A stretch of DNA of 64,000 nucleotides from Acuticoccus mangrovi (lineage in GTDB: Bacteria; Pseudomonadota; Alphaproteobacteria; Rhizobiales; Amorphaceae). The translations under genes and the position numbers were made by a program. Position 1 is the first letter of the stretch. Each line of letters opens with the position of its first letter. The notes below the pieces were generated by a model. That model searched no databases, was not told the origin of the DNA, and worked only from the letters and a program-made list of their open reading frames with translations. The stretch is taken from NCBI RefSeq assembly GCF_016411865.1, contig NZ_JAEKJA010000005.1, positions 1-64,000 of the forward strand, read 5' to 3'. Below are positions 1 to 64,000 of the stretch, piece after piece.

Positions 1-1888
<1,888 letters not shown>

Positions 1889-1974
1889 GGGACCTCAAAC
1901 CGGTTATGCGACGGCTGGGCCGCCCGTGGGACTCGCGCCGCCGTCGTTGGGAGCGCTCCCTCGGCGGGCGTTTG

Positions 1975-1989
1975 TGTTGCGCTGCAACA
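1975..1989. promoter_or_regulatory. Palindrome upstream of phaZ, possible PhaR-type operator
   Basis: TGTTGC-GCT-GCAACA is a perfect inverted repeat 87 bp upstream of the phaZ start, in the region shared with regB. Its TGC-N3-GCA core resembles sites described for PhaR/AniA-type regulators of polyhydroxyalkanoate genes. A second palindrome, GGGAGCGCTCCC, lies about 25 bp further toward phaZ. The regulator assignment is inference from motif and position. Confidence 0.4.
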
Positions 1990-2055
1990 TATCGCGCGGC
2001 ACAGCTCTGTTGGCAAGGATGTAACCCTGCGCCGCGGGGAGGGCGTACGACGATC

Positions 2056-2113
2056 ATGACCGTGGCTCCGCCATGAACACCGTGTCTCTGCCATGAACGA
2101 CGGCTCGCCATGA
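2056..2113 (+). promoter_or_regulatory. Chain of three overlapping mini-ORFs leading into regB
   Basis: Three mini-ORFs follow one another: MTVAPP (2056-2076), MNTVSLP (2073-2096) and MNDGSP (2093-2113). Each ends CCA TGA, and each TGA overlaps the next ATG inside the string CCATGA; the last overlaps the regB ATG at 2110. The only good ribosome-binding sequence, GGGGAGGG at 2036-2043, lies before the first. regB has none of its own, so its translation may depend on re-initiation down the chain. All three end in proline, and Pro-stop contexts terminate slowly in well-studied bacteria. Confidence 0.5.
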
Positions 2114-3402
2114 CACACCCCCACGTACCGGCGCTGACCGAGCGCGTCGTCAGGGTACGCACGCTGCTGCTCTTGCGCTGGCTCGCGCTGATCGGGCAGC
2201 TCGCGGCGATACTCTTCGTTGGCATTGCGCTCGACTTTACCATGCCGACGACGGCCTGTCTGGGGCTGGTCGCATTCTCGGCTTGGTCGAACGTGTTTCT
2301 GCGGCTGCGCTTCGCCGACAACCGGCGGATGCCGGAGACCTGGACCGCCGGCGTGATGGCGTTCGACATTGTCCAGCTGACGCTCCAGCTGGCGCTGACG
2401 GGGGGGCTCACCAACCCCTTCGCGCTCCTCATCATCGCGCCGGTGATGGTGTCGGCCACCACGCTGTCGGCCGGGCGCACCGTCACCTTGGGGGCGCTGG
2501 TGCTGTTGTGCGGCACGCTCCTCGCGGTGTTTCACCTGCCGCTTCCCTGGTACGAGGGCGAGAGCTTCAATCCGCCCTTCCTGTTTGTCGGCGGCGTATG
2601 GCTGGCGCTCGTGTGCAGCCTCACCTTCATGAGCACCTATGCGTTCCGCGTCGCCGAGGAGCGGCGCCAGCTCGCCGACGCGCTCGCCGCCACCGAGCTC
2701 GTTCTGTCGCGCGAGCAGCATCTGCAGGCGCTCGACGGTCTCGCCGCCGCCGCCGCGCACGAGCTCGGCACCCCGCTTGCGACCATTTCGGTGGTGACGC
2801 GCGAGTTGGAGCGCGAGACGCCGTCCGATTCGCCGATCGCCGACGACGTGCGCCTGTTGCGCTCCCAGTCGGAGCGCTGCCGCGAGATCCTCGGCAAGCT
2901 GAAGACGCTGTCGGAGGACCGCGAGAGCCCGCTGACGCGCCTATCCGTCGCGACCCTTCTCGAGGAGGTCGTCGCCCCGCACCGCGGGATGGGGGTGGAG
3001 ATCGACATCGTGATCGCCGGCCCGCGCGAGGATCCGCCGGTGATCTGGCGCAATCCGGCGATCCTCTACGGGCTCGGCAATCTCATCGAGAACGCGGTGG
3101 ACTTCGCCGAGACGCTGGTGACGGTGAGTGCCGACTGGAACGAGCTCGATCTGGTGATGCGGATCTGCGACGATGGGCCGGGCTATCCGGACGATGTTCT
3201 CGACCGCATCGGCGATCCGTTCGTGTCGAGCCGCAGTCGCAGCGAGGCGCCGAGCGGCGGTGGGCTGGGGCTCGGCATCTTCATCGCCAAGACGCTGCTG
3301 GAGCGCTCCGGCGCCACCATCGCCTTCCGCCGCGGGCCGGGCGCGACGGCCATCGTCCGGTGGCCCCGGGCGGCGCTGGCCGGGCCGATACGCGAAGATT
3401 AA
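2110..3402 (+). CDS. regB: Redox sensor histidine kinase RegB/ActS/PrrB
   Basis: Membrane sensor kinase of 430 aa that reports respiratory redox state to the next gene, regA. About six hydrophobic helices fill residues 18-178. The loop GGLTNPF at 98-104 is the signature heptapeptide linked to quinone sensing. The H-box AAAAHELGTPLAT has the phospho-acceptor at His217. Cys257 sits where RegB carries its redox-active cysteine (family knowledge). The ATPase domain has the N-box around Asn324, DDGPG at 354-358 and a GGGLGLGI box at 383-390. The start is unusual: no ribosome-binding site precedes ATG 2110, which overlaps the last mini-ORF. Partner regA starts 71 bp downstream. Confidence 0.95.
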   Translation: MTHPHVPALTERVVRVRTLLLLRWLALIGQLAAILFVGIALDFTMPTTACLGLVAFSAWSNVFLRLRFADNRRMPETWTAGVMAFDIVQLTLQLALTGGLTNPFALLIIAPVMVSATTLSAGRTVTLGALVLLCGTLLAVFHLPLPWYEGESFNPPFLFVGGVWLALVCSLTFMSTYAFRVAEERRQLADALAATELVLSREQHLQALDGLAAAAAHELGTPLATISVVTRELERETPSDSPIADDVRLLRSQSERCREILGKLKTLSEDRESPLTRLSVATLLEEVVAPHRGMGVEIDIVIAGPREDPPVIWRNPAILYGLGNLIENAVDFAETLVTVSADWNELDLVMRICDDGPGYPDDVLDRIGDPFVSSRSRSEAPSGGGLGLGIFIAKTLLERSGATIAFRRGPGATAIVRWPRAALAGPIRED

Positions 3403-3473
3403 ATTTCTGCCATTTTCAAGCGTCCCGGGTCCATTTGTCCTAGGTATAGACAATAGACTGTTGGAGCGTGCCC

Positions 3474-4040
3474 ATGGAGACCATCGCCGAACCCACCACC
3501 GAGACCGCCCCGTTCGCGGGGGGCCGTCTCCTGATCGTGGACGACGACGCGGCGTTCGGCCAGCGCCTGGCGCGGGCTATGGAAAAGCGCGGCTTCGTGA
3601 CCGAGGTGGCCGAGAGCGCCTATGACGCGGCCGTGCTCGCCGATCGCAACCCGCCGGACTACGCCGTGGTCGACATGCGCCTCGGCGACGGCAACGGCCT
3701 CGACGTGGTGGAGCGCCTGCGCCGCAAGAAGCCCGACGCCAAGGCCGTGATTCTGACCGGCTACGGCAACATCGCCACGGCGGTGACGGCGGTGAAGCTC
3801 GGCGCCGTCGACTATCTGTCGAAGCCGGCCGACGCCGACGACGTGTTCGCCGCGCTGACCCGCGAGAGCGCCGACCATCCCGCGCCGCCGGAAAATCCGA
3901 TGTCGGCCGACCGGGTGCGCTGGGAGCACATCCAGCGGGTCTACGAGATGTGCGACCGCAACGTGTCGGAGACGGCGCGCCGGCTCAACATGCATCGCCG
4001 CACCCTGCAGCGGATCCTCGCCAAACGCGCCCCGCGCTGA
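3474..4040 (+). CDS. regA: Redox response regulator RegA/ActR/PrrA
   Basis: DNA-binding regulator of 188 aa, partner of RegB; in relatives it controls respiration, carbon and nitrogen fixation and photosynthesis genes. The receiver domain has acidic pocket residues DDD at 23-25, phospho-acceptor Asp67 in VVDMRL, Thr95 and Lys117. After a proline-rich linker near 136-142, the C-terminal Fis-type helix-turn-helix (about 150-185) includes NVSETARRLNMHRRTLQRIL, as in this family. ATG 3474 is preferred over GTG 3468 because GGAG at 3463-3466 is correctly spaced only for the ATG. A plausible target site lies upstream of petABC at 8889-8911. Confidence 0.96.
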   Translation: METIAEPTTETAPFAGGRLLIVDDDAAFGQRLARAMEKRGFVTEVAESAYDAAVLADRNPPDYAVVDMRLGDGNGLDVVERLRRKKPDAKAVILTGYGNIATAVTAVKLGAVDYLSKPADADDVFAALTRESADHPAPPENPMSADRVRWEHIQRVYEMCDRNVSETARRLNMHRRTLQRILAKRAPR

Positions 4041-4216
4041 TCCGACCAAAGCGCGCCCCGGACGGATCGACGGGGCGTCTTTGCGCGCCCCGCGATGACC
4101 GGCGCGATGCGCGCCCTAGCTTCGCGCCTGATCGCGATTAGGTGATCCGGGGCGCCGTCGGCGCACGTCGTCACAGTCACCGGGGCGGGAGCGCAAGCGA
4201 TGATCTCGACCGCGAC

Positions 4217-5371
4217 ATGATCCTGACCGTGGCGGTGGAGGGCTACCGCTCGCTCCGCCGTCTCGTGCTGCCGCTCGATCGGCTCACCGTCGTCACCGGG
4301 GCGAACGGCGTCGGCAAGTCCGGCCTCTATCGGGCGCTGCGCCTTCTGGGCGACGTCGCCGAGGGGCGCGTGGTGGCCGCGCTCGCCGAGGAGGGCGGCC
4401 TCGGCTCGACCCTTTGGGCGGGACCTGAGACGATCTCGCGCCGCATGACGCGCGGCGAGGTGCCGGTGGAGGGCGCCGTTCGCCGCGAGCGCGTGGCGCT
4501 GAAGCTCGGCGTCGCGTTCGACGACTTCGGCTACGCCATCGACCTCGGCCTTCCCGTCGCCGCGCGCGGGTCGCTGTTCAACCGCGACCCGGAGATCAAG
4601 GCGGAGGCGGTGTGGGCCGGACCCGTCCTGCGGCCGGCCAACACGCTCGCCCGCCGCACCGGCCCGTCGGTGACGGTGCTGCGCGGCCGTGAGCGCCATG
4701 TCGCGATCGGCGATCTTCCCCCCTTCGAGACGATGATGACGCACGCGGCCGATCCCGAAGGCGCGCCGGAGGTGCTCGCGGTGCGCGAGCGGCTGCGGGC
4801 GGTGCGCTTCTACGACCATCTGCGCACCGATCGGGCGGCGCCGTCCCGTCATCCGCGGATCGGCACGCGCACCACGGCGCTCGCCGGCGACGGCGGCGAC
4901 CTCGCCGCCGCCATCCAGACGATCCGCGAGATCGGCGACGCGGACGCCCTCGACCGGGCGGTGGACGCCGCCTTCCCGGGCGCCGCAGTGGCGGTGGAGG
5001 AGCGCGACGGGCTGTTCCACCTCTCGATGCGCCAGCCGGGATTGCTGCGCCCCCTCGGGCCGGCGGAGCTCTCCGACGGCACGCTGCGCTACCTCCTCCT
5101 CCTCGCCGCTCTGCTGACGCCCCGGCCGCCGCCGCTCCTCGTCTTCAACGAGCCCGAGACGAGCCTGCATCCCGATCTCATCGCGCCGCTCGCCGCGCTG
5201 ATCGGCGAGGCGGCGAGCCGCAGCCAGGTGGTGGTGGTGAGCCACGCCGCGAGCCTCGTCGACCGGCTGGTGGAAGAGGGGGCCGAGGCCGTCCACCTCA
5301 CCCGTCCGCTCGGCGAGACGCTCGCCGAAGGCGTCGAGCCTCCCACCTGGAGCTGGCCGAGCCGGCGCTAG
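4217..5371 (+). CDS. AAA family ATPase (COG4637-like)
   Basis: Predicted SMC/RecF-like ATPase of 384 aa; cellular role unknown. Walker A is GANGVGKS (about residues 29-36), followed by LYRALRLL. Near the C-terminus come a signature-like LSDGTLRYLLLLA and a Walker B segment, LLVFNEPETSLHPDL, with a SHAASLVDRL switch-type histidine after it. ATG 4217 is chosen because the protein then opens with the strand MILTVAVEGYRSLRRL directly before Walker A, as expected for the family; the frame is open to 4142, so a 25-residue longer form is possible. It follows regA after 176 bp and precedes chrA; no functional link is evident. Confidence 0.8.
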   Translation: MILTVAVEGYRSLRRLVLPLDRLTVVTGANGVGKSGLYRALRLLGDVAEGRVVAALAEEGGLGSTLWAGPETISRRMTRGEVPVEGAVRRERVALKLGVAFDDFGYAIDLGLPVAARGSLFNRDPEIKAEAVWAGPVLRPANTLARRTGPSVTVLRGRERHVAIGDLPPFETMMTHAADPEGAPEVLAVRERLRAVRFYDHLRTDRAAPSRHPRIGTRTTALAGDGGDLAAAIQTIREIGDADALDRAVDAAFPGAAVAVEERDGLFHLSMRQPGLLRPLGPAELSDGTLRYLLLLAALLTPRPPPLLVFNEPETSLHPDLIAPLAALIGEAASRSQVVVVSHAASLVDRLVEEGAEAVHLTRPLGETLAEGVEPPTWSWPSRR

Positions 5372-5467
5372 GATCGTCGCGGACGCAAACGAGGGGCGAG
5401 AGACGAGGGTGTCATCGCTCTGTCATCGCGAGCATCGACACCCTGCGCCGAGGCAGGAGAGGGCACC

Positions 5468-6670
5468 ATGTCGACACCCACCGAGGAAGAGCGGGCGACG
5501 GCGTCGACGGGCGGCGTCGGCGAGGTGTTCGCGGCCTTCCTGCCGCTCGGCCTCACCGCGTTCGGCGGGCCGGTCGCCCATCTCGGCTTTTTTCGCACCG
5601 AGTTCGTGGAGCGGCGGCGCTGGCTGAGCGATGCCGCCTACGGCGATCTCGTCGCCCTCTGCCAGTTCATGCCCGGGCCCGCCTCGAGCCAGGTCGGCAT
5701 GGCGCTGGGGCTGAGGCGGGCGGGGCTCGGCGGCCTGTTCGCGGCGTGGACGGCGTTCACCCTGCCCTCGGCGATCGCCCTCACCCTGTTCGCGCTGGTT
5801 CTCGGGGTGAGCGGGGTGGAGGCGGGGGCGGGCTGGCTCCTCGGCCTCAAGGCCGCGGCGGTCGCCGTGGTGGCGAACGCGCTCCTCGGCATGGCCGCAT
5901 CGCTCGCGGCGACGCGCGGCCGCGCCACCATCGCGGCGGGGGCGGCGATCGCCATCCTGCTGTCGCCGAGCCTCGTCGCGGCCCAGCTCGCGGCGATCGC
6001 CGTCGGCGGGCTCGCCGGCCTCGCCCTCGCCGACGTGCCGGCCGGCGAGGGCAGCGCGCCGCCGGCCGCTCCCGTCGGCAAGGCGGTGGGTGTCGCCGCG
6101 CTCATCGCCTTCGCGGGCGGCCTTGTCGTGCTGCCGCTCCTCGCCGGCCTGTCGCCGGCGCTCGACCTCCTCGACCGCACCTACCGGGCCGGGGCGCTGG
6201 TGTTCGGCGGCGGCCACGTGGTGCTCCCCCTCCTCCAGGGGGAGATGGCCGGGATGGTCGACGAGACGGCCTTCCTCGCCGGCTACGGCGCGGCGCAGGC
6301 CGTGCCGGGGCCGCTCTTCACCTTCGCCGCCTTCCTCGGGGCGGTCGCCGAGCCGTTCGGCGGCGTCGCCGGGGCGGCCGTCGCCCTCGTCGGCATCTTT
6401 CTGCCCTCGCTCTTCCTCGTCCTCGGGGTGATCCCGTTCTGGGAGGAGCTGCGGCGGGCCCGGCTCGCCCGGCGGCTCCTCGCCGGCGTCAACGCCGCCG
6501 TGGTGGGGCTCCTCGCGGCGGCATTCTACGATCCGGTCTTCGTCCGCGGGATCGGCGGGGTCGCGGCACTCGCCCTCGCCATCGCCGCCTTCGTGGCGCT
6601 GAAGATATGGCGGGTGCCGCCCTGGCTCGTGGTGGTGGCGGCCGCGGGGGCGGGCGGCGTTCTTCTCTGA
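5468..6670 (+). CDS. chrA: Chromate efflux transporter ChrA
   Basis: Inner-membrane CHR-family protein of 400 aa that exports chromate using the proton-motive force in characterised members. It shows the expected two-domain layout: the N-terminal half carries LTAFGGPVAHLGFF (FGGP at 32-35) and QFMPGPASSQVG, and the C-terminal half repeats the pattern with VFGGGHVVLPLLQGEM (about 246-260) and AVPGPLFTFAAFLG. Hydrophobic segments fill most of the rest. Length matches full-size ChrA. The ATG follows AGGAGAGGGCACC. It stands alone, without a chrB regulator nearby, so the physiological substrate and regulation remain open. Confidence 0.93.
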   Translation: MSTPTEEERATASTGGVGEVFAAFLPLGLTAFGGPVAHLGFFRTEFVERRRWLSDAAYGDLVALCQFMPGPASSQVGMALGLRRAGLGGLFAAWTAFTLPSAIALTLFALVLGVSGVEAGAGWLLGLKAAAVAVVANALLGMAASLAATRGRATIAAGAAIAILLSPSLVAAQLAAIAVGGLAGLALADVPAGEGSAPPAAPVGKAVGVAALIAFAGGLVVLPLLAGLSPALDLLDRTYRAGALVFGGGHVVLPLLQGEMAGMVDETAFLAGYGAAQAVPGPLFTFAAFLGAVAEPFGGVAGAAVALVGIFLPSLFLVLGVIPFWEELRRARLARRLLAGVNAAVVGLLAAAFYDPVFVRGIGGVAALALAIAAFVALKIWRVPPWLVVVAAAGAGGVLL

Positions 6671-6763
6671 GGCGGGCGCGACGGTCGGCGCGAGGAGCCG
6701 CGGCGAGGCTTGATCCCGGCGGCGGGTCGGCGTTTCATGGTCTCGTTTCGTTCGAGTACCCTT

Positions 6764-7249
6764 ATGCCGCTCCTCTCCGCCTTCGACGTCGAGCCCATGA
6801 TCGACGGGCGCCAGTCTCCCGCCGCCATGAAGGTGCGGCGCGGCGTGGCGCGTCTCCTGCGCGATCTCGGCGCCGCGGTGGTGCCGGAGGTCACCTTGAG
6901 CTCCGGCCGGCGGGCCGATCTCGTCGCCCTTAACGGGCGCGGCGAGATCTGGATCGTGGAGATCAAGTCCTCGCTCGCCGACTTCCGCGCCGACACCAAG
7001 TGGCCGCACTATCGCACGGCCTGCGACCGCCTGTTCTTCGCCTCGCTTCCCGAGGTGGGCGATATCTTTCCCGTCGAGGTGGGGCTGATCATGACCGACG
7101 GCTATGCGGCCGAGATCGTGCGCGAGGCGCCGCTCGATCGGCTCGCCACGGCCGCGCGGCGGGCACTGACCTTGCGCATCGCGCAGACCGCGGCGCGCCG
7201 GCTGCACGAGCTCGAGGACCCGAGCCCACGCCTGTCGGTACCCCTGTGA
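6764..7249 (+). CDS. mmcB: MmcB-family DNA repair protein
   Basis: Small protein (161 aa from this start) of the alphaproteobacterial MmcB family, which is linked to DNA damage tolerance and has a restriction-endonuclease-like fold (family knowledge). The core runs from DGRQSPAAMKVRRG through SGRRADLVAL to the catalytic-type strand EIWIVEIKSSLADFRAD, which supplies the D...ExK pattern; CDRLFFAS follows. The start is uncertain: in-frame ATGs at 6737 and 6764 and a TTG at 6710 all lack a clear ribosome-binding site. ATG 6764 places MPLL just ahead of the conserved core. The gene is convergent with hemF, 49 bp away. Confidence 0.85.
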   Translation: MPLLSAFDVEPMIDGRQSPAAMKVRRGVARLLRDLGAAVVPEVTLSSGRRADLVALNGRGEIWIVEIKSSLADFRADTKWPHYRTACDRLFFASLPEVGDIFPVEVGLIMTDGYAAEIVREAPLDRLATAARRALTLRIAQTAARRLHELEDPSPRLSVPL

Positions 7250-7298
7250 GCTCGAGCGCTTCGCCCCTGCGCACGGGGTGATGGGAGGGGGCGTCGGC

Positions 7299-8219
7299 TC
7301 AGGGCCAGCGCACCGTCGGCGGCATCGAGGAGAGGATCGACACGGTGTTGCCGCCGGTCTTGAGGCCGAAGATGGTGCCGCGGTCGTAGAGGAGGTTGAA
7401 CTCCACGTAGCGGCCGCGGCGGATGAGCTGCTCCTCCCGGTCGGCCTCTGTCCAGGGCTCGTGCATGGTGCGGCGAGCGATCTCGCCGTAGGCGGCGATG
7501 AAGGTGCGGCCGATGTCCTGGGTCAGCGCGAAGTCGGCCTCCCAGTCGCCGGAGGCGAGGTAGTCGTAGAACACGCCGCCGATGCCGCGCATCTCGCCGC
7601 CGCGATGGGGGAGCGAGAAATATTCGTCGCACCAGGCCTTGTCGCGGGCGTAGTCGGCGTGCGGGTGGCGGGCGTAGCAGTCGCGGAACGCTTCGTGGAA
7701 GAACACGCTGTCGGGATGGTCCTGGCCGCGCCGGCGGTCGAGCATCGGGGTGAGGTCGGCGCCGCCGCCGAACCAGTGGCGCGTCGTCACCACGAAGCGG
7801 GTGTTCATGTGCACCGTCGGCACGTGCGGGTTCGTCGGATGGGCGATGAGCGAGATGCCGGAGGCCCAGAAGCGCGGATCCTCGGCGGCACCGGGGATCT
7901 GGTTGCGGAAGCCTTCGGGAAAGGTGCCGTGGACGGTGGAGGTGTGGACGCCGGCCTTTTCGAACAGGCGGCCGCGGATCATCCCCATCACGCCGCCGCC
8001 CCCGTCCTCCTCGTCACCGGCCCGGCGCGTCCAGGGATCGCGGGTGAAGCGGCCAGGGGCGGCGTCGCCGGGAGCTTCGTCCTCGAGCGTCTCGAAGAGG
8101 GCGTGGATGTCGTCGCGCAGCGTCTCGAACCAGGCGCGGGCGCGGGCCTGCCAGCCGGCGAGGGTGGCCTCGTCCGGCTTCTCGCCGCCCTTCACGGCGG
8201 GGGCGTGGTTGTCCATCAT
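7299..8219 (-). CDS. hemF: Oxygen-dependent coproporphyrinogen III oxidase
   Basis: Converts coproporphyrinogen III to protoporphyrinogen IX in haem synthesis, using oxygen. The 306-aa length is typical. Family signatures are visible: [41 protein letters not shown]-like [20 protein letters not shown], and near the end [20 protein letters not shown] followed by ILSSMPP. The gene is translationally coupled to trmL: its ATG overlaps the trmL stop in ATGA. The trmL-hemF pair lies back-to-back with petABC, a common order in this group that joins haem supply to a haem-containing respiratory complex. Confidence 0.97.
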
Positions 8220-8674
8220 GGGGTTCCTTCGGGTGAGATCCCGCCGGTCTGGCGCACGGCCTCGAAGAGGCCGATGCCGACGGCGACGGCGAGATTGAGC
8301 GAGCGGGCGTCTCCGACGATCGGAATGCGCACCGTGTGAGGGCAGAGAGCGTGGACGGCCTCGGGCACGCCGGCGCTCTCGCGACCGAAAAGAAGCGTAT
8401 CGCCCGCGGTGAAGGCGAACGCGGTGAGGGGGGTCGTGGCGCGGGTGGTGAAGAGCACGATGCGGCCGGCCACTGCCTGGAAGGCCTCGAAGGTGGGGTG
8501 GCGCAGGAGGGGCACACGAGGAGCGTAGTCGAGCCCGGCGCGGCGCATGGCGCGGTCGGAAAGGTCGAACCCGGCCGGACCGACGATGTGGACGCGCGCG
8601 CCCAGGCAGAAAGCCGTGCGCAAGATTGCGGCGGTGTTCTGGGGGATGTCGGGCTCATAAAGGGCAAGGTCCAT
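8216..8674 (-). CDS. trmL: tRNA (cytidine/uridine(34)-2'-O)-methyltransferase
   Basis: SPOUT-class enzyme (152 aa) that 2'-O-methylates the wobble nucleotide of certain leucine tRNAs in characterised homologues. It starts [20 protein letters not shown], the standard opening of the family. SAM-binding knot motifs follow: [18 protein letters not shown] and [26 protein letters not shown] 8674 is chosen because it fits the family start; the frame is open 12 codons further upstream. The stop overlaps the hemF start. Confidence 0.95.
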
Positions 8675-8987
8675 GACCGTCGGATTGGCACCTTCCCCAG
8701 GGCCGAACAAGGGATTGGATCAAGAACCGTGCGTCGATCTCGAAAGGACGGCAGGGCTGTCGAGGCAGGATTGCGGGGCGTTCATGCCACACGCGGCGAT
8801 CCCTTATCGACCCGACGGCTTGCGCTTGCGAGTAGAGCTTGCTTACTCCTTTCAGACTTTTCTAGAAGGACTGCCGCTTTAGAATGGTTTGCGACAAGGT
8901 CCTTGTCGCAATGTCATCTAGACAGAGCGCGCGGCGAAAGGCATGGCATGGGCCTGCGGGCGTCCGCGAGAGATTAAGGAGATCGGC
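8675..8987. other. 313-bp divergent region between trmL and petA
   Basis: No gene is seen here. It must hold the promoters for trmL-hemF (leftward) and petABC (rightward). It contains the palindrome at 8889-8911 and an AT-richer stretch around 8835-8890, the best place for the pet promoter, though I see no convincing -35/-10 pair. AAGGAG at 8976-8981 is the petA ribosome-binding site. Confidence 0.7.
8889..8911. promoter_or_regulatory. Perfect 23-bp palindrome upstream of petABC, candidate RegA site
   Basis: TTGCGACAAGG-T-CCTTGTCGCAA has exact 11-bp arms and lies 76 bp upstream of the petA start. It contains GCGAC-N9-GTCGC, which fits the degenerate GCGNC-Nx-GNCGC description of RegA/PrrA binding sites. 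The cytochrome bc1 operon is a known RegA-class target in relatives, and regA is encoded 5 kb away. It could alternatively form a leader hairpin. Confidence 0.5.
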
Positions 8988-9560
8988 GTGGCGACGACGG
9001 AGCACACTGAGGAACACCAGGAGCCGACCCGGCGCGACTTCCTGTACATCGCGACAGGCGCAGTCGGCGCGGTCGGCGTGGCGGGTCTCGCGTGGCCGTT
9101 CATCGACCAGATGAACCCGGACGCTTCGGCCCAGGCGATGGCCTCGGTCGAGGTCGACGTGTCGAGCATGAACGTGGGTGACTCGATCACCATCATGTGG
9201 CGCGGCAAGCCGGTCTTCATCCGCCGCCGCACCGACGCGGAGGTCGAAGCCGCGAAGGAGACGCCGGTGGCGGATCTGCCCGACCCGCTCGCCCGCAACC
9301 CGAACATCGGCTCCGACGAGCCGGCGACGGACGCCAACCGCGCCGCCGTCGACCGCGAGCCCTGGCTCGTGATGATCGGCATCTGCACCCACCTCGGCTG
9401 CGTGCCGCTCGGCCAGCAGGGTGCCTTCGGTGGCTGGTTCTGCCCGTGTCACGGCTCCACCTACGACACGGCGGGCCGCATCCGCTCCGGTCCGGCGCCG
9501 GCCAATCTGGACATTCCGCCGTACACGTTCGCATCCGACACGACCATTGTCGTCGGCTGA
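8988..9560 (+). CDS. petA: Ubiquinol-cytochrome c reductase Rieske iron-sulfur subunit
   Basis: Rieske 2Fe-2S subunit (190 aa) of cytochrome bc1, which takes electrons from ubiquinol and passes them to cytochrome c1. A twin-arginine motif [11 protein letters not shown] (residues 14-24) precedes the single membrane anchor. Cluster ligands are in CTHLGC (133-138) and CPCHGS (152-157). GTG 8988 is chosen because AAGGAG lies six bases before it; the frame is open further upstream without a better site. First gene of petABC. Confidence 0.97.
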
Positions 9561-9573
9561 TTTGGGGAGAGAC

Positions 9574-10875
9574 ATGGCCGGTCACGGAACATCGAATTAT
9601 CAGCCGAAGAACAAGGTCGTCCGCTGGGTCGACTCGCGCCTTCCGATCTTCTCGCTGATGAATGAACAGGCGATCGTCTTTCCGACGCCGAAGAACCTCA
9701 ACTACCTGTGGACGTTCGGCGCCATCCTGTCGTTCATGCTCGCGACGATGATGATCTCCGGCATCGTCCTCGCGATGCACTACGCGGCGAACACCGAGCT
9801 CGCCTTCGACCGCGTCGAGCACATCATGCGCGACGTGAACTTCGGCTGGCTGATCCGCTACATCCACGCGGTCGGCGCGTCGATGTTCTTCTTCGCCGTC
9901 TACATGCACATCGCCCGCGGCCTCTACTACGGCTCCTACAAGGCGCCCCGCGAGATCCTCTGGATGCTCGGCGTCGTCATCCTCATCCTGATGATGGCCA
10001 CCGGCTTCATGGGCTACGTGCTGCCCTGGGGTCAGATGTCGTTCTGGGGCGCCACCGTGATCACCAACCTCTTCTCGGCGATCCCGCTGGTGGGTCCCTC
10101 GATCGTGGAGTGGCTGTGGGGCGGCTTCGCGGTCGACAACGCCACGCTCAACCGCTTCTTCTCGCTCCACTACCTGCTGCCGTTCGTGATCGCCGGCGTG
10201 GTGGTGCTGCACATCTGGGCGCTGCACGAGGTGGGCAACAACAACCCCACCGGCGTCTCGGTGAAGTCCTCCAAGGACACGGTGCCCTTCCACCCCTACC
10301 TCACCATGAAGGACTTCTTCGCCCTCGTCTGCTTCATGGTGCTGTACGCCTACTTCGTGTTCTACATCCCGAACTATCTCGGGCACCCGGACAACTACAT
10401 CGAAGCCGACCCGCTGGTGACGCCGGCGCACATCGTGCCGGAATGGTACCTCCTGCCGTTCTACGCCATGCTGCGCGCCATCCCCTCCAAGCTCGGCGGC
10501 GTGGTGGTGATGTTCTCCTCGCTCCTGATCCTCTTCGTGGTGCCGTGGCTCGATACGTCGAAGGTGCGCTCGGCGAAGTACCGGCCGATGTTCAAGATCG
10601 CCTTCTGGGTGTTCGTGATCTCGTGCATCGCCCTCGGCTGGCTCGGCTCCCAGCCGGCGGAAGGCGTCTACGTGATGCTGGCGCGGTTCTTCACCTTCTA
10701 CTACTTCGCCTTCTTCCTGATCCTGATGCCGCTCCTCGGCATCATCGAGACGCCCAAGCCGGTGCCCAACTCCATCGCCGAATCGGTCCTCGCCCGTCAT
10801 CACGGGTCGACCGCCACCGTCGGATCCGGCGAGGGCCGGCCCGACGCTGCTCCGGCCGCCCCGAAGAAGGATTGA
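9574..10875 (+). CDS. petB: Cytochrome b subunit of the bc1 complex
   Basis: Membrane subunit of 433 aa with the two b haems and both quinone sites. Haem ligands pair as His98/His199 and His112/His213, in helices containing [19 protein letters not shown] and [20 protein letters not shown]. The Qo-site PEWY motif appears as [11 protein letters not shown]. Eight hydrophobic helices are visible. ATG 9574 follows GGGGAGA. A short Ala/Pro-rich, probably cytosolic tail ends the protein (about 405-433). Thirteen bases separate it from petA. Confidence 0.98.
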
Positions 10876-10878
10876 TCC

Positions 10879-11748
10879 ATGCCGCTTAAATCCATGACCG
10901 CAGCCGGCCTTCTGTCCCGCTTCGCGCGCCTGGCGCTGGCGGGAGGGCTCGCGGCAGGCCTTTCCGGCGCCGCCCTCGCGGCCGAGGAGGGTCACTCCCT
11001 GATCGAAAAGCAGGACTGGTCCTTCGGCGGTGTCTTCGGCACCTACGAACGGGCGCAGCTGCAGCGCGGCTACAAGGTCTATCGCGAGGTCTGCAGCCTC
11101 TGCCACTCGATGGACCGGCTCGCCTTCCGCAACCTCCATCAGCCGGGCGGCCCGGAATTCTCCGAGGAGGCGGCGAAGCAGATCGCGTCGGAATATCAGA
11201 TCCCCGACATCTCCAACGAGACCGGCCAGCCCTTCGACCGGCCGGGCACGCTGACGGACCACTTCCCCGCGCCGTTCCCGAACAAGGCGGCGGCGCAGGC
11301 GGCGAACGGCGGCGCCTACCCGCCCGACCTCTCGCTGATCGCCAAGGCGCGCGCCGAGCACCGCGGTTTCCCCGGCTTCATCGTCGACGCCTTCGCCAAC
11401 TATGCGGAGAACGGGCCGGACTACATCTACGCGCTGCTGACCCACTACGAGGACCCGCCCGCCGGCGTGGAGCCGGTGCCGGGCAAGCACTACAACCCGG
11501 TCTTCCTCAGCGGCGACTGGATCTCGATGCCCAAACCCATCAGCGACGGGCAGGTGGAGTACACCGACGGCACGTCCGAGACGGTGGAGCAGTATTCCGC
11601 CGACGTCTCGGCCTTTCTGATGTGGGCGGCCGAGCCCAAGCTTGAGGAGCGCAAGGAGATCGGCTTTCGCGTGATGATCTTCCTCATCGTCTTCGCGGTG
11701 CTGCTCTACCTCACCAAGCGCAAGCTCTGGCGCAACGTCGAGCACTGA
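10879..11748 (+). CDS. petC: Cytochrome c1 subunit of the bc1 complex
   Basis: Membrane-anchored c-type cytochrome (289 aa) that accepts electrons from the Rieske protein. An N-terminal signal peptide (residues 1-35, ending AALAA) exports it; the covalent haem site is CSLCH (72-76). One C-terminal anchor, MIFLIVFAVLLYLTK, precedes the basic end KRKLWRNVEH. As in other proteobacteria it is a separate gene directly after cytochrome b, 3 bp away, and closes the operon ahead of a strong terminator. Confidence 0.97.
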   Translation: MPLKSMTAAGLLSRFARLALAGGLAAGLSGAALAAEEGHSLIEKQDWSFGGVFGTYERAQLQRGYKVYREVCSLCHSMDRLAFRNLHQPGGPEFSEEAAKQIASEYQIPDISNETGQPFDRPGTLTDHFPAPFPNKAAAQAANGGAYPPDLSLIAKARAEHRGFPGFIVDAFANYAENGPDYIYALLTHYEDPPAGVEPVPGKHYNPVFLSGDWISMPKPISDGQVEYTDGTSETVEQYSADVSAFLMWAAEPKLEERKEIGFRVMIFLIVFAVLLYLTKRKLWRNVEH

Positions 11749-11775
11749 TCGGCCCCGCCGCTCTGCTCTCGGAAG

Positions 11776-11800
11776 GCCCACCCCATCGGGTGGGCTTTTT
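11776..11800 (+). terminator. Rho-independent terminator of petABC
   Basis: An 8-bp perfect GC-rich stem (GCCCACCC / GGGTGGGC) with a 4-base loop is followed by five T residues, 27 bp after the petC stop. Confidence 0.92.
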
Positions 11801-11914
11801 CGTTCGAGGCCGCGCCTCCTGTCGCACCGACGTCACCGCCGCGGGGGCATTGTCGCCATCGCATGACGGCCGCCGGTCTCCCGAGGGCGAGCGGCAGATC
11901 ACGGGCGAACCACG

Positions 11915-12526
11915 ATGAGCGATGCGCACCCCGACGGCGACCGGCGAGACCCGTGGGGCATCCTCTTCCTGGTGGTCGGCCCGAGCGGCGTCGGCAAGGA
12001 CACGCTGATCGACGCCGCCCGCGTCCGCCTTTCCGGCAGCGCCGTCGTATTCGCCCGCCGGGTGATCACCCGTCCTGCGGACGCTGGCGGCGAAGCGCAC
12101 GAGGAGATGGCGCCGGACGCCTTCGAGGCCGCCGCCCGCGCCGGCGACTTCATGGCGTGGTGGCGGGCCCACGGCCTCGGCTACGGCCTGCGCCGCGAGC
12201 TTCTCGACGCACTGCGGGCGGGACGGGACGTCGTCGCCAACACCTCGCGCCAGGCGCTGACGGCCTTTGCCGGCGTCGCGCCCCGCATCGTCGTCCTGTC
12301 GATCACGGCGCCGCCGGAGCTGGTGCGCGCCCGCCTCGAGGCGCGGGGGCGGGAGGACGCGGCCGCCGTCGCCGACCGCCTCGCCCGCAAGGTCGCCATC
12401 CCTCCCGTCGCCCCGGTGGTGGAGATCGCCAACGACACCGACGTCGACACGGGGGTCGCCCGTTTCCTCGCCGCCCTCCGCGCAGCCGGCGACGTCTCGG
12501 CGGTGAGGATTTCGTCCGGGGAGTGA
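11915..12526 (+). CDS. phnN: Ribose 1,5-bisphosphate phosphokinase PhnN
   Basis: Phosphorylates ribose 1,5-bisphosphate to PRPP, the salvage step for the ribosyl by-product of C-P lyase. The 203-aa protein has a P-loop VVGPSGVGKDTL (about 20-31), the segment FARRVITRPADAGGEAHEEM typical of PhnN, and WRAHGLGYGL. Overall it resembles guanylate kinase, but the TRPADAGGE segment favours PhnN. Odd point: the rest of the phn locus is more than 40 kb away in this window (from 54357). The gene is flanked by petC and a membrane protein, with no PHO-box-like sequence seen upstream. Confidence 0.88.
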   Translation: MSDAHPDGDRRDPWGILFLVVGPSGVGKDTLIDAARVRLSGSAVVFARRVITRPADAGGEAHEEMAPDAFEAAARAGDFMAWWRAHGLGYGLRRELLDALRAGRDVVANTSRQALTAFAGVAPRIVVLSITAPPELVRARLEARGREDAAAVADRLARKVAIPPVAPVVEIANDTDVDTGVARFLAALRAAGDVSAVRISSGE

Positions 12527-12545
12527 GATGGCTCGCCGGCGCCTA

Positions 12546-12647
12546 GAGCTGGTTCAATGAACTCGCGTTCTCCGAACCGGCTCCAGCTTCCTTGTCTGCG
12601 CGCGTTCCGAGCGGAAAACCGGCTCCACTTTTCCTGAACGCGCGCTA
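12546..12647. repeat. Intergenic palindromic repeat element
   Basis: The gap after phnN holds an element with perfect 10-bp arms, GCGCGCGTTC at 12598-12607 and GAACGCGCGC at 12636-12645, enclosing a segment containing GGAAAACCGGCTCCACTTTTCC. The preceding half, 12546-12590, has its own GGTTC...GAACC pairing. It is recognisable as the type of extragenic repeat scattered through Rhizobiales genomes. The arms reach the stop codon of the minus-strand gene and could act as a bidirectional transcription or processing barrier. Confidence 0.7.
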
Positions 12648-13202
12648 GCCCAACAGGGCGACGAGGAGCAGCGACAGGAGCATGTCGACGATCACGAGGC
12701 CGATGGAGATCGGCACCGTGGTCCCGAGGGCGATGCGCAGGATGAGATAGTGGTAGCGCAGCACCAGCCCCATCGCGATCAGCGACAGGATGACGGCGAG
12801 CGTCGGCTCCACCCACCCCGCGCCCTGCAGGATGAAGGGGATGGCGAGGATGGCGGAGCTGATCGGCGCGGCCCAGTTGCGGGCGACCACGTAGCTCACG
12901 TAGGTCGCCTTCACCCCGAGCGAGCCGGCGGCGACGGCCATCACCACCGGAAAGGCGATCCAGTCGAGGAGCAGCACCGGCAGCCCGCCGAGAAAGAGAT
13001 CGCCGAAGCTCTCCGTGCCCCGCCCCATGCGCGACACCGCCAACATGGTGATGGCGTTGATGGGCAGGAGCAGCACGATGACGCGGAACGAGCGCCAGAA
13101 GCCCGTCACGCTGCGGTCGAGGGCGCGGAGCCCGTCCGGACGGTTGCAGAAGAGCTGCCAGGCGCCGCGCAGGGAGCCGGTGATCTCCGCCGTGCTCAAC
13201 AT
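12645..13202 (-). CDS. Hypothetical integral membrane protein
   Basis: Unrecognised protein of 185 aa with about five hydrophobic segments (about residues 38-58, 70-94, 106-124, 130-150 and 160-184), so an inner-membrane protein. It opens with a soluble stretch MLSTAEITGSLRGAWQLFC and contains no catalytic motif I can identify. It starts 31 bp downstream of dapE on the same strand and is probably co-transcribed with it. Function unknown. Confidence 0.8.
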   Translation of the reverse strand: MLSTAEITGSLRGAWQLFCNRPDGLRALDRSVTGFWRSFRVIVLLLPINAITMLAVSRMGRGTESFGDLFLGGLPVLLLDWIAFPVVMAVAAGSLGVKATYVSYVVARNWAAPISSAILAIPFILQGAGWVEPTLAVILSLIAMGLVLRYHYLILRIALGTTVPISIGLVIVDMLLSLLLVALLG

Positions 13203-13233
13203 GCGAGGTCGCCGGATGACGGATGGGCGCCCC

Positions 13234-14373
13234 TCATGCCGAAAGAACGGCGGCGATGATCGCCCGGTAGGCGTTGGCGAGGGTGCGCAGCTCCGTCACC
13301 GACGTGCGCTCGTCGACCTGGTGCATGGTGCTGCCGACGCCGCCGAACTCCACCACCGGGCAGTAGTTCTTGATGAAGCGCGCGTCGGACGTGCCGCCGC
13401 CGGTGGTCGCCTCCGGGCGCACGCCCGTCGCCTGCTCCACCGCATCGGTCACGGCCGCCACCAACGCCTCGTCGCGGGTGAGAAAGCAGTCGCTGAGAAA
13501 TGGCTCCCACGCGATCGAGACGCGGGCGCCGGCAGCGGCCTCCTCGATGCGCCGGGTGAGCTCGGCCTGCAGCGTCGGGAACGTCCAGTGATCGTTGAAG
13601 CGTACGTTGAAGCGCAGCGAGGCGCGCGGCGGGATAACGTTCCACGACGGGTTGCCGACGTCCACCGAGACGATCTCGAGGTTGGTGGGGGCGAAGTGCT
13701 CGGAGCCCTCGTCGAGCGGCAGGTTGAGCGCCGTGCCGATGGCGAGGAGGGCGGGCACGGGGTTCTCCGCCCGCTCCTGATAGGCGACGTGGCCCTGCTT
13801 GCCCTCCACCGTGACGGCGGCGGAGAGCGAGCCGCGGCGGCCGATCTTGATGGTGTCGCCGAGCACCGCGCGGGCGGTGGGCTCGCCGACGATGGCGGCG
13901 TCGAACCGGGTGTGGGCGGCGGCCCACTCGAGCAGCGGCATCGTCCCGTTGATCGCGACCCCTTCCTCGTCGCCGGTGATGAGGAAGGAGATCTGGCCGG
14001 GCCCGTCCGCGGCCGCCCAGTCGAGCGCGGCGGCGATCATCGCGGCGACGGCGCCCTTCATGTCCTGCGCGCCGCGGCCGTAGAGGGTGTCGCCGTCGAT
14101 GGCGGCGGAGAAGGGCGGGTGCGTCCAGTCGGCCACGGCGCCGGGCGGCACGACGTCGACGTGGCCGGCGAAGGCGAGGTGGCGGCCGGAGCCGCGCGTG
14201 GCGAAGAGGTTCTCCACCGGCGTGGTGCCCTCGGAGGCGAAGCTCATCCGCTCCACCGCGAAGCCGGCGCCGGCGAGGGTCCGCTCCACGATGTCGAACA
14301 CCTCGGGCCCGGCGGGGGTGACGCTCTCGGCGCGGATCAGCGCTTCGGCGAGGGGGAGGGGATCGGTGCTCAT
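13234..14373 (-). CDS. dapE: Succinyl-diaminopimelate desuccinylase
   Basis: Zinc-dependent M20 peptidase-like hydrolase of 379 aa making LL-diaminopimelate in the lysine/peptidoglycan pathway; it acts two steps after DapD. Metal-ligand motifs are visible: FAGHVDVVPPG (His), YGRGAQDMKGAVAAM (bridging Asp), and ITGDEEG (catalytic Glu pair). GGGTSDARFI and FGGVGSTMHQVDERTSV near the end complete the family pattern. ATG 14373 overlaps the stop of the upstream DUF805 gene (ATGA), so the genes are translationally coupled. Confidence 0.97.
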   Translation of the reverse strand: MSTDPLPLAEALIRAESVTPAGPEVFDIVERTLAGAGFAVERMSFASEGTTPVENLFATRGSGRHLAFAGHVDVVPPGAVADWTHPPFSAAIDGDTLYGRGAQDMKGAVAAMIAAALDWAAADGPGQISFLITGDEEGVAINGTMPLLEWAAAHTRFDAAIVGEPTARAVLGDTIKIGRRGSLSAAVTVEGKQGHVAYQERAENPVPALLAIGTALNLPLDEGSEHFAPTNLEIVSVDVGNPSWNVIPPRASLRFNVRFNDHWTFPTLQAELTRRIEEAAAGARVSIAWEPFLSDCFLTRDEALVAAVTDAVEQATGVRPEATTGGGTSDARFIKNYCPVVEFGGVGSTMHQVDERTSVTELRTLANAYRAIIAAVLSA

Positions 14374-14747
14374 CGCGGCCCGCGCATGTTGGTTGCCGGA
14401 GCGTAGGCGTTGGGGCCGGGCGTGCCGGGGATGAGACCGATGACGAAGAAGGCGATGAAGCCGACCACGGGGATCACGAAGGCGGCGGCGAACCACCCCG
14501 TCAGCCCCCGGTCGTGCAGCCGCTTCACCGACAGCGCCACCTCGGTCCAGAACAGCGCTACGAACACGAAGGGGGCGATCATCGAGAACTCGATCTCCCC
14601 CGTGTTCGGGTTGATCTGCGGCAGCATCAAGACGACGCCGAGAAAGCCGCACATCAGGTTGCCGAGCCAGAAGACCTCACGGTTGACGCGCCCGTCGAGC
14701 CCGATCAACGCCCAAAGGACGGTGGGTTCCCTGCCGCCCGCGCTCAC
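14370..14747 (-). CDS. DUF805 membrane protein
   Basis: Small membrane protein (125 aa) of the DUF805 family; function unknown. Features are WALIGLDGRVNREVFWLGNL at the start, LSVKRLHDRGLTGWFA in the middle (the conserved RLHD motif) and three to four hydrophobic helices. GTG 14747 is favoured because AGGGA lies six bases upstream; an overlapping TTG at 14753 is possible. It sits between dapD and dapE, touching both, so it is part of the dap operon. Confidence 0.85.
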   Translation of the reverse strand: MSAGGREPTVLWALIGLDGRVNREVFWLGNLMCGFLGVVLMLPQINPNTGEIEFSMIAPFVFVALFWTEVALSVKRLHDRGLTGWFAAAFVIPVVGFIAFFVIGLIPGTPGPNAYAPATNMRGPR

Positions 14748-14749
14748 GG

Positions 14750-15601
14750 TCAATCCCTGAGGAGGTCGTTGATCGAGGTCTTGGCGCGGGTGCGCTCGTC
14801 GACGCGCTTCACGATGATGGCGGCGGCGAGGGCCATCGGCTCGTTGCTGGCGCTCTTGGTGGCGACGGTGCCGGGCACCACCACCGAGTAGGGCGGCACC
14901 TCGCCACGGAACACCTCGCCGGTCGCCCGGTCGACGACGCGGGTGGAGGCGCCGAGGAAGACGCCCATCGAGAGCACCGAGCCGCGGCCGACGCGCACGC
15001 CTTCAGCGACCTCGGAGCGGGCGCCGATGAAGCAGTCGTCCTCGATGATCACCGGGGCGGCCTGCAGCGGCTCCAGGACGCCGCCGATGCCGGCGCCGCC
15101 GGAGATGTGGCAGTTCTTGCCGATCTGGGCGCAGGAGCCGACGGTGGCCCAGGTGTCCACCATGGTGCCCTCGTCGACGTAGGCGCCGAGATTGACGAAG
15201 GACGGCATCAGCACCACGCCGGGCGCGATGAAGGCGGAGCGGCGCACGATGGAGCCCGGCACGGCGCGGAAGCCGGCCCCCTCGAAGTCCACCGCACCCC
15301 AACCCTCGAACTTCGAGGGCACCTTGTCCCACCAATGAGCGCCGCCGGGGCCGCCCTCGATGGCGTCCATCGGGGTGAGGCGGAAGGACAGGAGCACCGC
15401 CTTCTTCAGCCATTCGTTGATCTGCCAGCCGTTCGCCGTCGGCTCGGCGACGCGCAGCACCCCGCGGTCGAGGAGGCCGAGCGCCTTGTCGACGGCGTCG
15501 CGGACGCGGCCGGTGGTGCGGGCGGTGATGGTGGCGCGCTCGTCGAAGGCGCTGTCGATGGTCGCGGCGAGGCGGTCGCGTTCGGAGGGGCTGAGGTGCA
15601 T
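14750..15601 (-). CDS. dapD: Tetrahydrodipicolinate N-succinyltransferase
   Basis: Transfers succinyl from succinyl-CoA to tetrahydrodipicolinate in diaminopimelate/lysine synthesis. The 283-aa protein has the N-terminal helical domain, then a left-handed beta-helix of hexapeptide repeats, seen in [20 protein letters not shown] and [20 protein letters not shown]. The C-terminal [13 protein letters not shown] is typical. ATG 15601 gives the usual start [16 protein letters not shown]; the frame is open further upstream without family support. The stop overlaps the DUF805 start region. Confidence 0.97.
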
Positions 15602-15677
15602 GGGCTCTATGACTGGTTTTGGTCCGGACCTTAGGCGATCAGCGCACCGCCGCCTAGCGGTTGCCGTGCCCGGTTGG

Positions 15678-16799
15678 TCACTCCTGTGTCGACAGCTCAT
15701 CCGATAGCCTTGCGACCAGCGCCTCCGCAAGCGTGCTGGCGTCGCTCTCCGCACTCATCGCAGTGAGGACGAGGCCGCCCTCGCCGGAGCCGAACACGGC
15801 GATGAGGCGCCCGGTCTGCCCCGTCTCGGTGGTGCAGCGGGTCGCGAGGGAGAGCGTGACGAGGCCCTTCGGCGTCTCGTTCTGGGCGCTGTAGGCACCG
15901 AGGCAGGCGCCGGCGCTCTCGGTGATGAGGCGGGTGCGCAGCGCGTGCATGTCGCCGGCCTCCGCCGCGGTGAGGGGGCGGAGGGTGCCGGTGAGGGAGC
16001 CCGAGGCGAAGCTGACCACCGCGTCGGTGACGGCGAGGCGGAAGAGGCCGACCTCGGCCGCCGACAGCGCGTTGGCAAGGGCGACGGCGGTGCGCGTGTC
16101 GGCGGCGAGGGGCGCGGCCTGCGGCGGCGGCAGGGCGGTGGCGGGTGCTGCCGGCGGCGTCGGCGCTTCGCCCTTCGGGGCCGCGCCCGCGGCCGCATCG
16201 AGCTCGTCGAGGATCGCGGACTCGGCGGTGCGCGGGGCGGGGGAGGGCTGCGGCGGGTTCGCCCGCACGCCGCGCTCGGCGCAGCTCGCGAGCCACTCCA
16301 GCGCCCGCCGTGAGCCGGCGAGGTTTACGGGGTAGAGGGCGTCACCCACCCGGATCGTCAGGCGGTTCGCGTTGCGCAGTCGCTCGCTCACGCGGTCCAT
16401 GTCGTCGATCGCGAGGGTCAGCGTCTCGGTCGTCGCCGCCTCGGCCATGTAGGGGTGGGCGCGGCTGCGGTTGAAGGCGAGGGCGGTCTCGACGGTGTCG
16501 CCCACCGCAAGGTCGCTGCCGAGGCGATGGAGGTTGATCTTGAGCGCGCCGTTGCCGGTCATCCAGAAATTCAGATAGGCGTCGGCCGACGCCGTGCCGA
16601 TGCCGATCTCGCAGTCGGTGAAGGCGCCGGTGTCGGGGTCGGCGAAGGCGTAGCCGCGCCAATTGCCGATGCTGATCTCGTCGAGGCGGGGTGCCTCGTT
16701 GGCGAAGCGCGTGGCGAGATCGTCCGCGCTAGCGGGCGCGGCGGCGAGGAGCGCCAGCGCGGTGAAGCCGAGGAGAGGGCGGGCGAGGTTCCTCATCAT
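15678..16799 (-). CDS. Hypothetical secreted protein
   Basis: Unrecognised 373-aa protein. A signal peptide is clear ([20 protein letters not shown], probable cut after PASA, about residue 28), so it is exported. An N-terminal domain (about 29-180) and a C-terminal domain (about 240-373) flank a Pro/Ala-rich linker (about 187-230). Several cysteines could pair. It starts at tandem ATGs after GGGGGAA. No catalytic motif is evident. It lies between a nucleotidase gene and dapD in a same-strand series, with gaps of 86 and 76 bp. Confidence 0.75.
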
Positions 16800-16885
16800 T
16801 TCCCCCAGTGCCGGGCGTCCGGCACGGTGCGGACCCTTCAGAGACGAGAGATAGAGGTGGCTCCCGGTCCGGCAACCGAACGGGC

Positions 16886-17650
16886 TCAGCGGGACGCCTC
16901 GATGGGCTGGCGCGGCCGCGCCATGATGCGCTGCAGGAAGCCGGCGAGATCGTCGGTCACATACTCGACGTGGGGGGCGTTGCGGCCTTCGAGCTCCCAG
17001 TCCTCGCGGAACACCTCGCGCGTGCCCTCGGGCACCACGAGCACGGTGCGCATGCCGTTCTCGTGCGGCACCGCGAGATTGCGCGACAGGTCCTCGAACA
17101 TCGCCGAGTGGGTGGGATCGATGGCGTGCCGATCCCAGAAGCGGGCGTAAGTGTCGGCATGCGGCTTGGGCACGAGGTCGGCGGCGACGATGTCGAAGAT
17201 GTCCTCGAAGTGGTGGTGCACGCCGAGCCGCTCGGCGATGGCGCGCGCGTGCGCCACGGTGCCGTTGGTCATGATGAAGCGGCGGCCCGGCAGCGCCTCC
17301 ACGGCGGCGGCGAGCCGATCGTCCGGCACCACCTTGGAGTGGTCGATGTCGTGGACGAACTCCAGGAAGCCGTCGGGATTGATGCCGTGCTCCAGCATCA
17401 GCCCGCGCAGCGTGGTGCCGTAGCGGCGATAGTAGTCCTTCTGCAGCGAGTGGGCGGCGTCCCGTTCCAGATTGAGGAGGCCGGCCACATATTCGCTCAT
17501 CCGCTCGTCGACCTGGGCGAAGAGGTTCGTGTGGGCGGGATAGAGGGTGTTGTCGAGGTCGAAGATCCACGTGTCGACGTCGCGGAACGGCGTCAGATCA
17601 CGCGGGTTCGCGACGGCGGATTCGGACGGCAGTGGCGTCGGATGGTTCAT
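16886..17650 (-). CDS. HAD-family pyrimidine 5'-nucleotidase
   Basis: Haloacid dehalogenase-superfamily phosphatase of 254 aa, subfamily IA, close to pyrimidine 5'-nucleotidases (SDT1-like). Motif I is WIFDLDNTLYP with the nucleophile Asp; motif II is FIMTNGTVAHA; motif III contributes Lys in LVPKPHADTYA; motif IV is AMFEDLSRNL. ATG 17650 is chosen over an open extension to 17737 because the latter adds only a basic, low-complexity leader. Genes of this type commonly lie between argB and dapD in Rhizobiales. Substrate range is inferred from the family. Confidence 0.87.
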   Translation of the reverse strand: MNHPTPLPSESAVANPRDLTPFRDVDTWIFDLDNTLYPAHTNLFAQVDERMSEYVAGLLNLERDAAHSLQKDYYRRYGTTLRGLMLEHGINPDGFLEFVHDIDHSKVVPDDRLAAAVEALPGRRFIMTNGTVAHARAIAERLGVHHHFEDIFDIVAADLVPKPHADTYARFWDRHAIDPTHSAMFEDLSRNLAVPHENGMRTVLVVPEGTREVFREDWELEGRNAPHVEYVTDDLAGFLQRIMARPRQPIEASR

Positions 17651-17738
17651 GGTGGCGCAGGATCCGTTCCTCTTCCGGCGAGGGTGAGGTGCGCGCACGC
17701 CGGGGGTCGATCTTACACCTTTCGGCGGAGCGGCCAAA

Positions 17739-19073
17739 TTACGGCTTATCCGTGACTGGATCGAGGGTTACGCCGATGGTCGTGGCGAAGCGGCGAACCG
17801 GCGGCCGATCACCCCCCGGCAGGGCGTGGGTGCGCAGGATCGCCTCGCGCGCCCCGTCGATGTCGCCGGCCCCGTAGCGGGCGCGGGCGAGCGCTTCCCA
17901 GACGCGGCTGTCCTCGGGGGCGAGCGCGGTGGCGGCCTCGGCGTGGGCCACGGCGCGGGCGTGGCGCTCCGCGAGGGTTTCCTTGTCCTCGATGAGGAGG
18001 CGCGACATGTGGCGGTGGGCCTCGGCGCAGCCCGGATCGCGGGCGAGGGCGAGCGTCGCCTGGGCTTCGGCGACGGCGCGGTGGCCATGGCGGATCGCGT
18101 GGGCGGCGAGGTCGGCGAGCTCGGCGGCGGCGAACGCGCGTTGGGCCGGATCGGCCTCGAGCGGCGGCACCGGGTCGGTGGGGCCGAGGTCGGCGGTCAT
18201 GAGGCGCACCACGGCGGCAGCGGCGACGCGGCTCTGCCAGTCGGCGGCGGTGGCGGCGTCGGCGACCTCGTCATCGCGTGACAGGAGGGCGCGCCCGCCG
18301 CCCTTGGCGAAGACCAGCTCCACCAGATGCTGCTTCTGCCCGTCGGTGAGGTCGGTGGTGAGGATCACGGCGAGCTCTTCGGCCCGCTGCGCCACTTCCG
18401 CGCTCATATAGGCGGGGCCGTGGGTGTCGCGCATCCACTGGGCCGACAGCGTCGCGGGATCGAAGTGCTTATAGTAGAGCACCTCGTCGAGGGCGAGATA
18501 GTCGCCGTAGGCGGCCGCCTCGAGGGCGAAGACGCGGTCGGCGTGGTAGTCCTTCGGTGCGATGTGGCGCAACCTGAGCCCGGCGGCGATCGGGGCGGCG
18601 CGGTAGATGCTCTTGAGGTCGTAGCCCGCGAGCGGGTTCGCGAGGATCTGCCGCATCCGCTCGAACGGGGTGCCGCGGATCGACTGGTTCTGCCGGTTCG
18701 CCTCGCCGGTGGTGCGCTCGATGGCGCCGCCCGCCGCCACCGCCTCCGGGTGAGCGTCGAGCAGGCCGACGAGGCGGCGGCAGAACTCCGGATGCAGCCG
18801 GTCGTCGTGCCAGAGGAAGGCGAAATAGGGCGTCTCCACCATCCCGAGGAGGGCGTTGGTGTTGCCCACCCAGCCGAGCCGATGCTCCTGGATGACGAGG
18901 CGGATGCGCGGATCGGGAAGCGCGCCGCGGACGATCTCCACGGTGTCGTCGGACGAGGGGTCGACGGAGATGATCATCTCCCAGTCGTCGTCGGTCTGGG
19001 CGCGGGCGCTCTCGATGGCGCGGCCGATGAAGGCCTCGGCATTGTAGGCGGGGGTGAGGAGAGTGACCGTCAT
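17739..19073 (-). CDS. Family 2 glycosyltransferase with C-terminal TPR-like region
   Basis: GT-A fold glycosyltransferase (444 aa). It opens with VTLLTPAYNAEAFIGRAIES and ISVDPSSDDT, and a DxD-like metal motif occurs in LWHDDRLHPEF near residue 90. From about residue 290 the protein becomes helical and Ala-rich, with tetratricopeptide-like stretches such as AEAQATLALARDPGCAEAHR and AEAATALAPEDSRVWEALA; such tails usually bind protein partners. ATG 19073 overlaps the stop of the upstream FAD oxidoreductase (ATGA), implying joint action on a glycan or glycoconjugate. The acceptor is unknown. Confidence 0.85.
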   Translation of the reverse strand: MTVTLLTPAYNAEAFIGRAIESARAQTDDDWEMIISVDPSSDDTVEIVRGALPDPRIRLVIQEHRLGWVGNTNALLGMVETPYFAFLWHDDRLHPEFCRRLVGLLDAHPEAVAAGGAIERTTGEANRQNQSIRGTPFERMRQILANPLAGYDLKSIYRAAPIAAGLRLRHIAPKDYHADRVFALEAAAYGDYLALDEVLYYKHFDPATLSAQWMRDTHGPAYMSAEVAQRAEELAVILTTDLTDGQKQHLVELVFAKGGGRALLSRDDEVADAATAADWQSRVAAAAVVRLMTADLGPTDPVPPLEADPAQRAFAAAELADLAAHAIRHGHRAVAEAQATLALARDPGCAEAHRHMSRLLIEDKETLAERHARAVAHAEAATALAPEDSRVWEALARARYGAGDIDGAREAILRTHALPGGDRPPVRRFATTIGVTLDPVTDKP

Positions 19074-20290
19074 CGCAGAGCGATCCTTTCGGCGAGCCGC
19101 CGGGCGAAGAGGGGCGCCAGCGTGTATTTGCCGGTGTCGACGCTGTGCCAGTTGCCGCCATGCGTGGTGGGGCCGACCTCGTAGCGGGCGTGCAGCTCGC
19201 TGTTCGGATCGTCCACGTCGCTGGCACCCCAGCTGAAGATGATGCCGCCCTCGATCGTCCGCGGCGTGTCGGCGACAAGCGCGACCTGCGGGATGCGGGC
19301 GGCGAGCTCGGCGACCGTCTCGTCGGCGAGCCGTGCGGCCTCGGCCGGGGCGAGGGGGGTGAGCCAGTCGGCCGGCGGCGCGAGCTCGGCCGAGCGGGCG
19401 ATGCAGCCCGTCGGGTACCAGGAGAGGTAGGCCGTGCCGTCAGGCATCGCCACCACGTCGCCATAGGGGCCGAGCACCATGGTGGCGGTCGGCAGGACCC
19501 CTGGCGTGACTGTGGTATGGACGGCGAGCTTCAGGCGGAAGAGATGCGCCCGCCGGCTCGCATCGCCGAGCGATGCGTCGAGCCGCAGGCGGTCGCTCCA
19601 CGTCGCGTTGACGACGTGATCGAACGCGCCGATCTCGTCGTCCGCGTGGTGCAGCGCGATGCGCTCGCCCTGCCGGCACGCCCGCTCCACGGCGAGCCCC
19701 GTGACGAGCTCGATCGCCGCCGTCCCCTCGACCGCCGCGACGAGGTGATCGGCGATGGCGGCGAGGGGAACCGAACGTTCCTCGGTGGCAAAGGCTGCGA
19801 CGACGTGGCGAGTGTCGTAGCGGGCGGCGACGCGCTCCGGCGGCAGGCGGCGCGGCGGCTCGACCTTGCGGCGGCCGAGGTAGCGCCGCCCGGGCACGGC
19901 GAGGGCGTCGTCGACGAGGGCGCTCACCATCTGATAGCGGCCGGCGAGGGTGTCGGGGTCGAGGAGGCTGTCGCGGGCGACGAGATAGTCGAACCCGTCC
20001 GAGACCTCCTCGGTGAGCACGCGGGCCGGGATCCAGCGGGCGAGCAGCGGCTCGAAGGTGGTGGCGCCTTCGGCCATCAGCCGGGCGGTGCGCTCCGGCG
20101 CGTCGTTCACGTAGATGTAGCCGAGGTGGATCTTGCCCTCGTTCCATCGGCTCGCCGCCCCGAGCGGGTGGGGGCCCCGCTCGATCAGCGTGACGGGGAA
20201 GCCGCGCTCGGCGAGCTCCAGGGCGATCGTCGCGCCCTGGATCCCGGCGCCGATGACGGCAATTCGGGAGCGAGAACGAGTCGTGGCGGC
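19070..20290 (-). CDS. FAD-dependent oxidoreductase (DAO-like) with no standard start codon
   Basis: Flavoprotein of about 400 aa. The dinucleotide-binding motif is IAVIGAGIQGATIALELAER, followed by VTLIERG and the DAO-type SRWNEGKIHLGYIY; VVNATWSDRL and GGIIFSWG occur later. Odd point: no ATG, GTG or TTG lies upstream of the Rossmann motif. The first standard codon is GTG 20110, which would delete it. The frame runs without interruption back to the argB stop (TAG, 20293-20291), in the same frame as argB. Options are an unusual start (ATT at 20263 or ACG just after the TAG), readthrough, or a sequence error. Coordinates give the maximal open region. Substrate unknown; coupled to a glycosyltransferase. 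Confidence 0.75.
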   Translation of the reverse strand, partial: AATTRSRSRIAVIGAGIQGATIALELAERGFPVTLIERGPHPLGAASRWNEGKIHLGYIYVNDAPERTARLMAEGATTFEPLLARWIPARVLTEEVSDGFDYLVARDSLLDPDTLAGRYQMVSALVDDALAVPGRRYLGRRKVEPPRRLPPERVAARYDTRHVVAAFATEERSVPLAAIADHLVAAVEGTAAIELVTGLAVERACRQGERIALHHADDEIGAFDHVVNATWSDRLRLDASLGDASRRAHLFRLKLAVHTTVTPGVLPTATMVLGPYGDVVAMPDGTAYLSWYPTGCIARSAELAPPADWLTPLAPAEAARLADETVAELAARIPQVALVADTPRTIEGGIIFSWGASDVDDPNSELHARYEVGPTTHGGNWHSVDTGKYTLAPLFARRLAERIALR

Positions 20291-21202
20291 CTACCGCTTC
20301 AGGAGAGTGCCGGCGCCGCCGTCGGTGAAGAGCTCCAGGAGCACCGCATGCGGCGTCTTGCCGTTGAGGATGACGACGCCCTCGACGCCCCGCTCCAGCG
20401 CGGCGATGCAGGTCTCCACCTTCGGCACCATACCGCCGGAGATGACGCCGGAGGCCATCAGGCGGCGCGCCTCGGCGACGGTCAGCTCGCGGATCAGCTC
20501 GCCGTCGGGGCCGAGCACGCCGTCGACGTCGGTCAGGAAGAGCAGGCGCGTGGCGCCGAGCGCGCCGGCGATGGCACCGGCGAAGGTGTCGGCGTTGATG
20601 TTGTAGGTCTCGCCGTCGGCCCCCTGGGCGACGGGGGCGATCACCGGGATGATCTCCTGCCGGGCGAGAACGTCGAGCACGTCGCGCCGCACCTCCACCG
20701 GCTCGCCCACGAAGCCGAGGTCCACGACCTTCTCGATGTTGGAATCGGGGTCCCGCTTGGTGCGCTTCAGCGGCTCGGCGAGCACCATGCGCCCGTCCTT
20801 GCCGCAGAGCCCCACGGCGCGGCCGCCGGCGGCGTTGATGGTCGACACGATGTCCTTGTTGATCGCGCCGGCGAGGACCATCTCGACCACCTCCACGGTG
20901 GCCCGGTCGGTCACGCGCAGCCCGTCGCGGAACTCGGACTTGATGTTGAGCCGCTCCAGCATGTTGCCGATCTGCGGGCCGCCGCCGTGCACCACCACGG
21001 CGTTGATGCCGGCGAGGGTGAGGAGGGTGATATCCTCGGCGAAGTCGCGGGCGAGCTCCGGATCGCCCATGGCGTGGCCGCCGTACTTCACCACGATCGT
21101 CTTCTCGTCGTAGCGCAGCATGTAGGGCAGCGCGGTGGCGATGATCTCGGCACGCTGGGGCGCGTCGTGGGGCAGGTCGGTGGTCGCGGGGGCGTCGGTC
21201 AT
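20291..21202 (-). CDS. argB: Acetylglutamate kinase
   Basis: Phosphorylates N-acetylglutamate, the second step of arginine synthesis; usually feedback-inhibited by arginine. The 303-aa protein shows [13 protein letters not shown] (ATP-binding Lys), [14 protein letters not shown], the segment [29 protein letters not shown] and [18 protein letters not shown] 21202 gives a typical alphaproteobacterial start with the N-terminal helix found in arginine-sensitive forms. Its TAG stop is followed in the same frame by the FAD oxidoreductase. The place downstream of engB is conserved in Rhizobiales. Confidence 0.97.
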
Positions 21203-21275
21203 GTCGGTCCAGCGCGGCAAGAGGTATCGGCGAGACCTATCCCGCAGCGGGGACAGGCGCAAGCGGGCTTAGGGG

Positions 21276-22295
21276 TCAGCTCTCGCGCTCGGGAAACAGG
21301 ATGGGGTTGAGGAAGTCGGCGAGCGCGGCGTTGGAGCGGATCCTCACCGCCTCGTCACCGCCGATGAGGTAGCCGTCGCCGTTCGCGCAGAGGCCGAGGA
21401 TCAGCGCACGGGAGGCGGGACCGGTCATCGTGAAGAAGGAGTTCTCGTCGTGCACCGTGCCGTCGGAGGCGACGCGGAGCCGGCAGTCGGCGATGTGGGT
21501 GGGCGCGCGCCAGGTGCGGCCGGAGCCGTCCCAGCGATGGCGGGCGTCGTAGCGGTGGATCTCGACCCGCGAGCCGCCGCGGCGCAGATCGGCGGCGAGC
21601 GTCTCGCAGGCTGCGGCGTCGATGATGGCGTCGCGCTCGCCCCACAGCATCATCACCGGGGCGCCGGTGGTCGAGGGATCGTCGAAGCGGGCGATGCAGG
21701 GGCCGTAGAAGGCGACGTGGGCGGCGAAGGGGACGGGAGGCGCGTAGGCGTCCACCACCTGGCGATAGGCCGAGAACACGGCCGACATGCCGCCATAGGA
21801 GAAGCCGATGAGGGCGGTGCGGCGGGCGTCGACGTCGGGCCGCCCCTCGAGCCAGCGCAGCGTGGCGAAGGCGTCGGCGAGGGCCATCGCCTCGGTGGTC
21901 TTGATGAGGCGCTCCACGAAGCGGCCGCCGCCGCGCGCGCCGAACACGTCGATCACCGCGACGGCGACGCCCTGGGCGGCGAACTCCTGGGCGTAGCGGC
22001 CCTCGCGGCGCTCGCTGACGCCACCGGCGCCGTGGAGCAGGATCACCGCCGGCGCGGGCTTCTCGGGGCTGGCGCCGCGGGCGGGGTAGAAGCGCACGTC
22101 GGCGGGGGTGGCCGGAGCCTTGCCGGCGGCACGGTCGGCGAGACCGAAGGGGCTCGACGAGGCGATCTCCGGCCGGATCGGTCGCACGCTGCCGCCCGGC
22201 CACGCGCCGGACGGGTCGAGCTGCGCCATCGCGGGCGGACTGGCGCCGAGAAGCGTCAGAACGAGGAGGAGGAGCGCGGCGGTCGCGTGGGGCAT
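21276..22295 (-). CDS. Secreted alpha/beta hydrolase (dienelactone hydrolase-like)
   Basis: Exported hydrolase of 339 aa. A signal peptide spans residues 1-24 (LLLLVLTLLGASPPAMAQ). The fold is marked by AVILLHGAGGVSERR (oxyanion strand), the nucleophile elbow GFSYGGMSA with Ser, MMLWGERDAIID (Asp region) and a late His in RYDARHRWDG. The pattern resembles dienelactone hydrolase/PET-hydrolase-like proteins; the natural substrate is unknown. ATG 22295 is chosen because it opens the signal peptide. It lies 73 bp upstream of argB on the same strand. Confidence 0.83.
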   Translation of the reverse strand: MPHATAALLLLVLTLLGASPPAMAQLDPSGAWPGGSVRPIRPEIASSSPFGLADRAAGKAPATPADVRFYPARGASPEKPAPAVILLHGAGGVSERREGRYAQEFAAQGVAVAVIDVFGARGGGRFVERLIKTTEAMALADAFATLRWLEGRPDVDARRTALIGFSYGGMSAVFSAYRQVVDAYAPPVPFAAHVAFYGPCIARFDDPSTTGAPVMMLWGERDAIIDAAACETLAADLRRGGSRVEIHRYDARHRWDGSGRTWRAPTHIADCRLRVASDGTVHDENSFFTMTGPASRALILGLCANGDGYLIGGDEAVRIRSNAALADFLNPILFPERES

Positions 22296-22365
22296 GCGCC
22301 GAGATGTGTGGCGGCCGGCGCGCCGGCAAAGGCCGCGGTGCGAATTGCCGCAGCGGGCTGAAGGC

Positions 22366-22758
22366 TCAGGGGCACTCCGCATAGTCGACGAGGCGACGCG
22401 TGATCCAGCCGCTGACCTTCTTGTCGCCGTCATACACCGTCACCGGGCAGAAGCGCGCGCCGACGGGCCGCTTCTTCGGCATGCAGTCCTGGAACTCGGC
22501 CTTCCACACGTCGACGAGCTCCGGGCTGGAGCCTTCGCCGCGACTGAGGCTCTTTCCCGAAAAGGCGATGACGGGCTGATTGTCGGCCTTGTAGCTCCCG
22601 ACGATCTCGGCCTTGCCGCGCGGCTTCGCCCGCACGTCGAGTGCGCGCTTCTGCGGCAGGTTGATGGCGTAGCAGCCGAAGCCGGAGGTGGCCGCGGCGG
22701 GCGCGACGGTGAAGCCGAGTGCGAGCAAGCTCGCCGCCAAGGCGATCGATAGACGCAC
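22366..22758 (-). CDS. Hypothetical small secreted protein
   Basis: Unrecognised 130-aa protein with a signal peptide (residues 1-23, ending AAAT). The mature part has four cysteines and the segment LDVRAKPRGKAEIVGSY, reminiscent of bacterial SH3-like domains, then VSGWITRRLVDYAECP, also SH3-like; this resemblance is weak. GTG 22758 is the start because GGGAG lies six bases upstream. Same strand as the hydrolase 70 bp downstream. Confidence 0.7.
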   Translation of the reverse strand: MRLSIALAASLLALGFTVAPAAATSGFGCYAINLPQKRALDVRAKPRGKAEIVGSYKADNQPVIAFSGKSLSRGEGSSPELVDVWKAEFQDCMPKKRPVGARFCPVTVYDGDKKVSGWITRRLVDYAECP

Positions 22759-22879
22759 ACATATCTCCCATGGTTCGGCCGGCTCCGGCGAGGATTGCTC
22801 GTCGGCGGGGCGAGAGGCCGCTTGCGCTGAGGGCGTGCGACCGGTGAGACTGGCCGCACGGGTGGGGAGGATAGCATAG

Positions 22880-24115
22880 GTGGCGGGCTTCTACTTCCAC
22901 ATCGGCATGGACAAGACGGGGACGACGTCGATCCAGCGCACCCTCCATCTGGAGCGGGCGCGCCTTGCCGAGGCCGGCCTCGTCAGCCCGCATCTGCCCT
23001 CGCCCAACCACAGCCACTTCGTGGATAGCCAGTTCCGCCTTCCGCTCGACCGGTTCGACGCCGTGCTCACCGCCCGCGGCGACGCCGTCTACGTGAGCGA
23101 GCGGGCGGCGATGCGTGCCGCCTTCCTGGCGGAAATGGAAGCGGCGATCGGGGCGGGCAGCGACGCCATCCTGTCGGCGGAGACGGCGAGCACCATGTCC
23201 GCCGCCGAGGCGGTCGCGACGCGGGAGGCGCTCGCCCCGCGGCTCGGCCCGGTGACGATCCTCGCCCTGGTGCGGCCGCCCGCCGCCTACGTCGTCAGCG
23301 CCGCCCAGCAGGCCCTGTCCGACGGCAAGGCCATCACTCAAGTGGTCGAGGCGCCACGGCTGCCGCGCTACCGCGAGCGCTTCGCCGCCCACGTGGACGC
23401 CTTCGGCCGCGACCGGGTGCGCCTTGCCGTGTTCGCCCCCGGGCTGCTGGTGGAGGGGTGCCCCTTCCAGACCCTGTTGGGGCTGATGGACACCCCGCGC
23501 CCGGCGCTCGCGGACCTGCGCGCCGCGCGGGCGAACTCGTCGATGAGCCTCACCGCCGCGAAGTTTCTCTCCGCGATCCACGCGAGCCTCGCCGCCCGCC
23601 GGAGGGTGGCGCTCCCCGACCCGATCGTGCGGGCGATGGAGGCGGGGCCCGTCGGCGCCTATCTCGCCCACGCGAGCGCGGCGGAGGGGCGCCCGCCGGC
23701 GCTGCCGCCGGTGCTGATGCACCACCTGGTGTCGATCCCCGGACCCCGCTTCGCGCTGCCGTGCGAGATCGCCGCGCACCTCGCCGAGACCGGCGACGGC
23801 GCGCGCTGGCTCGCCGACACCTTCGGCCTCGACGTCCTCGGCGGGGACACGCCGCTCGGCGAGACGATCCCCGCCGCCGACTTCGCCCACTTCGACGACG
23901 GCGAGGTCGCGGCGGTCGCGGCGGCGCTCGCCGAGATCAACGCCGAGATCACCGAGCCCATCGAGGTGCTGATGGAGCGCCGGCGGCAGGGCTCCCAGGC
24001 GGCGGTGCGGCGCTACGTGCACCCCGCCGCGCCGGATCCCGTGGCCATGGAGCGGCCCCGCGCGCCCCGTCGGCGCGGTCTCGTCGGTCGTCTGCTGGAG
24101 CGGTGGGGCGCCTGA
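22880..24115 (+). CDS. Sulfotransferase-like protein
   Basis: 411-aa protein beginning VAGFYFHIGMDKTGTTSIQ. The GMDKTGTTSIQ stretch (about residues 9-19) matches the 5'-phosphosulfate-binding loop (K-[TS]-G-[TS]) of PAPS-dependent sulfotransferases; ILALVRPPAAYVVSAAQQAL fits the 3'-phosphate-binding region (R...S). The rest is divergent and the target (glycan or small molecule) is unknown. GTG 22880 follows GGGGAGG. It is a lone plus-strand gene set into an otherwise minus-strand housekeeping block, consistent with insertion. The C-terminus is basic (RAPRRRGLVGRLLERWGA). Confidence 0.75.
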   Translation: MAGFYFHIGMDKTGTTSIQRTLHLERARLAEAGLVSPHLPSPNHSHFVDSQFRLPLDRFDAVLTARGDAVYVSERAAMRAAFLAEMEAAIGAGSDAILSAETASTMSAAEAVATREALAPRLGPVTILALVRPPAAYVVSAAQQALSDGKAITQVVEAPRLPRYRERFAAHVDAFGRDRVRLAVFAPGLLVEGCPFQTLLGLMDTPRPALADLRAARANSSMSLTAAKFLSAIHASLAARRRVALPDPIVRAMEAGPVGAYLAHASAAEGRPPALPPVLMHHLVSIPGPRFALPCEIAAHLAETGDGARWLADTFGLDVLGGDTPLGETIPAADFAHFDDGEVAAVAAALAEINAEITEPIEVLMERRRQGSQAAVRRYVHPAAPDPVAMERPRAPRRRGLVGRLLERWGA

Positions 24116-24154
24116 GGCCCGATCGGGCGGTGCCCGACACCTCGTGAGGTCGGG

Positions 24155-24853
24155 CTACTCGGCGACGAGGGTGGCGATGGCGGCGCGCAGCTCGTCGAGC
24201 CCCTCGTTCTTCACCGAGGAGGTGAGGAGCACGTCAGGATGGGCCGCGGCGCGGCGGCGCAACGCCGTCTCGGTGGCGGCCACCACCTCGCGCTGGGCGG
24301 CCTTGCCGATCTTGTCGGCCTTGGTGAGCACGGCCTGATAGCTGACCGCCGCCTCGTCCATCACCCCCATCGCCTCGACGTCGACGGGCTTCGGCCCGTG
24401 CCGGGCGTCGATGAGGAGATAGACGCGGCGCAGATTGGGCCGTCCGCGCAGGTAGCTGAACACGAGCTTGGTCCACGCCGCCACCTCCACCTTCGGAGCC
24501 TTGGCGTAGCCGTAGCCGGGCATGTCGACCACCACCGGGCCGACGCCGTCGGTGCGGGCGAAGAGGTTGAGGGCGCGGGTGCGGCCGGGCGTGTTCGACC
24601 AGCGGGCGAGCTGCTTGCGCCCGGTCAGCGCGTTGAGGAGGGAGGACTTGCCGACGTTGGAGCGGCCGGCGAAGGCGACCTCGGCCGGCCCGGTGGCCGG
24701 CAGCTGATCGATGGCGTGGCACGAGCGCAGGTAGCCCCACTCGCCGGCAAAAAGCAGCCGCCCGGCTTCGAGGCGGGCGGCATGTTCGGCGGCTGCGGCG
24801 GCCGCGTCCGGCTCGTTCTCGCCGGCCTCGGTGGGGGGGAGGAGCGCGGTCAG
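24155..24853 (-). CDS. engB: Ribosome-assembly GTPase EngB/YihA/YsxC, probable CTG start
   Basis: Essential GTPase of 50S ribosome assembly in model bacteria. G1 is AFAGRSNVGKSSLLNAL, the switch/G2 region includes SNTPGRTRALNLF, G3 is VVDMPGYGYA, G4 is LTKADK, and TSSVKNEGLDEL covers G5. Odd point: no in-frame ATG/GTG/TTG lies between the yidC stop and the GTPase core. The best start is CTG 24853, which overlaps the yidC stop as CTGA and has AGAAGG seven bases upstream; it gives 232 aa, near the usual length. A GTG inside yidC is an alternative. Confidence 0.93.
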   Translation of the reverse strand: MTALLPPTEAGENEPDAAAAAAEHAARLEAGRLLFAGEWGYLRSCHAIDQLPATGPAEVAFAGRSNVGKSSLLNALTGRKQLARWSNTPGRTRALNLFARTDGVGPVVVDMPGYGYAKAPKVEVAAWTKLVFSYLRGRPNLRRVYLLIDARHGPKPVDVEAMGVMDEAAVSYQAVLTKADKIGKAAQREVVAATETALRRRAAAHPDVLLTSSVKNEGLDELRAAIATLVAE

Positions 24854-26697
24854 GTCGCGCCCTTCTCTTTCTTGGAGCGGCGGAACAGGCGGGCGATGTT
24901 GTCCCACAGCTCCACCTTCACGCCCTGGCGCCGCATGATGACGTATTGCTGCGTCACCGACAGCGAGTTGTTCCAGGCCCAGTAGATCACCAGACCGGCC
25001 GGGAAGGAGGCGAGCAGGAAGGTGAAGAACACCGGCATCCAGTTGAAGATCATCGCCTGCGTGGGGTCGGGCGGCGTCGGGTTCATCTTCATCTGCAGCC
25101 ACATGGACACGCCCATGATCATCGGCCACACGCCGAGCATGAGGAAGTGACCGATCATCGGCACCGTCGACGGATCCCAGGGGATGAGGCCGAAGAGATT
25201 GAAGACGGTGGTCGGATCGGGCGCCGACAGATCGTTGATCCAGCCGAAGAAGGGCGCATGCCGCATCTCGATGGTGACGAACAGCACCTTGTAGAGCGAG
25301 AAGAAGACCGGGATCTGGATGACGATCGGGATACACCCGGCGAGCGGATTCACCTTCTCCTTCTTGTACATCTCCATCATGGCCTGCTGCTGCTTCATGC
25401 GGTCGTCCTTGTACCGCTCCCGCATCTGCTGAACCTTCGGCTGCAGCGCCTTCATCTTGGCCATGGAGACGTAGGCACGCTGGGCGAGCGGGAAGAACAG
25501 CAGCTTGACCATCACCGTCACGATCAGGATCGCGACGCCGAAGTTGCCGACGAGCCCGTAGACGAAGTCGAGGGCGAAGAACATCGGCTTGGTGATGAAG
25601 TAGAACCAGCCCCAGTCGATCAGCAGGTTGAACCGATCGATGCCGAGCGTCTGCTCGTAGCTGCGGATGAGGTTGGTTTCCTTGGCGCCGGCGAACACGC
25701 GGTTGACCGCCTCGCCGGTGGTGCCGGGGGCGATCTCCACCGCGGCGGCCATGTAGTCGGCCTGATAGGCGGGCACGCCGTTGCTGCCGGCATAGAGGAA
25801 GCGCGGCGTGAAGGTCTGCCCCGGATCGGGGATGACGGCGGTGGCCCAGTATTTGTCGGTGATGCCGAGCCAGCCGTCGCTCGCCTCGGAGAGCTTCTCG
25901 ACGCCGGCCTCCTGCAGATCCTTGTACTTCGTCTGGACGAGGCCGTCGTCGCCGACCACGCCGATCATGCCCTCGTGGAGGATGAAGAAGCCGGAGGTCT
26001 TCACCTCGCCCTGCCGGCGCACGCGGCTATAGGGGTAGAGGGTGACGGCCGCGTCGGAGGTGTTCTCCACGCTCTGGGAGACGGTGAACATGTAGTTCTC
26101 GTCGACCGAGATGGTGCGGCGGAAGACGAGGCCGGCGCCGTTGTCCCAGGCGAGGGTCACCGGCGTGTCGGGCGTCAGCGTCTCGCCGCTCTCGAGCGTC
26201 CACAGCGTGTCGGACGCGGGCACGGTGAGCGTGGTGTCGGCCGGCACCCAGCCGGTCTCCACGAAATAGGGGTGGGCGGTGCCGACGGGCGAGAGGAGCA
26301 CGATCTCCGGGCTCTCGTCGTCGACGGTGACGTGGTAGTCCTTGAGCTTCACGTCGTCGATGCGGGCGCCGACGAGGCTGATGCTGCCGTCCACGCGGGG
26401 CGTGTCGATCGGCACGCGCGGTGCCTCGACACCGGCGGCCGGCGCGACGGCGGCCGTCGCCGGGGTTGCGCCGTTGCTCGTCGCGGACTGGGGCGCGGAC
26501 GGAATGTCGCTCGGGCCGGTGCTCACGGCGCTGTTCGGCGTCGCGGTGGGGCTCGTCGTGGTCTCGGCGCTTTGCTGCGCCACCTGCTGAGCCTCTCGCT
26601 CGGCCTGCATCTTCGGCTCGATGAAGAAGAACTGCCACAGGATGATCACCGCCAGCGACAGGCCGATAGCGAGGAACATGTTGCGGTTGTCGCCCAT
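24850..26697 (-). CDS. yidC: Membrane protein insertase YidC
   Basis: Inserts and folds inner-membrane proteins, alone or with SecYEG. The 615-aa length and layout match Gram-negative YidC: N-terminal anchor (MFLAIGLSLAVIILWQFFF), a Thr/Ala/Pro-rich linker, a large periplasmic beta domain (about 90-365) and the C-terminal core of five helices with WGWFYFITKPMFFALDFVYG, PLAQRAYVSMAKMK (the cytoplasmic hairpin), GCIPIVIQIPVFFSLYKVL and FPAGLVIYWAWNN. It sits in the conserved rpmH-rnpA-yidC-engB order; its ATG overlaps the rnpA stop (TAATG). Confidence 0.98.
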   Translation of the reverse strand: MGDNRNMFLAIGLSLAVIILWQFFFIEPKMQAEREAQQVAQQSAETTTSPTATPNSAVSTGPSDIPSAPQSATSNGATPATAAVAPAAGVEAPRVPIDTPRVDGSISLVGARIDDVKLKDYHVTVDDESPEIVLLSPVGTAHPYFVETGWVPADTTLTVPASDTLWTLESGETLTPDTPVTLAWDNGAGLVFRRTISVDENYMFTVSQSVENTSDAAVTLYPYSRVRRQGEVKTSGFFILHEGMIGVVGDDGLVQTKYKDLQEAGVEKLSEASDGWLGITDKYWATAVIPDPGQTFTPRFLYAGSNGVPAYQADYMAAAVEIAPGTTGEAVNRVFAGAKETNLIRSYEQTLGIDRFNLLIDWGWFYFITKPMFFALDFVYGLVGNFGVAILIVTVMVKLLFFPLAQRAYVSMAKMKALQPKVQQMRERYKDDRMKQQQAMMEMYKKEKVNPLAGCIPIVIQIPVFFSLYKVLFVTIEMRHAPFFGWINDLSAPDPTTVFNLFGLIPWDPSTVPMIGHFLMLGVWPMIMGVSMWLQMKMNPTPPDPTQAMIFNWMPVFFTFLLASFPAGLVIYWAWNNSLSVTQQYVIMRRQGVKVELWDNIARLFRRSKKEKGAT

Positions 26698-27065
26698 TAC
26701 GCTCTCTTTCGAACGGCAGGTCGGTTGAGTTTGGCGCCGGCGGCTTCGAGCGCCGCGGCGAGGTCGTCGCCAAGGCCGGCGAAAGGCGCGTCGAGTGCGG
26801 CGCGCCTTGCCACGATCACATAGTCGGTCGAGGCTGAAAAATCATCGCGCATCCGGTCGCTGAGTGCGCGGAGGCGACGCTTGATGCGATTGCGCACCAC
26901 GGCGTTGCCCACCTTCTTCGTCACCGTGAAACCGACGCGCGGCGCCGGATCGCCGACGGTCTCGTCGCCCGCGCGGCGCAGCGCCTGAAGTGTGAACGCG
27001 TCCCGGTTCACGCGCACGCCCTTCGCGACGGCCTTGAATTCGGCGCGTCGCTTGAGGCGCGGCAT
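26697..27065 (-). CDS. rnpA: Ribonuclease P protein component
   Basis: Basic 122-aa protein subunit of RNase P, which matures tRNA 5' ends. Signature features are a start rich in Arg/Lys (MPRLKRRAEFKAV), VGFTVTKKVGNAVVRNRIKRRLRAL containing the RNR RNA-binding motif, and YVIVARRAA. It lies 11 bp downstream of rpmH, the universal arrangement. Confidence 0.97.
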   Translation of the reverse strand: MPRLKRRAEFKAVAKGVRVNRDAFTLQALRRAGDETVGDPAPRVGFTVTKKVGNAVVRNRIKRRLRALSDRMRDDFSASTDYVIVARRAALDAPFAGLGDDLAAALEAAGAKLNRPAVRKRA

Positions 27066-27076
27066 CGATCGGCCCG

Positions 27077-27214
27077 TCAGGCCGAGAGGGACTTGCGACC
27101 CTTGGCCCGACGCGCGTTGATCACGCGGCGGCCGCCCTTGGTGGCCATACGGGCGCGGAAACCGTGACGGCGCTTCCGCACCAGCTTGCTCGGTTGATAG
27201 GTTCGTTTCGTCAT
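27077..27214 (-). CDS. rpmH: 50S ribosomal protein L34
   Basis: 45-aa ribosomal protein, among the smallest. The sequence [20 protein letters not shown] opens it and [17 protein letters not shown] closes it, both canonical. ATG 27214 is preceded by GAGAGGCT. It heads the minus-strand rpmH-rnpA-yidC-engB operon. The position near the replication origin known in many bacteria cannot be confirmed here, since dnaA is not in the window. Confidence 0.98.
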
Positions 27215-27577
27215 GACAGCCTCTCGCCGTGGCCTAGCGCACGCCGCAGCGCGGGACACAGGGGTGGAAAGTGAAAAAGAGGAGCGCACGCGCTCCCCGA
27301 CGTCGGTCGTATAGAAATGGCGACGCAGCCTGTCAACGCAAGCGCGACGTCGCCGTCGTCTTTGCCCGTCGCCGCGGCACGCGTCGCGCGCCCGAGCGCG
27401 GCGCCGCGGCGCTCACGCCCGCATCACCCAACCTTGACCATCACCGCCGTGGTCTGCTGCTTGTCTCCCGATGGTCCCGGCTACACTCTTTTCGCGAGGG
27501 TCGGACATGTCGCGAGCGGCGGAGTGGGCCGACGGATCGGCCGAACCCGTCTCGAACGACGACCCTGCGAGGAAAGA

Positions 27578-28369
27578 GTGAGTTCACCGGAGCCCATGGC
27601 CATCCCCGACAAGGCGCGCCCCGCGCGACGGCGCTGGCTGAGGTGGTGGCCTCTCGCCCTCATCCTCGCCGCCATGGTCGTGTTCTACGCCAGCGGCCTG
27701 TCGAGCGCGCTGTCGCTGCAGACGGTGATCCGCGAGCACGCCCGGCTCGAGGCGGCGGTCCATCAGCATCTGGTGCCGGCGGTCGCCGCCTACCTGGTCG
27801 TCTACGTGGTCGCCGTCGCGCTGTCCTTTCCGGGCGCGAGCTTCCTCACCATCGCCGGCGGCTTCCTCTTCGGGATGGTGGGCGGGTCGATCCTCACCGT
27901 ACTGGCGGCGACGGTCGGAGCGGCGCTGGTCTTCCTCGCCGCGCGCACGTCGGTGGGGGCGGCGCTACGGGCGCGGGCCGGCCGCTTCACCCAGCGCCTC
28001 GCCGAGGGGTTCGAGGAGGACGCGTTCCACTACCTCCTCTTCCTGCGCCTCGTGCCGCTCTTTCCCTTCTGGCTCGTCAACGTGGCGCCGGCGCTCTTCT
28101 CGGTTCGCCTCGGCACCTACCTCTCGGCGACGGCGATCGGCATCGTGCCGGGCACCATCGCCTACGCTGCTCTGGGGGACGGGCTCGGCGGGTTGATCGA
28201 GGCGCAGGAGGCGGCTCGCCCCGGATGCGTCGAGGCGGGGACGTGCCAGGTCGATCTCGCCGCCCTCGCGACACCCAAGCTCGGCGTGGCGCTCGTCCTC
28301 CTGTCGCTCGCGGCGCTGATCCCGGTGGCGCTGAAGCGCTGGCGGGCGACGCGGGGGCGGCGGACATGA
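27578..28369 (+). CDS. TVP38/TMEM64 (DedA-related) membrane protein
   Basis: Integral membrane protein of 263 aa from GTG 27578. The SNARE-associated/TVP38 core includes YVVAVALSFPGASFLTIAGG, FLFGMVGGSILTVLAATVGA, FHYLLFLRLVPLFPFWLVN and GTYLSATAIGIVPGTIAYA, matching family motifs. Members are thought to be lipid scramblase-like proteins or transporters. The GTG has GAGGA four bases upstream; ATG 27596 also has GGAG, so the first six residues are uncertain. It overlaps the following flavoprotein by ATGA, a tight coupling. Confidence 0.88.
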   Translation: MSSPEPMAIPDKARPARRRWLRWWPLALILAAMVVFYASGLSSALSLQTVIREHARLEAAVHQHLVPAVAAYLVVYVVAVALSFPGASFLTIAGGFLFGMVGGSILTVLAATVGAALVFLAARTSVGAALRARAGRFTQRLAEGFEEDAFHYLLFLRLVPLFPFWLVNVAPALFSVRLGTYLSATAIGIVPGTIAYAALGDGLGGLIEAQEAARPGCVEAGTCQVDLAALATPKLGVALVLLSLAALIPVALKRWRATRGRRT

Positions 28370-29772
28370 GCACCCTCACGCCCGACATCTGCGTGATCGG
28401 CGGCGGCTCGGCGGGCCTCACCGTGGCGGCGGCCGGGGCGAGCTTCGGCCACGACGTCGTGCTCGTGGAGCGCGGCGAGATGGGGGGCGACTGCCTCAAC
28501 ACCGGCTGCGTGCCCTCCAAGGCGCTGATCGCCGCCGCACGCTACGCCCATGCCGCGCGCGCCGGCGCCCGCTTCGGCGTCGCCGGCAGCGCCGAGGTGG
28601 ATTATGCGGCCGTGCACGCCCACGTCGCCGGCGCCATCGCCACGATCGCCCCCATCGATTCGGTGGAGCGGTTCGAGGGGCTTGGCGTGAGGGTGATGCG
28701 CGAGAGCGCCCGCTTCCTCGACGGTCGGACGGTCGTTGCCGGAGAGGCGACGATCCGCGCCCGTCGCTTTGTGATCGCGACCGGCAGCCGGCCGGTGGTG
28801 CCGCCGATCGAGGGCCTCGCCGAGGTCGGCCCGCTCACCAACGAGAGCGTGTTCGATCTGACCCGTCTGCCGGCGCGGCTCCTCGTCATCGGCGGCGGGC
28901 CGATCGGGGCGGAGCTGTCGCAGGCCTTCGCCCGGCTCGGCGCGGCGGTGACGGTGGTCGAGGCGAGCCGCCTCCTCGGCCGGGAGGATCCGGCGGCCGT
29001 CGACGTCGTGCGCGGTGCGCTCGCCGACGACGGGGTGAGGCTGATCGAGGGCGTCGGCATCGCCCGCTGCGTCCGCGTCGATGGCGGGATCGAGGCCACC
29101 CTTTCCGACGGGCGGACGATCGTCGCCGACGACGTTCTCGTCGCGGTCGGCCGGCGGGCGGCGACGGCCGACCTCGATCTCGCCGCCGCCGGTATCGAGA
29201 CGCGCGAGGGCGCCGTGGTGGTCGACCACGGCCTGCGCACCGCGAACCGGCGCGTCTTTGCGATCGGCGACGTGACGGGCGGGTTGCAGTTCACCCACGT
29301 CGCGGGCCACCAGGCGAGCCTTGCGGTGCGTGCCATCGTGTTCCGCCTGCCGGTGCGCTACCGACCGGAGCTGATGCCGCGGGTGACCTACACGGCACCG
29401 GAGCTCGCGCAGGTGGGCCCGACGGAGGCCGAGCTCCGCGCCGGCGACGCCCGGGCGCGGGCGGAGACGGTCGCCTTCACCCACAACGACCGTGCCGTCG
29501 CCGACGGCGACACGCGCGGCTTCGTCAAGCTCTTGATCGACGGTCGGGGAAAGCTCGCCGGGGCGACGATCGTCGGCCCCAATGCGGGCGAGATGATCGC
29601 CCCCTACGCCCTCGCCCTCGCCGGCAAGGTGAAGCTCTCCACCATCGCCTCCTTCGTGCCGCCCTATCCGACGCGGGCGGAGGCGGGGAAGCGGGCGGCG
29701 GTGAACCACTTCGCCGCAAGCCTCACGAAAGGCTGGGTGCGCAAGCTCCTCATGGTGCTGAAGCGTCTCTGA
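28366..29772 (+). CDS. Pyridine nucleotide-disulfide oxidoreductase (mercuric reductase-like)
   Basis: FAD-dependent class I disulfide reductase of 468 aa. FAD site CVIGGGSAGLTVAAAGASFG, redox pair in MGGDCLNTGCVPSKAL (CX4C), NAD(P) site LLVIGGGPIGAELSQAFARL, second FAD motif RVFAIGDVTG, and a dimerisation domain with VTYTAPELAQVG. It lacks an N-terminal metal-binding domain and the C-terminal Cys pair of true MerA, and the usual catalytic His-Glu ending (HPHPTxxE) is replaced by PPYPTRAEAGKRAAVNHF, as in TVP38-linked homologues. Together with the upstream gene it may couple a membrane substrate to NAD(P)H; the substrate is unknown. Confidence 0.88.
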   Translation: MSTLTPDICVIGGGSAGLTVAAAGASFGHDVVLVERGEMGGDCLNTGCVPSKALIAAARYAHAARAGARFGVAGSAEVDYAAVHAHVAGAIATIAPIDSVERFEGLGVRVMRESARFLDGRTVVAGEATIRARRFVIATGSRPVVPPIEGLAEVGPLTNESVFDLTRLPARLLVIGGGPIGAELSQAFARLGAAVTVVEASRLLGREDPAAVDVVRGALADDGVRLIEGVGIARCVRVDGGIEATLSDGRTIVADDVLVAVGRRAATADLDLAAAGIETREGAVVVDHGLRTANRRVFAIGDVTGGLQFTHVAGHQASLAVRAIVFRLPVRYRPELMPRVTYTAPELAQVGPTEAELRAGDARARAETVAFTHNDRAVADGDTRGFVKLLIDGRGKLAGATIVGPNAGEMIAPYALALAGKVKLSTIASFVPPYPTRAEAGKRAAVNHFAASLTKGWVRKLLMVLKRL

Positions 29773-29902
29773 GGGGGCGCGGCAGGCGTGGAGGACAGGC
29801 CGGGCGCCCCTGTCGATGTTGTGATCTCGGGTACGTTCTAACTTGTATCCGCATCGCCGGAGCGTGTATTGCCAACCTTCCTAATGGGCGGAAGGGGTCG
29901 TC

Positions 29903-31348
29903 ATGGGACCCGACACGGAGGAATGGCGACGCGGACCACGGCCTGGGCTCGGGACCAAGCTTCTCGTCCTCACGGTCGTATTCGTCATGCTGTCGGAAGT
30001 TCTGATCTTCGTTCCCTCGATAGCCAATTTTCGTGACAACTGGCTGAAGGACGCTCACCGCAACGCCTCCGTGGCGGCGGCGATCATCGCCGGAACGGCC
30101 AACGTGCCCGAGCAGCTCAAGATGCGCCTCCTCGAGGCGACCGACACCATCGCCATCGCCCACCGCGAGGGCAACCGGCGCCGCCTCATCGCCATGGCCG
30201 CGCCGCCCACCATGGTCGACCGCCACGTGGAGCTCGGCAACGAGACGGTGTTTCAGTCCATCGTCGCGGCGTTCGACACGCTGTTCGCCCCCAACGGCCG
30301 CATTATCCGCGTGACGGCGATGCCCGAGGGGCGCCACGAGGAAGTCGACGTGGTGTTCGACGAGACCCAGCTGCGCCAAGACATGCTGGCCTACGCCCGC
30401 AACATCCTCGGCCTGTCCCTCGTCATCTCGATGATGACGGCGATGCTCGTCTATATCAGCCTGCGCTGGCTCTTCGTGCGGCCGGTGCGCCGCCTCGCCC
30501 ACGCCATGGCCGACTTCGCCGAGGATCCGGAGGACGAGGAGCGCACCATCGTCCCCTCCCGCCGGAGCGACGAGATCGGCGAGGCGGAGCGTTCGCTGGC
30601 GGCGATGCAGCGCCAGCTCACCGACACCATGGTGCAGCGCCGCCGCCTCGCCGAGCTCGGCATGGCGGTGTCGAAGATCAACCACGATCTCAGGAACCTG
30701 CTCGCCTCGGCCCAGCTCTTCTCCGACCGTCTCGCGATGGTGCCCGATCCCACGGTGCAGCGCTTCGTGCCCAAGCTCGTGCGCGCCCTCGACCGGGCGG
30801 TGGGCTATACCAGCGGCGTGCTCGCCTATGGCCGCTCCGGCGAGGCGCCGCCGTCGCGCCGGCTGATCGACGTGGCGCGCCTCGCGACCGACGTCGGCGA
30901 GGGTCTCGGCCTCGACGCCCACCCCAACATCGACTTCCGCATCATCGTGTCGGAGGGGATGGAGATCGACGCCGATCCCGACCAGCTCTACCGCGTCCTG
31001 ATGAACCTCTGCCGCAACGCGATGGAGGCGCTCGAGAGCAACCCGCACGAGGCGGTGGTGCGGCGCCTGGCGATCGCCGCGGAGCGGGCGGGATCGGTGG
31101 TGCGCATCGTGGTGTCCGACACCGGCCCGGGCGTGCCGGACGCGGTGCGCCAGAACCTCTTCCAGCCCTTCCAGGGCAACGGGCGGCGCGGCGGAACCGG
31201 CCTCGGCCTCGCGATCGCCGCGGAGCTGGTGCGCGCCCACGGCGGCTCGCTGGTGCTCCTCGACAGCAGCACCGGCGCCTCGTTCGAGATCACGATCCCC
31301 GACCGGCCGATCGATCTCGCCTCGGCGCGGCGAGCCGCCAGCGCCTGA
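29903..31348 (+). CDS. HAMP-domain sensor histidine kinase, orphan
   Basis: Transmembrane sensor kinase of 481 aa. TM1 (about 19-40) and TM2 (about 167-190) enclose a periplasmic domain of about 125 residues; a HAMP domain follows (about 190-243). The H-box MAVSKINHDLRNLLASAQL places the phospho-acceptor at His261, and the ATPase domain has LMNLCRNAMEAL (N-box), VSDTGPGVP and GGTGLGLAIA. No response regulator is adjacent, so its partner is unknown. The stop codon lies within the first copy of a 16-bp tandem repeat array, so expansion or contraction there could alter the C-terminus. Confidence 0.9.
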   Translation: MGPDTEEWRRGPRPGLGTKLLVLTVVFVMLSEVLIFVPSIANFRDNWLKDAHRNASVAAAIIAGTANVPEQLKMRLLEATDTIAIAHREGNRRRLIAMAAPPTMVDRHVELGNETVFQSIVAAFDTLFAPNGRIIRVTAMPEGRHEEVDVVFDETQLRQDMLAYARNILGLSLVISMMTAMLVYISLRWLFVRPVRRLAHAMADFAEDPEDEERTIVPSRRSDEIGEAERSLAAMQRQLTDTMVQRRRLAELGMAVSKINHDLRNLLASAQLFSDRLAMVPDPTVQRFVPKLVRALDRAVGYTSGVLAYGRSGEAPPSRRLIDVARLATDVGEGLGLDAHPNIDFRIIVSEGMEIDADPDQLYRVLMNLCRNAMEALESNPHEAVVRRLAIAAERAGSVVRIVVSDTGPGVPDAVRQNLFQPFQGNGRRGGTGLGLAIAAELVRAHGGSLVLLDSSTGASFEITIPDRPIDLASARRAASA

Positions 31349-31464
31349 GACCGCCAGCGCCTGAGACCGCCAGCGCCTGAGACCGCCTGCGCCTGAGACC
31401 GCCAGCGCCTGAGACCGCCTGCGCCTGAGACCGCCAGCGCCTGAGACCGCCAGCGCCTGAGATC
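31337..31464 (+). repeat. Eight-copy 16-bp tandem repeat (minisatellite)
   Basis: Eight contiguous copies of GCCAGCGCCTGAGACC fill this stretch, with a single A-to-T change (GCCTGCGCC) in copies 4 and 6 and one C-to-T in copy 8; decayed copies continue to about 31520. The array begins 12 bases before the end of the kinase gene and supplies its stop codon. It and its tail occupy much of the 345-bp gap before rplY; no gene is seen there. Sixteen is not a multiple of three, so each copy shifts the frame. Confidence 0.97.
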
Positions 31465-31557
31465 ACCTTTCCCTGAGGCCCCCGGGCCTGAAGCCGTCCG
31501 CGCCCAAGGCCGCTGCGCGCGGGGCGCAGTGTCGGCTCCAAACTTGACCTCGGCGGG

Positions 31558-31586
31558 TTGTCTTCCGGCGGCTCGTCACCTATACA
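31558..31586 (+). promoter_or_regulatory. Possible promoter of rplY-pth-ychF
   Basis: TTGTCT, a 17-bp spacer and TATACA form a housekeeping-type -35/-10 pair about 108 bp upstream of rplY. A nearby TTGACC (31544) has no matching -10. Confidence 0.45.
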
Positions 31587-31693
31587 CCCGTCTCCCGCAC
31601 CCCTGGAGGCGGGACGCGCCGACGTGCGCGCAGAAGCCGGCAGCCGTTTTTTGGGCACCCGGCTTCATCCGAACACCGATGAGGAGAGTACCG

Positions 31694-32344
31694 ATGGCCA
31701 CTGGCTTTACGCTGAAGGCCGAGGTGCGCGAACGGACGGGCAAGGGGGCCGCGCGCGCACTGAGGCGAAAAGGACAGATTCCCGCCGTGATCTACGGCAA
31801 CAAGGAGGCCCCGATCGCGATCGCGGTGCCGCACAAGCAGGTCAGCCTCGCCCTTTATGGCGGCGGCTTCACCACGCACGTGTGGAACATCGAGGTCGAC
31901 GGGCAGACCATCCAGGCCCTGGCGCGCGACTATCAGCGCGAGCCGGTGCGCGACTGGCTGCTCCACGTGGACTTCCTGCGCATCACCGCCCGCAGCCGCG
32001 TCTCGGTCGACGTGCCGGTGCACGTCGTGGGCGAGGACGACTGCCCCGCCCTGAAGCATGACGGCGTTCTGAACCTCGTCGCCCATACCGTCTCCGTCGA
32101 GGCGCCGGCGACCCGCATTCCGGAGGCCATCGAAGTCTCCGTCGCGGGCTGCGAGATCGGCGACACCGTGACGAGCGACGCGGTGACGCTGCCGGCCGAC
32201 GTGGTCTTCACCGACGCCGAGGCCTTCCCGATCATCACGATCTCCGCCCCGACCGTGGAGATCGAGGAAGAGGCGGAAGAGGCCGAGGCCGCCGCCGAAG
32301 CCGAGGCGCCCGCCGAAGACGGCGAAGCGTCCGACGAAAGCTAG
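31694..32344 (+). CDS. rplY: 50S ribosomal protein L25/general stress protein Ctc
   Basis: Long-form L25 (216 aa) that binds 5S rRNA. The N-terminal domain has KAEVRERTGKGAARALRRKG and IPAVIYGNKEAPIAI, then the C-terminal TL5-like domain and an acidic Ala/Glu tail from about 190 (EEEAEEAEAAAEAEAPAE). ATG 31694 follows GAGGAGAG. It starts the rplY-pth-ychF series typical of alphaproteobacteria, 21 bp ahead of pth. Confidence 0.96.
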   Translation: MATGFTLKAEVRERTGKGAARALRRKGQIPAVIYGNKEAPIAIAVPHKQVSLALYGGGFTTHVWNIEVDGQTIQALARDYQREPVRDWLLHVDFLRITARSRVSVDVPVHVVGEDDCPALKHDGVLNLVAHTVSVEAPATRIPEAIEVSVAGCEIGDTVTSDAVTLPADVVFTDAEAFPIITISAPTVEIEEEAEEAEAAAEAEAPAEDGEASDES

Positions 32345-32365
32345 CCGGCTGCGAGGCCGAGCGAG

Positions 32366-33067
32366 ATGATGATGAAGCTCTTCGTCGGCCTCGGAAATCC
32401 CGGCGGGACGTACGCCATGAACCGCCACAACGTGGGGTTCATGGCGATCGACCGCATCCACGACCGGTGGAACGGCGGTCCCTGGCGTCGCAAGTTTCAG
32501 GGCGAGGTGGCGGAGGCCGACATCGCCGGCCAGCGCGTCATGTTCTTGAAGCCGATGACCTATATGAACGAATCGGGCCGCTCGGTTGCCGAAGCGGCCC
32601 GATTCTACAAGGTCGATCTGACCGACATCGTGGTCGCCCACGACGAGATCGATCTCCCGCACGGCAAGTTCCGGATGAAGGTCGGCGGAGGCACCGGCGG
32701 CCACAACGGCCTGAAGTCCATCTCCGCCCACATGCGCGACGGCTACCGCCGGCTGCGGATCGGCATCGGCCACCCCGGCCGCAAGGAGATGGTGCCCGGC
32801 TACGTCCTGCACGACTTCGCCAAGGCCGATTTCGCCTGGCTCGATCCGATGCTCGACGCCTTCGCCGATCACGCCCCCATCCTCGTCGAGGGCAACGACG
32901 CGGCGTTCGCCTCCAAGGTGCACGCCGCGCTCGCGGGCGCGGGCCGGGCGAAGGGCGACAAGCCCGCCGCTCCGCCCGCCAGCCGTGCGCCCGAGCCGCG
33001 CCAAGGGCGCGACGGCAAATCCTCCGGCGGCCCCTTCGCCGCACTCGCGCACCTTTTGCGGAAGTAG
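32366..33067 (+). CDS. pth: Peptidyl-tRNA hydrolase
   Basis: Releases tRNA from stalled peptidyl-tRNA. The 233-aa protein has [20 protein letters not shown] (catalytic His in NRHNVGF), [22 protein letters not shown] and [11 protein letters not shown], all family signatures. Three ATGs (32366, 32369, 32372) could start it. After about residue 190 comes an unusually long Pro/Ala/Arg-rich tail (to 233), probably disordered. Only 4 bp separate it from ychF. Confidence 0.97.
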
Positions 33068-33071
33068 CACC

Positions 33072-34169
33072 ATGGGATTCAAATGCGGCATCGTGGGCCT
33101 GCCCAACGTGGGCAAGTCGACGCTGTTCAACGCCTTGACGAAGACTGCCGCGGCGCAGGCGGCGAACTATCCGTTCTGCACCATCGAGCCGAACACCGGC
33201 GACGTGGCGGTGCCCGATCAGCGCCTCACCGAGATCGCGCGGATCGCCAAGTCGGCGGCGATCGTGCCCACGCGGCTGACCTTCGTCGACATTGCCGGCC
33301 TCGTGCGCGGCGCCTCCACGGGGGAGGGGCTCGGCAACCAGTTCCTCGCCAATATCCGTGAGGTCGACGCCATCGCCCACGTCCTGCGCTGCTTCGAGGA
33401 CGACGACATCACCCACGTCGCCGGCGAGATCGACCCGATCGCCGACGCCGACACGGTCGAGACGGAGCTGATGCTCGCCGACCTCGAAAGCCTGGAGCGC
33501 CGCGCGACCAACATACGCAAGCGCGCCCAGTCCGGCGACAAGGACGCCAAGGCCGAAGTGGCGCTGATGGACGCGGTGCTGGAGCTCCTGCGCGAGGGCC
33601 GTCCGGCGCGCGAGCTCGCCGTCGCCGAGGAGGACAGGCGCGCCTTCAAGATGCTGAACCTCCTCACCTCGAAGCCGCTCCTCTACGTCCTCAACGTCGA
33701 CGAGGCGTCGGCGGCGACCGGCAACGACCTCTCCCGCCGCGCCGAGGAGATGGCGAAGCGCCAGGGCGCGGCGTCGGTGGTGATCTCGGCCGCCATCGAA
33801 GCGGAGATCGCCCAGCTCCCGGCCGAGGAGCAGGCGGAGTTCCTGGAGACGCTGGGTCTCGAGGAGCCGGGTCTCGATCGGCTGATCCGGGCGGGCTACG
33901 GGCTCCTCGATCTCATCACCTACTTCACCGCGGGGCCGAAGGAGGCGCGGGCCTGGACCATCCGCGCCGGGACCCACGCGCCGCAGGCCGCGGGCGTGAT
34001 CCACACCGACTTCGAGCGCGGCTTCATCCGCGCCCAGACCATCGGCTACGACGACTTCGTGTCGCTCGGAGGCGAGAGCGGCGCGCGCGAGGCGGGCCGG
34101 GTGCGCGACGAGGGCAAGGACTACACCGTCGCCGACGGCGACGTGATCCACTTCAAGTTCGCGACGTAG
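33072..34169 (+). CDS. ychF: Redox-regulated ATPase YchF/Ola1
   Basis: Obg-family P-loop ATPase of 365 aa that associates with ribosomes and takes part in stress responses in model bacteria. Walker A is GIVGLPNVGKSTLFNAL, followed by NYPFCTIEPN, the G3 motif FVDIAGLVRGAS and NVDE (the NxxE form that explains ATP preference). The C-terminal TGS domain includes FTAGPKEARAWTI and FERGFIRAQTIGYDDF. Last gene of rplY-pth-ychF; a palindromic element follows. Confidence 0.98.
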   Translation: MGFKCGIVGLPNVGKSTLFNALTKTAAAQAANYPFCTIEPNTGDVAVPDQRLTEIARIAKSAAIVPTRLTFVDIAGLVRGASTGEGLGNQFLANIREVDAIAHVLRCFEDDDITHVAGEIDPIADADTVETELMLADLESLERRATNIRKRAQSGDKDAKAEVALMDAVLELLREGRPARELAVAEEDRRAFKMLNLLTSKPLLYVLNVDEASAATGNDLSRRAEEMAKRQGAASVVISAAIEAEIAQLPAEEQAEFLETLGLEEPGLDRLIRAGYGLLDLITYFTAGPKEARAWTIRAGTHAPQAAGVIHTDFERGFIRAQTIGYDDFVSLGGESGAREAGRVRDEGKDYTVADGDVIHFKFAT

Positions 34170-34185
34170 GGCCTAGCGCGCTTGC

Positions 34186-34283
34186 CGCTCAGGTCGGATC
34201 AACCTGAGCGAAGAGCAATCGCGCCAGATCTGGAGAGCGAGCACGTCCCGCTCAACCTGATCCAGGTTGAGCGGGACGTGCTC
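34186..34283. repeat. Paired hairpin element with a perfect 21-bp stem
   Basis: Left hairpin: CGCTCAGGT (34186-34194) pairs with ACCTGAGCG (34202-34210). Right hairpin: 34239-34259 pairs perfectly, all 21 bases, with 34263-34283 across a 3-base loop (ATC). The two share related GCTCAACCTGATC sequences. No poly-T follows, so it is probably a dispersed extragenic palindrome rather than a simple terminator, although it lies between the ends of convergent ychF and the next minus-strand gene and could end transcription from both sides. Confidence 0.88.
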
Positions 34284-34337
34284 TAGGACGTAGGATCCGG
34301 GACGACGGGCGGCGCCGGCCGAAACGGCCGCGCCCGC

Positions 34338-34841
34338 CTATTGGTCCGGCGCCGGGCGGGCGATGCGGCAGCGCCCGTCATAGACGTGCCAGGCGTCGTA
34401 GTCGTCGATGCAGACATAGACCTTCCAGCCGAAGCCGACGAACCCCGCGTCCTCCTCCACGAAATAGTGGGCGGTGGAGCGGGCGCCATTGTCGAGCGAG
34501 ACGGAGGCCGTGCAGTAGCGGCGGGCGAGGGGGCTCGGACTATAGAGCGGCTGGATCGCCTCGCCGGTCGGCACGAACTCCACCACGCGGGGGATGCGGT
34601 AGACCGCTTCCGCGCGGTTGGCGAAGCTGACCGCGGCGGTGACGACCGGCTGGGCGTCGCACGCCGGGGCGACCGCGTCGTTGGGGCAGTCGGTCGGATC
34701 GCCCCAGAGCCAGATGTTGTTGAAGGTGCTGCACTTGCCAAAGCCGGACTTCTTCACCGGCTCGGCGGGAACGTCGGCGGCGCTGGCGGCGACGGCCGTC
34801 ATCATCACGACGACGAACGCTGAGAGGATTCGTCCAAACAC
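34338..34841 (-). CDS. Hypothetical secreted cysteine-rich protein
   Basis: Unrecognised 167-aa protein with a signal peptide (residues 1-21, ending AASA). The mature part has six cysteines (for example GKCSTFNNIWLWGDPTDCPND, RRYCTAS, VYVCIDD, DGRCRIA), suggesting disulfide bonds in the periplasm or outside. Start codon is GTG 34841. No family recognised; convergent with ychF and divergent from the dehydrogenase at 35016. Confidence 0.72.
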   Translation of the reverse strand: MFGRILSAFVVVMMTAVAASAADVPAEPVKKSGFGKCSTFNNIWLWGDPTDCPNDAVAPACDAQPVVTAAVSFANRAEAVYRIPRVVEFVPTGEAIQPLYSPSPLARRYCTASVSLDNGARSTAHYFVEEDAGFVGFGWKVYVCIDDYDAWHVYDGRCRIARPAPDQ

Positions 34842-35015
34842 GGCCTACCCCGCCATCTCATCAATGATCACCCCCGTTATTGGACGAGCCGGCCCCGCCG
34901 CACAACCGGGCGGCAGCACGGACCGGCGGATGCGTGACCGCTTGGCCACACTGGGGCCGCCTCTTCCGCGCCGATCGCTGCCGCAGTATGCCTCGTTGAA
35001 CGGGAGCGAGAGGGG

Positions 35016-36140
35016 ATGTCCGCCGTGAGTGAGAGCGATACCAGCGCCAGCGCCGCCGCTGTCGCCCAGGAGGACCGCCGCAGCCGGGTGATGGCCGACG
35101 ATCTCGCGGCGTTCTGCCACGCCGTGCTCCGGGCTGTCGGCGCCGACGAGGCGACCGCCGACGCCGCGACGCGGGCGATGATGCACGGCTCCCGGCTCGG
35201 CGTCGACAGCCACGGGGTGCGCCTTCTGGAGCACTATGCGGGGGTCTTGGAGGCCGGCCGCGTCGCCCGCGCGCCATACGTCACCATCGTGCGCGAGCTC
35301 GGCGCGGTCGCGACGCTCGATGCCGGCTTCGGCCACGGCGCCCTCGCCGGCTACCGGGCGATGGAGAAGGCGATCTCGATCGCCAGCACCTACGGCATCG
35401 GTGCGGTGGGGATCCGCAACATGTCCCACTTCGGTCCGGCCGGCGCCTATGCGGTGGAGGCGGCCAAGGCGGGGCTGATCGGCTTTGCCACCTGCAACTC
35501 CGACAGTCTGGTGCGCCTGCACGACGGCGCCGCCCTCTTCCACGGCACCAACCCGCTCGCCTGGTCGGCACCGGTGAAGGGTCAGCGCCCGTGGCTTCTC
35601 GACATGGCGACGAGCGCGGTGCCGTTCAATCGCGTGCTCCTCTACCGCAGCCTCGGCCTCGCGATGCCGGCGGACACGGCGTCCGACGAAGCGGGCGCGG
35701 CGACCACCGATCCGCACGCCACCGCGATGCTCGCCCCGCTCGGTGCCGCCTTCGGCTTCAAGGGGGCGGGGCTCGCGGGGGTGGCGGAGGTGTTCAGCGC
35801 GGTCCTCACCGGAATGCAGCTTTCGACCGAACTCCTGCCGATGAGCTCGCAGGACAAGACCACGCCGCGCGCCCTCGGCGGCTACATGATGGCGATCAAT
35901 CCCGACGCCTTCGTGGACCGGCCGGTGTTCGACGACACGATGACGCGCTATCTCGCCAATCTGCGCTCCTCACCCGCCCGCCCCGGCACCATCGTGATGG
36001 CGCCCGGCGACCGCGAGTGGGCCGAGTGGGACCGGCGCGAGGTCGCCGGCATTCCCATCGATCCGGACACCGAGGCCGCGTTCGCCCGCTTCGCCGAAGC
36101 CCACGGTCTCGACCCGCTGCCGATCCGCCCGGCCGGCTGA
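35016..36140 (+). CDS. Ldh-family dehydrogenase, possible ureidoglycolate dehydrogenase
   Basis: NAD(P)-dependent 2-hydroxyacid dehydrogenase of the malate/L-lactate/ureidoglycolate (YiaK/AllD) fold, 374 aa. Signatures: SRLGVDSHGVRLLEHY with the catalytic His, HGTNPLAWSAP, LLDMATSAVPFNRV and FGFKGAGLAGVAEVFSAVLTG. Its neighbours, tail-to-tail 2 bp away, are a uraD-dehydrogenase fusion and puuD, so oxidation of ureidoglycolate in purine catabolism is a sensible guess; substrate specificity cannot be read from sequence. ATG 35016 follows GAGAGGGG. Confidence 0.85.
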   Translation: MSAVSESDTSASAAAVAQEDRRSRVMADDLAAFCHAVLRAVGADEATADAATRAMMHGSRLGVDSHGVRLLEHYAGVLEAGRVARAPYVTIVRELGAVATLDAGFGHGALAGYRAMEKAISIASTYGIGAVGIRNMSHFGPAGAYAVEAAKAGLIGFATCNSDSLVRLHDGAALFHGTNPLAWSAPVKGQRPWLLDMATSAVPFNRVLLYRSLGLAMPADTASDEAGAATTDPHATAMLAPLGAAFGFKGAGLAGVAEVFSAVLTGMQLSTELLPMSSQDKTTPRALGGYMMAINPDAFVDRPVFDDTMTRYLANLRSSPARPGTIVMAPGDREWAEWDRREVAGIPIDPDTEAAFARFAEAHGLDPLPIRPAG

Positions 36141-36142
36141 GG

Positions 36143-37627
36143 TCAAGCCTCGCCGGCGAGGAGGCGGACCGTCGCGAGGAGCGCCGACTGGACCATCAGC
36201 GGTCCACCTCTCGCGCGGTTCTTGTGGCGCCGCGCGCCGGGGAGCCGCACTCCGGGCTCGGCCGCGAGGCGGGCGAGGAAGGCGTCGGCCCGCGCGAGCG
36301 TGCCCGGCCCGCCGATCTTTTCCGGCGACAGGGCGAGCACGAACACCCCGCCCGGCGGCACGCCCGCCTCGTTGAGCGGGGCCTCGTCGGAAAACACCTC
36401 GCCGACCACGCCGCCGGCGAGAAGCTCCACCATCAGCGCGATCGCCGAGCCCTTGTGGCCGCCGAAGGGGAGCTGCGCGCCGGCGAGGATCTCGGCGGGG
36501 TCGGTGGTCGGCTCGCCGTTCGCGTCGATGCCGACGCCCGGCGGCACCTGCCGCCCGTCGCGGCCGGCGATCATGATGTCGCCGCGCGCCATCGCCGAGG
36601 CGGCGAGATCGAACACCACCGGCGGAGCGTCGGCCCGCGGATAGGCGAAGGCGAGCGGATTGGTGCCGAAGAAGGGCCGCTTGCCGCCCGCCGGGGCGAG
36701 ATAGGGGAAGTTGGCGGTGCAGGCGAAGCCGGCGAGGCCGCGCTCGGCGAGATACTCCACCTCGTGCCAGAGGGCGGCGAAGTGGCGGGTGTTCTTGACG
36801 GCGAGCACGCCCGTGCCAAGCCGTTCGGCGGTCTCGGCGACGGCGGGCAGACCGATGGCGTAGGCGGCCGGGGCGACGCCGCCGTCGCCGTCGATCACCA
36901 CCGCGCCCTCGGGGCCGTCGATCCGCCGCGGGCGGGCGGTAGGGTTGATCACGCCGAGGTCGATCGCCCGGATATAGGCGGGCAGGCGGAAGAGGCCGTG
37001 CGATTCGGAGCCGTCCCGCTCGGCGGCGAGCACGGTGTCGGCGATCGCGGCGACGTTGGGTGCGTCGGCGCCGTGGCGGGCGAGGGCCTTTTCGACGAGA
37101 GCGCGCAGCGCGGCGGGCTCGGCCGGCTCGCGCAGGGGCTCCGGCCCTGCGGAGAGCGAGGCGAGGCGAAGGCGCGCAATCTTGTGCACCTCGTCGAGGG
37201 CGGCGCGGAATTCGGCGGCCGGCTCGCCCTCGACGCGGCGGCGGAAGGCGTCGAGGATCGCCGCCCGGTCGAGCCCCTTCACCGCGATGATGAAGGGAAA
37301 GCCGAAGCGGCGCACATAGCGCTCGTTGAGCGTCTGAAACTCGGCGAACTCGGCCTCGGTGCACCGGTCGAGCCCGGCGCCGGCCTGCTCGGCGGCCGAG
37401 TGCTCGGTGAGGGCGAGGCCGAGCCGGCTCGCAAGGTCGGGGTGGCTGCGCAACAGGGCGAGCTGGCGCTTGGTGCCCGCCCGGTCCACCACGCGGGCGA
37501 ACACGGTGGCGAGATCGTCGGCAGGGTCGACGCCGCCGTCCCACGCCGCTTCGGGGATCCAGGGACTGTGCTCGTAGATCGAGCCATAGCGGGCGATGAA
37601 GGCGGCGCGCGCGTCGTCTGGCGTCAT
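36143..37627 (-). CDS. uraD: Fusion of OHCU decarboxylase (UraD) and Ldh-family dehydrogenase
   Basis: Two enzymes in one 494-aa frame. Residues 1-165 are 2-oxo-4-hydroxy-4-carboxy-5-ureidoimidazoline decarboxylase, which makes S-allantoin: LRSHPDLASRLG (His62 in the HPDLA motif), LNERYVRRFGFPFIIAVKG (100-118). From about 170 a second domain of the malate/ureidoglycolate dehydrogenase fold begins: SESHGLFRLP (catalytic His210), FFGTNPLAFAYP, VFDLAASAMARG, FGGHKGSAIALMVELLAG and a VRLPGARR ending. Both domains keep their motifs. The frame is continuous, so this is a true fusion in this sequence. Divergent from puuD across 157 bp. Confidence 0.9.
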   Translation of the reverse strand: MTPDDARAAFIARYGSIYEHSPWIPEAAWDGGVDPADDLATVFARVVDRAGTKRQLALLRSHPDLASRLGLALTEHSAAEQAGAGLDRCTEAEFAEFQTLNERYVRRFGFPFIIAVKGLDRAAILDAFRRRVEGEPAAEFRAALDEVHKIARLRLASLSAGPEPLREPAEPAALRALVEKALARHGADAPNVAAIADTVLAAERDGSESHGLFRLPAYIRAIDLGVINPTARPRRIDGPEGAVVIDGDGGVAPAAYAIGLPAVAETAERLGTGVLAVKNTRHFAALWHEVEYLAERGLAGFACTANFPYLAPAGGKRPFFGTNPLAFAYPRADAPPVVFDLAASAMARGDIMIAGRDGRQVPPGVGIDANGEPTTDPAEILAGAQLPFGGHKGSAIALMVELLAGGVVGEVFSDEAPLNEAGVPPGGVFVLALSPEKIGGPGTLARADAFLARLAAEPGVRLPGARRHKNRARGGPLMVQSALLATVRLLAGEA

Positions 37628-37784
37628 GAAGGGCTCCGGTCGGGAAACCGCGCCGGCGGATGCGGGCGGGGGAGGGATGGGCTAGGCTCGCCGAAACGGT
37701 TCGCGGTCAGCCTGGCATGCGGATTGTACGCCAAGTCCGAACGTCAACGCAGCCTAGCGCCCCGGCGCCGATCGAGAAACACGC

Positions 37785-38969
37785 ATGGGATATGCACACG
37801 ACTTCCTCGCCCTCTTCCTGCGCTGGGCCCATGTCGTGGCCGGAATATCCTGGATCGGCTCCTCGTTCTACTTCATGTGGCTCGACGCCTCGCTGAAGCG
37901 CCGCGCCGGCATGCCCGACGGGGTGAAGGGCGACAACTGGTCGGTGCACGGCGGCGGCTTCTACCACACCCAGAAATACATGGTGGCGCCGGAGGCGATG
38001 CCGGACGATCTCCACTGGTTCAAGTGGGAGAGCTACGCGACCTGGCTCACCGGCTTCGCCCTCCTCTCGGTCGTCTACTGGGCGAACGCCGAGCTCTATC
38101 TGGTGGCGCCCGGCGGACGGGTCGAGCCGGGCGTGGCGATCTTCTGGTCGGTGTTCGGGATCGTCGCGGGGTGGGTGGTCTACGATCTCCTCTGCCGCTC
38201 GCCGCTGGCGCGCGCGCCGATGGTCCTCTTCGGCCTGCTCTTCGTCTTGATCACCTTCACGGCCTATCTCTACGGCCACGTCTTCTCCGGCCGCGCCGCC
38301 TTTCTGCAGACCGGGGCGATGATCGCCACGGTGATGACGGGCAACGTGTTCTTCGTGATCATTCCGAACCAGCGGGTGGTGGTGGCCGACCTCAAGGCCG
38401 GACGCACCCCCGACCCGAAGTATGGGGTGATCGCCAAGCTGCGCTCCACCCACAACAACTACCTCACGCTGCCGGTCCTCTTCCTGATGCTGTCGAATCA
38501 CTATCCGATGACGTTCGGCAGTCCGCACGCCTGGGTGATCGTGGCGATCGCGCTGTGTCTGGGCGCCATCGTGCGCCACTGGTTCAACACCTACGAGACG
38601 GGGGCGAAGGGCGTGGCGGTCGCCTGGCAGTGGCCGCTGGCGCTCGCCCTCGCGGTGGCGATGACGGCGTATGCGGGCCTTGCGAGCGCGCCCTCGGTGC
38701 CGGTCGCCTCGGCCGGGCGGACGGTGGCCGATACCGAGGCGTTCGCGATCGTCGCGGAGCGCTGCGCCCCCTGCCATGCCGCGGCGCCCACCTTCGCGGC
38801 GTTCAATGCCGCGCCGGGCGGCGTGTTCCTCGACACCCCGGAGCGGATGGCGACGAACGCCGACGCCATCGTCGCACAGGCGGTGACGACGCACACGATG
38901 CCGCTCGGCAACATCACCGGCATGACCGAAGCGGAGCGCGCCACGCTCGCCGCCTGGGCCGCGAAGTAG
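37785..38969 (+). CDS. puuD: Membrane urate oxidase (urate hydroxylase) PuuD with cytochrome c domain
   Basis: Oxidises urate to 5-hydroxyisourate at the membrane, passing electrons to a fused cytochrome c domain rather than to oxygen (family knowledge). The 394-aa protein has about eight helices in residues 8-300, with FLRWAHVVAGISWIGSSFYF, SVHGGGFYHTQKY and RSTHNNYLTLP. The C-terminal domain has the haem site CAPCH (327-331) and likely axial Met372 in THTMPLGN. It is paired with uraD, two steps further in the pathway, on the opposite strand; uraH for the middle step is at 51255. Confidence 0.95.
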   Translation: MGYAHDFLALFLRWAHVVAGISWIGSSFYFMWLDASLKRRAGMPDGVKGDNWSVHGGGFYHTQKYMVAPEAMPDDLHWFKWESYATWLTGFALLSVVYWANAELYLVAPGGRVEPGVAIFWSVFGIVAGWVVYDLLCRSPLARAPMVLFGLLFVLITFTAYLYGHVFSGRAAFLQTGAMIATVMTGNVFFVIIPNQRVVVADLKAGRTPDPKYGVIAKLRSTHNNYLTLPVLFLMLSNHYPMTFGSPHAWVIVAIALCLGAIVRHWFNTYETGAKGVAVAWQWPLALALAVAMTAYAGLASAPSVPVASAGRTVADTEAFAIVAERCAPCHAAAPTFAAFNAAPGGVFLDTPERMATNADAIVAQAVTTHTMPLGNITGMTEAERATLAAWAAK

Positions 38970-39026
38970 CGCTCGCCGCATCCCGCTCCTTCGCCGCATC
39001 CTGCCCCCTCGCGGCGTTCGGCGGCC

Positions 39027-41099
39027 TCAGTCGCGGGCGACTTCCGGCGGGGCGTGCCAGCGGCGGCGGCTCCCGCCGGGGCGGGCGCGTTCGAGGATCC
39101 AGCCGCGCGCGGTGCGGCGGGCGGTGACGGCGCCGCTCGCGACGAGCACGCGGCGGTCGATCACAAGGGGCGCCGCGCACCGGGCGACGCGGTCGGTGCT
39201 CACCACCACCTCGGCGAGGGCGCAATCCTGCGCGAGGGCGCGCGGGGAGCGTGCGATGGCGAGGTGGCCGGCGGCGAGCGGCAGGGTGCAGCCGAGCCGG
39301 TCGCAGCGCGCGCCGGCGATGGCGTCGGGCGGGCGGGCGTCACCGTCGGCGCCGAGCCACAGGGTGGGGGCGAAGCCGGTGGCGCGGCCGAGGAGGGCGA
39401 GGCGGCCGTCGGGGCCGCGCGCGGCGACGGTGGCCCCGTCGTCCGACACGTAGAGGTCGGGACGCGGCGTCGTCGGCGCGAGGGCGAGCCCCGCGGCGAG
39501 GAGGGCGAGGCCGAGGAGGCGCCACCACGCCACCGAGAGGGCGAGCCAGAGGATGCCGCCGCACGCGAGGAGGGCCGCCGCGGCCGGAATGCGTCCGACG
39601 AGACCCGCGTCGCCCGTCCATGCCGCGACCTGCCGCGCGACGGCGAGGATCGCGGCGAGGCCGAGCCCCATCGCCTCCAGCGGCAGCGCTTCAAGGCCGA
39701 AGGGCATCGCGGCGAGGGCGACGACCCCCGCGGGCATCGCGATGAAGGTGAGGAGAGGCATCGCCGAAAGGTTGGCGAGGAGGCCGAGCGGGGCGAGGCG
39801 GTGGAAGTGGAAGACCGCCGCCGGCAGCGTCGCGAGCCCGGCGATGAGCGAGGTGAGGGCGAGGCCCCACAGGAAGGCCGCCATCGGATGGAGCGCCCGC
39901 CGCCGCCAGGGCCGCGTCGCCCACGCCTCGTAGAAGCCGACGAGGGCGACGACCGCGAGGAAGGACATCTGAAATCCGGGCTCCACCACGCTGACCGGGT
40001 CGACGACGATCACCGCCACGGCAGCGACGGCGACGGTGCGCATCGTCAGCGCCGGTCGATCGGCGAGGATCGCGACGAGGCCGACGACGAGCATCACGTA
40101 GGCGCGCAAGGTGGCGACCGAGGCGCCGGAGAGGGCGAGGTAGGCCGTCGCCGCGAGGAGGCCCGCGACGGCCGCCCACTTGCGGATCGGGAAGCGCAGC
40201 GCGACGCCCGGCAGGAGGGCGAGGGCGAGGCGCACCGCGGCGAACACCGTGCCCGCGACGAGCGCCATGTGAAGCCCGGAGATCGCGAGGATGTGGCCGA
40301 GGCCGGAGCGGCGCAGCGCCTCCACGTCGCTCTCGGCCATGCCGCCGCGCTGGCCGACGAGGAGGGCGTCGGCGAAGCCGGCGGTGGCGCCGGCCCCCAA
40401 GGTGGCGGCGACGCGCGCCGAGATCGCCCGCCGCAGAGCGTCGACGCGGGCGGCGAGACCGCCGTCCGCGGGTACAATCATCTCGGGCGCGCCATAGGCG
40501 AAGCCGGTGGCGCCGATGCCGTCGAAATAGAGCCGGCGCGCCGCATCGTAGCCGCCCGGATAGACCGGGCCGCGCAGCGGGAAGAGGCGCGCCGTGACGC
40601 CGACGCGGGCGCCGACCGGGGGCGGCGGGCCGCGCAGCGAGATCCGCACCCGGCGTGGGCGGGGACCGCGGAAGCGCCCGGCGTCGGGCGCCACCACCAT
40701 CATGCCGCCGTCGCCGCGGGTGTCGGCGGCGACGACGCGGCCCTCGAGCCGCACCGTCTGGCTGAAGGCGAGGAGGGGGGTGCCGCGCCACTCGCTCTGC
40801 AGCGCGAGGAGTAGGGCGCCGAGGGTGAGGGCGGCGAGCGTCATCGCCGGCCCCGAGAGGGCGGCAAGGCGCGAGCGGCCGAGGAGATGGTGGGCGGCGA
40901 GGAGCGCCACGAGCGCGGCGGCGAGCGGCCCGGGCGGCGGATCGAACGGGGCCTCGACGGCGAGCGCGACGCCCGCCGCCATCACCACCGGCAACCATAG
41001 GGCGAAGCGGCCGAAGGCGGCATCGCGCGCCGCCGAGCGGGCGAGCCAGCGCCACGCGGCGCCGCGCCTCGCGGGCCGGCCGGCCGCGACGAGGCTCAC
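39027..41099 (-). CDS. comEC: ComEC/Rec2-family DNA-uptake channel protein
   Basis: Large membrane protein (690 aa) with the ComEC core, which forms the inner-membrane channel for single-stranded DNA uptake in competent bacteria. An N-terminal DUF4131 region (about 30-200) is followed by LGHILAISGLHMALVAG, the family hallmark, YLALSGASVATLRAYVM and VVEPGFQMSFLAVVALV. The C-terminal soluble part is short, without the full metallo-hydrolase domain seen in longer forms. It lies alone between puuD and gltX, a common alphaproteobacterial position beside gltX. Whether the strain is competent is unknown. Confidence 0.9.
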   Translation of the reverse strand: MSLVAAGRPARRGAAWRWLARSAARDAAFGRFALWLPVVMAAGVALAVEAPFDPPPGPLAAALVALLAAHHLLGRSRLAALSGPAMTLAALTLGALLLALQSEWRGTPLLAFSQTVRLEGRVVAADTRGDGGMMVVAPDAGRFRGPRPRRVRISLRGPPPPVGARVGVTARLFPLRGPVYPGGYDAARRLYFDGIGATGFAYGAPEMIVPADGGLAARVDALRRAISARVAATLGAGATAGFADALLVGQRGGMAESDVEALRRSGLGHILAISGLHMALVAGTVFAAVRLALALLPGVALRFPIRKWAAVAGLLAATAYLALSGASVATLRAYVMLVVGLVAILADRPALTMRTVAVAAVAVIVVDPVSVVEPGFQMSFLAVVALVGFYEAWATRPWRRRALHPMAAFLWGLALTSLIAGLATLPAAVFHFHRLAPLGLLANLSAMPLLTFIAMPAGVVALAAMPFGLEALPLEAMGLGLAAILAVARQVAAWTGDAGLVGRIPAAAALLACGGILWLALSVAWWRLLGLALLAAGLALAPTTPRPDLYVSDDGATVAARGPDGRLALLGRATGFAPTLWLGADGDARPPDAIAGARCDRLGCTLPLAAGHLAIARSPRALAQDCALAEVVVSTDRVARCAAPLVIDRRVLVASGAVTARRTARGWILERARPGGSRRRWHAPPEVARD

Positions 41100-41149
41100 G
41101 GCGCCGCCCCGCGCACCCTCGTCACCTCGTTCGCCTCGGCTGCCCCTTG

Positions 41150-41216
41150 CATGGGCGACCTCCCCGGTCGGCGGGTCATGGGTGACCTCCCAGGTCCATG
41201 GGTCGTCTCCCCGGTG
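41150..41216. repeat. Three degenerate 20-bp repeats between comEC and gltX
   Basis: Copies at 41150-41169, 41177-41196 and 41197-41216 share CATGGG[CT]GACCTCCC[CA]GGTC; the third is the most diverged (CATGGGTCGTCTCCCCGGTG). They lie in the divergent promoter region. Repeated operator or simple duplication cannot be distinguished. Confidence 0.6.
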
Positions 41217-41350
41217 ATCGATCCGGCAATCGTCCCGACATTTGCGCGCCTGTGCGGTGACGGACGAGCTGCCACGCGCACCATAGGGTCGACGGGACCG
41301 CCCGCATTTCGCTACACCACCCGCGAGGCCTCCATACTAGCGTGTGTGCG

Positions 41351-42781
41351 ATGACAATGAAACCCAAGGTGGTGACGCGGTTCGCCCCGTCCCCCACCGG
41401 CTTTCTCCATATCGGCGGGGCGCGGACCGCGCTCTTCAACTGGCTGTTCGCCCGCCACTACGGCGGCGAGATGCGGCTGCGGATCGAGGACACCGATCGC
41501 GCCCGCTCCACCGAGCCCGCCATCGCCGCGATCCTCGACGGCCTCACCTGGCTCGGCCTCGAGGGCGACGGGGACGTCGTCTACCAGTCGACCCGCGCCG
41601 CGCGCCATCGCGAGGCGGTGATGGAGATGCTCGACAAGGGTGCCGCCTACCGCTGCTACGCGACCCAGGAGGAGCTCGCCGAGATGCGCGAGACGGCGGC
41701 CGCCGAGGGCCGCCCGCCGCGCTATGACGGGCGCTGGCGCGACCGCGATCCCGCCGAGGCCCCCGCCGGCGTCGACCCGGTGATCCGCCTCAAGGCGCCG
41801 CTCGAGGGCGAGACCATGGTGCCGGACCTCGTTCAGGGCGAGGTCCGCTTTCCCAACAAGGACCTCGACGATCTCGTCGTGCTGCGCTCCGACGGCACGC
41901 CCACCTACATGCTGGCCGTGGTGGTGGACGATCACGACATGGACGTGACGCACGTGATCCGGGGCGACGATCACCTCACCAACGCCGCCCGGCAGACGCT
42001 GATCTATCAGGCTCTCGGGTGGGAGGTTCCGGCGATGGCGCACATCCCGCTCATCCACGGGCCGGACGGGGCGAAGCTCTCCAAGCGGCACGGTGCGCTC
42101 GGCGTCGACGCCTATCGGGCGATGGGCTATCTGCCGGAGGCGCTGCGCAACTATCTCGTCCGCCTCGGCTGGGCGCACGGCGACGAGGAGATCTTCTCCA
42201 CCGAGCGGATGATCGAGCTCTTCAGCCTCGAGGCGGTGGGCCGCTCGCCGGCGCGCTTCGACTTCACCAAGCTCGAAAATCTCAACGGCCACTATATGCG
42301 CGAGGCGGCGCCCGAGCGGCTGATGGCGGCGCTGCCGCCGGTCATCGCCGCCCGCGAGGACGCCGAAGCGGTCGAGGCGGCGCTCGCCGCGGGTGGGCGC
42401 GAGCGCCTCGCCGTCGCGCTGCCCTCGCTGGCGGAGCGGGCGAAGACCTTGGTGGAGCTCGTCGACAACGCCGCCTTCCTGTGGGCGGAGCGGCCGCTTG
42501 TGATGACCGACAAGGCGGCGAAGCTCCTGGAGGGCGACGCGCCCGCCCATCTGAAGGCGCTGCATGAGAAGCTCGCCGCCGTCGAGGCGTGGGCGATGGA
42601 GCCGCTCGAGGCCGCGGTGCGCGCCTACGCCGAGGAGGCGGGGGTTAAGCTCGGCAAGGTGGCGCAGCCGTTGCGGGCCGCGCTCACCGGCAGCAACACC
42701 TCGCCCGGCATCTTCGACGTGCTGGTGGCGCTCGGCCGGGAGGAGGCACTCGCCCGCATCGCCGATCAGGCCGCCGCCTGA
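41351..42781 (+). CDS. gltX: Glutamate--tRNA ligase
   Basis: Class I synthetase (476 aa) charging tRNA-Glu, or both tRNA-Glu and tRNA-Gln if it is non-discriminating. Catalytic motifs are [20 protein letters not shown] (HIGH-type) and [11 protein letters not shown] (KLSKR, near residue 242). [20 protein letters not shown] and the C-terminal [18 protein letters not shown] complete it. ATG 41351 is chosen; GTG 41342 and ATG 41357 are possible, and no ribosome-binding site is clear. Its end overlaps the convergent MFS gene by 16 bp. Confidence 0.97.
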
Positions 42782-44004
42782 GGCACCGGCGCCGCGAGGG
42801 CCTGGGCGAGCCGCGGCGCGGTGATGAGGAAGAGGCCCGACATCGCGAGGCAGTAGGCCGACATCACCAGCGCCTGCTCGGGGAAGGTGATGCCCGCGTC
42901 GATCAGCGCCCCGGTGATGCCCGGGCCGGCGGCGGTGGCGAACACCATCGCCGCCGTCGCGAGCGCCTTGATGCTGCCGATGTGGCGCGTGCCGTAGAGG
43001 GTGGCCCACACCGAGCCGAGGAGCGTGACGGAGAAGCCCTGGGTGAGGCCGAGCCCGCAGAGCATCGCGAACCACACGACGGCGCCGCCGGGCGCGGCGA
43101 GCGCGGCCACCCCCGCCGCGATGGGCAGGAGGAAGAAGGGCAGCACCCGCACCGGCCCGATCCGGTCGATGAGCGGCCCCGCGACGAGCGACGTCGCCAC
43201 CGTCAGCCCCGCATAGAGGGGGAAGGCGAGGGCGAGTGTCGTCAGCGCGAAGCCGTGCACGGTGGCGATGTGCACCTGGTGGAAGATGGCGCAGGTGCCG
43301 ATGAAGGGCGGCGCGAGGATCCCCGGCAGCAGCGCCCACAGCGACCAGTGGCGCAGCACCTCGCGGCGCGTCCAGTGGCGCGCCTGCATGCCGCTCGCCG
43401 CGTCCTCCCCGCCCTCGCCGCCGGGTGTGCGCCCGTGCCGCAGGAGGACAAAGAAGGTCGGCAGGAGCACGAGGCCGACCGCAGCCGCCACCAGCCCCCA
43501 GGTGGCGCGCCAGCCGACCCAGTCGATCACCGAGACGCCGAGGAGCGGGTAGAGCGACTCCGCGGCGGGATAGCCGAGCACGGCGACCGCCACCGCCTTG
43601 CCCCGGTTGGCGCGGAACCAGCGGGCCATCGCGGTCATCGCGAGGTGGCTCATCATGCCCTGGCCGCAGAAGCGCAGGCCGAACACGGCGACTGCCAGCA
43701 TGACGGGTCCGGCGGCCACCATCATGACGAGCGCGGCCGCCGTATAGGCGATCAGGATCGCGACGGCGAGCCGCACCAGGGGCAGCGTGTCGGCGAGGCG
43801 GCCGATGTTGATGAGGAGCACGGCGGAGGCCAGCGTGGCGATGGTGTAGAGCCCGCCCCACTCGCCGTCGCTCAGTCCGAACTCGCTCCGAAACACTCCG
43901 GAAAACAACGAGATGAAATAGGTCTGCCCAAACGCCGATCCGAAGGCGAAGAGAGCCCCGGTGCCGAGCCACCAAGCGTTTTGGCGATAGAAGGCGGTGC
44001 GCAT
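42766..44004 (-). CDS. MFS transporter
   Basis: Major facilitator superfamily permease of 412 aa with about twelve hydrophobic helices and a central cytoplasmic loop ([20 protein letters not shown], about 200-225). It resembles oxalate/formate- or monocarboxylate-type carriers in helices such as [20 protein letters not shown], but the substrate is not predictable. ATG 44004 is preferred because AGGACAGGAC precedes it and the protein then starts just before helix 1; the frame is open upstream to 44154. Divergent from gltA and convergent, with overlap, with gltX. Confidence 0.85.
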
Positions 44005-44205
44005 GTCCTGTCCTATCGCTGGCGTCAGGATTGCGATAGGGCGCTTCTGCATCGCTCGGCGATGTTGGTAAGGCTTGATGGGGAGGGGCTCATCGGATAA
44101 TCGGCAGGGGAGAAGTTTGAACGCATCGCGGGTGGCGACCATCCTCTGGCGCATGGCCGCGAACCGACGTTCCCTTCATGGACAAAAAAGAAAGCGGGGC
44201 CGACG

Positions 44206-45501
44206 ATGACTACGGACCATAACGCGCAATTTGCCGTCGGCACCGAGACGGTCGATTACGAGGTGATGCACGGCACGGAGGGACCGAGCGTCGTCAACAT
44301 CGCCTCTTTCTACAAAGACACCGGGATGTTCACGTACGACCCCGGCTTCACCTCGACCGCCTCCTGCGAATCCAAGATCACCTACATCGACGGCGATGCC
44401 GGTGTTCTTCTCTACCGCGGCTATCCGATCGAGCAGATCGCCGAGCAGGGCGACTTCCTCGAGACCTGCTACCTGCTCCTCTACGGCGAGCTGCCGACCT
44501 TCCAGCAGCATCAGGAGTTCGTGAAGTCGGTCACCTACCACACGATGATCCATGAGCAGATGAACCGCTTCTACGCCGGCTTCCGGCGGGACGCGCATCC
44601 CATGGCCATCATGACCGGCTGCGTCGGGGCCCTGTCGGCCTTCTATCACGACTCCACCGACATCTCCGATCCGCATCAGCGCATGATCGCCTCGATCCGC
44701 ATGATCGCGAAGATGCCGACCATCGCCGCCTGGGCGTTCAAGTACTCGATCGGCCAGCCCTTCGTGTACCCGCGCAACGATCTCGACTTCTCGGCGAACT
44801 TCCTGCGCATGTGCTTCTCGGTGCCGTGCGAGGAGTACAAAGTGAACCCGGTGCTGGCCCGCGCGATGGACCGCATCTTCATCCTGCACGCCGACCACGA
44901 GCAGAACGCCTCCACCTCCACGGTGCGTCTCGCCGGCTCCTCCGGCGCCAACCCGTTCGCCTGCATCGCGGCCGGCATCGCCTGCCTCTGGGGCCCGGCC
45001 CACGGCGGCGCCAACGAGGCGGCGCTTAACATGCTGGAGCAGATCGGCTCCGCCGACCGCATCCCCGAGTTCATCGACCGCGCGAAGGACAAGAACGATC
45101 CCTTCCGCCTGATGGGCTTCGGCCACCGGGTCTACAAGAACTACGACCCGCGCGCCCGCATCATGCAGAAGACCTGCCACGAGGTGCTCGCCGAGCTCGG
45201 CATCAAGGACGATCCGCTCCTCGAAGTCGCGATGGAGCTCGAGAAGCTCGCCCTCCACGACGAGTACTTCGTCGAGAAGAAGCTCTACCCGAACATCGAC
45301 TTCTACTCGGGCATCACGCTGCGCGCGCTCGGCTTCCCGACCACCATGTTCACCGTGCTGTTCGCGCTCGCCCGCACCGTCGGCTGGATCGCGCAGTGGA
45401 AGGAAATGGTCGAGGATCCGAGCCAGAAGATCGGCCGTCCGCGCCAGCTCTACACCGGCGCCAAGCGTCGCGACTATCTGCCGAGCGCCCAGCGCGGCTG
45501 A
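44206..45501 (+). CDS. gltA: Citrate synthase
   Basis: Condenses acetyl-CoA and oxaloacetate, the entry step of the TCA cycle. The 431-aa protein is the Gram-negative hexameric type. Active-site His in [16 protein letters not shown] (about His231) and [14 protein letters not shown] (His307), and the catalytic Asp region near YPNIDFYSG are present. Start ATG 44206 follows AAAGAAAGCGGGG. A weak TTGATG-N17-TAATCG pair (44075-44103) could be its promoter. A strong terminator follows. Confidence 0.98.
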
Positions 45502-45539
45502 TCCGCGGCACCCGCGGCGCGGTACGCGGCAGACATCGG

Positions 45540-45565
45540 AAAGGCCCGCTTCGGCGGGCCTTTTT
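45540..45565 (+). terminator. Rho-independent terminator of gltA
   Basis: AAAGGCCCGC-TTCG-GCGGGCCTTT is a 10-bp perfect stem with a stable UUCG loop, followed by T residues. Its symmetry (A-run on one side, T-run on the other) lets it also stop transcription of the convergent guaD operon. Confidence 0.93.
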
Positions 45566-45605
45566 CGTGGGCGACAGCTCGGCGTGGACGGCGTCGCGCG
45601 GTGGG

Positions 45606-46637
45606 CTATTGCGGCCGCGAGCGGCGCGGAACTCCCTCGGCCTCGGCCGCCACCTCCATGATGTCGAAGGTGGTGCCGCCGCCGATGTCGGTACCGAGCT
45701 TCACGGTGACGCCCGCCTTCAGGAGGCGCGTCACGTCGCAGCGGCCGGACTTCAGGAAGCGATTGGCCGTCGGGCAGTGCGCCACCACGGCGTCGTGCTC
45801 GGCAAGCGCGCCCACCTCGCGGTCGGCGAGGTGGATCGCATGGGCGAAGATCGCCCCGGGCCCCAGCACCCCGAAGCGCTCGTAGACGCCGAGATAGTCG
45901 GGTGCGTCGGGAAAGAGGCGGGCGACCCACTCCACCTCGGCGCTGTTTTCCGACAGGTGTGTCTGCATGCCGCAGGTCGGATGCTCGCGCCACAGCGCCC
46001 CGGCCGCTTCGAGCAGCTCTGGCGTGGAGGTGGGCGCGAAGCGGGGGGTGATCATGTAGCTGAGGCGCCCGTCGTCGGCGCCGTGCCAGCGCTCGATGAG
46101 CGCCTTCGACTGGTCGTAGGCGTCCTGCGCCGGGGTGAGGAGGGCGGAAGGGGCGTTGCGGTCCATCATCACGAGACCGGCGCGCACGCGGATCGTCCGC
46201 GTCATCGCCTCGGTGAAGAGGGCGTCGACGGAGACCGGCGAGGAGGTGCAGAAGATGGTGGCGTCGGTGGTGCCGACGGCCTCCAGGCGGTCGAAGAACT
46301 CCACCGCGACCTCCGCGGCGTAGTCCGGATCCTCGAAGCGCGCCTCCTCGGGGAAGGTCACCGTCTCGAGCCATTCGAGGAGCTCGCCGGCGAAGGTGCC
46401 GACGATGCGGGTCTGCGGATAGTGGATGTGAACGTCGACGAGACCCGGCGTCAGCAGCGTGTCGACCGGCACGACGGGAATGTCGGGATTGTCGGCGATG
46501 ATCTCGAGCGCCGGGCCGAAGGCGATCACCGTGTCCTCCTCCACGACGACCGCGCCGTCCTCGATCTCGGCGAAGGGATCGGCGCCGGTGATCGTGCCGG
46601 TGAAGGGGCGCAGGCGTCCGCGCTCGATGATCGTCAT
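45606..46637 (-). CDS. guaD: Guanine deaminase, C-terminally truncated
   Basis: Amidohydrolase converting guanine to xanthine, feeding xdhABC. The zinc-site motifs are intact: VDVHIHYPQT (His70, His72), MQTHLSENSAEV (His227), FAHAIHL (His266/His269) and KLGTDIGGGTTF (Asp317). The protein stops at 343 residues, only 26 after Asp317; family members continue for about 100 more, completing the barrel and the beta-sandwich. The missing part is not in another frame, because the gltA terminator lies 41 bp downstream. Probably reduced or lost function, possibly a recent deletion. ATG overlaps the xdhC stop (ATGA); last gene of the operon. Confidence 0.88.
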   Translation of the reverse strand: MTIIERGRLRPFTGTITGADPFAEIEDGAVVVEEDTVIAFGPALEIIADNPDIPVVPVDTLLTPGLVDVHIHYPQTRIVGTFAGELLEWLETVTFPEEARFEDPDYAAEVAVEFFDRLEAVGTTDATIFCTSSPVSVDALFTEAMTRTIRVRAGLVMMDRNAPSALLTPAQDAYDQSKALIERWHGADDGRLSYMITPRFAPTSTPELLEAAGALWREHPTCGMQTHLSENSAEVEWVARLFPDAPDYLGVYERFGVLGPGAIFAHAIHLADREVGALAEHDAVVAHCPTANRFLKSGRCDVTRLLKAGVTVKLGTDIGGGTTFDIMEVAAEAEGVPRRSRPQ

Positions 46638-47431
46638 GGCGTGCCGTCGAGAATGAGGAGTTGGGCGGCGACCGAGGCGGCGATGATCGCCGGCGACTTG
46701 CCGGTGATGGCGTCGAGGCCGATCGGACAGGTCAGGCGGTCCGTGGCGAGGCCGCGCTCGGTGAGGCGGTGGATGAAGGTCGCCTTCTTGCTCTTCGACC
46801 CGATGAGGCCGAGGAAGGCGAACGGACGGGCGAGCACCGCAGCCACGATCTCGAGGTCCACCGCGTGGCTGTGCGTCATCACGAGGTGGAAGGCGTTGTC
46901 GGGCGCCTCGGCGACGACGGCCTCGGGGATCGCGACGCGCCGGCAGGCGATCGCGAGGTCGGTGGGCCACAGGCTCTCGGCGCGCGCGTCGATCCACTCG
47001 ACGGCGAAGGGTAGCGGCGTCAGCGCCCGTACGAGGGCGGTGCCGACGTGGCCGGCGCCGTAGACGACGACGGGCCGCATCGGCGGGTCGGTGATGGTGA
47101 CGCCACCCATCTCGAACGGCCCCTCCGGCGGGGTCGTGATGCGGCGGATATAGATCGTCATCGCCCCGCCGCAGCACTGGTCGAGATTGGGGCCGAGGAT
47201 GACGTCGAGCGTGGTCTCCTCCTGCCCGGCGGCGAGGAGGGTGCGGGCCGCCTCCACCGCCCGGTGCTCGGCCTCGCCGCCGCCGATGGTGCCGTCGGTC
47301 CGGTCGGCGGTCACGATCATGTAGGCGCCGATGCCGCGCGGCGTGGAGCCCTTGATCCCGACGAGGGTCGCGACGGCGGTGGGGCCGGCCCGGACACGGG
47401 CGGCGAGGGTGGCAAGGTCGGCTTCGCTCAT
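46634..47431 (-). CDS. xdhC: Xanthine dehydrogenase accessory protein XdhC
   Basis: Binds the molybdenum cofactor, promotes its sulfuration and inserts it into XdhB (family knowledge); not part of the mature enzyme. The 265-aa protein has VATLVGIKGSTPRGIGAYM and DQCCGGAM in the N-terminal domain, and a Rossmann domain with VVVYGAGHVGTALVRAL and FLGLIGSKSKKATF. It sits directly after xdhB and overlaps guaD by 4 bp. Confidence 0.96.
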   Translation of the reverse strand: MSEADLATLAARVRAGPTAVATLVGIKGSTPRGIGAYMIVTADRTDGTIGGGEAEHRAVEAARTLLAAGQEETTLDVILGPNLDQCCGGAMTIYIRRITTPPEGPFEMGGVTITDPPMRPVVVYGAGHVGTALVRALTPLPFAVEWIDARAESLWPTDLAIACRRVAIPEAVVAEAPDNAFHLVMTHSHAVDLEIVAAVLARPFAFLGLIGSKSKKATFIHRLTERGLATDRLTCPIGLDAITGKSPAIIAASVAAQLLILDGTP

Positions 47432-47438
47432 CGGCGGC

Positions 47439-49778
47439 TCACAGGCTCATCAGGACGCGCTCGGGGGTCGCCGGCGCGTCGAGGCGCGTCGGATCGCCGC
47501 CGGCGGCTGCGACCGCGGCGCCGATCGCCTGATGCGCCGAGATCGCCAGCATGAAGGGCGGCTCGCCCACCGCCTTGGAGCGGCGGATCGTCAGCTCGCG
47601 ATTCTCCCCCTTCGCCCAGATGGCGAGCCGCAGATCGGGCGGGCGATCGGCGACGGTGGGGATCTTGTAGGTGGAGGGGGCGTGGGTCTTGAGGCGGCCG
47701 TCGTCCCAATAGAGCTCCTCGGTGGTGAGCCAGCCGAGGCCCTGGATGAAGCCGCCCTCGATCTGGCCGAGATCCACCGCCGGATTGAGCGAGCGGCCGA
47801 CGTCGTGGAGGATGTCGGCGCGCAACAGCCGCGTCTCGCCGGTCAAGGTGTCGATCGCCGCCTCGGAGACGGCCGCCCCGTAGGCGAAGTAGTAGAAGGG
47901 CCGGCCGCACGCCCCCTCGCGGTCCCAATGGATCTTGGGGGTGGCGTAGTAGCCCGTCGCCGACAGCGAGATGCGGGCGAGATAGGCTTCCATCACCAGA
48001 TCGCCGAAGGCGAGGGTGCGGCCGGCGACCTCCACCGCGCCACCGGAGAAGCGGGCGACGGCTCCGTCGCGGCCCGCGGCGAAGGCGGCGAGGCGGGCCT
48101 TGATGGTCTCGCAGGCGTCGAGCACCGCCATGGCGTTCATGTCGGCGCCGGAGGAGGCGGCGGTGGCGGAGGTGTTGGGCACCTTGTCGGTGCGCGTCGC
48201 GGTGATCTTCACCCGCTCCAGCGGCAGGCCGAAGGCGTCGGCCGCCACCTGCGCCACCTTGATGTAGACGCCCTGGCCCATCTCGATGCCGCCGTGATTG
48301 ATCATCACGGAGCCGTCCTTGTAGACGTGCACCAGCGCGCCGGCCTGGTTGAGGAAGGTGGTGGTGAAGGAGATGCCGAACTTCACCGGCGTCAGCGCGA
48401 TGCCGCGCTTCAGAACGGGCGAGGCCGCGTTCCACGTCGCGATCTCGGCGCGGCGGCGGCGATAGTCGGCGCTCCCGGCGAGTTCCTCCATCATCTCCGC
48501 CGCGACGGCGTCCTCCACCTCCATGTGGTAGTGGGTCATGCGCCGCGTCGCGGGCGCCTCGGGGCGGTAGGCGTTGAGAAGGCGCACCTCCAGGGGGTCG
48601 CGGCCGAGGTGGTGGGCGACGTGCTCGATCACCCGCTCGATCCCCACCATTCCCTGCGGTCCGCCGAAGCCGCGGAAGGCGGTGTTGGAGCACGTGTTGG
48701 TGCGCCAGCGGTGGGAGAGGACGCGCATCGCCGGGATGAAGTAGGCGTTGTCGGCGTGGAACATCGCCCGGTCGGCGATGGCGCGCGAGAGGTCGAGCGA
48801 CCAGCCGCAGCGGGCATGCTGCTCGAAGACGACGCCGAGGAGGCGGCCCTCGCCGTCGAAGCCCGCCTCGTAGTCGATGCGGAAGTCGTGGCGCTTGCCG
48901 GTCATGATGAAGTCGTCGTCGCGGTCGAGGCGCACCTTGGCGGGTCGCCCGGTGAGGCGGGCCGCGAGCGCCGCGACGGCGGCGGCGAGATTGCCTTGCG
49001 TCTCCTTGCCGCCGAAGCCGCCGCCGAGGCGGCGCACCTCCACCGTCACCGCGTGGTTGGGCACGCCGAGGACGCGCGCCACCACCTCCTGGCACTCCGA
49101 CGGGTGCTGGTTGGAGGAGACGACGTGGACGTCGTCGTCCTCGCCGGGCGTCGCGAGGGCGACCTGGCCTTCGAGGGCGAAGTGCTCCTGGCCGCCGATC
49201 TCCATGCTGCCCGACACGCGATGGGGGGCGGCGGCGATGGCCGCGGGGGCGTCGCCGACCGCCATCACGTAGTCGTCGTCGACGCGGCTGCCGGCACGGA
49301 TCGCGTCGGCGATGGTGACGATGGCGGGCTCCGGCGTCTCGTCGACGTGGGCGCGGCGGACGGCGAGGCGGGCGGCGCGCCGCGTCTCGGCGACGACGGC
49401 GAAGAGGGGCTGGCCGTGATAGTGCACCTCGCCGGCGCCGCCTTCGACGGCGAGCATCGGCTCGTCGTGGACGACGGGGCCGATATTGTTCTCCCCCGTG
49501 GCGTCGTCCCCGGTGAGCACGGCGAGGACGCCCGGCGCCTCGCGCACCGCCGCGAGGTCCACCCGCACCCGGCCCCGCGCGAAGCCCGCGTAGGCGATGT
49601 GGACGTGGACGAGACTCGGCAGCTCGGCGATGTCGTCGGCGTAGACGGCGCGGCCGGCGACATGCTTCTCGCCCGAATCGTGCCGGTGGGGGTGGTGGGT
49701 CACCCCCTTGGCGGCGCCCTGCGCGGCGGCTCCGTCGGGGTGGGCTCGGCCCTGTTCTGCGAGGGGGAGGTCCATCAC
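47439..49778 (-). CDS. xdhB: Xanthine dehydrogenase molybdopterin-binding subunit
   Basis: Catalytic subunit (779 aa) oxidising hypoxanthine and xanthine to urate. Molybdopterin-binding motifs: GQEHFALEGQ, RLGGGFGGKET, AFRGFGGPQGM and NHGGIEMGQGVYIKVAQVAA. The catalytic base is Glu739 in VGEPPFML. Full length for the two-subunit bacterial enzyme. Its start overlaps the xdhA stop by 4 bp. Confidence 0.97.
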   Translation of the reverse strand: MMDLPLAEQGRAHPDGAAAQGAAKGVTHHPHRHDSGEKHVAGRAVYADDIAELPSLVHVHIAYAGFARGRVRVDLAAVREAPGVLAVLTGDDATGENNIGPVVHDEPMLAVEGGAGEVHYHGQPLFAVVAETRRAARLAVRRAHVDETPEPAIVTIADAIRAGSRVDDDYVMAVGDAPAAIAAAPHRVSGSMEIGGQEHFALEGQVALATPGEDDDVHVVSSNQHPSECQEVVARVLGVPNHAVTVEVRRLGGGFGGKETQGNLAAAVAALAARLTGRPAKVRLDRDDDFIMTGKRHDFRIDYEAGFDGEGRLLGVVFEQHARCGWSLDLSRAIADRAMFHADNAYFIPAMRVLSHRWRTNTCSNTAFRGFGGPQGMVGIERVIEHVAHHLGRDPLEVRLLNAYRPEAPATRRMTHYHMEVEDAVAAEMMEELAGSADYRRRRAEIATWNAASPVLKRGIALTPVKFGISFTTTFLNQAGALVHVYKDGSVMINHGGIEMGQGVYIKVAQVAADAFGLPLERVKITATRTDKVPNTSATAASSGADMNAMAVLDACETIKARLAAFAAGRDGAVARFSGGAVEVAGRTLAFGDLVMEAYLARISLSATGYYATPKIHWDREGACGRPFYYFAYGAAVSEAAIDTLTGETRLLRADILHDVGRSLNPAVDLGQIEGGFIQGLGWLTTEELYWDDGRLKTHAPSTYKIPTVADRPPDLRLAIWAKGENRELTIRRSKAVGEPPFMLAISAHQAIGAAVAAAGGDPTRLDAPATPERVLMSL

Positions 49779-51199
49779 GCGGCGAGCCCCGCTCCGGCCT
49801 CGCCGGCAAGGCGCGTGCGCGCGGTGCCGGTGCGCTCCAGATGGTCGCGCCGCAGGAGGTTGGCGGCGATGCGCAGGCGATAGGCCGCGGAGGCGCGCAG
49901 GTCGGTGAGGGGGGCGAAGTCTTGCGCGAGGGCGGCGCCGGCGGCGGCCACCGTCTCGGCGCTATAGGGGCGGCCGACCATCGCCGCCTCGGCGTAGCGG
50001 GCGCGGGCCGGTATCCCCGCCATTCCCCCATAGGCAAGGCGCGCCTCGGCGACGGTGTCGCCGTCGAGCCGCAGCGCGAAGCAGCCGAGCACCGCGGTGA
50101 TGTCGGACTGGAAGCGCTTGGAGACCTTGTGGCAGGTGAGCCGGGCGAGCCCGTCGAGCGGCAGATGCACGGCGCGGACATATTCGCCCGCCCGCCGGTC
50201 CTGGCTGCCGTAGGCGAGGAAATAGTCCTCCAGCGGCAGCGTACGGCGGCCGTGATGGTGGCCGAGCTCCAACGTGGCGCCGGCGGCGATGAAGGCCGGG
50301 GGCAGGTCGCCGATCGGCGAGGCGTTGGCGATGTTGCCGCCGACCGTGCCGGCGTTGCGCACCTGAAGGCCGGCGAAGCGCTGCATCAGCTCGCCGAGCG
50401 CGGGGAAGCGGTCGCGGATCGCGGCGTGGAAGGCCGTATGGGTCACCGCCGCGCCGACGATCAGCGCGCCGTCGCGCTCCTCGATGGTGGCGAGCTCGCG
50501 CACGCGCAGCGTGGAGAGGATCGTCACCGGATCGAACAGGCGCTTGGTGATCCAGAGGCCGACGTCGGTGGCACCGGCGAGGATGACCGGATCGCGCGCC
50601 GCGGCCTCGGCGAAGGCGGCCTCGCTGGTGGGGGCGAGGAAGTGCCGCCCGTTCCAGGTGTAGTCGAGCGGGGGGATGGCGGTGAGGGTGGCCGCCGTCG
50701 CGGCGTCGGCCGCGGGGTCGGCGCGGGCGTCGGCATCGTCGGCGGAGGCTTCGGCGGCGGCGAGGATCGGGCCGTAGCCGGTGCAGCGGCAGAGGTTGCC
50801 GGCGAGCCGCTCCTCCGTCGCCGCCCGGTCGGCCGGCGCGCCCGGAGGACGGGCGGCGAGAGCCATCACGAAGCCCGGCGTGCAGAAGCCGCATTGGGAG
50901 GCGTGGCGCGCCGCCATCTCGCGCTGGACGGGGTGGTCGTCGAGCCCCTCCACCGTGATCACCTCGGCCCCGTGGGCCATCGGCAGCGGCATGATGCAGG
51001 CGTTGACGGCGCGCGTCGCGAGCCCGTCTCCTGCGGGTGTGCGCAGGATCACGGTGCAGGCGCCGCAGTCGCCCTCCGCGCAGCCCTCCTTGGTGCCGGG
51101 CAGGGGGCGGCCGCGCAGATATTCGAGGAGCGTGGTGGTCGGCGCGGCGTCCCGCACCGCGACGGGCGCGCCGTTCAGATGGAACATGATCGCGGTCAT
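49775..51199 (-). CDS. xdhA: Xanthine dehydrogenase small subunit (2Fe-2S and FAD)
   Basis: Electron-transfer subunit of 474 aa. The first 2Fe-2S cluster is bound by Cys40, Cys45, Cys48 (EGCAEGDCGACTV) and Cys68; the second by QCGFCTPG (Cys103, Cys106) and LCRCTGY (Cys137, Cys139). The FAD domain follows from about 190, with ILAGATDVGLW and RNAGTVGGNIANASPIGDLP. Electrons pass from the molybdenum centre to NAD. It lies 55 bp downstream of uraH in one long minus-strand operon. Confidence 0.97.
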   Translation of the reverse strand: MTAIMFHLNGAPVAVRDAAPTTTLLEYLRGRPLPGTKEGCAEGDCGACTVILRTPAGDGLATRAVNACIMPLPMAHGAEVITVEGLDDHPVQREMAARHASQCGFCTPGFVMALAARPPGAPADRAATEERLAGNLCRCTGYGPILAAAEASADDADARADPAADAATAATLTAIPPLDYTWNGRHFLAPTSEAAFAEAAARDPVILAGATDVGLWITKRLFDPVTILSTLRVRELATIEERDGALIVGAAVTHTAFHAAIRDRFPALGELMQRFAGLQVRNAGTVGGNIANASPIGDLPPAFIAAGATLELGHHHGRRTLPLEDYFLAYGSQDRRAGEYVRAVHLPLDGLARLTCHKVSKRFQSDITAVLGCFALRLDGDTVAEARLAYGGMAGIPARARYAEAAMVGRPYSAETVAAAGAALAQDFAPLTDLRASAAYRLRIAANLLRRDHLERTGTARTRLAGEAGAGLAA

Positions 51200-51254
51200 C
51201 GCGCACCTCCTCCGGGAAGTGTCGCCCCGATCGGCCCGCCCCTCAAGCCGTTCA

Positions 51255-51602
51255 TCAACTGCCGCGGTAGGTCGAGTAGGCGTAGGGCGAGACGAGGAGC
51301 GGCACGTGATAGTGCGCCGCCGTGTCGGAGACGGCGAAGGCGATCACCACCGTCTCGAGGAAGGCGGGCTCCGGTAGCTCCATGCCGAGCCGGCGGAAGT
51401 AGTCGCCCACCTCGAACTCCAGCGTGTAGGTGCCGACCTCGAAGGCCTCACCGTCGAGGATCGGCTGGTCGAGCCGTCCGTCGGCGTTGGTGGTGCCGTG
51501 GGCGATCTCGGTGCCGGCCTCGTCGCACAACGTCACCGCCACGCCGGTGGCGGGCGTTCCGTGGGCGGTGTCGAGGACGTGGGTGGTAAGGCAGCCCGTC
51601 AC
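51255..51602 (-). CDS. uraH: 5-hydroxyisourate hydrolase (transthyretin-like)
   Basis: Converts 5-hydroxyisourate, the PuuD product, to OHCU, the UraD substrate. At 115 aa it is the usual size. It starts VTGCLTTHVLDTAHGTPA (catalytic His in THVLD) and ends HYHVPLLVSPYAYSTYRGS, the strongly conserved YRGS terminus. GTG 51602 overlaps the upstream permease stop as GTGA, which supports the start. Confidence 0.97.
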   Translation of the reverse strand: MTGCLTTHVLDTAHGTPATGVAVTLCDEAGTEIAHGTTNADGRLDQPILDGEAFEVGTYTLEFEVGDYFRRLGMELPEPAFLETVVIAFAVSDTAAHYHVPLLVSPYAYSTYRGS

Positions 51603-52369
51603 CGCACGCCGCCGCGTCTCGCCCAGCCGGTGGTACGCTTTTCGATCTCGGCCATCACCGCGTACATCACGATCCCCTCCACCGCGAGCATCACGAGGCC
51701 CGCAAACACCAAGGGTACGTTGAACTGGGACTGGGCCGCCAGCATCATGTGGCCGAGCCCGGCGTTGGCGGCGATGGTCTCCGACACCACCGAGCCGACG
51801 AAGGCGAGGGTGATCGCGATCTTCAGCGAGCCGAAGAAGTAGGGCAGGGCGCGGGGGATGCCGATCTTCGTCATCACGTCCCACTTGGAGGCGCCGAGGG
51901 CTCTCAGAACGTCCTCGGTCTCGGGCTCGATGGTGGCAAGGCCCGTCGCGACGTTCACCACCACCGGGAAGAAGGCGATGAGGAAGGCGGTGATGATCGC
52001 CGGCACCACGCCGATGCCGAACCAGATGACGAGGATCGGCACCACCGCCACCTTGGGGATCGAGTTGAAGCCGACCATCAGCGGGTAGAGGCCCGAGTAG
52101 ATCGCCTTCGACCAGCCGACGAGGAGACCGAGCGCGAGGCCGCCGACGAGGGCGAGCAGGAAGCCCGCGAGGGTGGTCCACAGCGTGACGAGCGAGTTCT
52201 TCAGGATCGGCGACCAGTATTTGACGATGGCGCCGACGATCACCGAGGGGGCGGGCAGGATGTAGACCGGCATGTCGCCGATCCGCACCGCCAGCTCCCA
52301 CAGGATGATCAGCGCCACCGCGTAGATGAAGGGGGCGGCGCGGGGAGACTTGAGGAGGGTGAGGATCAT
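51599..52369 (-). CDS. ABC transporter permease (nitrate/taurine/pyrimidine type)
   Basis: Inner-membrane permease of 256 aa with about six helices. The EAA loop that contacts the ATPase is EDVLRALGASKWDVMTKIG followed by IPRALPYFFGSLKIAITLAF. It belongs to the SsuC/TauC/ThiX-like class. Linkage to uraH-xdhABC-guaD suggests uptake of a purine, urate or ureide; this is inference from the operon. Confidence 0.9.
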   Translation of the reverse strand: MILTLLKSPRAAPFIYAVALIILWELAVRIGDMPVYILPAPSVIVGAIVKYWSPILKNSLVTLWTTLAGFLLALVGGLALGLLVGWSKAIYSGLYPLMVGFNSIPKVAVVPILVIWFGIGVVPAIITAFLIAFFPVVVNVATGLATIEPETEDVLRALGASKWDVMTKIGIPRALPYFFGSLKIAITLAFVGSVVSETIAANAGLGHMMLAAQSQFNVPLVFAGLVMLAVEGIVMYAVMAEIEKRTTGWARRGGVR

Positions 52370-52412
52370 CGAGGGCCTCCGCGGGCTGGACCGGTCGCGA
52401 TGTCCCGCATCG

Positions 52413-53201
52413 TCAGGCGACCTCCTTGCGCGCGTCGGCGATCTCGCCGCGCAGCTCCTGCACGAGATCGACGAACTCGCGCTCGTAGGTGATGTCCATC
52501 GGGCGCGGCCGGGGGAACGGCACCCGATGCTCGGAGATGATGCGGCCGGGCCGGGCGCTCATCACGAAGATCTTGTCGGCGAGGTAGATCGCCTCGCGCA
52601 GGTCGTGGGTCACGAGGATCACGGTGAAGCGCTTCTGGGCGTGGAGGTCCTGCATCACCGCCCAGAGCTCTTCGCGGGTGAAGGCGTCGAGCGCGCCGAA
52701 CGGCTCGTCGAGCATCAGGAGCACGGGGTCGTGGATGAGGGCGCGGCAGAGATTGGCGCGCTGCTGCATGCCGCCGGAGAGCTGCCAGGGAAAGCGTGCG
52801 CCGAAGCCCTCGAGGCCGACGAGCGACAGGAGGTCCTCCGCCTTCTGGGTGTAGGCCGTCCGCTCGTGCTTCAGCCGGCGGCGGTGCGGGCGCACGATCT
52901 CGAGCGGCAGCATCACGTTGGCGAGCGTCGTGCGCCAGGGGAGGAGGGAGGGGTTCTGGAACGCCATCCCGGTGATCGAAAGGGGACCGGTGACGGGCTT
53001 GTCGGCCACGCGGATCGCACCGGACTGGGGCAGGTGCAGGCCCGTCGCCAATCGCATCAGCGAGGACTTGCCGCAGCCCGACGGGCCGACCACGGCGGCG
53101 AACTCGCCTTCCTCGATGCCCATGGTGAGGCCGTCGAGGGCGAGCACTTCGCCGTAGTCGGAGGGGTAGGCGAGGCGTACCCCGTCCAGCGAGACGAACA
53201 T
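52413..53201 (-). CDS. ABC transporter ATP-binding protein
   Basis: Cytoplasmic ATPase of 262 aa powering the permease. Walker A GPSGCGKSSLM, Q-loop FQNPSLLPWRT, signature LSGGMQQRANLCRAL, Walker B LLMLDEPFGALD and H-loop VILVTHDLREA are all intact, so it should be active. ATG 53201 overlaps the stop of the substrate-binding protein gene by one base (TGATG). Taurine/nitrate class, like the permease. Confidence 0.93.
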   Translation of the reverse strand: MFVSLDGVRLAYPSDYGEVLALDGLTMGIEEGEFAAVVGPSGCGKSSLMRLATGLHLPQSGAIRVADKPVTGPLSITGMAFQNPSLLPWRTTLANVMLPLEIVRPHRRRLKHERTAYTQKAEDLLSLVGLEGFGARFPWQLSGGMQQRANLCRALIHDPVLLMLDEPFGALDAFTREELWAVMQDLHAQKRFTVILVTHDLREAIYLADKIFVMSARPGRIISEHRVPFPRPRPMDITYEREFVDLVQELRGEIADARKEVA

Positions 53202-54232
53202 CAGTTGGGCAGGCGATCTTCGACGGGCGGCAGATAGGCCGGGTCGAAGACCCGCTCGGGCGCCGGCGGGTTCGGCATGTCGAACGAGGTCTGGAGCTGG
53301 GTGATCGAGGCGCCGAGCCGATCCATGTCCACGGCGCCGAGCCCGTCGGTCTCGACCGCCTCGGTCACGATGTTGTCGGCGATCGCCATCTTGAGGCGGG
53401 CGAGCTCGGTCGCCTCGTCGGCGATCTCGTTGCGGCTCATCACCGACTTGATCGCCGTCTCGGGGTCGGCGACCGTCGCCTGCAGCCCCTTCACCAGCGC
53501 GCGGACGAAGCCTTCGACCGCCTCCGGGTTCGCCTCTGCCCACTCGGTGTTGACCATCACCGCGTTGCCGTAGAGGTCGAGCCCGTTGTCGGCCATCATG
53601 ATGGCGACGATGTCGTCCTCCGCGACGCCTTGGGCGAGGAGGTTCAGCACCGAGGAGAAGGAGTAGCCGAAGATCGCGTCCACCTTGCCCTGGGCGAGCA
53701 TCGGCTCACGCACGGGAAAGCCCACATTCTCGATGGTGATGTCGGAGGTGTCGATGCCCGCCGCGTCGACGAAGGCGGCCCACTGGCCGAAGGCGGCGTC
53801 GGGCGGCGGGGCGCCGAGCGTCTTGCCCTCGAGCGACTTCGGATCCTCGGTCACGCCCTGGCTCTTGCGGCCGATCACGGCGAAGGGCGGCTTGTCGTAC
53901 ACCATGAAGATGCCCTCGACGGCGGCGTCGGGCTGATCGGCGAGGAACTTCACCAGCGCGTTGAGGTCGCCGAAACCCATCTCGTAGGCGCCGGTCGCCA
54001 CCCGCGGGATCGCCTCGCGCGAGCCGGCGCCGGTGTCGATGGTGACGTCGAGCCCTTCGTCCTCGAAGTAGCCGTTGTCGATCGCGACGAAGAAGGGGGC
54101 GGAGGGGCCTTCGAACTTCCAGTCCAGCGTGAAGCGAACCGGGGTGAGGTCCTCGGCGGCGAGGGGGGCGGCGAGGGGCGTCGCAAAAACCAGTGCTCCG
54201 GCGAAGAGCGCGGCGCGGGAGAGCTTCGACAT
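53201..54232 (-). CDS. ABC transporter substrate-binding protein (NMT1/THI5-like)
   Basis: Periplasmic binding protein of 343 aa; signal peptide residues 1-26 (ending AAPLAAE). The fold is marked by VRFTLDWKFEGPSAPFFVAID, YFEDEGLDVTIDTGAGSREAI and LEGKTLGAPPPDAAFGQW. Homologues bind pyrimidine-like or sulfonate/nitrate ligands; the operon points to a purine-derived ligand. First gene of the eight-gene minus-strand operon, divergent from phnG across 124 bp. Confidence 0.9.
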   Translation of the reverse strand: MSKLSRAALFAGALVFATPLAAPLAAEDLTPVRFTLDWKFEGPSAPFFVAIDNGYFEDEGLDVTIDTGAGSREAIPRVATGAYEMGFGDLNALVKFLADQPDAAVEGIFMVYDKPPFAVIGRKSQGVTEDPKSLEGKTLGAPPPDAAFGQWAAFVDAAGIDTSDITIENVGFPVREPMLAQGKVDAIFGYSFSSVLNLLAQGVAEDDIVAIMMADNGLDLYGNAVMVNTEWAEANPEAVEGFVRALVKGLQATVADPETAIKSVMSRNEIADEATELARLKMAIADNIVTEAVETDGLGAVDMDRLGASITQLQTSFDMPNPPAPERVFDPAYLPPVEDRLPN

Positions 54233-54327
54233 GGTGGCTCCTGCTTATGTTTTCCCATTCGATTGCAATTCGCGTGCCGGTCGATTGGTGATGGCAGCCG
54301 CCTCGATGCCGTCGGGTTTTCATGCGA

Positions 54328-54345
54328 TCGTCATCATTTCCTCAT
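54328..54345 (+). promoter_or_regulatory. Weak PHO-box-like sequence before phnG
   Basis: TCGTCATCATTTCCTCAT has two TCAT cores 11 bp apart, the PHO-box spacing, but matches only about 11 of 18 positions of CTGTCATAWAWCTGTCAT. It ends 11 bp before the phnG ATG, too close for a standard promoter element. Kept at low confidence because C-P lyase operons are usually PhoB-controlled. Confidence 0.25.
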
Positions 54346-54356
54346 AGAGAGGCGGC

Positions 54357-54809
54357 ATGTCGCACCCTCGTCCCGATCCGGCACGCCGTGAGGCGCTCGC
54401 CACCCTTGCGCGCGCCGACGCCGATCGGCTGAAGGCCTGCTGGGAGGCGTTCGAGCCGAAGCCCGTGCATCGCGTCGTAAAGGGGCCGGAGACGGGCCTC
54501 GTGATGGTCCGCGGTCGCACCGGCGGCGGTGGTGCCCCGTTCAACGTGGGCGAGGCGACGGCGACGCGCTGCGTGGTGCGGCTCGCGACGGGGGAGGTGG
54601 GCTTCGGCCACGTTCTCGGGCGCGACGGCGAGCGGGCGCGCTTCGTGGCCCTCTTCGATGCGCTGGGGCAGAGCGAACACCGCGACAGGGTGACGCGGGA
54701 GGTGCTGGTGCCGCTCGCCGCCGAGCGCGCCGCCGCCGCCCATCGGAAGGCGCGCGAGACGGCGGCCACCCGCGTCGACTTCTTCACCATGGCGCGGGGC
54801 GACGACTGA
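54357..54809 (+). CDS. phnG: C-P lyase subunit PhnG
   Basis: Subunit of the PhnGHIJ core complex that attaches phosphonates to ribose triphosphate and cleaves the C-P bond. The 150-aa protein shows RREALATLARADADRL, GLVMVRGRTGGGGAPFNVGE (the conserved glycine-rich loop) and LATGEVGFGHVLGRD. ATG 54357 follows GAGAGGCGGC. Head of the operon; the stop overlaps the phnH start by one base (TGATG). Confidence 0.96.
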   Translation: MSHPRPDPARREALATLARADADRLKACWEAFEPKPVHRVVKGPETGLVMVRGRTGGGGAPFNVGEATATRCVVRLATGEVGFGHVLGRDGERARFVALFDALGQSEHRDRVTREVLVPLAAERAAAAHRKARETAATRVDFFTMARGDD

Positions 54810-55384
54810 TGGACGCCGCCGTTCTGGAAGGCGGCTTCGCCGACGCCGCCCGCGACAGCCAGTCGACCTTTCGCGCGATCCTCTCCGCCCTCTCCGAGCC
54901 CGGCACGGTGCATCCCGTCACCGCCGTGGCCGCCCCTCCCGCGCCGCTCGGCCCGGCTGCGGGGGCGATCCTCCTCACCCTCCTCGACCAGGAGACGCCG
55001 GTGTGGCTCGCTCCCGCCTTCGGCGCTCCGGTCCGCGAATGGACGACCTTCCAGACCGGTGCTCCCGTCACCGAGGACCGCGCCGCCGCCCGCTTCGCGG
55101 TGCTCGACACGCCCGATCTTGCGGGCTTCGACCGGGGCAGCGACGCCTATCCGGACCGCTCGGCCACCCTGATCCTCACCGCCGACGGGGCGACGCCCTT
55201 CGCGCTCGCGGGGCCGGGCGTCGACGGGCGCAGGGCGGCCGCGCTGCCGCTCCCCGCCGCCTTCGCCGAGACCTGGGCGGAGAACCGAGCTCTCTTCCCG
55301 CGCGGGCTCGACCTCCTCATCGTCGGCGGTGAAGGGGTGATCGGTCTGCCGCGCACCACGGAGCTTCTATGTACGTCGCGGTAA
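54809..55384 (+). CDS. phnH: C-P lyase subunit PhnH
   Basis: Structural subunit of the C-P lyase core (191 aa). Typical features: DSQSTFRAILSALSEPGTVH near the N-terminus, LLTLLDQETPVWLAP, a FALAGPGVDG segment and LFPRGLDLLIVGG near the end. Active-site residues are few in this family; it forms a heterodimer surface with PhnJ. Its last 16 bases overlap phnI, indicating tight coupling. Confidence 0.95.
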   Translation: MDAAVLEGGFADAARDSQSTFRAILSALSEPGTVHPVTAVAAPPAPLGPAAGAILLTLLDQETPVWLAPAFGAPVREWTTFQTGAPVTEDRAAARFAVLDTPDLAGFDRGSDAYPDRSATLILTADGATPFALAGPGVDGRRAAALPLPAAFAETWAENRALFPRGLDLLIVGGEGVIGLPRTTELLCTSR

Positions 55385-56457
55385 AGGGCGGCGAGGCCGC
55401 GATCCGCAACGCCCACCGCCTGCTCGCCAAGGAGCGGCGGGGCGATCCGGACGTGCCGGCGCTGACGGTGGCGCAGATCGCGGGCCAGCTGTCGCTCGCC
55501 GTCGACCGCGTGATGGCCGAGGGCTCGCTCTACGACGTCGAGCTCGCCGCCCTCGCGGTGCGCCAGGCGCGCGGCGACCTCATCGAGGCGATCTTCCTCT
55601 TGCGCGCCTACCGCACCACGCTGCCGCGGCTCGGCGCGTCGGAGCCCGTCGACACCGGCAAGATGGTGATCAACCGGCGCATCTCGGCGACGTTCAAGGA
55701 TCTCCCCGGCGGCCAGGTGCTCGGCCCCACCTTCGACTACACCCACCGCCTCATCGAGCCCGAGCTTCAGGAGCCGGGCGAGGTCGCGACCGCCGAACCC
55801 GTCGGCGAGAGCCCCCGCGTCACCGACGTTCTCGGCCACCAGGGCCTCGTGGAGGCCGACGGCGAGGGGGAGGGGGAGCCCGGCGACCTCACCCGCGAGC
55901 CGCTCGACTTTCCCGCCGGGCGCGATCTGCGCCTTCAGGCGCTCGCCCGCGGCGACGAGGGCTTCCTCCTCGCGCTCGCCTACTCGACCCAGCGCGGCTA
56001 TGGCGGCACGCATCCCTTCGTCGGCGAGATCCGCACCGGCGACGTGGAGGTGGAGCTGTTCGTGCCCGAGCTCGGCTTCGCGGTGACGCTCGGCGCGATC
56101 ACCCTCACCGAGTGCCAGATGGTGAACCAGTTCAAGGGCAGCGCCACTGTGCCGCCGCAGTTCACCCGCGGCTACGGCCTCGTGTTCGGCCGCATCGAGC
56201 GCAAGGCGATGTCGATGGCGCTCGTCGACCGCGCGCTGCGGGCCGAGGAGCTCGGCGAGGAGAAGAAGGCGCCGGCCCAGGACGAGGAGTTCGTCCTCGC
56301 CCACGCCGACAACGTCCAGGCGACGGGCTTCGTCGAGCACCTGAAGCTGCCGCACTATGTGGACTTCCAGGCCGAGCTCGCGATGATCCGCGACATGCGC
56401 GCGCTGCAGGAGCGCGAGCGGCGCCGCGCCGCCGAGCGGTCGGAGGCCGCCGAATGA
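55369..56457 (+). CDS. phnI: C-P lyase subunit PhnI
   Basis: With PhnG, H and L, displaces adenine from ATP to make ribose-phosphonate triphosphate; alone it has nucleosidase activity. The 362-aa protein starts MYVAVKGGEAAIRNAHRLL, contains LAYSTQRGYGGTHPFVGEIR and FVPELGFAVTLGAITLTECQ, and near the end SHADNVQATGFVEHLKLPHY-type FVLAHADNVQATGFVEHLKL, all conserved. It overlaps phnJ by 4 bp (ATGA). Confidence 0.96.
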   Translation: MYVAVKGGEAAIRNAHRLLAKERRGDPDVPALTVAQIAGQLSLAVDRVMAEGSLYDVELAALAVRQARGDLIEAIFLLRAYRTTLPRLGASEPVDTGKMVINRRISATFKDLPGGQVLGPTFDYTHRLIEPELQEPGEVATAEPVGESPRVTDVLGHQGLVEADGEGEGEPGDLTREPLDFPAGRDLRLQALARGDEGFLLALAYSTQRGYGGTHPFVGEIRTGDVEVELFVPELGFAVTLGAITLTECQMVNQFKGSATVPPQFTRGYGLVFGRIERKAMSMALVDRALRAEELGEEKKAPAQDEEFVLAHADNVQATGFVEHLKLPHYVDFQAELAMIRDMRALQERERRRAAERSEAAE

Positions 56458-57299
56458 CCACCTACAACTTCGCCTATCTCGACGAGGCGACGAAGCGGAT
56501 GATCCGCCGCGCCCTTCTGAAGGCGGTGGCGATCCCCGGCTATCAGGTGCCCTTCGCCTCGCGCGAGATGCCGATGCCCTATGGCTGGGGCACCGGCGGG
56601 GTGCAGGTCACGGCCTCGATCACCGGCCCCGACGACGTTCTCAAGGTCATCGACCAGGGGTCCGACGACACCACCAACGCGGTCTCGATCCGCCAGTTCT
56701 TCGCCCGCGTCGCCGACGTCGCCACCACCACCTCCACCACCGAGGCGACGATCATCCAGACGCGCCACCGGATCCCCGAGACGCCGCTTTCGCCGGGGCA
56801 GATCCTCGTCTATCAGGTACCGATTCCGGAGCCGCTGCGCCTTCTGGAGCCGCGCGAGACGGAGACGCGCATCATGCACGCCCTCGCCGAGTACGGGCTG
56901 ATGCACGTGAAGCTCTACGAGGACATCGCCAAGCACGGCCGGATCGCCAAGACCTATGCCTATCCGGTGCTCGTCGAGGACCGCTACGTGATGGACCCGT
57001 CGCCAACGCCGAAATTCGACAATCCGAAGATGAACGACTCGCCCGCGCTGCAGCTCTTCGGCGCCGGCCGGGAGAAGCGGATCTACGCCCTGCCGCCCCA
57101 CACGAAGGTGATCAGCCTCGACTTCGAGGACCACCCGTTCGAGGTCCAGCGCTTCACCGAGCCGTGCGCCCTGTGCGGCTCCACCGGCGTCTATCTCGAC
57201 GAGATCGTGACCGACGACCGGGGCGGGCGCATGTATGCCTGTTCGGACACCGACTGGTGCGAGCGGGTGCGCGCCGCCCGCGCAGAGGCGGCCGAATGA
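56454..57299 (+). CDS. phnJ: C-P lyase radical SAM subunit PhnJ
   Basis: Radical S-adenosylmethionine enzyme (281 aa) that breaks the C-P bond, releasing alkane and ribose cyclic phosphate. The unusual 4Fe-4S ligands are Cys238, Cys241 and Cys263 (CALCG then X21), with the catalytic Cys269 in DTDWCERV; spacing equals that of E. coli PhnJ. NFAYLDEATKRMIRRALLKA and PYGWGTGGVQVTASI are typical. All key cysteines are present, so the lyase should be functional. ATG 56454 overlaps the phnI stop. Confidence 0.97.
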   Translation: MTTYNFAYLDEATKRMIRRALLKAVAIPGYQVPFASREMPMPYGWGTGGVQVTASITGPDDVLKVIDQGSDDTTNAVSIRQFFARVADVATTTSTTEATIIQTRHRIPETPLSPGQILVYQVPIPEPLRLLEPRETETRIMHALAEYGLMHVKLYEDIAKHGRIAKTYAYPVLVEDRYVMDPSPTPKFDNPKMNDSPALQLFGAGREKRIYALPPHTKVISLDFEDHPFEVQRFTEPCALCGSTGVYLDEIVTDDRGGRMYACSDTDWCERVRAARAEAAE

Positions 57300-57829
57300 G
57301 CCCGACGCCCGTGAAGGCGACGGTGCGGGCGGCCCGACCCGACGACGTGCCGGCCCTCACCCTCGTCAACAATTGCCCCGGGGTGCGGCGGGGCACGCTG
57401 CGCCTGCCGTTCACCTCCGAGGAGGAGGTGCGGCGGCGCATGCTCGAGCCCGGCCCCAACACCCACCTCGTCGTCGGCGACGTCGACGGCACGGCCGTGG
57501 GCTGGGCGGCGCTCTTCCGCCGCGTCGGCCGCCAGGCGCACGTCGCCGGGCTCGCCATCGCCGTCCACGACGACCACCAGGGCCGGGGCGTCGGCCGCGC
57601 GATGATGGCGGGTCTCCTCGACCTTGCCGACAACTGGCTGGGGCTCGTGCGCATCGAGCTCGACGTGAACACCGACAACGGCCCCGCCATCGCCCTCTAC
57701 GAAAGCCTCGGCTTCGAGAGGGAGGGGCTGAAGCGCGCCGAGACGCTGCGCGACGGCGTGTTCATCGACGTCATCCTGATGGCGCGCATCCGTCCCGCCC
57801 CGCTGCACCGGCCGGCAGACGCAGCATGA
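57296..57829 (+). CDS. GNAT-family N-acetyltransferase in the phn operon
   Basis: 177-aa acetyltransferase. The acetyl-CoA loop is DDHQGRGVGRAMMAGL (Q/RxxGxG/A), and the C-terminal NTDNGPAIALYESLGFEREG is typical of GNATs. It is translationally coupled to phnJ and phnK by 4-bp overlaps, so it acts with the pathway. PhnO acetylates aminophosphonates in enterobacteria; this protein could play that part, but it is longer and placed differently, so the symbol is withheld. Confidence 0.88.
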   Translation: MSPTPVKATVRAARPDDVPALTLVNNCPGVRRGTLRLPFTSEEEVRRRMLEPGPNTHLVVGDVDGTAVGWAALFRRVGRQAHVAGLAIAVHDDHQGRGVGRAMMAGLLDLADNWLGLVRIELDVNTDNGPAIALYESLGFEREGLKRAETLRDGVFIDVILMARIRPAPLHRPADAA

Positions 57830-58596
57830 GCGACACGCCGCTCCTCGAGGTCGACGGCCTCACCCGCCGCTACGGGGCCCGCATCGGCTGCGCCGACGTC
57901 TCCTTCCGCCTCTGGCCGGGGGAGGTGCTCGCCGTGGTGGGCGAGTCCGGCTCCGGCAAGACGACGCTCCTCAACACCGTCGCCCAGCGGCTGGCGCCGA
58001 GCGAGGGCGTGGTGCGCTACCTGATGCGTGACGGCACGGTGCGCGATCTCGCCACCCTCGGCGAGGCCGAGCGGCGCTTCCTCGCGCGCACCGACTGGGG
58101 CTTCGTCCACCAGCATCCCGCCGACGGGCTGCGCATGAACGTGTCGGCCGGCGGCAATGTCGGCGAGCGCTTGATGGCCGTCGGCGCCCGCAACTACGGC
58201 GAGATCCGCGCCACCGCCATCGACTGGCTCGGCCGCGTGGAGATCGCCGCCGACCGCATCGACGACGGGCCGCGCACCTTTTCGGGCGGCATGCGCCAGC
58301 GCCTGCAGATCGCCCGCAACCTCGTCACCCACCCGCGCCTCGTGTTCATGGACGAGCCGACCGGCGGGCTCGACGTGTCGGTTCAGGCGCGGCTTCTCGA
58401 CCTCCTGCGCCGGCTCGTCGCCGAGACCGGGCTCGCCGCGATCATCGTCACCCACGACCTCGCCGTCGCCCGTCTCCTGTCCACCCGCATGATGGTGATG
58501 AAGTCGGGCCGCGTCGTGGAAGACGGCCTGACCGACCGCGTGCTCGACGATCCGCAGCACGCCTATACCCAGCTCCTCGTGTCCTCGATACTGTGA
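57826..58596 (+). CDS. phnK: C-P lyase ABC-type ATPase PhnK
   Basis: ABC-class ATPase (256 aa) that binds the PhnGHIJ core rather than a transporter. Walker [17 protein letters not shown]-loop region [19 protein letters not shown] (a PhnK hallmark), signature [15 protein letters not shown], Walker [13 protein letters not shown] and H-loop [13 protein letters not shown] are intact. ATG 57826 overlaps the GNAT stop. Confidence 0.96.
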
Positions 58597-59285
58597 TGCC
58601 CATCCTCGACGTCGCCGATCTCGCCAAATCGTTCGTCCTCCACAATCGTGGCGGGGTGCGCCTGCCGGTGATGCGGGGCGCCTCGCTCACGGTGGAGGCG
58701 GGCGAGTGCGTCGGTCTCGTCGGCGCCTCCGGTGCGGGCAAGTCGACGCTGATGCGGATGATCTACGGCAACTACGGCAGCGACGGCGGCCGCATCCTCG
58801 TCGACGGGATCGACGTCGCGACCGCCGATCCGCGCACGGTGCTGCGGCTGCGGCGCGAGGTGATGGGCTACGTGTCGCAATTCCTGCGCGTGGTGCCGCG
58901 CGTGTCGGCGGAGGAGATCGTCGCCGAGCTCGCGATCGCCGAGGGCCGGCCGGCCGAGGATGCGCTCGCCGAGGCGCGGGCGCTGCTCGCCCGGCTCAAT
59001 TTGCCGGAGCGGCTCTGGGGACTGCCGCCGGCGACCTTTTCCGGCGGCGAGCAGCAGCGCGTCAACGTCGCCCGCGGCTTCATCACCGGCCATCGCCTGC
59101 TTCTCGTCGACGAGCCGACCGCCTCGCTCGACGCCACCAACCGCGAGGTGGTGATGGAGCTCATCGAGGAGAAGAAGCGCGCCGGCGTCGCGATCCTCGG
59201 CATCTTCCACGACGAGCCGGTGCGCGCTCGGGTTTGCGATCGCCTCGTCGACGTGACGGGCTTCGCTCCGGCGGTCGCCGCATGA
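58596..59285 (+). CDS. phnL: C-P lyase ABC-type ATPase PhnL
   Basis: Second ABC-class ATPase of the pathway (229 aa), required with PhnGHI for ribosylation of phosphonates. Walker [19 protein letters not shown], then [17 protein letters not shown] (PhnL-typical), signature [15 protein letters not shown], Walker [17 protein letters not shown] and H-loop [14 protein letters not shown] 58596 overlaps the phnK stop (TGATG); its own stop overlaps the next gene by 4 bp. Confidence 0.96.
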
Positions 59286-59896
59286 CGGCGCTCGGGCCGG
59301 AGCCGACGATCCACCCCGACGCCCGCATCGAGGGCGCCACGCTCGGCCGCTACACCGCGATCGGCGCCTTCACCAAGCTCAAGGACGTCACCTTCGGTGA
59401 CTACTCCTACATCGTGGAGTTCGGGGACATCCTGTTCGCGACGGTGGGCAAGTTCTGCTCCATCGCCTCGCAGGTGCGCATCAACGCGCCCAACCATCCG
59501 ATCGAGCGGGCGACCTCGCACCACTTTACCTACCGCTCCGCGGACTATTTCGACGACGCCGAGCACGACGGCGCGATCTTCGCCTGGCGCCGCGAGCACT
59601 GGGTCACCATCGGCAACGACGTGTGGATCGGCCACGGCGCCACGGTGATGCCGGGCGTCACCGTGGGCGACGGCGCGGTGATCGGGGCGGGCGCGGTGGT
59701 GACGAAGGACGTCGCGCCCTACACCATCGTCGCCGGCGTTCCGGCCCGGCCCCTGCGGCGGCGCTTTCCCGTCGACATCGCCGATCGCCTCGCGGCGCTC
59801 GCCTGGTGGGACTGGCCGCACGCGAGGCTGCGCACGGCGCTGGACGACTTCCGCAATCTCTCGGCCGCCGAATTCCTCGACCGCCACGGCGGCTGA
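59282..59896 (+). CDS. Hexapeptide-repeat acyltransferase of the phn operon
   Basis: Left-handed beta-helix transferase (204 aa) like those often found in phn operons. Hexapeptide turns are seen in [19 protein letters not shown] and [31 protein letters not shown] and [13 protein letters not shown] are typical of the xenobiotic/CatB-like group. Catalytic His is probably in [15 protein letters not shown]. Acceptor unknown, possibly an aminophosphonate or ribosyl intermediate. Last plus-strand gene before the opposed rhodopsin-like gene, whose stop lies 3 bp away. Confidence 0.9.
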
Positions 59897-59899
59897 ACC

Positions 59900-60865
59900 C
59901 TACCGGGAACGCCGCGGCCAGGCGATCACCAAGAGGCTCGCCGCGATGACGGCGACGGGCAGCAGGTCGTCCCGCTCCATGCTCCTGAGGCGGTGGAGGC
60001 TGCGCAGGGCCGGGTGACGCGGCAGGGGGCGACGTGGCGGTCTCGCGCGCGAAAGCCTCGCCGGGTCCGGCGTCGCGTCGCGGCGTGGCGTACCGTCGGC
60101 GTCCGGTCCGCCCCGCGGGGAGGCGGCTCCCTGCGGTCCGCCCGAGGCGCCGGGCGGCGTCGGCGGGCGGCCGGGGCCGACGCGCTCGTGCTTTTCCACG
60201 GCGATGAGCCGGTCGTCCTCCAGCACCACCAGCAGCCCGTAGGCGGCGCGCGAGGCGACGTCGAGGGCGATCAGGCCTGCGAGCGTCCAGGTGGCGTCGA
60301 GGAGATCGAGGGCGCCGGGCCCGACGATCATCAGCGGCGGGTAGAGGCACCACAGCACGGTGAGGAGGCCGGCGTGGCGGCGGTAGAGCTCCTGCCGCAC
60401 CGGGTGGCCCGCCGCGGCGCTGCGCGCCATCGGTCCCCAGAGGAGCCCGAGCACCGCCGCGAGGGCCGCAAGGCTCAGCGCCAGGAAGAGGAGCGCCGTG
60501 CCGCCGTGGGCGTCGAGCGCCACCGCGCCGGTGACGACCATCGCCACGGCGGCGGCGGCGCTCGCGATGGCGAGGCCGTCGATGCGCGTGCCGCGGGGCG
60601 CCGCCGTCACCGCGAGGGCGAGCAGGAGGAGCGCCGCCGTCAACGACAGGTCCACCACCCGCACCGGCACGTCGATCGCGACGTCGATGGTCTGCGCGCC
60701 GGTCGCAAGGCCCACATAGGCCGCCGCGGTGATGACGCAGACGAGGCCGTGGAGCCCCGTCCGCCCGGCCTGCCGGCGCGTGCTGGCGCCGCCGAGGAGG
60801 AGGATCGCGAGCGCGCCCACCGCCATCGCCCCGGCGCCGACCCACAGAAGCGTCGTCTCGCTCAT
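59900..60865 (-). CDS. Microbial rhodopsin homologue lacking the retinal-binding lysine
   Basis: Seven-helix membrane protein of 321 aa with clear bacteriorhodopsin-type landmarks. Helix C reads VRVVDLSLTAALLLLALAV: Arg69, Asp72 and Thr76 align with bacteriorhodopsin (BR) Arg82, Asp85 and Thr89, while proton donor Asp96 is Ala83 and Trp86 is Leu73. Helix F reads LWCLYPPLMIVG: Trp172, Tyr175 and Pro176 match, Trp189 is Met179. Helix G reads LIALDVASRAAYGLL: Asp202 aligns with Asp212 and Arg206 takes the place of Schiff-base Lys216. Covalent retinal binding is therefore not expected. After helix G comes a Pro/Arg-rich linker (about 222-298) and an eighth helix (299-316). ATG 60865 has GGGAGG six bases upstream. 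It lies reversed inside the phn locus with a PHO box upstream. Function unknown. Confidence 0.87.
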   Translation of the reverse strand: MSETTLLWVGAGAMAVGALAILLLGGASTRRQAGRTGLHGLVCVITAAAYVGLATGAQTIDVAIDVPVRVVDLSLTAALLLLALAVTAAPRGTRIDGLAIASAAAAVAMVVTGAVALDAHGGTALLFLALSLAALAAVLGLLWGPMARSAAAGHPVRQELYRRHAGLLTVLWCLYPPLMIVGPGALDLLDATWTLAGLIALDVASRAAYGLLVVLEDDRLIAVEKHERVGPGRPPTPPGASGGPQGAASPRGGPDADGTPRRDATPDPARLSRARPPRRPLPRHPALRSLHRLRSMERDDLLPVAVIAASLLVIAWPRRSR

Positions 60866-60909
60866 GGCGCGCCTCCCGGCGCCGATCGGCCACGCCCGAT
60901 CGCGGCCAC

Positions 60910-60927
60910 CTGTTGCCAACCTGTCAC
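60910..60927 (+). promoter_or_regulatory. PHO box between the rhodopsin-like gene and DUF1045-phnM
   Basis: CTGTTGCCAACCTGTCAC matches the PhoB consensus CTGTCATAWAWCTGTCA[TC] at 13 of 18 positions; the right half (CTGTCAC) is perfect and the left half begins CTGT. It lies 44 bp upstream of the rhodopsin-like start (minus strand) and 138 bp upstream of the DUF1045 start (plus strand). It could serve either or both. Confidence 0.55.
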
Positions 60928-61065
60928 CAAAATGTGGGAGCAAGGGGCTTCCATCCACTTGCGCTCTTTTCCGAGACCCATCGGCGCTCCAATCCTTTGA
61001 AGGTTGTTGCCCCACGAATGGCGTGCACAGCGAAATGGTTCGATAATTCGAAGGAAGCGTGCGCC

Positions 61066-61725
61066 ATGCGATACGCCCTCTACCTCACGCCGCGGCGAGA
61101 CGACCCCCTGACCGCGGCGGCCGAAGCCTGGCTCGGACGGTCCGCGTTCACCGGCGCGACCGGCGACGCGCAGGCGCCGATCGCCGCGCACGCCGCCACC
61201 CCCGCCCGCTACGGTTTCCACGGCACGATGCGCGCTCCGTTCCGCCTCGCCGAGGGGCGCACGGAAGCGGACCTCCTCGCCCATTTCGCCGTCTTCGCGG
61301 CGACCACGCCGCCGCTCGAGGTGCGGCTCGCGGTGCGCCCGCTCGCCCGCTTCCTCGCCCTCATGGCGGTCGACCACGAACCCGTCGCGGCGGCGGAGAA
61401 GAAGGGGGTGCTCCACTTCGAGCCGCTGCGGGCGCCGCTCACCGAGGCGGAGCGCAGCCGACGCAACCCAGGTGCGCTCGATTCGCGGCTGCGGGAGCTT
61501 CTCGACACCTATGGTTACCCTTATGTATTGGAAAGATTCGTCTTTCACATGACGCTCACCGGGTCCGTCGATCCTGCCGGCCTCGAGGCGGTGGAAGCGG
61601 CGGCGACCGCCCATTTCGGCGCCCTGCTCGACACACCAAGGACCCTGGTGCACGCCATTTTCCGCGAGGACGAGCCCAACGGGCCGTTCTCAATCATCGC
61701 CACCCAAGACGACTTGGACACTTGA
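61066..61725 (+). CDS. DUF1045 phosphonate-metabolism protein, 2H phosphoesterase type
   Basis: 219-aa protein of the DUF1045 family found with C-P lyase genes. Two HxT motifs mark the 2H phosphoesterase fold: YGFHGTMRAPF (His52, Thr54) and FVFHMTLTGS (His161, Thr163). In this fold such histidines open cyclic phosphates. No phnP is seen in the window, so it may open the ribosyl cyclic phosphate left by PhnJ; that is inference. ATG 61066 follows AAGGAAG, and TTCGATAATTCGAA (61039-61052) just upstream is a small palindrome. Bases 61509-61545 are unusually AT-rich for this genome. phnM follows after 3 bp. Confidence 0.88.
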   Translation: MRYALYLTPRRDDPLTAAAEAWLGRSAFTGATGDAQAPIAAHAATPARYGFHGTMRAPFRLAEGRTEADLLAHFAVFAATTPPLEVRLAVRPLARFLALMAVDHEPVAAAEKKGVLHFEPLRAPLTEAERSRRNPGALDSRLRELLDTYGYPYVLERFVFHMTLTGSVDPAGLEAVEAAATAHFGALLDTPRTLVHAIFREDEPNGPFSIIATQDDLDT

Positions 61726-61728
61726 GCC

Positions 61729-62859
61729 GTGACCACATTCACCAACGCCCGCATCGTTCTTCCCGACGCCGTTCTCGACGGTCACGTCGTGGTGGAGGAC
61801 GGCCGCATCGCCGCCATCGGCGAGGGCGCGGCGCACGGTGAGGACATGGAAGGGGACTATCTCCTTCCGGGGCTGGTGGAGCTCCACACCGACCACCTCG
61901 AGACCCATGTCGCGCCCCGGCCGCGGGTGCGCTGGAACACCACGGCGGCGATCCAGGCGCACGACGCGCAGATCGCCGCCTCGGGCATCACCACCGTGCT
62001 CGACGCGCTGCGGGTGGGGCTCGAGGCCGATTCCAGCCTGACCTCTAAGGATTCCCGCGCGATCGCCGACGCCATCAACGCCGCCCAGGCCGACGGGCGG
62101 CTGCGGGTGGAGCATCGCTTCCACATGCGCTGCGAGGTGTCGGACGAGTACGCCATTCCGGGATTCGAGCTGTTCGACGATCTCGACGGCGTCTCGCTGA
62201 TCTCGCTGATGGACCATACGCCCGGCCAGCGGCAGTTCCGCTGCCTCGACGCCTACCGCGCCTATTTCCAGGGCAAGACCGGGATGTCGGACCCCGACTT
62301 CGAGGTGTTCCAGGCCGAGCGGCGGGCCCGCGCCGCCATCTGGTCGGACAAGAATCGCCGCGAGCTCGCCGAGCGCGCCAAGGGTCGCGGCGTCGTCATC
62401 GCGAGCCACGACGACGCCACCGTCGAGCACGTCGCCGAGGCGGTGCGGGACGGGGTGAGCCTCGCCGAGTTTCCCACCACCATCGAGGCCGCCGAGGCCT
62501 CGCGGACGGCGGGCATGCGGGTCCTCATGGGCGGGCCCAATCTGGTGCGCGGCGGGTCGCACTCGGGCAATGTCTCGGTGGGCGAGCTCGCCGATGCCGG
62601 GGCGCTCGACATTCTGTCGTCCGACTATGTGCCGTTCTCGATGCTGCAGGCGGCCTTCGTCCTGAGCGAGCGCGAGGGTTGGACGCTGCCGGCCGCCATC
62701 GCCACGGTGACGGCCGCTCCTGCGGCGGCGGTGAGGCTCGACGATCGCGGCCGCCTCGCGGAAGGGCTGCGGGCCGACATGGTGCGGGTGCGCCGCAAGG
62801 ATGCGGGCGAGATTCCCGTGGTCCGCTCGGTTTGGCGCGAGGGGATGCGCGTCCTCTGA
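61729..62859 (+). CDS. phnM: Ribosyl-phosphonate triphosphate pyrophosphohydrolase PhnM
   Basis: Amidohydrolase-superfamily enzyme (376 aa) that removes pyrophosphate from ribose-phosphonate triphosphate, giving the PhnJ substrate. Metal-site motifs: LLPGLVELHTDHLETHVAPR (HxxH), IASHDDATVEHV and LSSDYVPFSML (final Asp). LMGGPNLVRGGSHSGN is a PhnM hallmark. Start is GTG 61729, 3 bp after DUF1045, so the pair forms its own unit, split from phnG-L by the reversed rhodopsin-like gene. Confidence 0.95.
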   Translation: MTTFTNARIVLPDAVLDGHVVVEDGRIAAIGEGAAHGEDMEGDYLLPGLVELHTDHLETHVAPRPRVRWNTTAAIQAHDAQIAASGITTVLDALRVGLEADSSLTSKDSRAIADAINAAQADGRLRVEHRFHMRCEVSDEYAIPGFELFDDLDGVSLISLMDHTPGQRQFRCLDAYRAYFQGKTGMSDPDFEVFQAERRARAAIWSDKNRRELAERAKGRGVVIASHDDATVEHVAEAVRDGVSLAEFPTTIEAAEASRTAGMRVLMGGPNLVRGGSHSGNVSVGELADAGALDILSSDYVPFSMLQAAFVLSEREGWTLPAAIATVTAAPAAAVRLDDRGRLAEGLRADMVRVRRKDAGEIPVVRSVWREGMRVL

Positions 62860-62985
62860 TCGCGCAGCGTCCGCAAGCCTCGCGCAAGCCATTGTCCCTC
62901 TAATAGCCGTGCGGCTTGCCGCGCGGGGCTGCCCAGGGGTCGGCACGGCGGTCGGCGTCGCGACTGTGAGCGACGGAGGCAGGCG

Positions 62986-64000
62986 ATGCGCGAAACGCAG
63001 GCGATGCGCGGAACCCAGACGACGGACGGAACCCATACCACGGGCGGAACCGAGACAACGGGCGAGGCGCAGACCAACGGCGAGACGCAGCCGCCGCGCA
63101 GGACGTCAGGGCGGGCCGCTGGCCCCGCCGAAGGGGCGGAGCCGTTCGGCGCCGATGGGGCATCCTCGGGGCTCACGCGCCCGCATCGGCTCGCCCGTCT
63201 CGTCGCTAAGGTGTTGGGCGTTTCCGGCGGTCTCGTCGATCCGGGGGGCAGCGAGCGGCCGGTCGTGACCGCCGCGCTCGGCCACTGCGCGGATCGCCTC
63301 GCCGCCGCCTGGAGGCGGCCCGACGTGCGCAGCGCCGCCACCCTGACCGCCTCGGGCGAGGGGGAGGCGCTGTTCGCCCGCTTCTTCGCGCTGCCGATCA
63401 TGCTCGGCGGGCGCGAGGCCTGGCTTGCCGGGATCGACGCGCCCGATCGTGCGACCCCGCCGGAGCTTGCGGCCCTCACCGAGCTGATCGCCGAGCTATC
63501 GGCCGACCGCGCCGGCCAGATGGAGGCCGCCGCGCTCTGGCTGTCCCATCTCGAGCGCGACAACCGGCAGATGGCGCGGGCGGAGCGCGTCACCGGCATC
63601 GGCACCCTCACCTACGACGTGCGAAGCGGCGCGATCGACATCTCCCCCTCCGGTCTGCGCGTGCTCGGCCGGGAGGCGGTGGGCTCGCTCGAGGAATTCC
63701 TCGGCGTCTTCGACCCGTTCGACCGCCATCGCCTCTATCGCCTCTTCGCCTATGGCGACGCGCGTCAGGCGGCGTTCGACGTCGAGCGCCCCTTCCTCGA
63801 CGATGCCGGCAAGGTCCGCCACGTCCACATCCACGGCGAGCACGTGTGGGGGGAGGATCGTTGGGGGGGCGATGGCGGCCGGCCCGCGACGCTGTTCGCG
63901 ACCCTCCACGACGTGACGGTGGAGCGCGCCCGCACCATCGAGATGCGCGAGCTCGCCGAATGCGACCAGCTCACCGGCGTGAAGAACCGCAACGTGCTCG
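62986..64000 (+). CDS. PAS/GGDEF diguanylate cyclase-type protein (3' end outside window)
   Basis: The first 338 residues of a signalling protein. The N-terminus (about 1-38) is a Thr/Gly-rich hexad repeat (GTQTTD, GTHTTG, GTETTG). A conserved unknown region follows (about 60-190). A PAS-like domain spans about 200-315 (IGTLTYDVRSGAIDISPSG ... FATLHDVTVERA). The frame leaves the window in CDQLTGVKNRNVL, the opening of a GGDEF domain, so it probably makes cyclic di-GMP; an EAL domain may follow. ATG 62986 has GGAGG six bases upstream. No visible link to phnM, 126 bp away. Confidence 0.85.
   Translation, partial: MRETQAMRGTQTTDGTHTTGGTETTGEAQTNGETQPPRRTSGRAAGPAEGAEPFGADGASSGLTRPHRLARLVAKVLGVSGGLVDPGGSERPVVTAALGHCADRLAAAWRRPDVRSAATLTASGEGEALFARFFALPIMLGGREAWLAGIDAPDRATPPELAALTELIAELSADRAGQMEAAALWLSHLERDNRQMARAERVTGIGTLTYDVRSGAIDISPSGLRVLGREAVGSLEEFLGVFDPFDRHRLYRLFAYGDARQAAFDVERPFLDDAGKVRHVHIHGEHVWGEDRWGGDGGRPATLFATLHDVTVERARTIEMRELAECDQLTGVKNRNVL

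Follow-up and report, generated by a model that had tools for sequence, protein, structure and literature searches.

A lysine-less opsin lineage with an extra C-terminal hydrophobic segment recurs beside DUF1045-phnM in Acuticoccus

Microbial opsins without the retinal-binding Schiff-base lysine are already known from several lineages. In the haloarchaeal opsin-related proteins (ORPs) of Becker et al. 2016, the lysine is replaced by arginine (group A) or by a hydrophobic residue (group B), HAMP/MCP genes adjoin 15 of 16 group A and 17 of 32 group B genes, a signaling role was proposed, and two expressed lysine-less proteins gave no retinal absorption band (excerpted text of PMC4915679). FArhodopsins are opsin homologues of the proteorhodopsin family that often lack the lysine (with Q, T, L or R in its place in freshwater), have a conserved neighborhood with flotillin next door, and are thought to be without retinal, and the betaproteobacterial, xanthorhodopsin-related Rh-noK (Yamauchi et al. 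2019, as described in PMC10308929) is lysine-less and stands in tandem with a working rhodopsin (both from the excerpted text of PMC10308929).

Here, we describe a lysine-less opsin-related protein, hereafter the ORP, encoded in a 64,000-nucleotide stretch of the Acuticoccus mangrovi genome (the window). It has in common with the haloarchaeal ORPs the type-1 opsin fold, the replaced lysine, and the eroded aromatic pocket. While the haloarchaeal proteins are related to sensory rhodopsins, the Acuticoccus ORP has bacterial best matches, lies in a phosphonate (phn) locus, and carries an extra C-terminal segment; the adjacency to HAMP/MCP genes is also lacking, the immediate neighbors being a hexapeptide transferase gene and a DUF1045 gene. 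Like Rh-noK, it is a lysine-less bacterial rhodopsin homologue, but unlike Rh-noK it is the product of the only PF01036 gene in its genome. The gene and its parts are as follows:

59900..60865, minus strand: lysine-less opsin-related protein (ORP), 321 aa (PF01036 at 81.8 bits, 7w74 alignment, 5 further orthologues in the genus)
60182..60865, minus strand: seven-helix opsin core, residues 1-228 (Pfam span 3-214, helices of a weak AlphaFold2 model, Foldseek matches to rhodopsins)
60248..60250, minus strand: codon of Arg206, equivalent of bacteriorhodopsin Lys216 (7w74 alignment and alignment with 33 other rhodopsins of the order)
59978..60181, minus strand: Arg/Pro-rich linker, residues 229-296, of varying length between the aligned orthologues
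59915..59971, minus strand: extra C-terminal hydrophobic segment, residues 299-317 (hydropathy; model helix 298-318 with pLDDT < 50)

The ORP frame opens with ATG and is uninterrupted; a 371-aa open reading frame listed from a GTG at 61015 is the same frame with an upstream extension. In a Pfam scan, its product matched Bac_rhodopsin (PF01036) over residues 3-214 with an E value of 6.7e-23 and a score far above the cut-off of 24.6, which four other orthologues exceed as well, and a profile search of the 5.46 Mb source genome found no second match. Upon comparing the single sequence with the PDB by phmmer, we obtained 118 distinct sequences at E <= 1, headed by 7w74, the Pseudomonas putida DTG rhodopsin PspR (77 bits, 1.2e-20). 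A profile of all six orthologues scored 92.7 bits with glycilhalorhodopsin (8xx8), up to 91.8 with cyanobacterial chloride pumps, 87.7 with a xenorhodopsin, and 82.6 with 7w74, and the nearest solved relative hence differs by query, with 7w74 leading for the single sequence and 8xx8, followed by the chloride pumps, once all six rows are used. The families concerned are retinal-binding proteins that transport ions. The closest solved relatives are the DTG/DTS rhodopsins (7w74 PspR and 8anq SpaR; excerpted text of PMC10154332), 8xx8, the chloride pumps, and xenorhodopsin, and the window ORP has a DTG/DTS-like D-T-A at positions 85/89/96, although this motif is not kept in the orthologues and the lysine is lost. 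Both checks that the earlier note had proposed for its claim of a rhodopsin fold, the Bac_rhodopsin profile and a comparison of predicted structures, returned rhodopsins: all 50 matches listed by Foldseek for each of two AlphaFold2 models (window ORP and A. yangtzensis orthologue) were rhodopsins, with TMt of 0.64-0.79. As these models are weak (each was built from a two-row alignment, with mean pLDDT of 52.5 and 58.4), the sequence match carries more weight for the fold, and we regard the assignment of the ORP to the type-1 (microbial) opsin fold as firm.

The Schiff-base lysine is absent from the entire lineage. The ORP motif DVASRAAYG aligns with DVLAKVVYA of 7w74, which sets R206 on the Schiff-base lysine, as the earlier note had read it, and the alignment with 33 other rhodopsins of the order agreed; Arg69/Asp72/Thr76, Trp172/Tyr175/Pro176, and Asp202 likewise took the places in the window ORP that the note had given them. 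Across the six orthologues, the bacteriorhodopsin-216 site reads R, R, F, L, F, C, with lysine in 0/6, a variation that rules out Arg206 as a selected functional replacement. No alternative Schiff-base lysine turned up in any hydrophobic segment of the ORP. The sole lysine in residues 1-228, K225, stands 19 residues past R206 and beyond the hydrophobic segment 197-215, while the weak model draws a single helix over 191-228 that covers it; among the six cores, the corresponding region holds 0-2 lysines per orthologue, all outside the listed hydrophobic segments.

Searching for retinal synthesis genes, another check suggested in the earlier note, gave a divided outcome, as blh was not found and crtY is present in the source genome. 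The Blh profile (PF15461) had no match in 10 genomes of the family, where the built-in controls were silent too. Throughout the order it was missing from all 17 genomes whose PF01036 match lacks the lysine and from G006 (which holds a diverged ORP copy described below), compared to matches in 6 of the 9 tested among 17 lysine-bearing genomes; the three negative ones in the latter group are 84%, 61%, and 90% complete, and the one-sided P for this contrast, 0.0004, presupposes independent rows, a condition that does not hold. CrtY of the source genome matches TIGR01789 at 421.6 bits, and a CrtW-like ketolase gene divergent from crtY reaches 233 bits with NF045690, below the cut-off of 350; given both genes, the source genome may make beta-carotene and ketocarotenoids. 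These two genes, together with the retention of the D212 and W182 equivalents in 5/6 orthologues each and the finding of retinal synthesis in a blh-less bacterium (excerpted text of PMC7734400), would be compatible with a photoreceptor after all, holding retinal non-covalently or a ketocarotenoid. We consider this highly improbable, because the lysine is gone throughout, the pocket residues vary, no Blh was found, and the two expressed lysine-less haloarchaeal proteins had no retinal band in the excerpted text of PMC4915679. We infer that the ORP works independently of retinal.

The residues around the former pocket were kept unevenly. By bacteriorhodopsin numbering, the six orthologues retain R82 in 1/6, D85 in 1/6, W86 in 4/6, T89 in 2/6, W182 in 5/6, Y185 in 2/6, P186 in 4/6, and D212 in 5/6. 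The only orthologue with the equivalents of both R82 and D85 is the window's own (the MAFFT alignment opens a gap of three columns within helix C of G005, and the ungapped reading likewise lacks both residues), and the D212 equivalent is gone in the G006 copy. Accordingly, the proposal in the earlier note that the protein works by "using the conserved charge cluster" fails for R82 and D85, and we ruled out a mechanism of this kind. Its remark on lost pocket tryptophans is correct for the window ORP, which lacks both W86 and W189, but does not generalize: tryptophan is kept at position 86 in four of the six orthologues, and its absence at 189 is no special loss, since the lysine-bearing 7w74 (F) and G314 (L) are also without it there. 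The same residues bear on a possible transport role, in which the ORP, as transporter or channel, would pass a product of phosphonate breakdown or a related anion along the old ion path. The best profile matches include chloride pumps, many rhodopsins move ions, the locus would suit such a role, and arginines lie on the presumed cytoplasmic face, but the ion-path residues vary as listed above for R82, D85, T89, and D212, which makes a transporter distinctly improbable.

Conservation of sequence now appears to center on the presumed cytoplasmic face and no longer on the retinal pocket. The six-way alignment has 23 invariant columns, of which the charged ones are R31, R35, R157, and R163 only; bacteriorhodopsin topology would put these four on the cytoplasmic side, within loops A-B and E-F. 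The G006 row of this alignment begins one codon late and so lacks its first Met, with no effect on the columns used here. As R163 is common to rhodopsins generally (compare 7w74), the conservation of the arginines is not all special to the ORP. Beyond helix G, a pattern LED..L...E is found in 5/6 orthologues (in window numbering L215, E216, D217, and E224 kept in 5/6 and L220 in 6/6). All six orthologues then continue with the linker and a C-terminal hydrophobic segment of ~19 residues, an eighth hydrophobic segment that the earlier note did not contain. The region before it reads approximately TPFGxLxRxDxxPVA in four orthologues and differs in the window and G006 versions, and the residues after it are basic in most. 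The topology of the tail is unsure, because the core should end inside and yet the residues past helix 8 are basic, which sits oddly with an outside C-terminus.

To place the lineage, we compared it with other rhodopsins of the order, where 34 of 397 genomes (drawn from a larger group) had a PF01036 match and 17 of these 34 lacked the lysine: five in Acuticoccus, eight with Arg, and four with Leu at the site. The 12 non-Acuticoccus lysine-less loci (L056-L067) all have a flotillin match adjoining and an SSF-symporter match beyond, with an ABC ATPase match in 11/12, missing only in the shorter L063 stretch; flotillin was Pfam-confirmed in two of the 12. Likened by gene kinds and not by sequences, these 12 opsins fit FArhodopsins, and their genomes, at 3.2-6.3 Mb, do not belong to the streamlined groups where FArhodopsins were described. 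By contrast, 0/8 Acuticoccus loci had a flotillin match, and in a tree of 34 order rhodopsins, a sampling without haloarchaeal or fungal ORPs, a 100/100 branch split the Acuticoccus ORPs from both the flotillin-linked and the proteorhodopsin-like rows. The five Acuticoccus proteins grouped at 92/77, below the program's star, and the lysine-bearing G314 rhodopsin stood on their side of the 100/100 branch with all others opposite; long branches were flagged. In this tree, the Acuticoccus lineage thus stands apart from the FArhodopsin-like lysine-less opsins. Our searches of titles and abstract starts, mainly in the open-access literature, found no account of an Acuticoccus rhodopsin or of an opsin in a phn/C-P lyase locus; the new element is a separate genus-level lysine-free opsin lineage whose members share an eighth hydrophobic segment and a constant position by DUF1045-phnM.

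This place was read in the earlier note as lying between phnL-hexapeptide transferase and DUF1045-phnM, and family matches bear it out (TIGR02324, TIGR03308, TIGR03223 below its cut-off, and TIGR02318):

54357..56457, plus strand: phnG (54357-54809; TIGR03293 at 155.8 bits), then genes at the phnH and phnI places
56454..57299, plus strand: phnJ (PF06007 at 489 bits; no NCBIfam match)
57296..57829, plus strand: GNAT-type N-acetyltransferase (acetyltransferase NCBIfam matches, none above cut-off)
57823..58596, plus strand: phnK (TIGR02323 at 390 bits, above cut-off)
58593..59285, plus strand: phnL (TIGR02324 at 302 bits, above cut-off)
59282..59896, plus strand: phosphonate-locus hexapeptide transferase, convergent neighbor (TIGR03308 at 312.5 bits, above cut-off)
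61066..61725, plus strand: DUF1045 gene, divergent neighbor (PF06299 at 142.8 bits; TIGR03223 at 192.6 bits, under the cut-off of 248.95)
61729..62859, plus strand: phnM (TIGR02318 at 477 bits, above cut-off)

The names phnH and phnI are our assumption from gene order and sequence features, with no PhnI match for the gene at the phnI place in the NCBIfam scan, and the GNAT-type gene would be phnO-like by its position. The phn block seems to border a purine-catabolism cluster, as NMT1-type ABC transporter genes (window 51255-54232, minus strand) lie beside a frame that we take to resemble 5-hydroxyisourate hydrolase. The DUF1045 protein has a sub-threshold 2_5_RNA_ligase2 match in the Pfam scan and resembles 2H phosphoesterases. 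By analogy with the 2H-phosphodiesterase genes of phnP-lacking phn operons, whose products were suggested to open cyclic ribose phosphate (excerpted text of PMC10574752), this DUF1045 protein may do the same.

Among eight Acuticoccus genomes (Hyphomicrobiales, Amorphaceae), the ORP is carried by six and stands head-to-head with DUF1045-phnM in 6/6, so that surveying phn loci, as the earlier note had suggested, did find the same insertion elsewhere. The order of the window (phn core, phnL, hexapeptide transferase, ORP on the opposite strand, DUF1045-phnM) recurs in G002, G003, and G007, and in G005 and G006 the genes close to the ORP-DUF1045-phnM group are instead homologous to those for the NMT1-type ABC transporter of the window. 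Two genomes, G001 and G004, have DUF1045-phnM without an ORP. phnJ was found in 7 of the 10 family genomes (the genus set plus two from a sister genus) and not in G005 (98% complete, 7 contigs), G008, and G009; in G006, phnJ and the ORP are on different contigs. As the carrier G005 has no detectable phnJ, the ORP follows DUF1045-phnM rather than the C-P lyase itself, and strict coupling to C-P lyase is ruled out; of the tie to the phn locus claimed earlier, the recurrence within the genus stands and the C-P lyase link is loose. The phnM-DUF1045 pair of G005 (locus L031) is an orphan in this respect.

The genes beyond phnM bear on a further reading, that of a non-photic chemotaxis or second-messenger sensor which signals to an MCP or GGDEF-EAL protein encoded there, as proposed for haloarchaeal ORPs. 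A NIT-HAMP-MCP gene lies by phnM in convergent orientation in G002, G003, and G007 (L032:5478-7514, L033:12059-14098, L034:4502-7000), in G005 a Cache MCP gene is reached ~3 kb past phnM, and in the source genome phnM is followed by a GGDEF-EAL gene, which recalls the HAMP/MCP linkage of the haloarchaeal genes (excerpted text of PMC4915679); the G006 contig ends ~1 kb beyond phnM and leaves no view of a signaling gene. However, the signaling gene differs by genome and is not adjacent to the ORP, the opsin-less G001 has a GGDEF-EAL gene as well, and the MCPs have a sensor domain of their own (NIT or Cache). We hence deem this sensor improbable.

So far, the ORP is confined to Acuticoccus in what was searched. 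PF01036 matches occurred in 5 of the 10 family genomes and in neither of the two from the sister genus, and tblastn revealed a sixth, highly diverged but uninterrupted copy beside DUF1045-phnM in G006 that has no Pfam match. The five further orthologues are 42, 41, 37, 37, and 26% identical to the window ORP. A profile search over 115 genomes of the class returned the source genome and one 19.5-bit match with an internal stop; contig scans with short peptide patterns, from which the own genome and near kin may have been left out, yielded nothing with one sequence and A. yangtzensis only with the alignment; phage families gave no matches. Spread on plasmids was rejected, as tblastn found no match in 72,556 plasmid records. 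On the DUF1045 tree, where G004 groups with G005 (96/96) and G001 with the source genome (89/90), ORP presence and absence needs two changes, and the best-fitting reading is an ORP in the genus ancestor followed by two losses; the phnM tree is unresolved for the same question. In the opsin-less G001, a 147-aa open reading frame (locus L053:4446-4889, plus strand) occupies the place and orientation of the opsin, and its end (RRRK, a short hydrophobic stretch, and a basic tail) resembles the ORP tail; the ORP tail profile gave no match to it, and a post-hoc pairwise score was equalled by 20 of 2000 architecture-keeping shuffles.

We found the ORP to be fast-evolving yet constrained at the protein level. 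Raw pN/pS over five genomes was 0.77 for the ORP, 0.49 for DUF1045, and 0.30 for phnM, values that we did not rely on, given the near-saturation of third positions; instead, each codon position was compared with its own shuffled expectation, giving a fraction of saturation. For positions 1/2/3, the core of five orthologues stood at 0.62/0.50/0.87, the linker at 0.76/0.68/0.96, and the tail at 0.72/0.44/1.01, compared with 0.24/0.17/0.70 for phnM and 0.45/0.33/0.84 for DUF1045, while the core against G006 (0.82/0.73/0.94) came closest to neutrality. With position 2 well below position 3, the protein is constrained, but loosely, and least so in G006. The main rival explanation is that the ORP might be a decaying relic that lost its lysine and pocket and whose frame survives only by slow decay in GC-rich genomes. 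Its fast evolution, its loss in 2/8 genomes, the nearly neutral G006 copy without a Pfam match, and the short G001 frame, maybe a leftover tail, speak for a relic. Yet the reading frames are uninterrupted in six of six orthologues although in the five-genome core third positions have reached 0.87 of saturation, with second positions at 0.50, and the tail segment, the four arginines, and the place beside DUF1045 are kept in 6/6, so that we judge a relic unlikely.

A possible link to phosphate supply comes from a repeat in the intergenic region between the two divergent genes:

60911..60936, plus strand: candidate Pho box, three direct repeats with an 11-base period, in the ORP-DUF1045 divergent intergenic region

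The pattern TGT-N8-TGTCAC-N6-TGTG, at <=1 mismatch, occurs once in the window against 0.03 expected. A near-identical pattern, with TGTY as first repeat, is present in G002, G003, G004, G007, and the source genome, that is in 5/8 genus loci and 4/6 carriers, and is missing in G001, G005, and G006; no non-genus locus among 77 loci had it, although this rarity is not independent proof, since the pattern was read off these very loci. Against the classical Pho box, the window site scores 10 of 14, which 16 of 300 shuffles reached, and the best classical-box scores of the eight genus regions were equalled in 16, 15, 136, 9, 114, 75, 183, and 13 of 300 shuffles. Genome-wide, the classical box at <=1 mismatch has three sites in the source genome, compared to 0 for the reversed pattern, and one of these lies ~50 bases upstream of alkaline phosphatase; the ORP-side repeat is not among the three. 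Because it is also present in the ORP-less G004, the repeat may serve DUF1045-phnM only, and both points together leave Pho control of the ORP as possible only. Two further Pho-box-like repeats, each with one mismatch, were seen: one at window 5409-5426, upstream of an open reading frame at ~5468 that presumably encodes a chromate transporter, and one at locus L078, near 23068 of contig C31 in genome G000, between crtY and the divergent crtW-like gene and ~55 bases upstream of crtY, from which carotenoid synthesis is perhaps phosphate-linked.

Taken together, we tentatively favor a retinal-free ORP that is kept beside DUF1045-phnM and serves at the membrane as an adaptor or sensor that does not depend on light and that contacts a cytosolic partner at low phosphate; the earlier note's "sensor or carrier" linked to the supply of phosphate remains a reasonable guess. 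We suggest that its ancestor may have been a lysine-bearing bacterial rhodopsin from the broad DTG, chloride-pump, and xenorhodopsin side, that the Schiff-base lysine would have been lost before the sampled Acuticoccus species split, and that the gene would since have stayed in a single position, head-to-head with DUF1045-phnM. On this view, the seven-helix scaffold persists while residues of the retinal pocket and the proton path drift, and conservation rests on the cytoplasmic face (Arg31, Arg35, Arg157, Arg163, and LED..L...E in 5/6), the linker, and the C-terminal hydrophobic helix. When phosphate is short, a cytosolic protein could dock on the cytoplasmic face and the tail, the probable candidates being gene products of the DUF1045-phnM branch or a signaling protein. 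Our confidence in such an adaptor or sensor is tempered by several observations: the gene is dispensable, with two of eight genus genomes lacking it; it evolves fast (pN/pS 0.77, third positions near saturation); the G006 copy is without D212 and a Pfam match and is nearest neutrality; and the Pho-like repeat is present in the ORP-less G004 and missing in G001, G005, and G006. A more specific version, in which a Pho-controlled eight-helix opsin-fold protein would recruit or regulate the DUF1045-PhnM branch at the membrane, or report cyclic ribose-phosphate intermediates, through its cytoplasmic face, appears rather unlikely.

Lysine-less opsins are hard to study, as there are few hints at their role. 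With an ORP beside DUF1045-phnM in six of eight Acuticoccus genomes, including one without detectable phnJ, the question of what an opsin does without retinal becomes a growth and localization experiment with a defined nutrient class, for which clear mutants are suggested by the eighth segment and by where conservation now lies, on the presumed cytoplasmic face rather than in the retinal pocket. Overall, the lost pigment site, the extra segment, and the recurrent locus suggest that in this genus the opsin fold has been put to a light-independent job.
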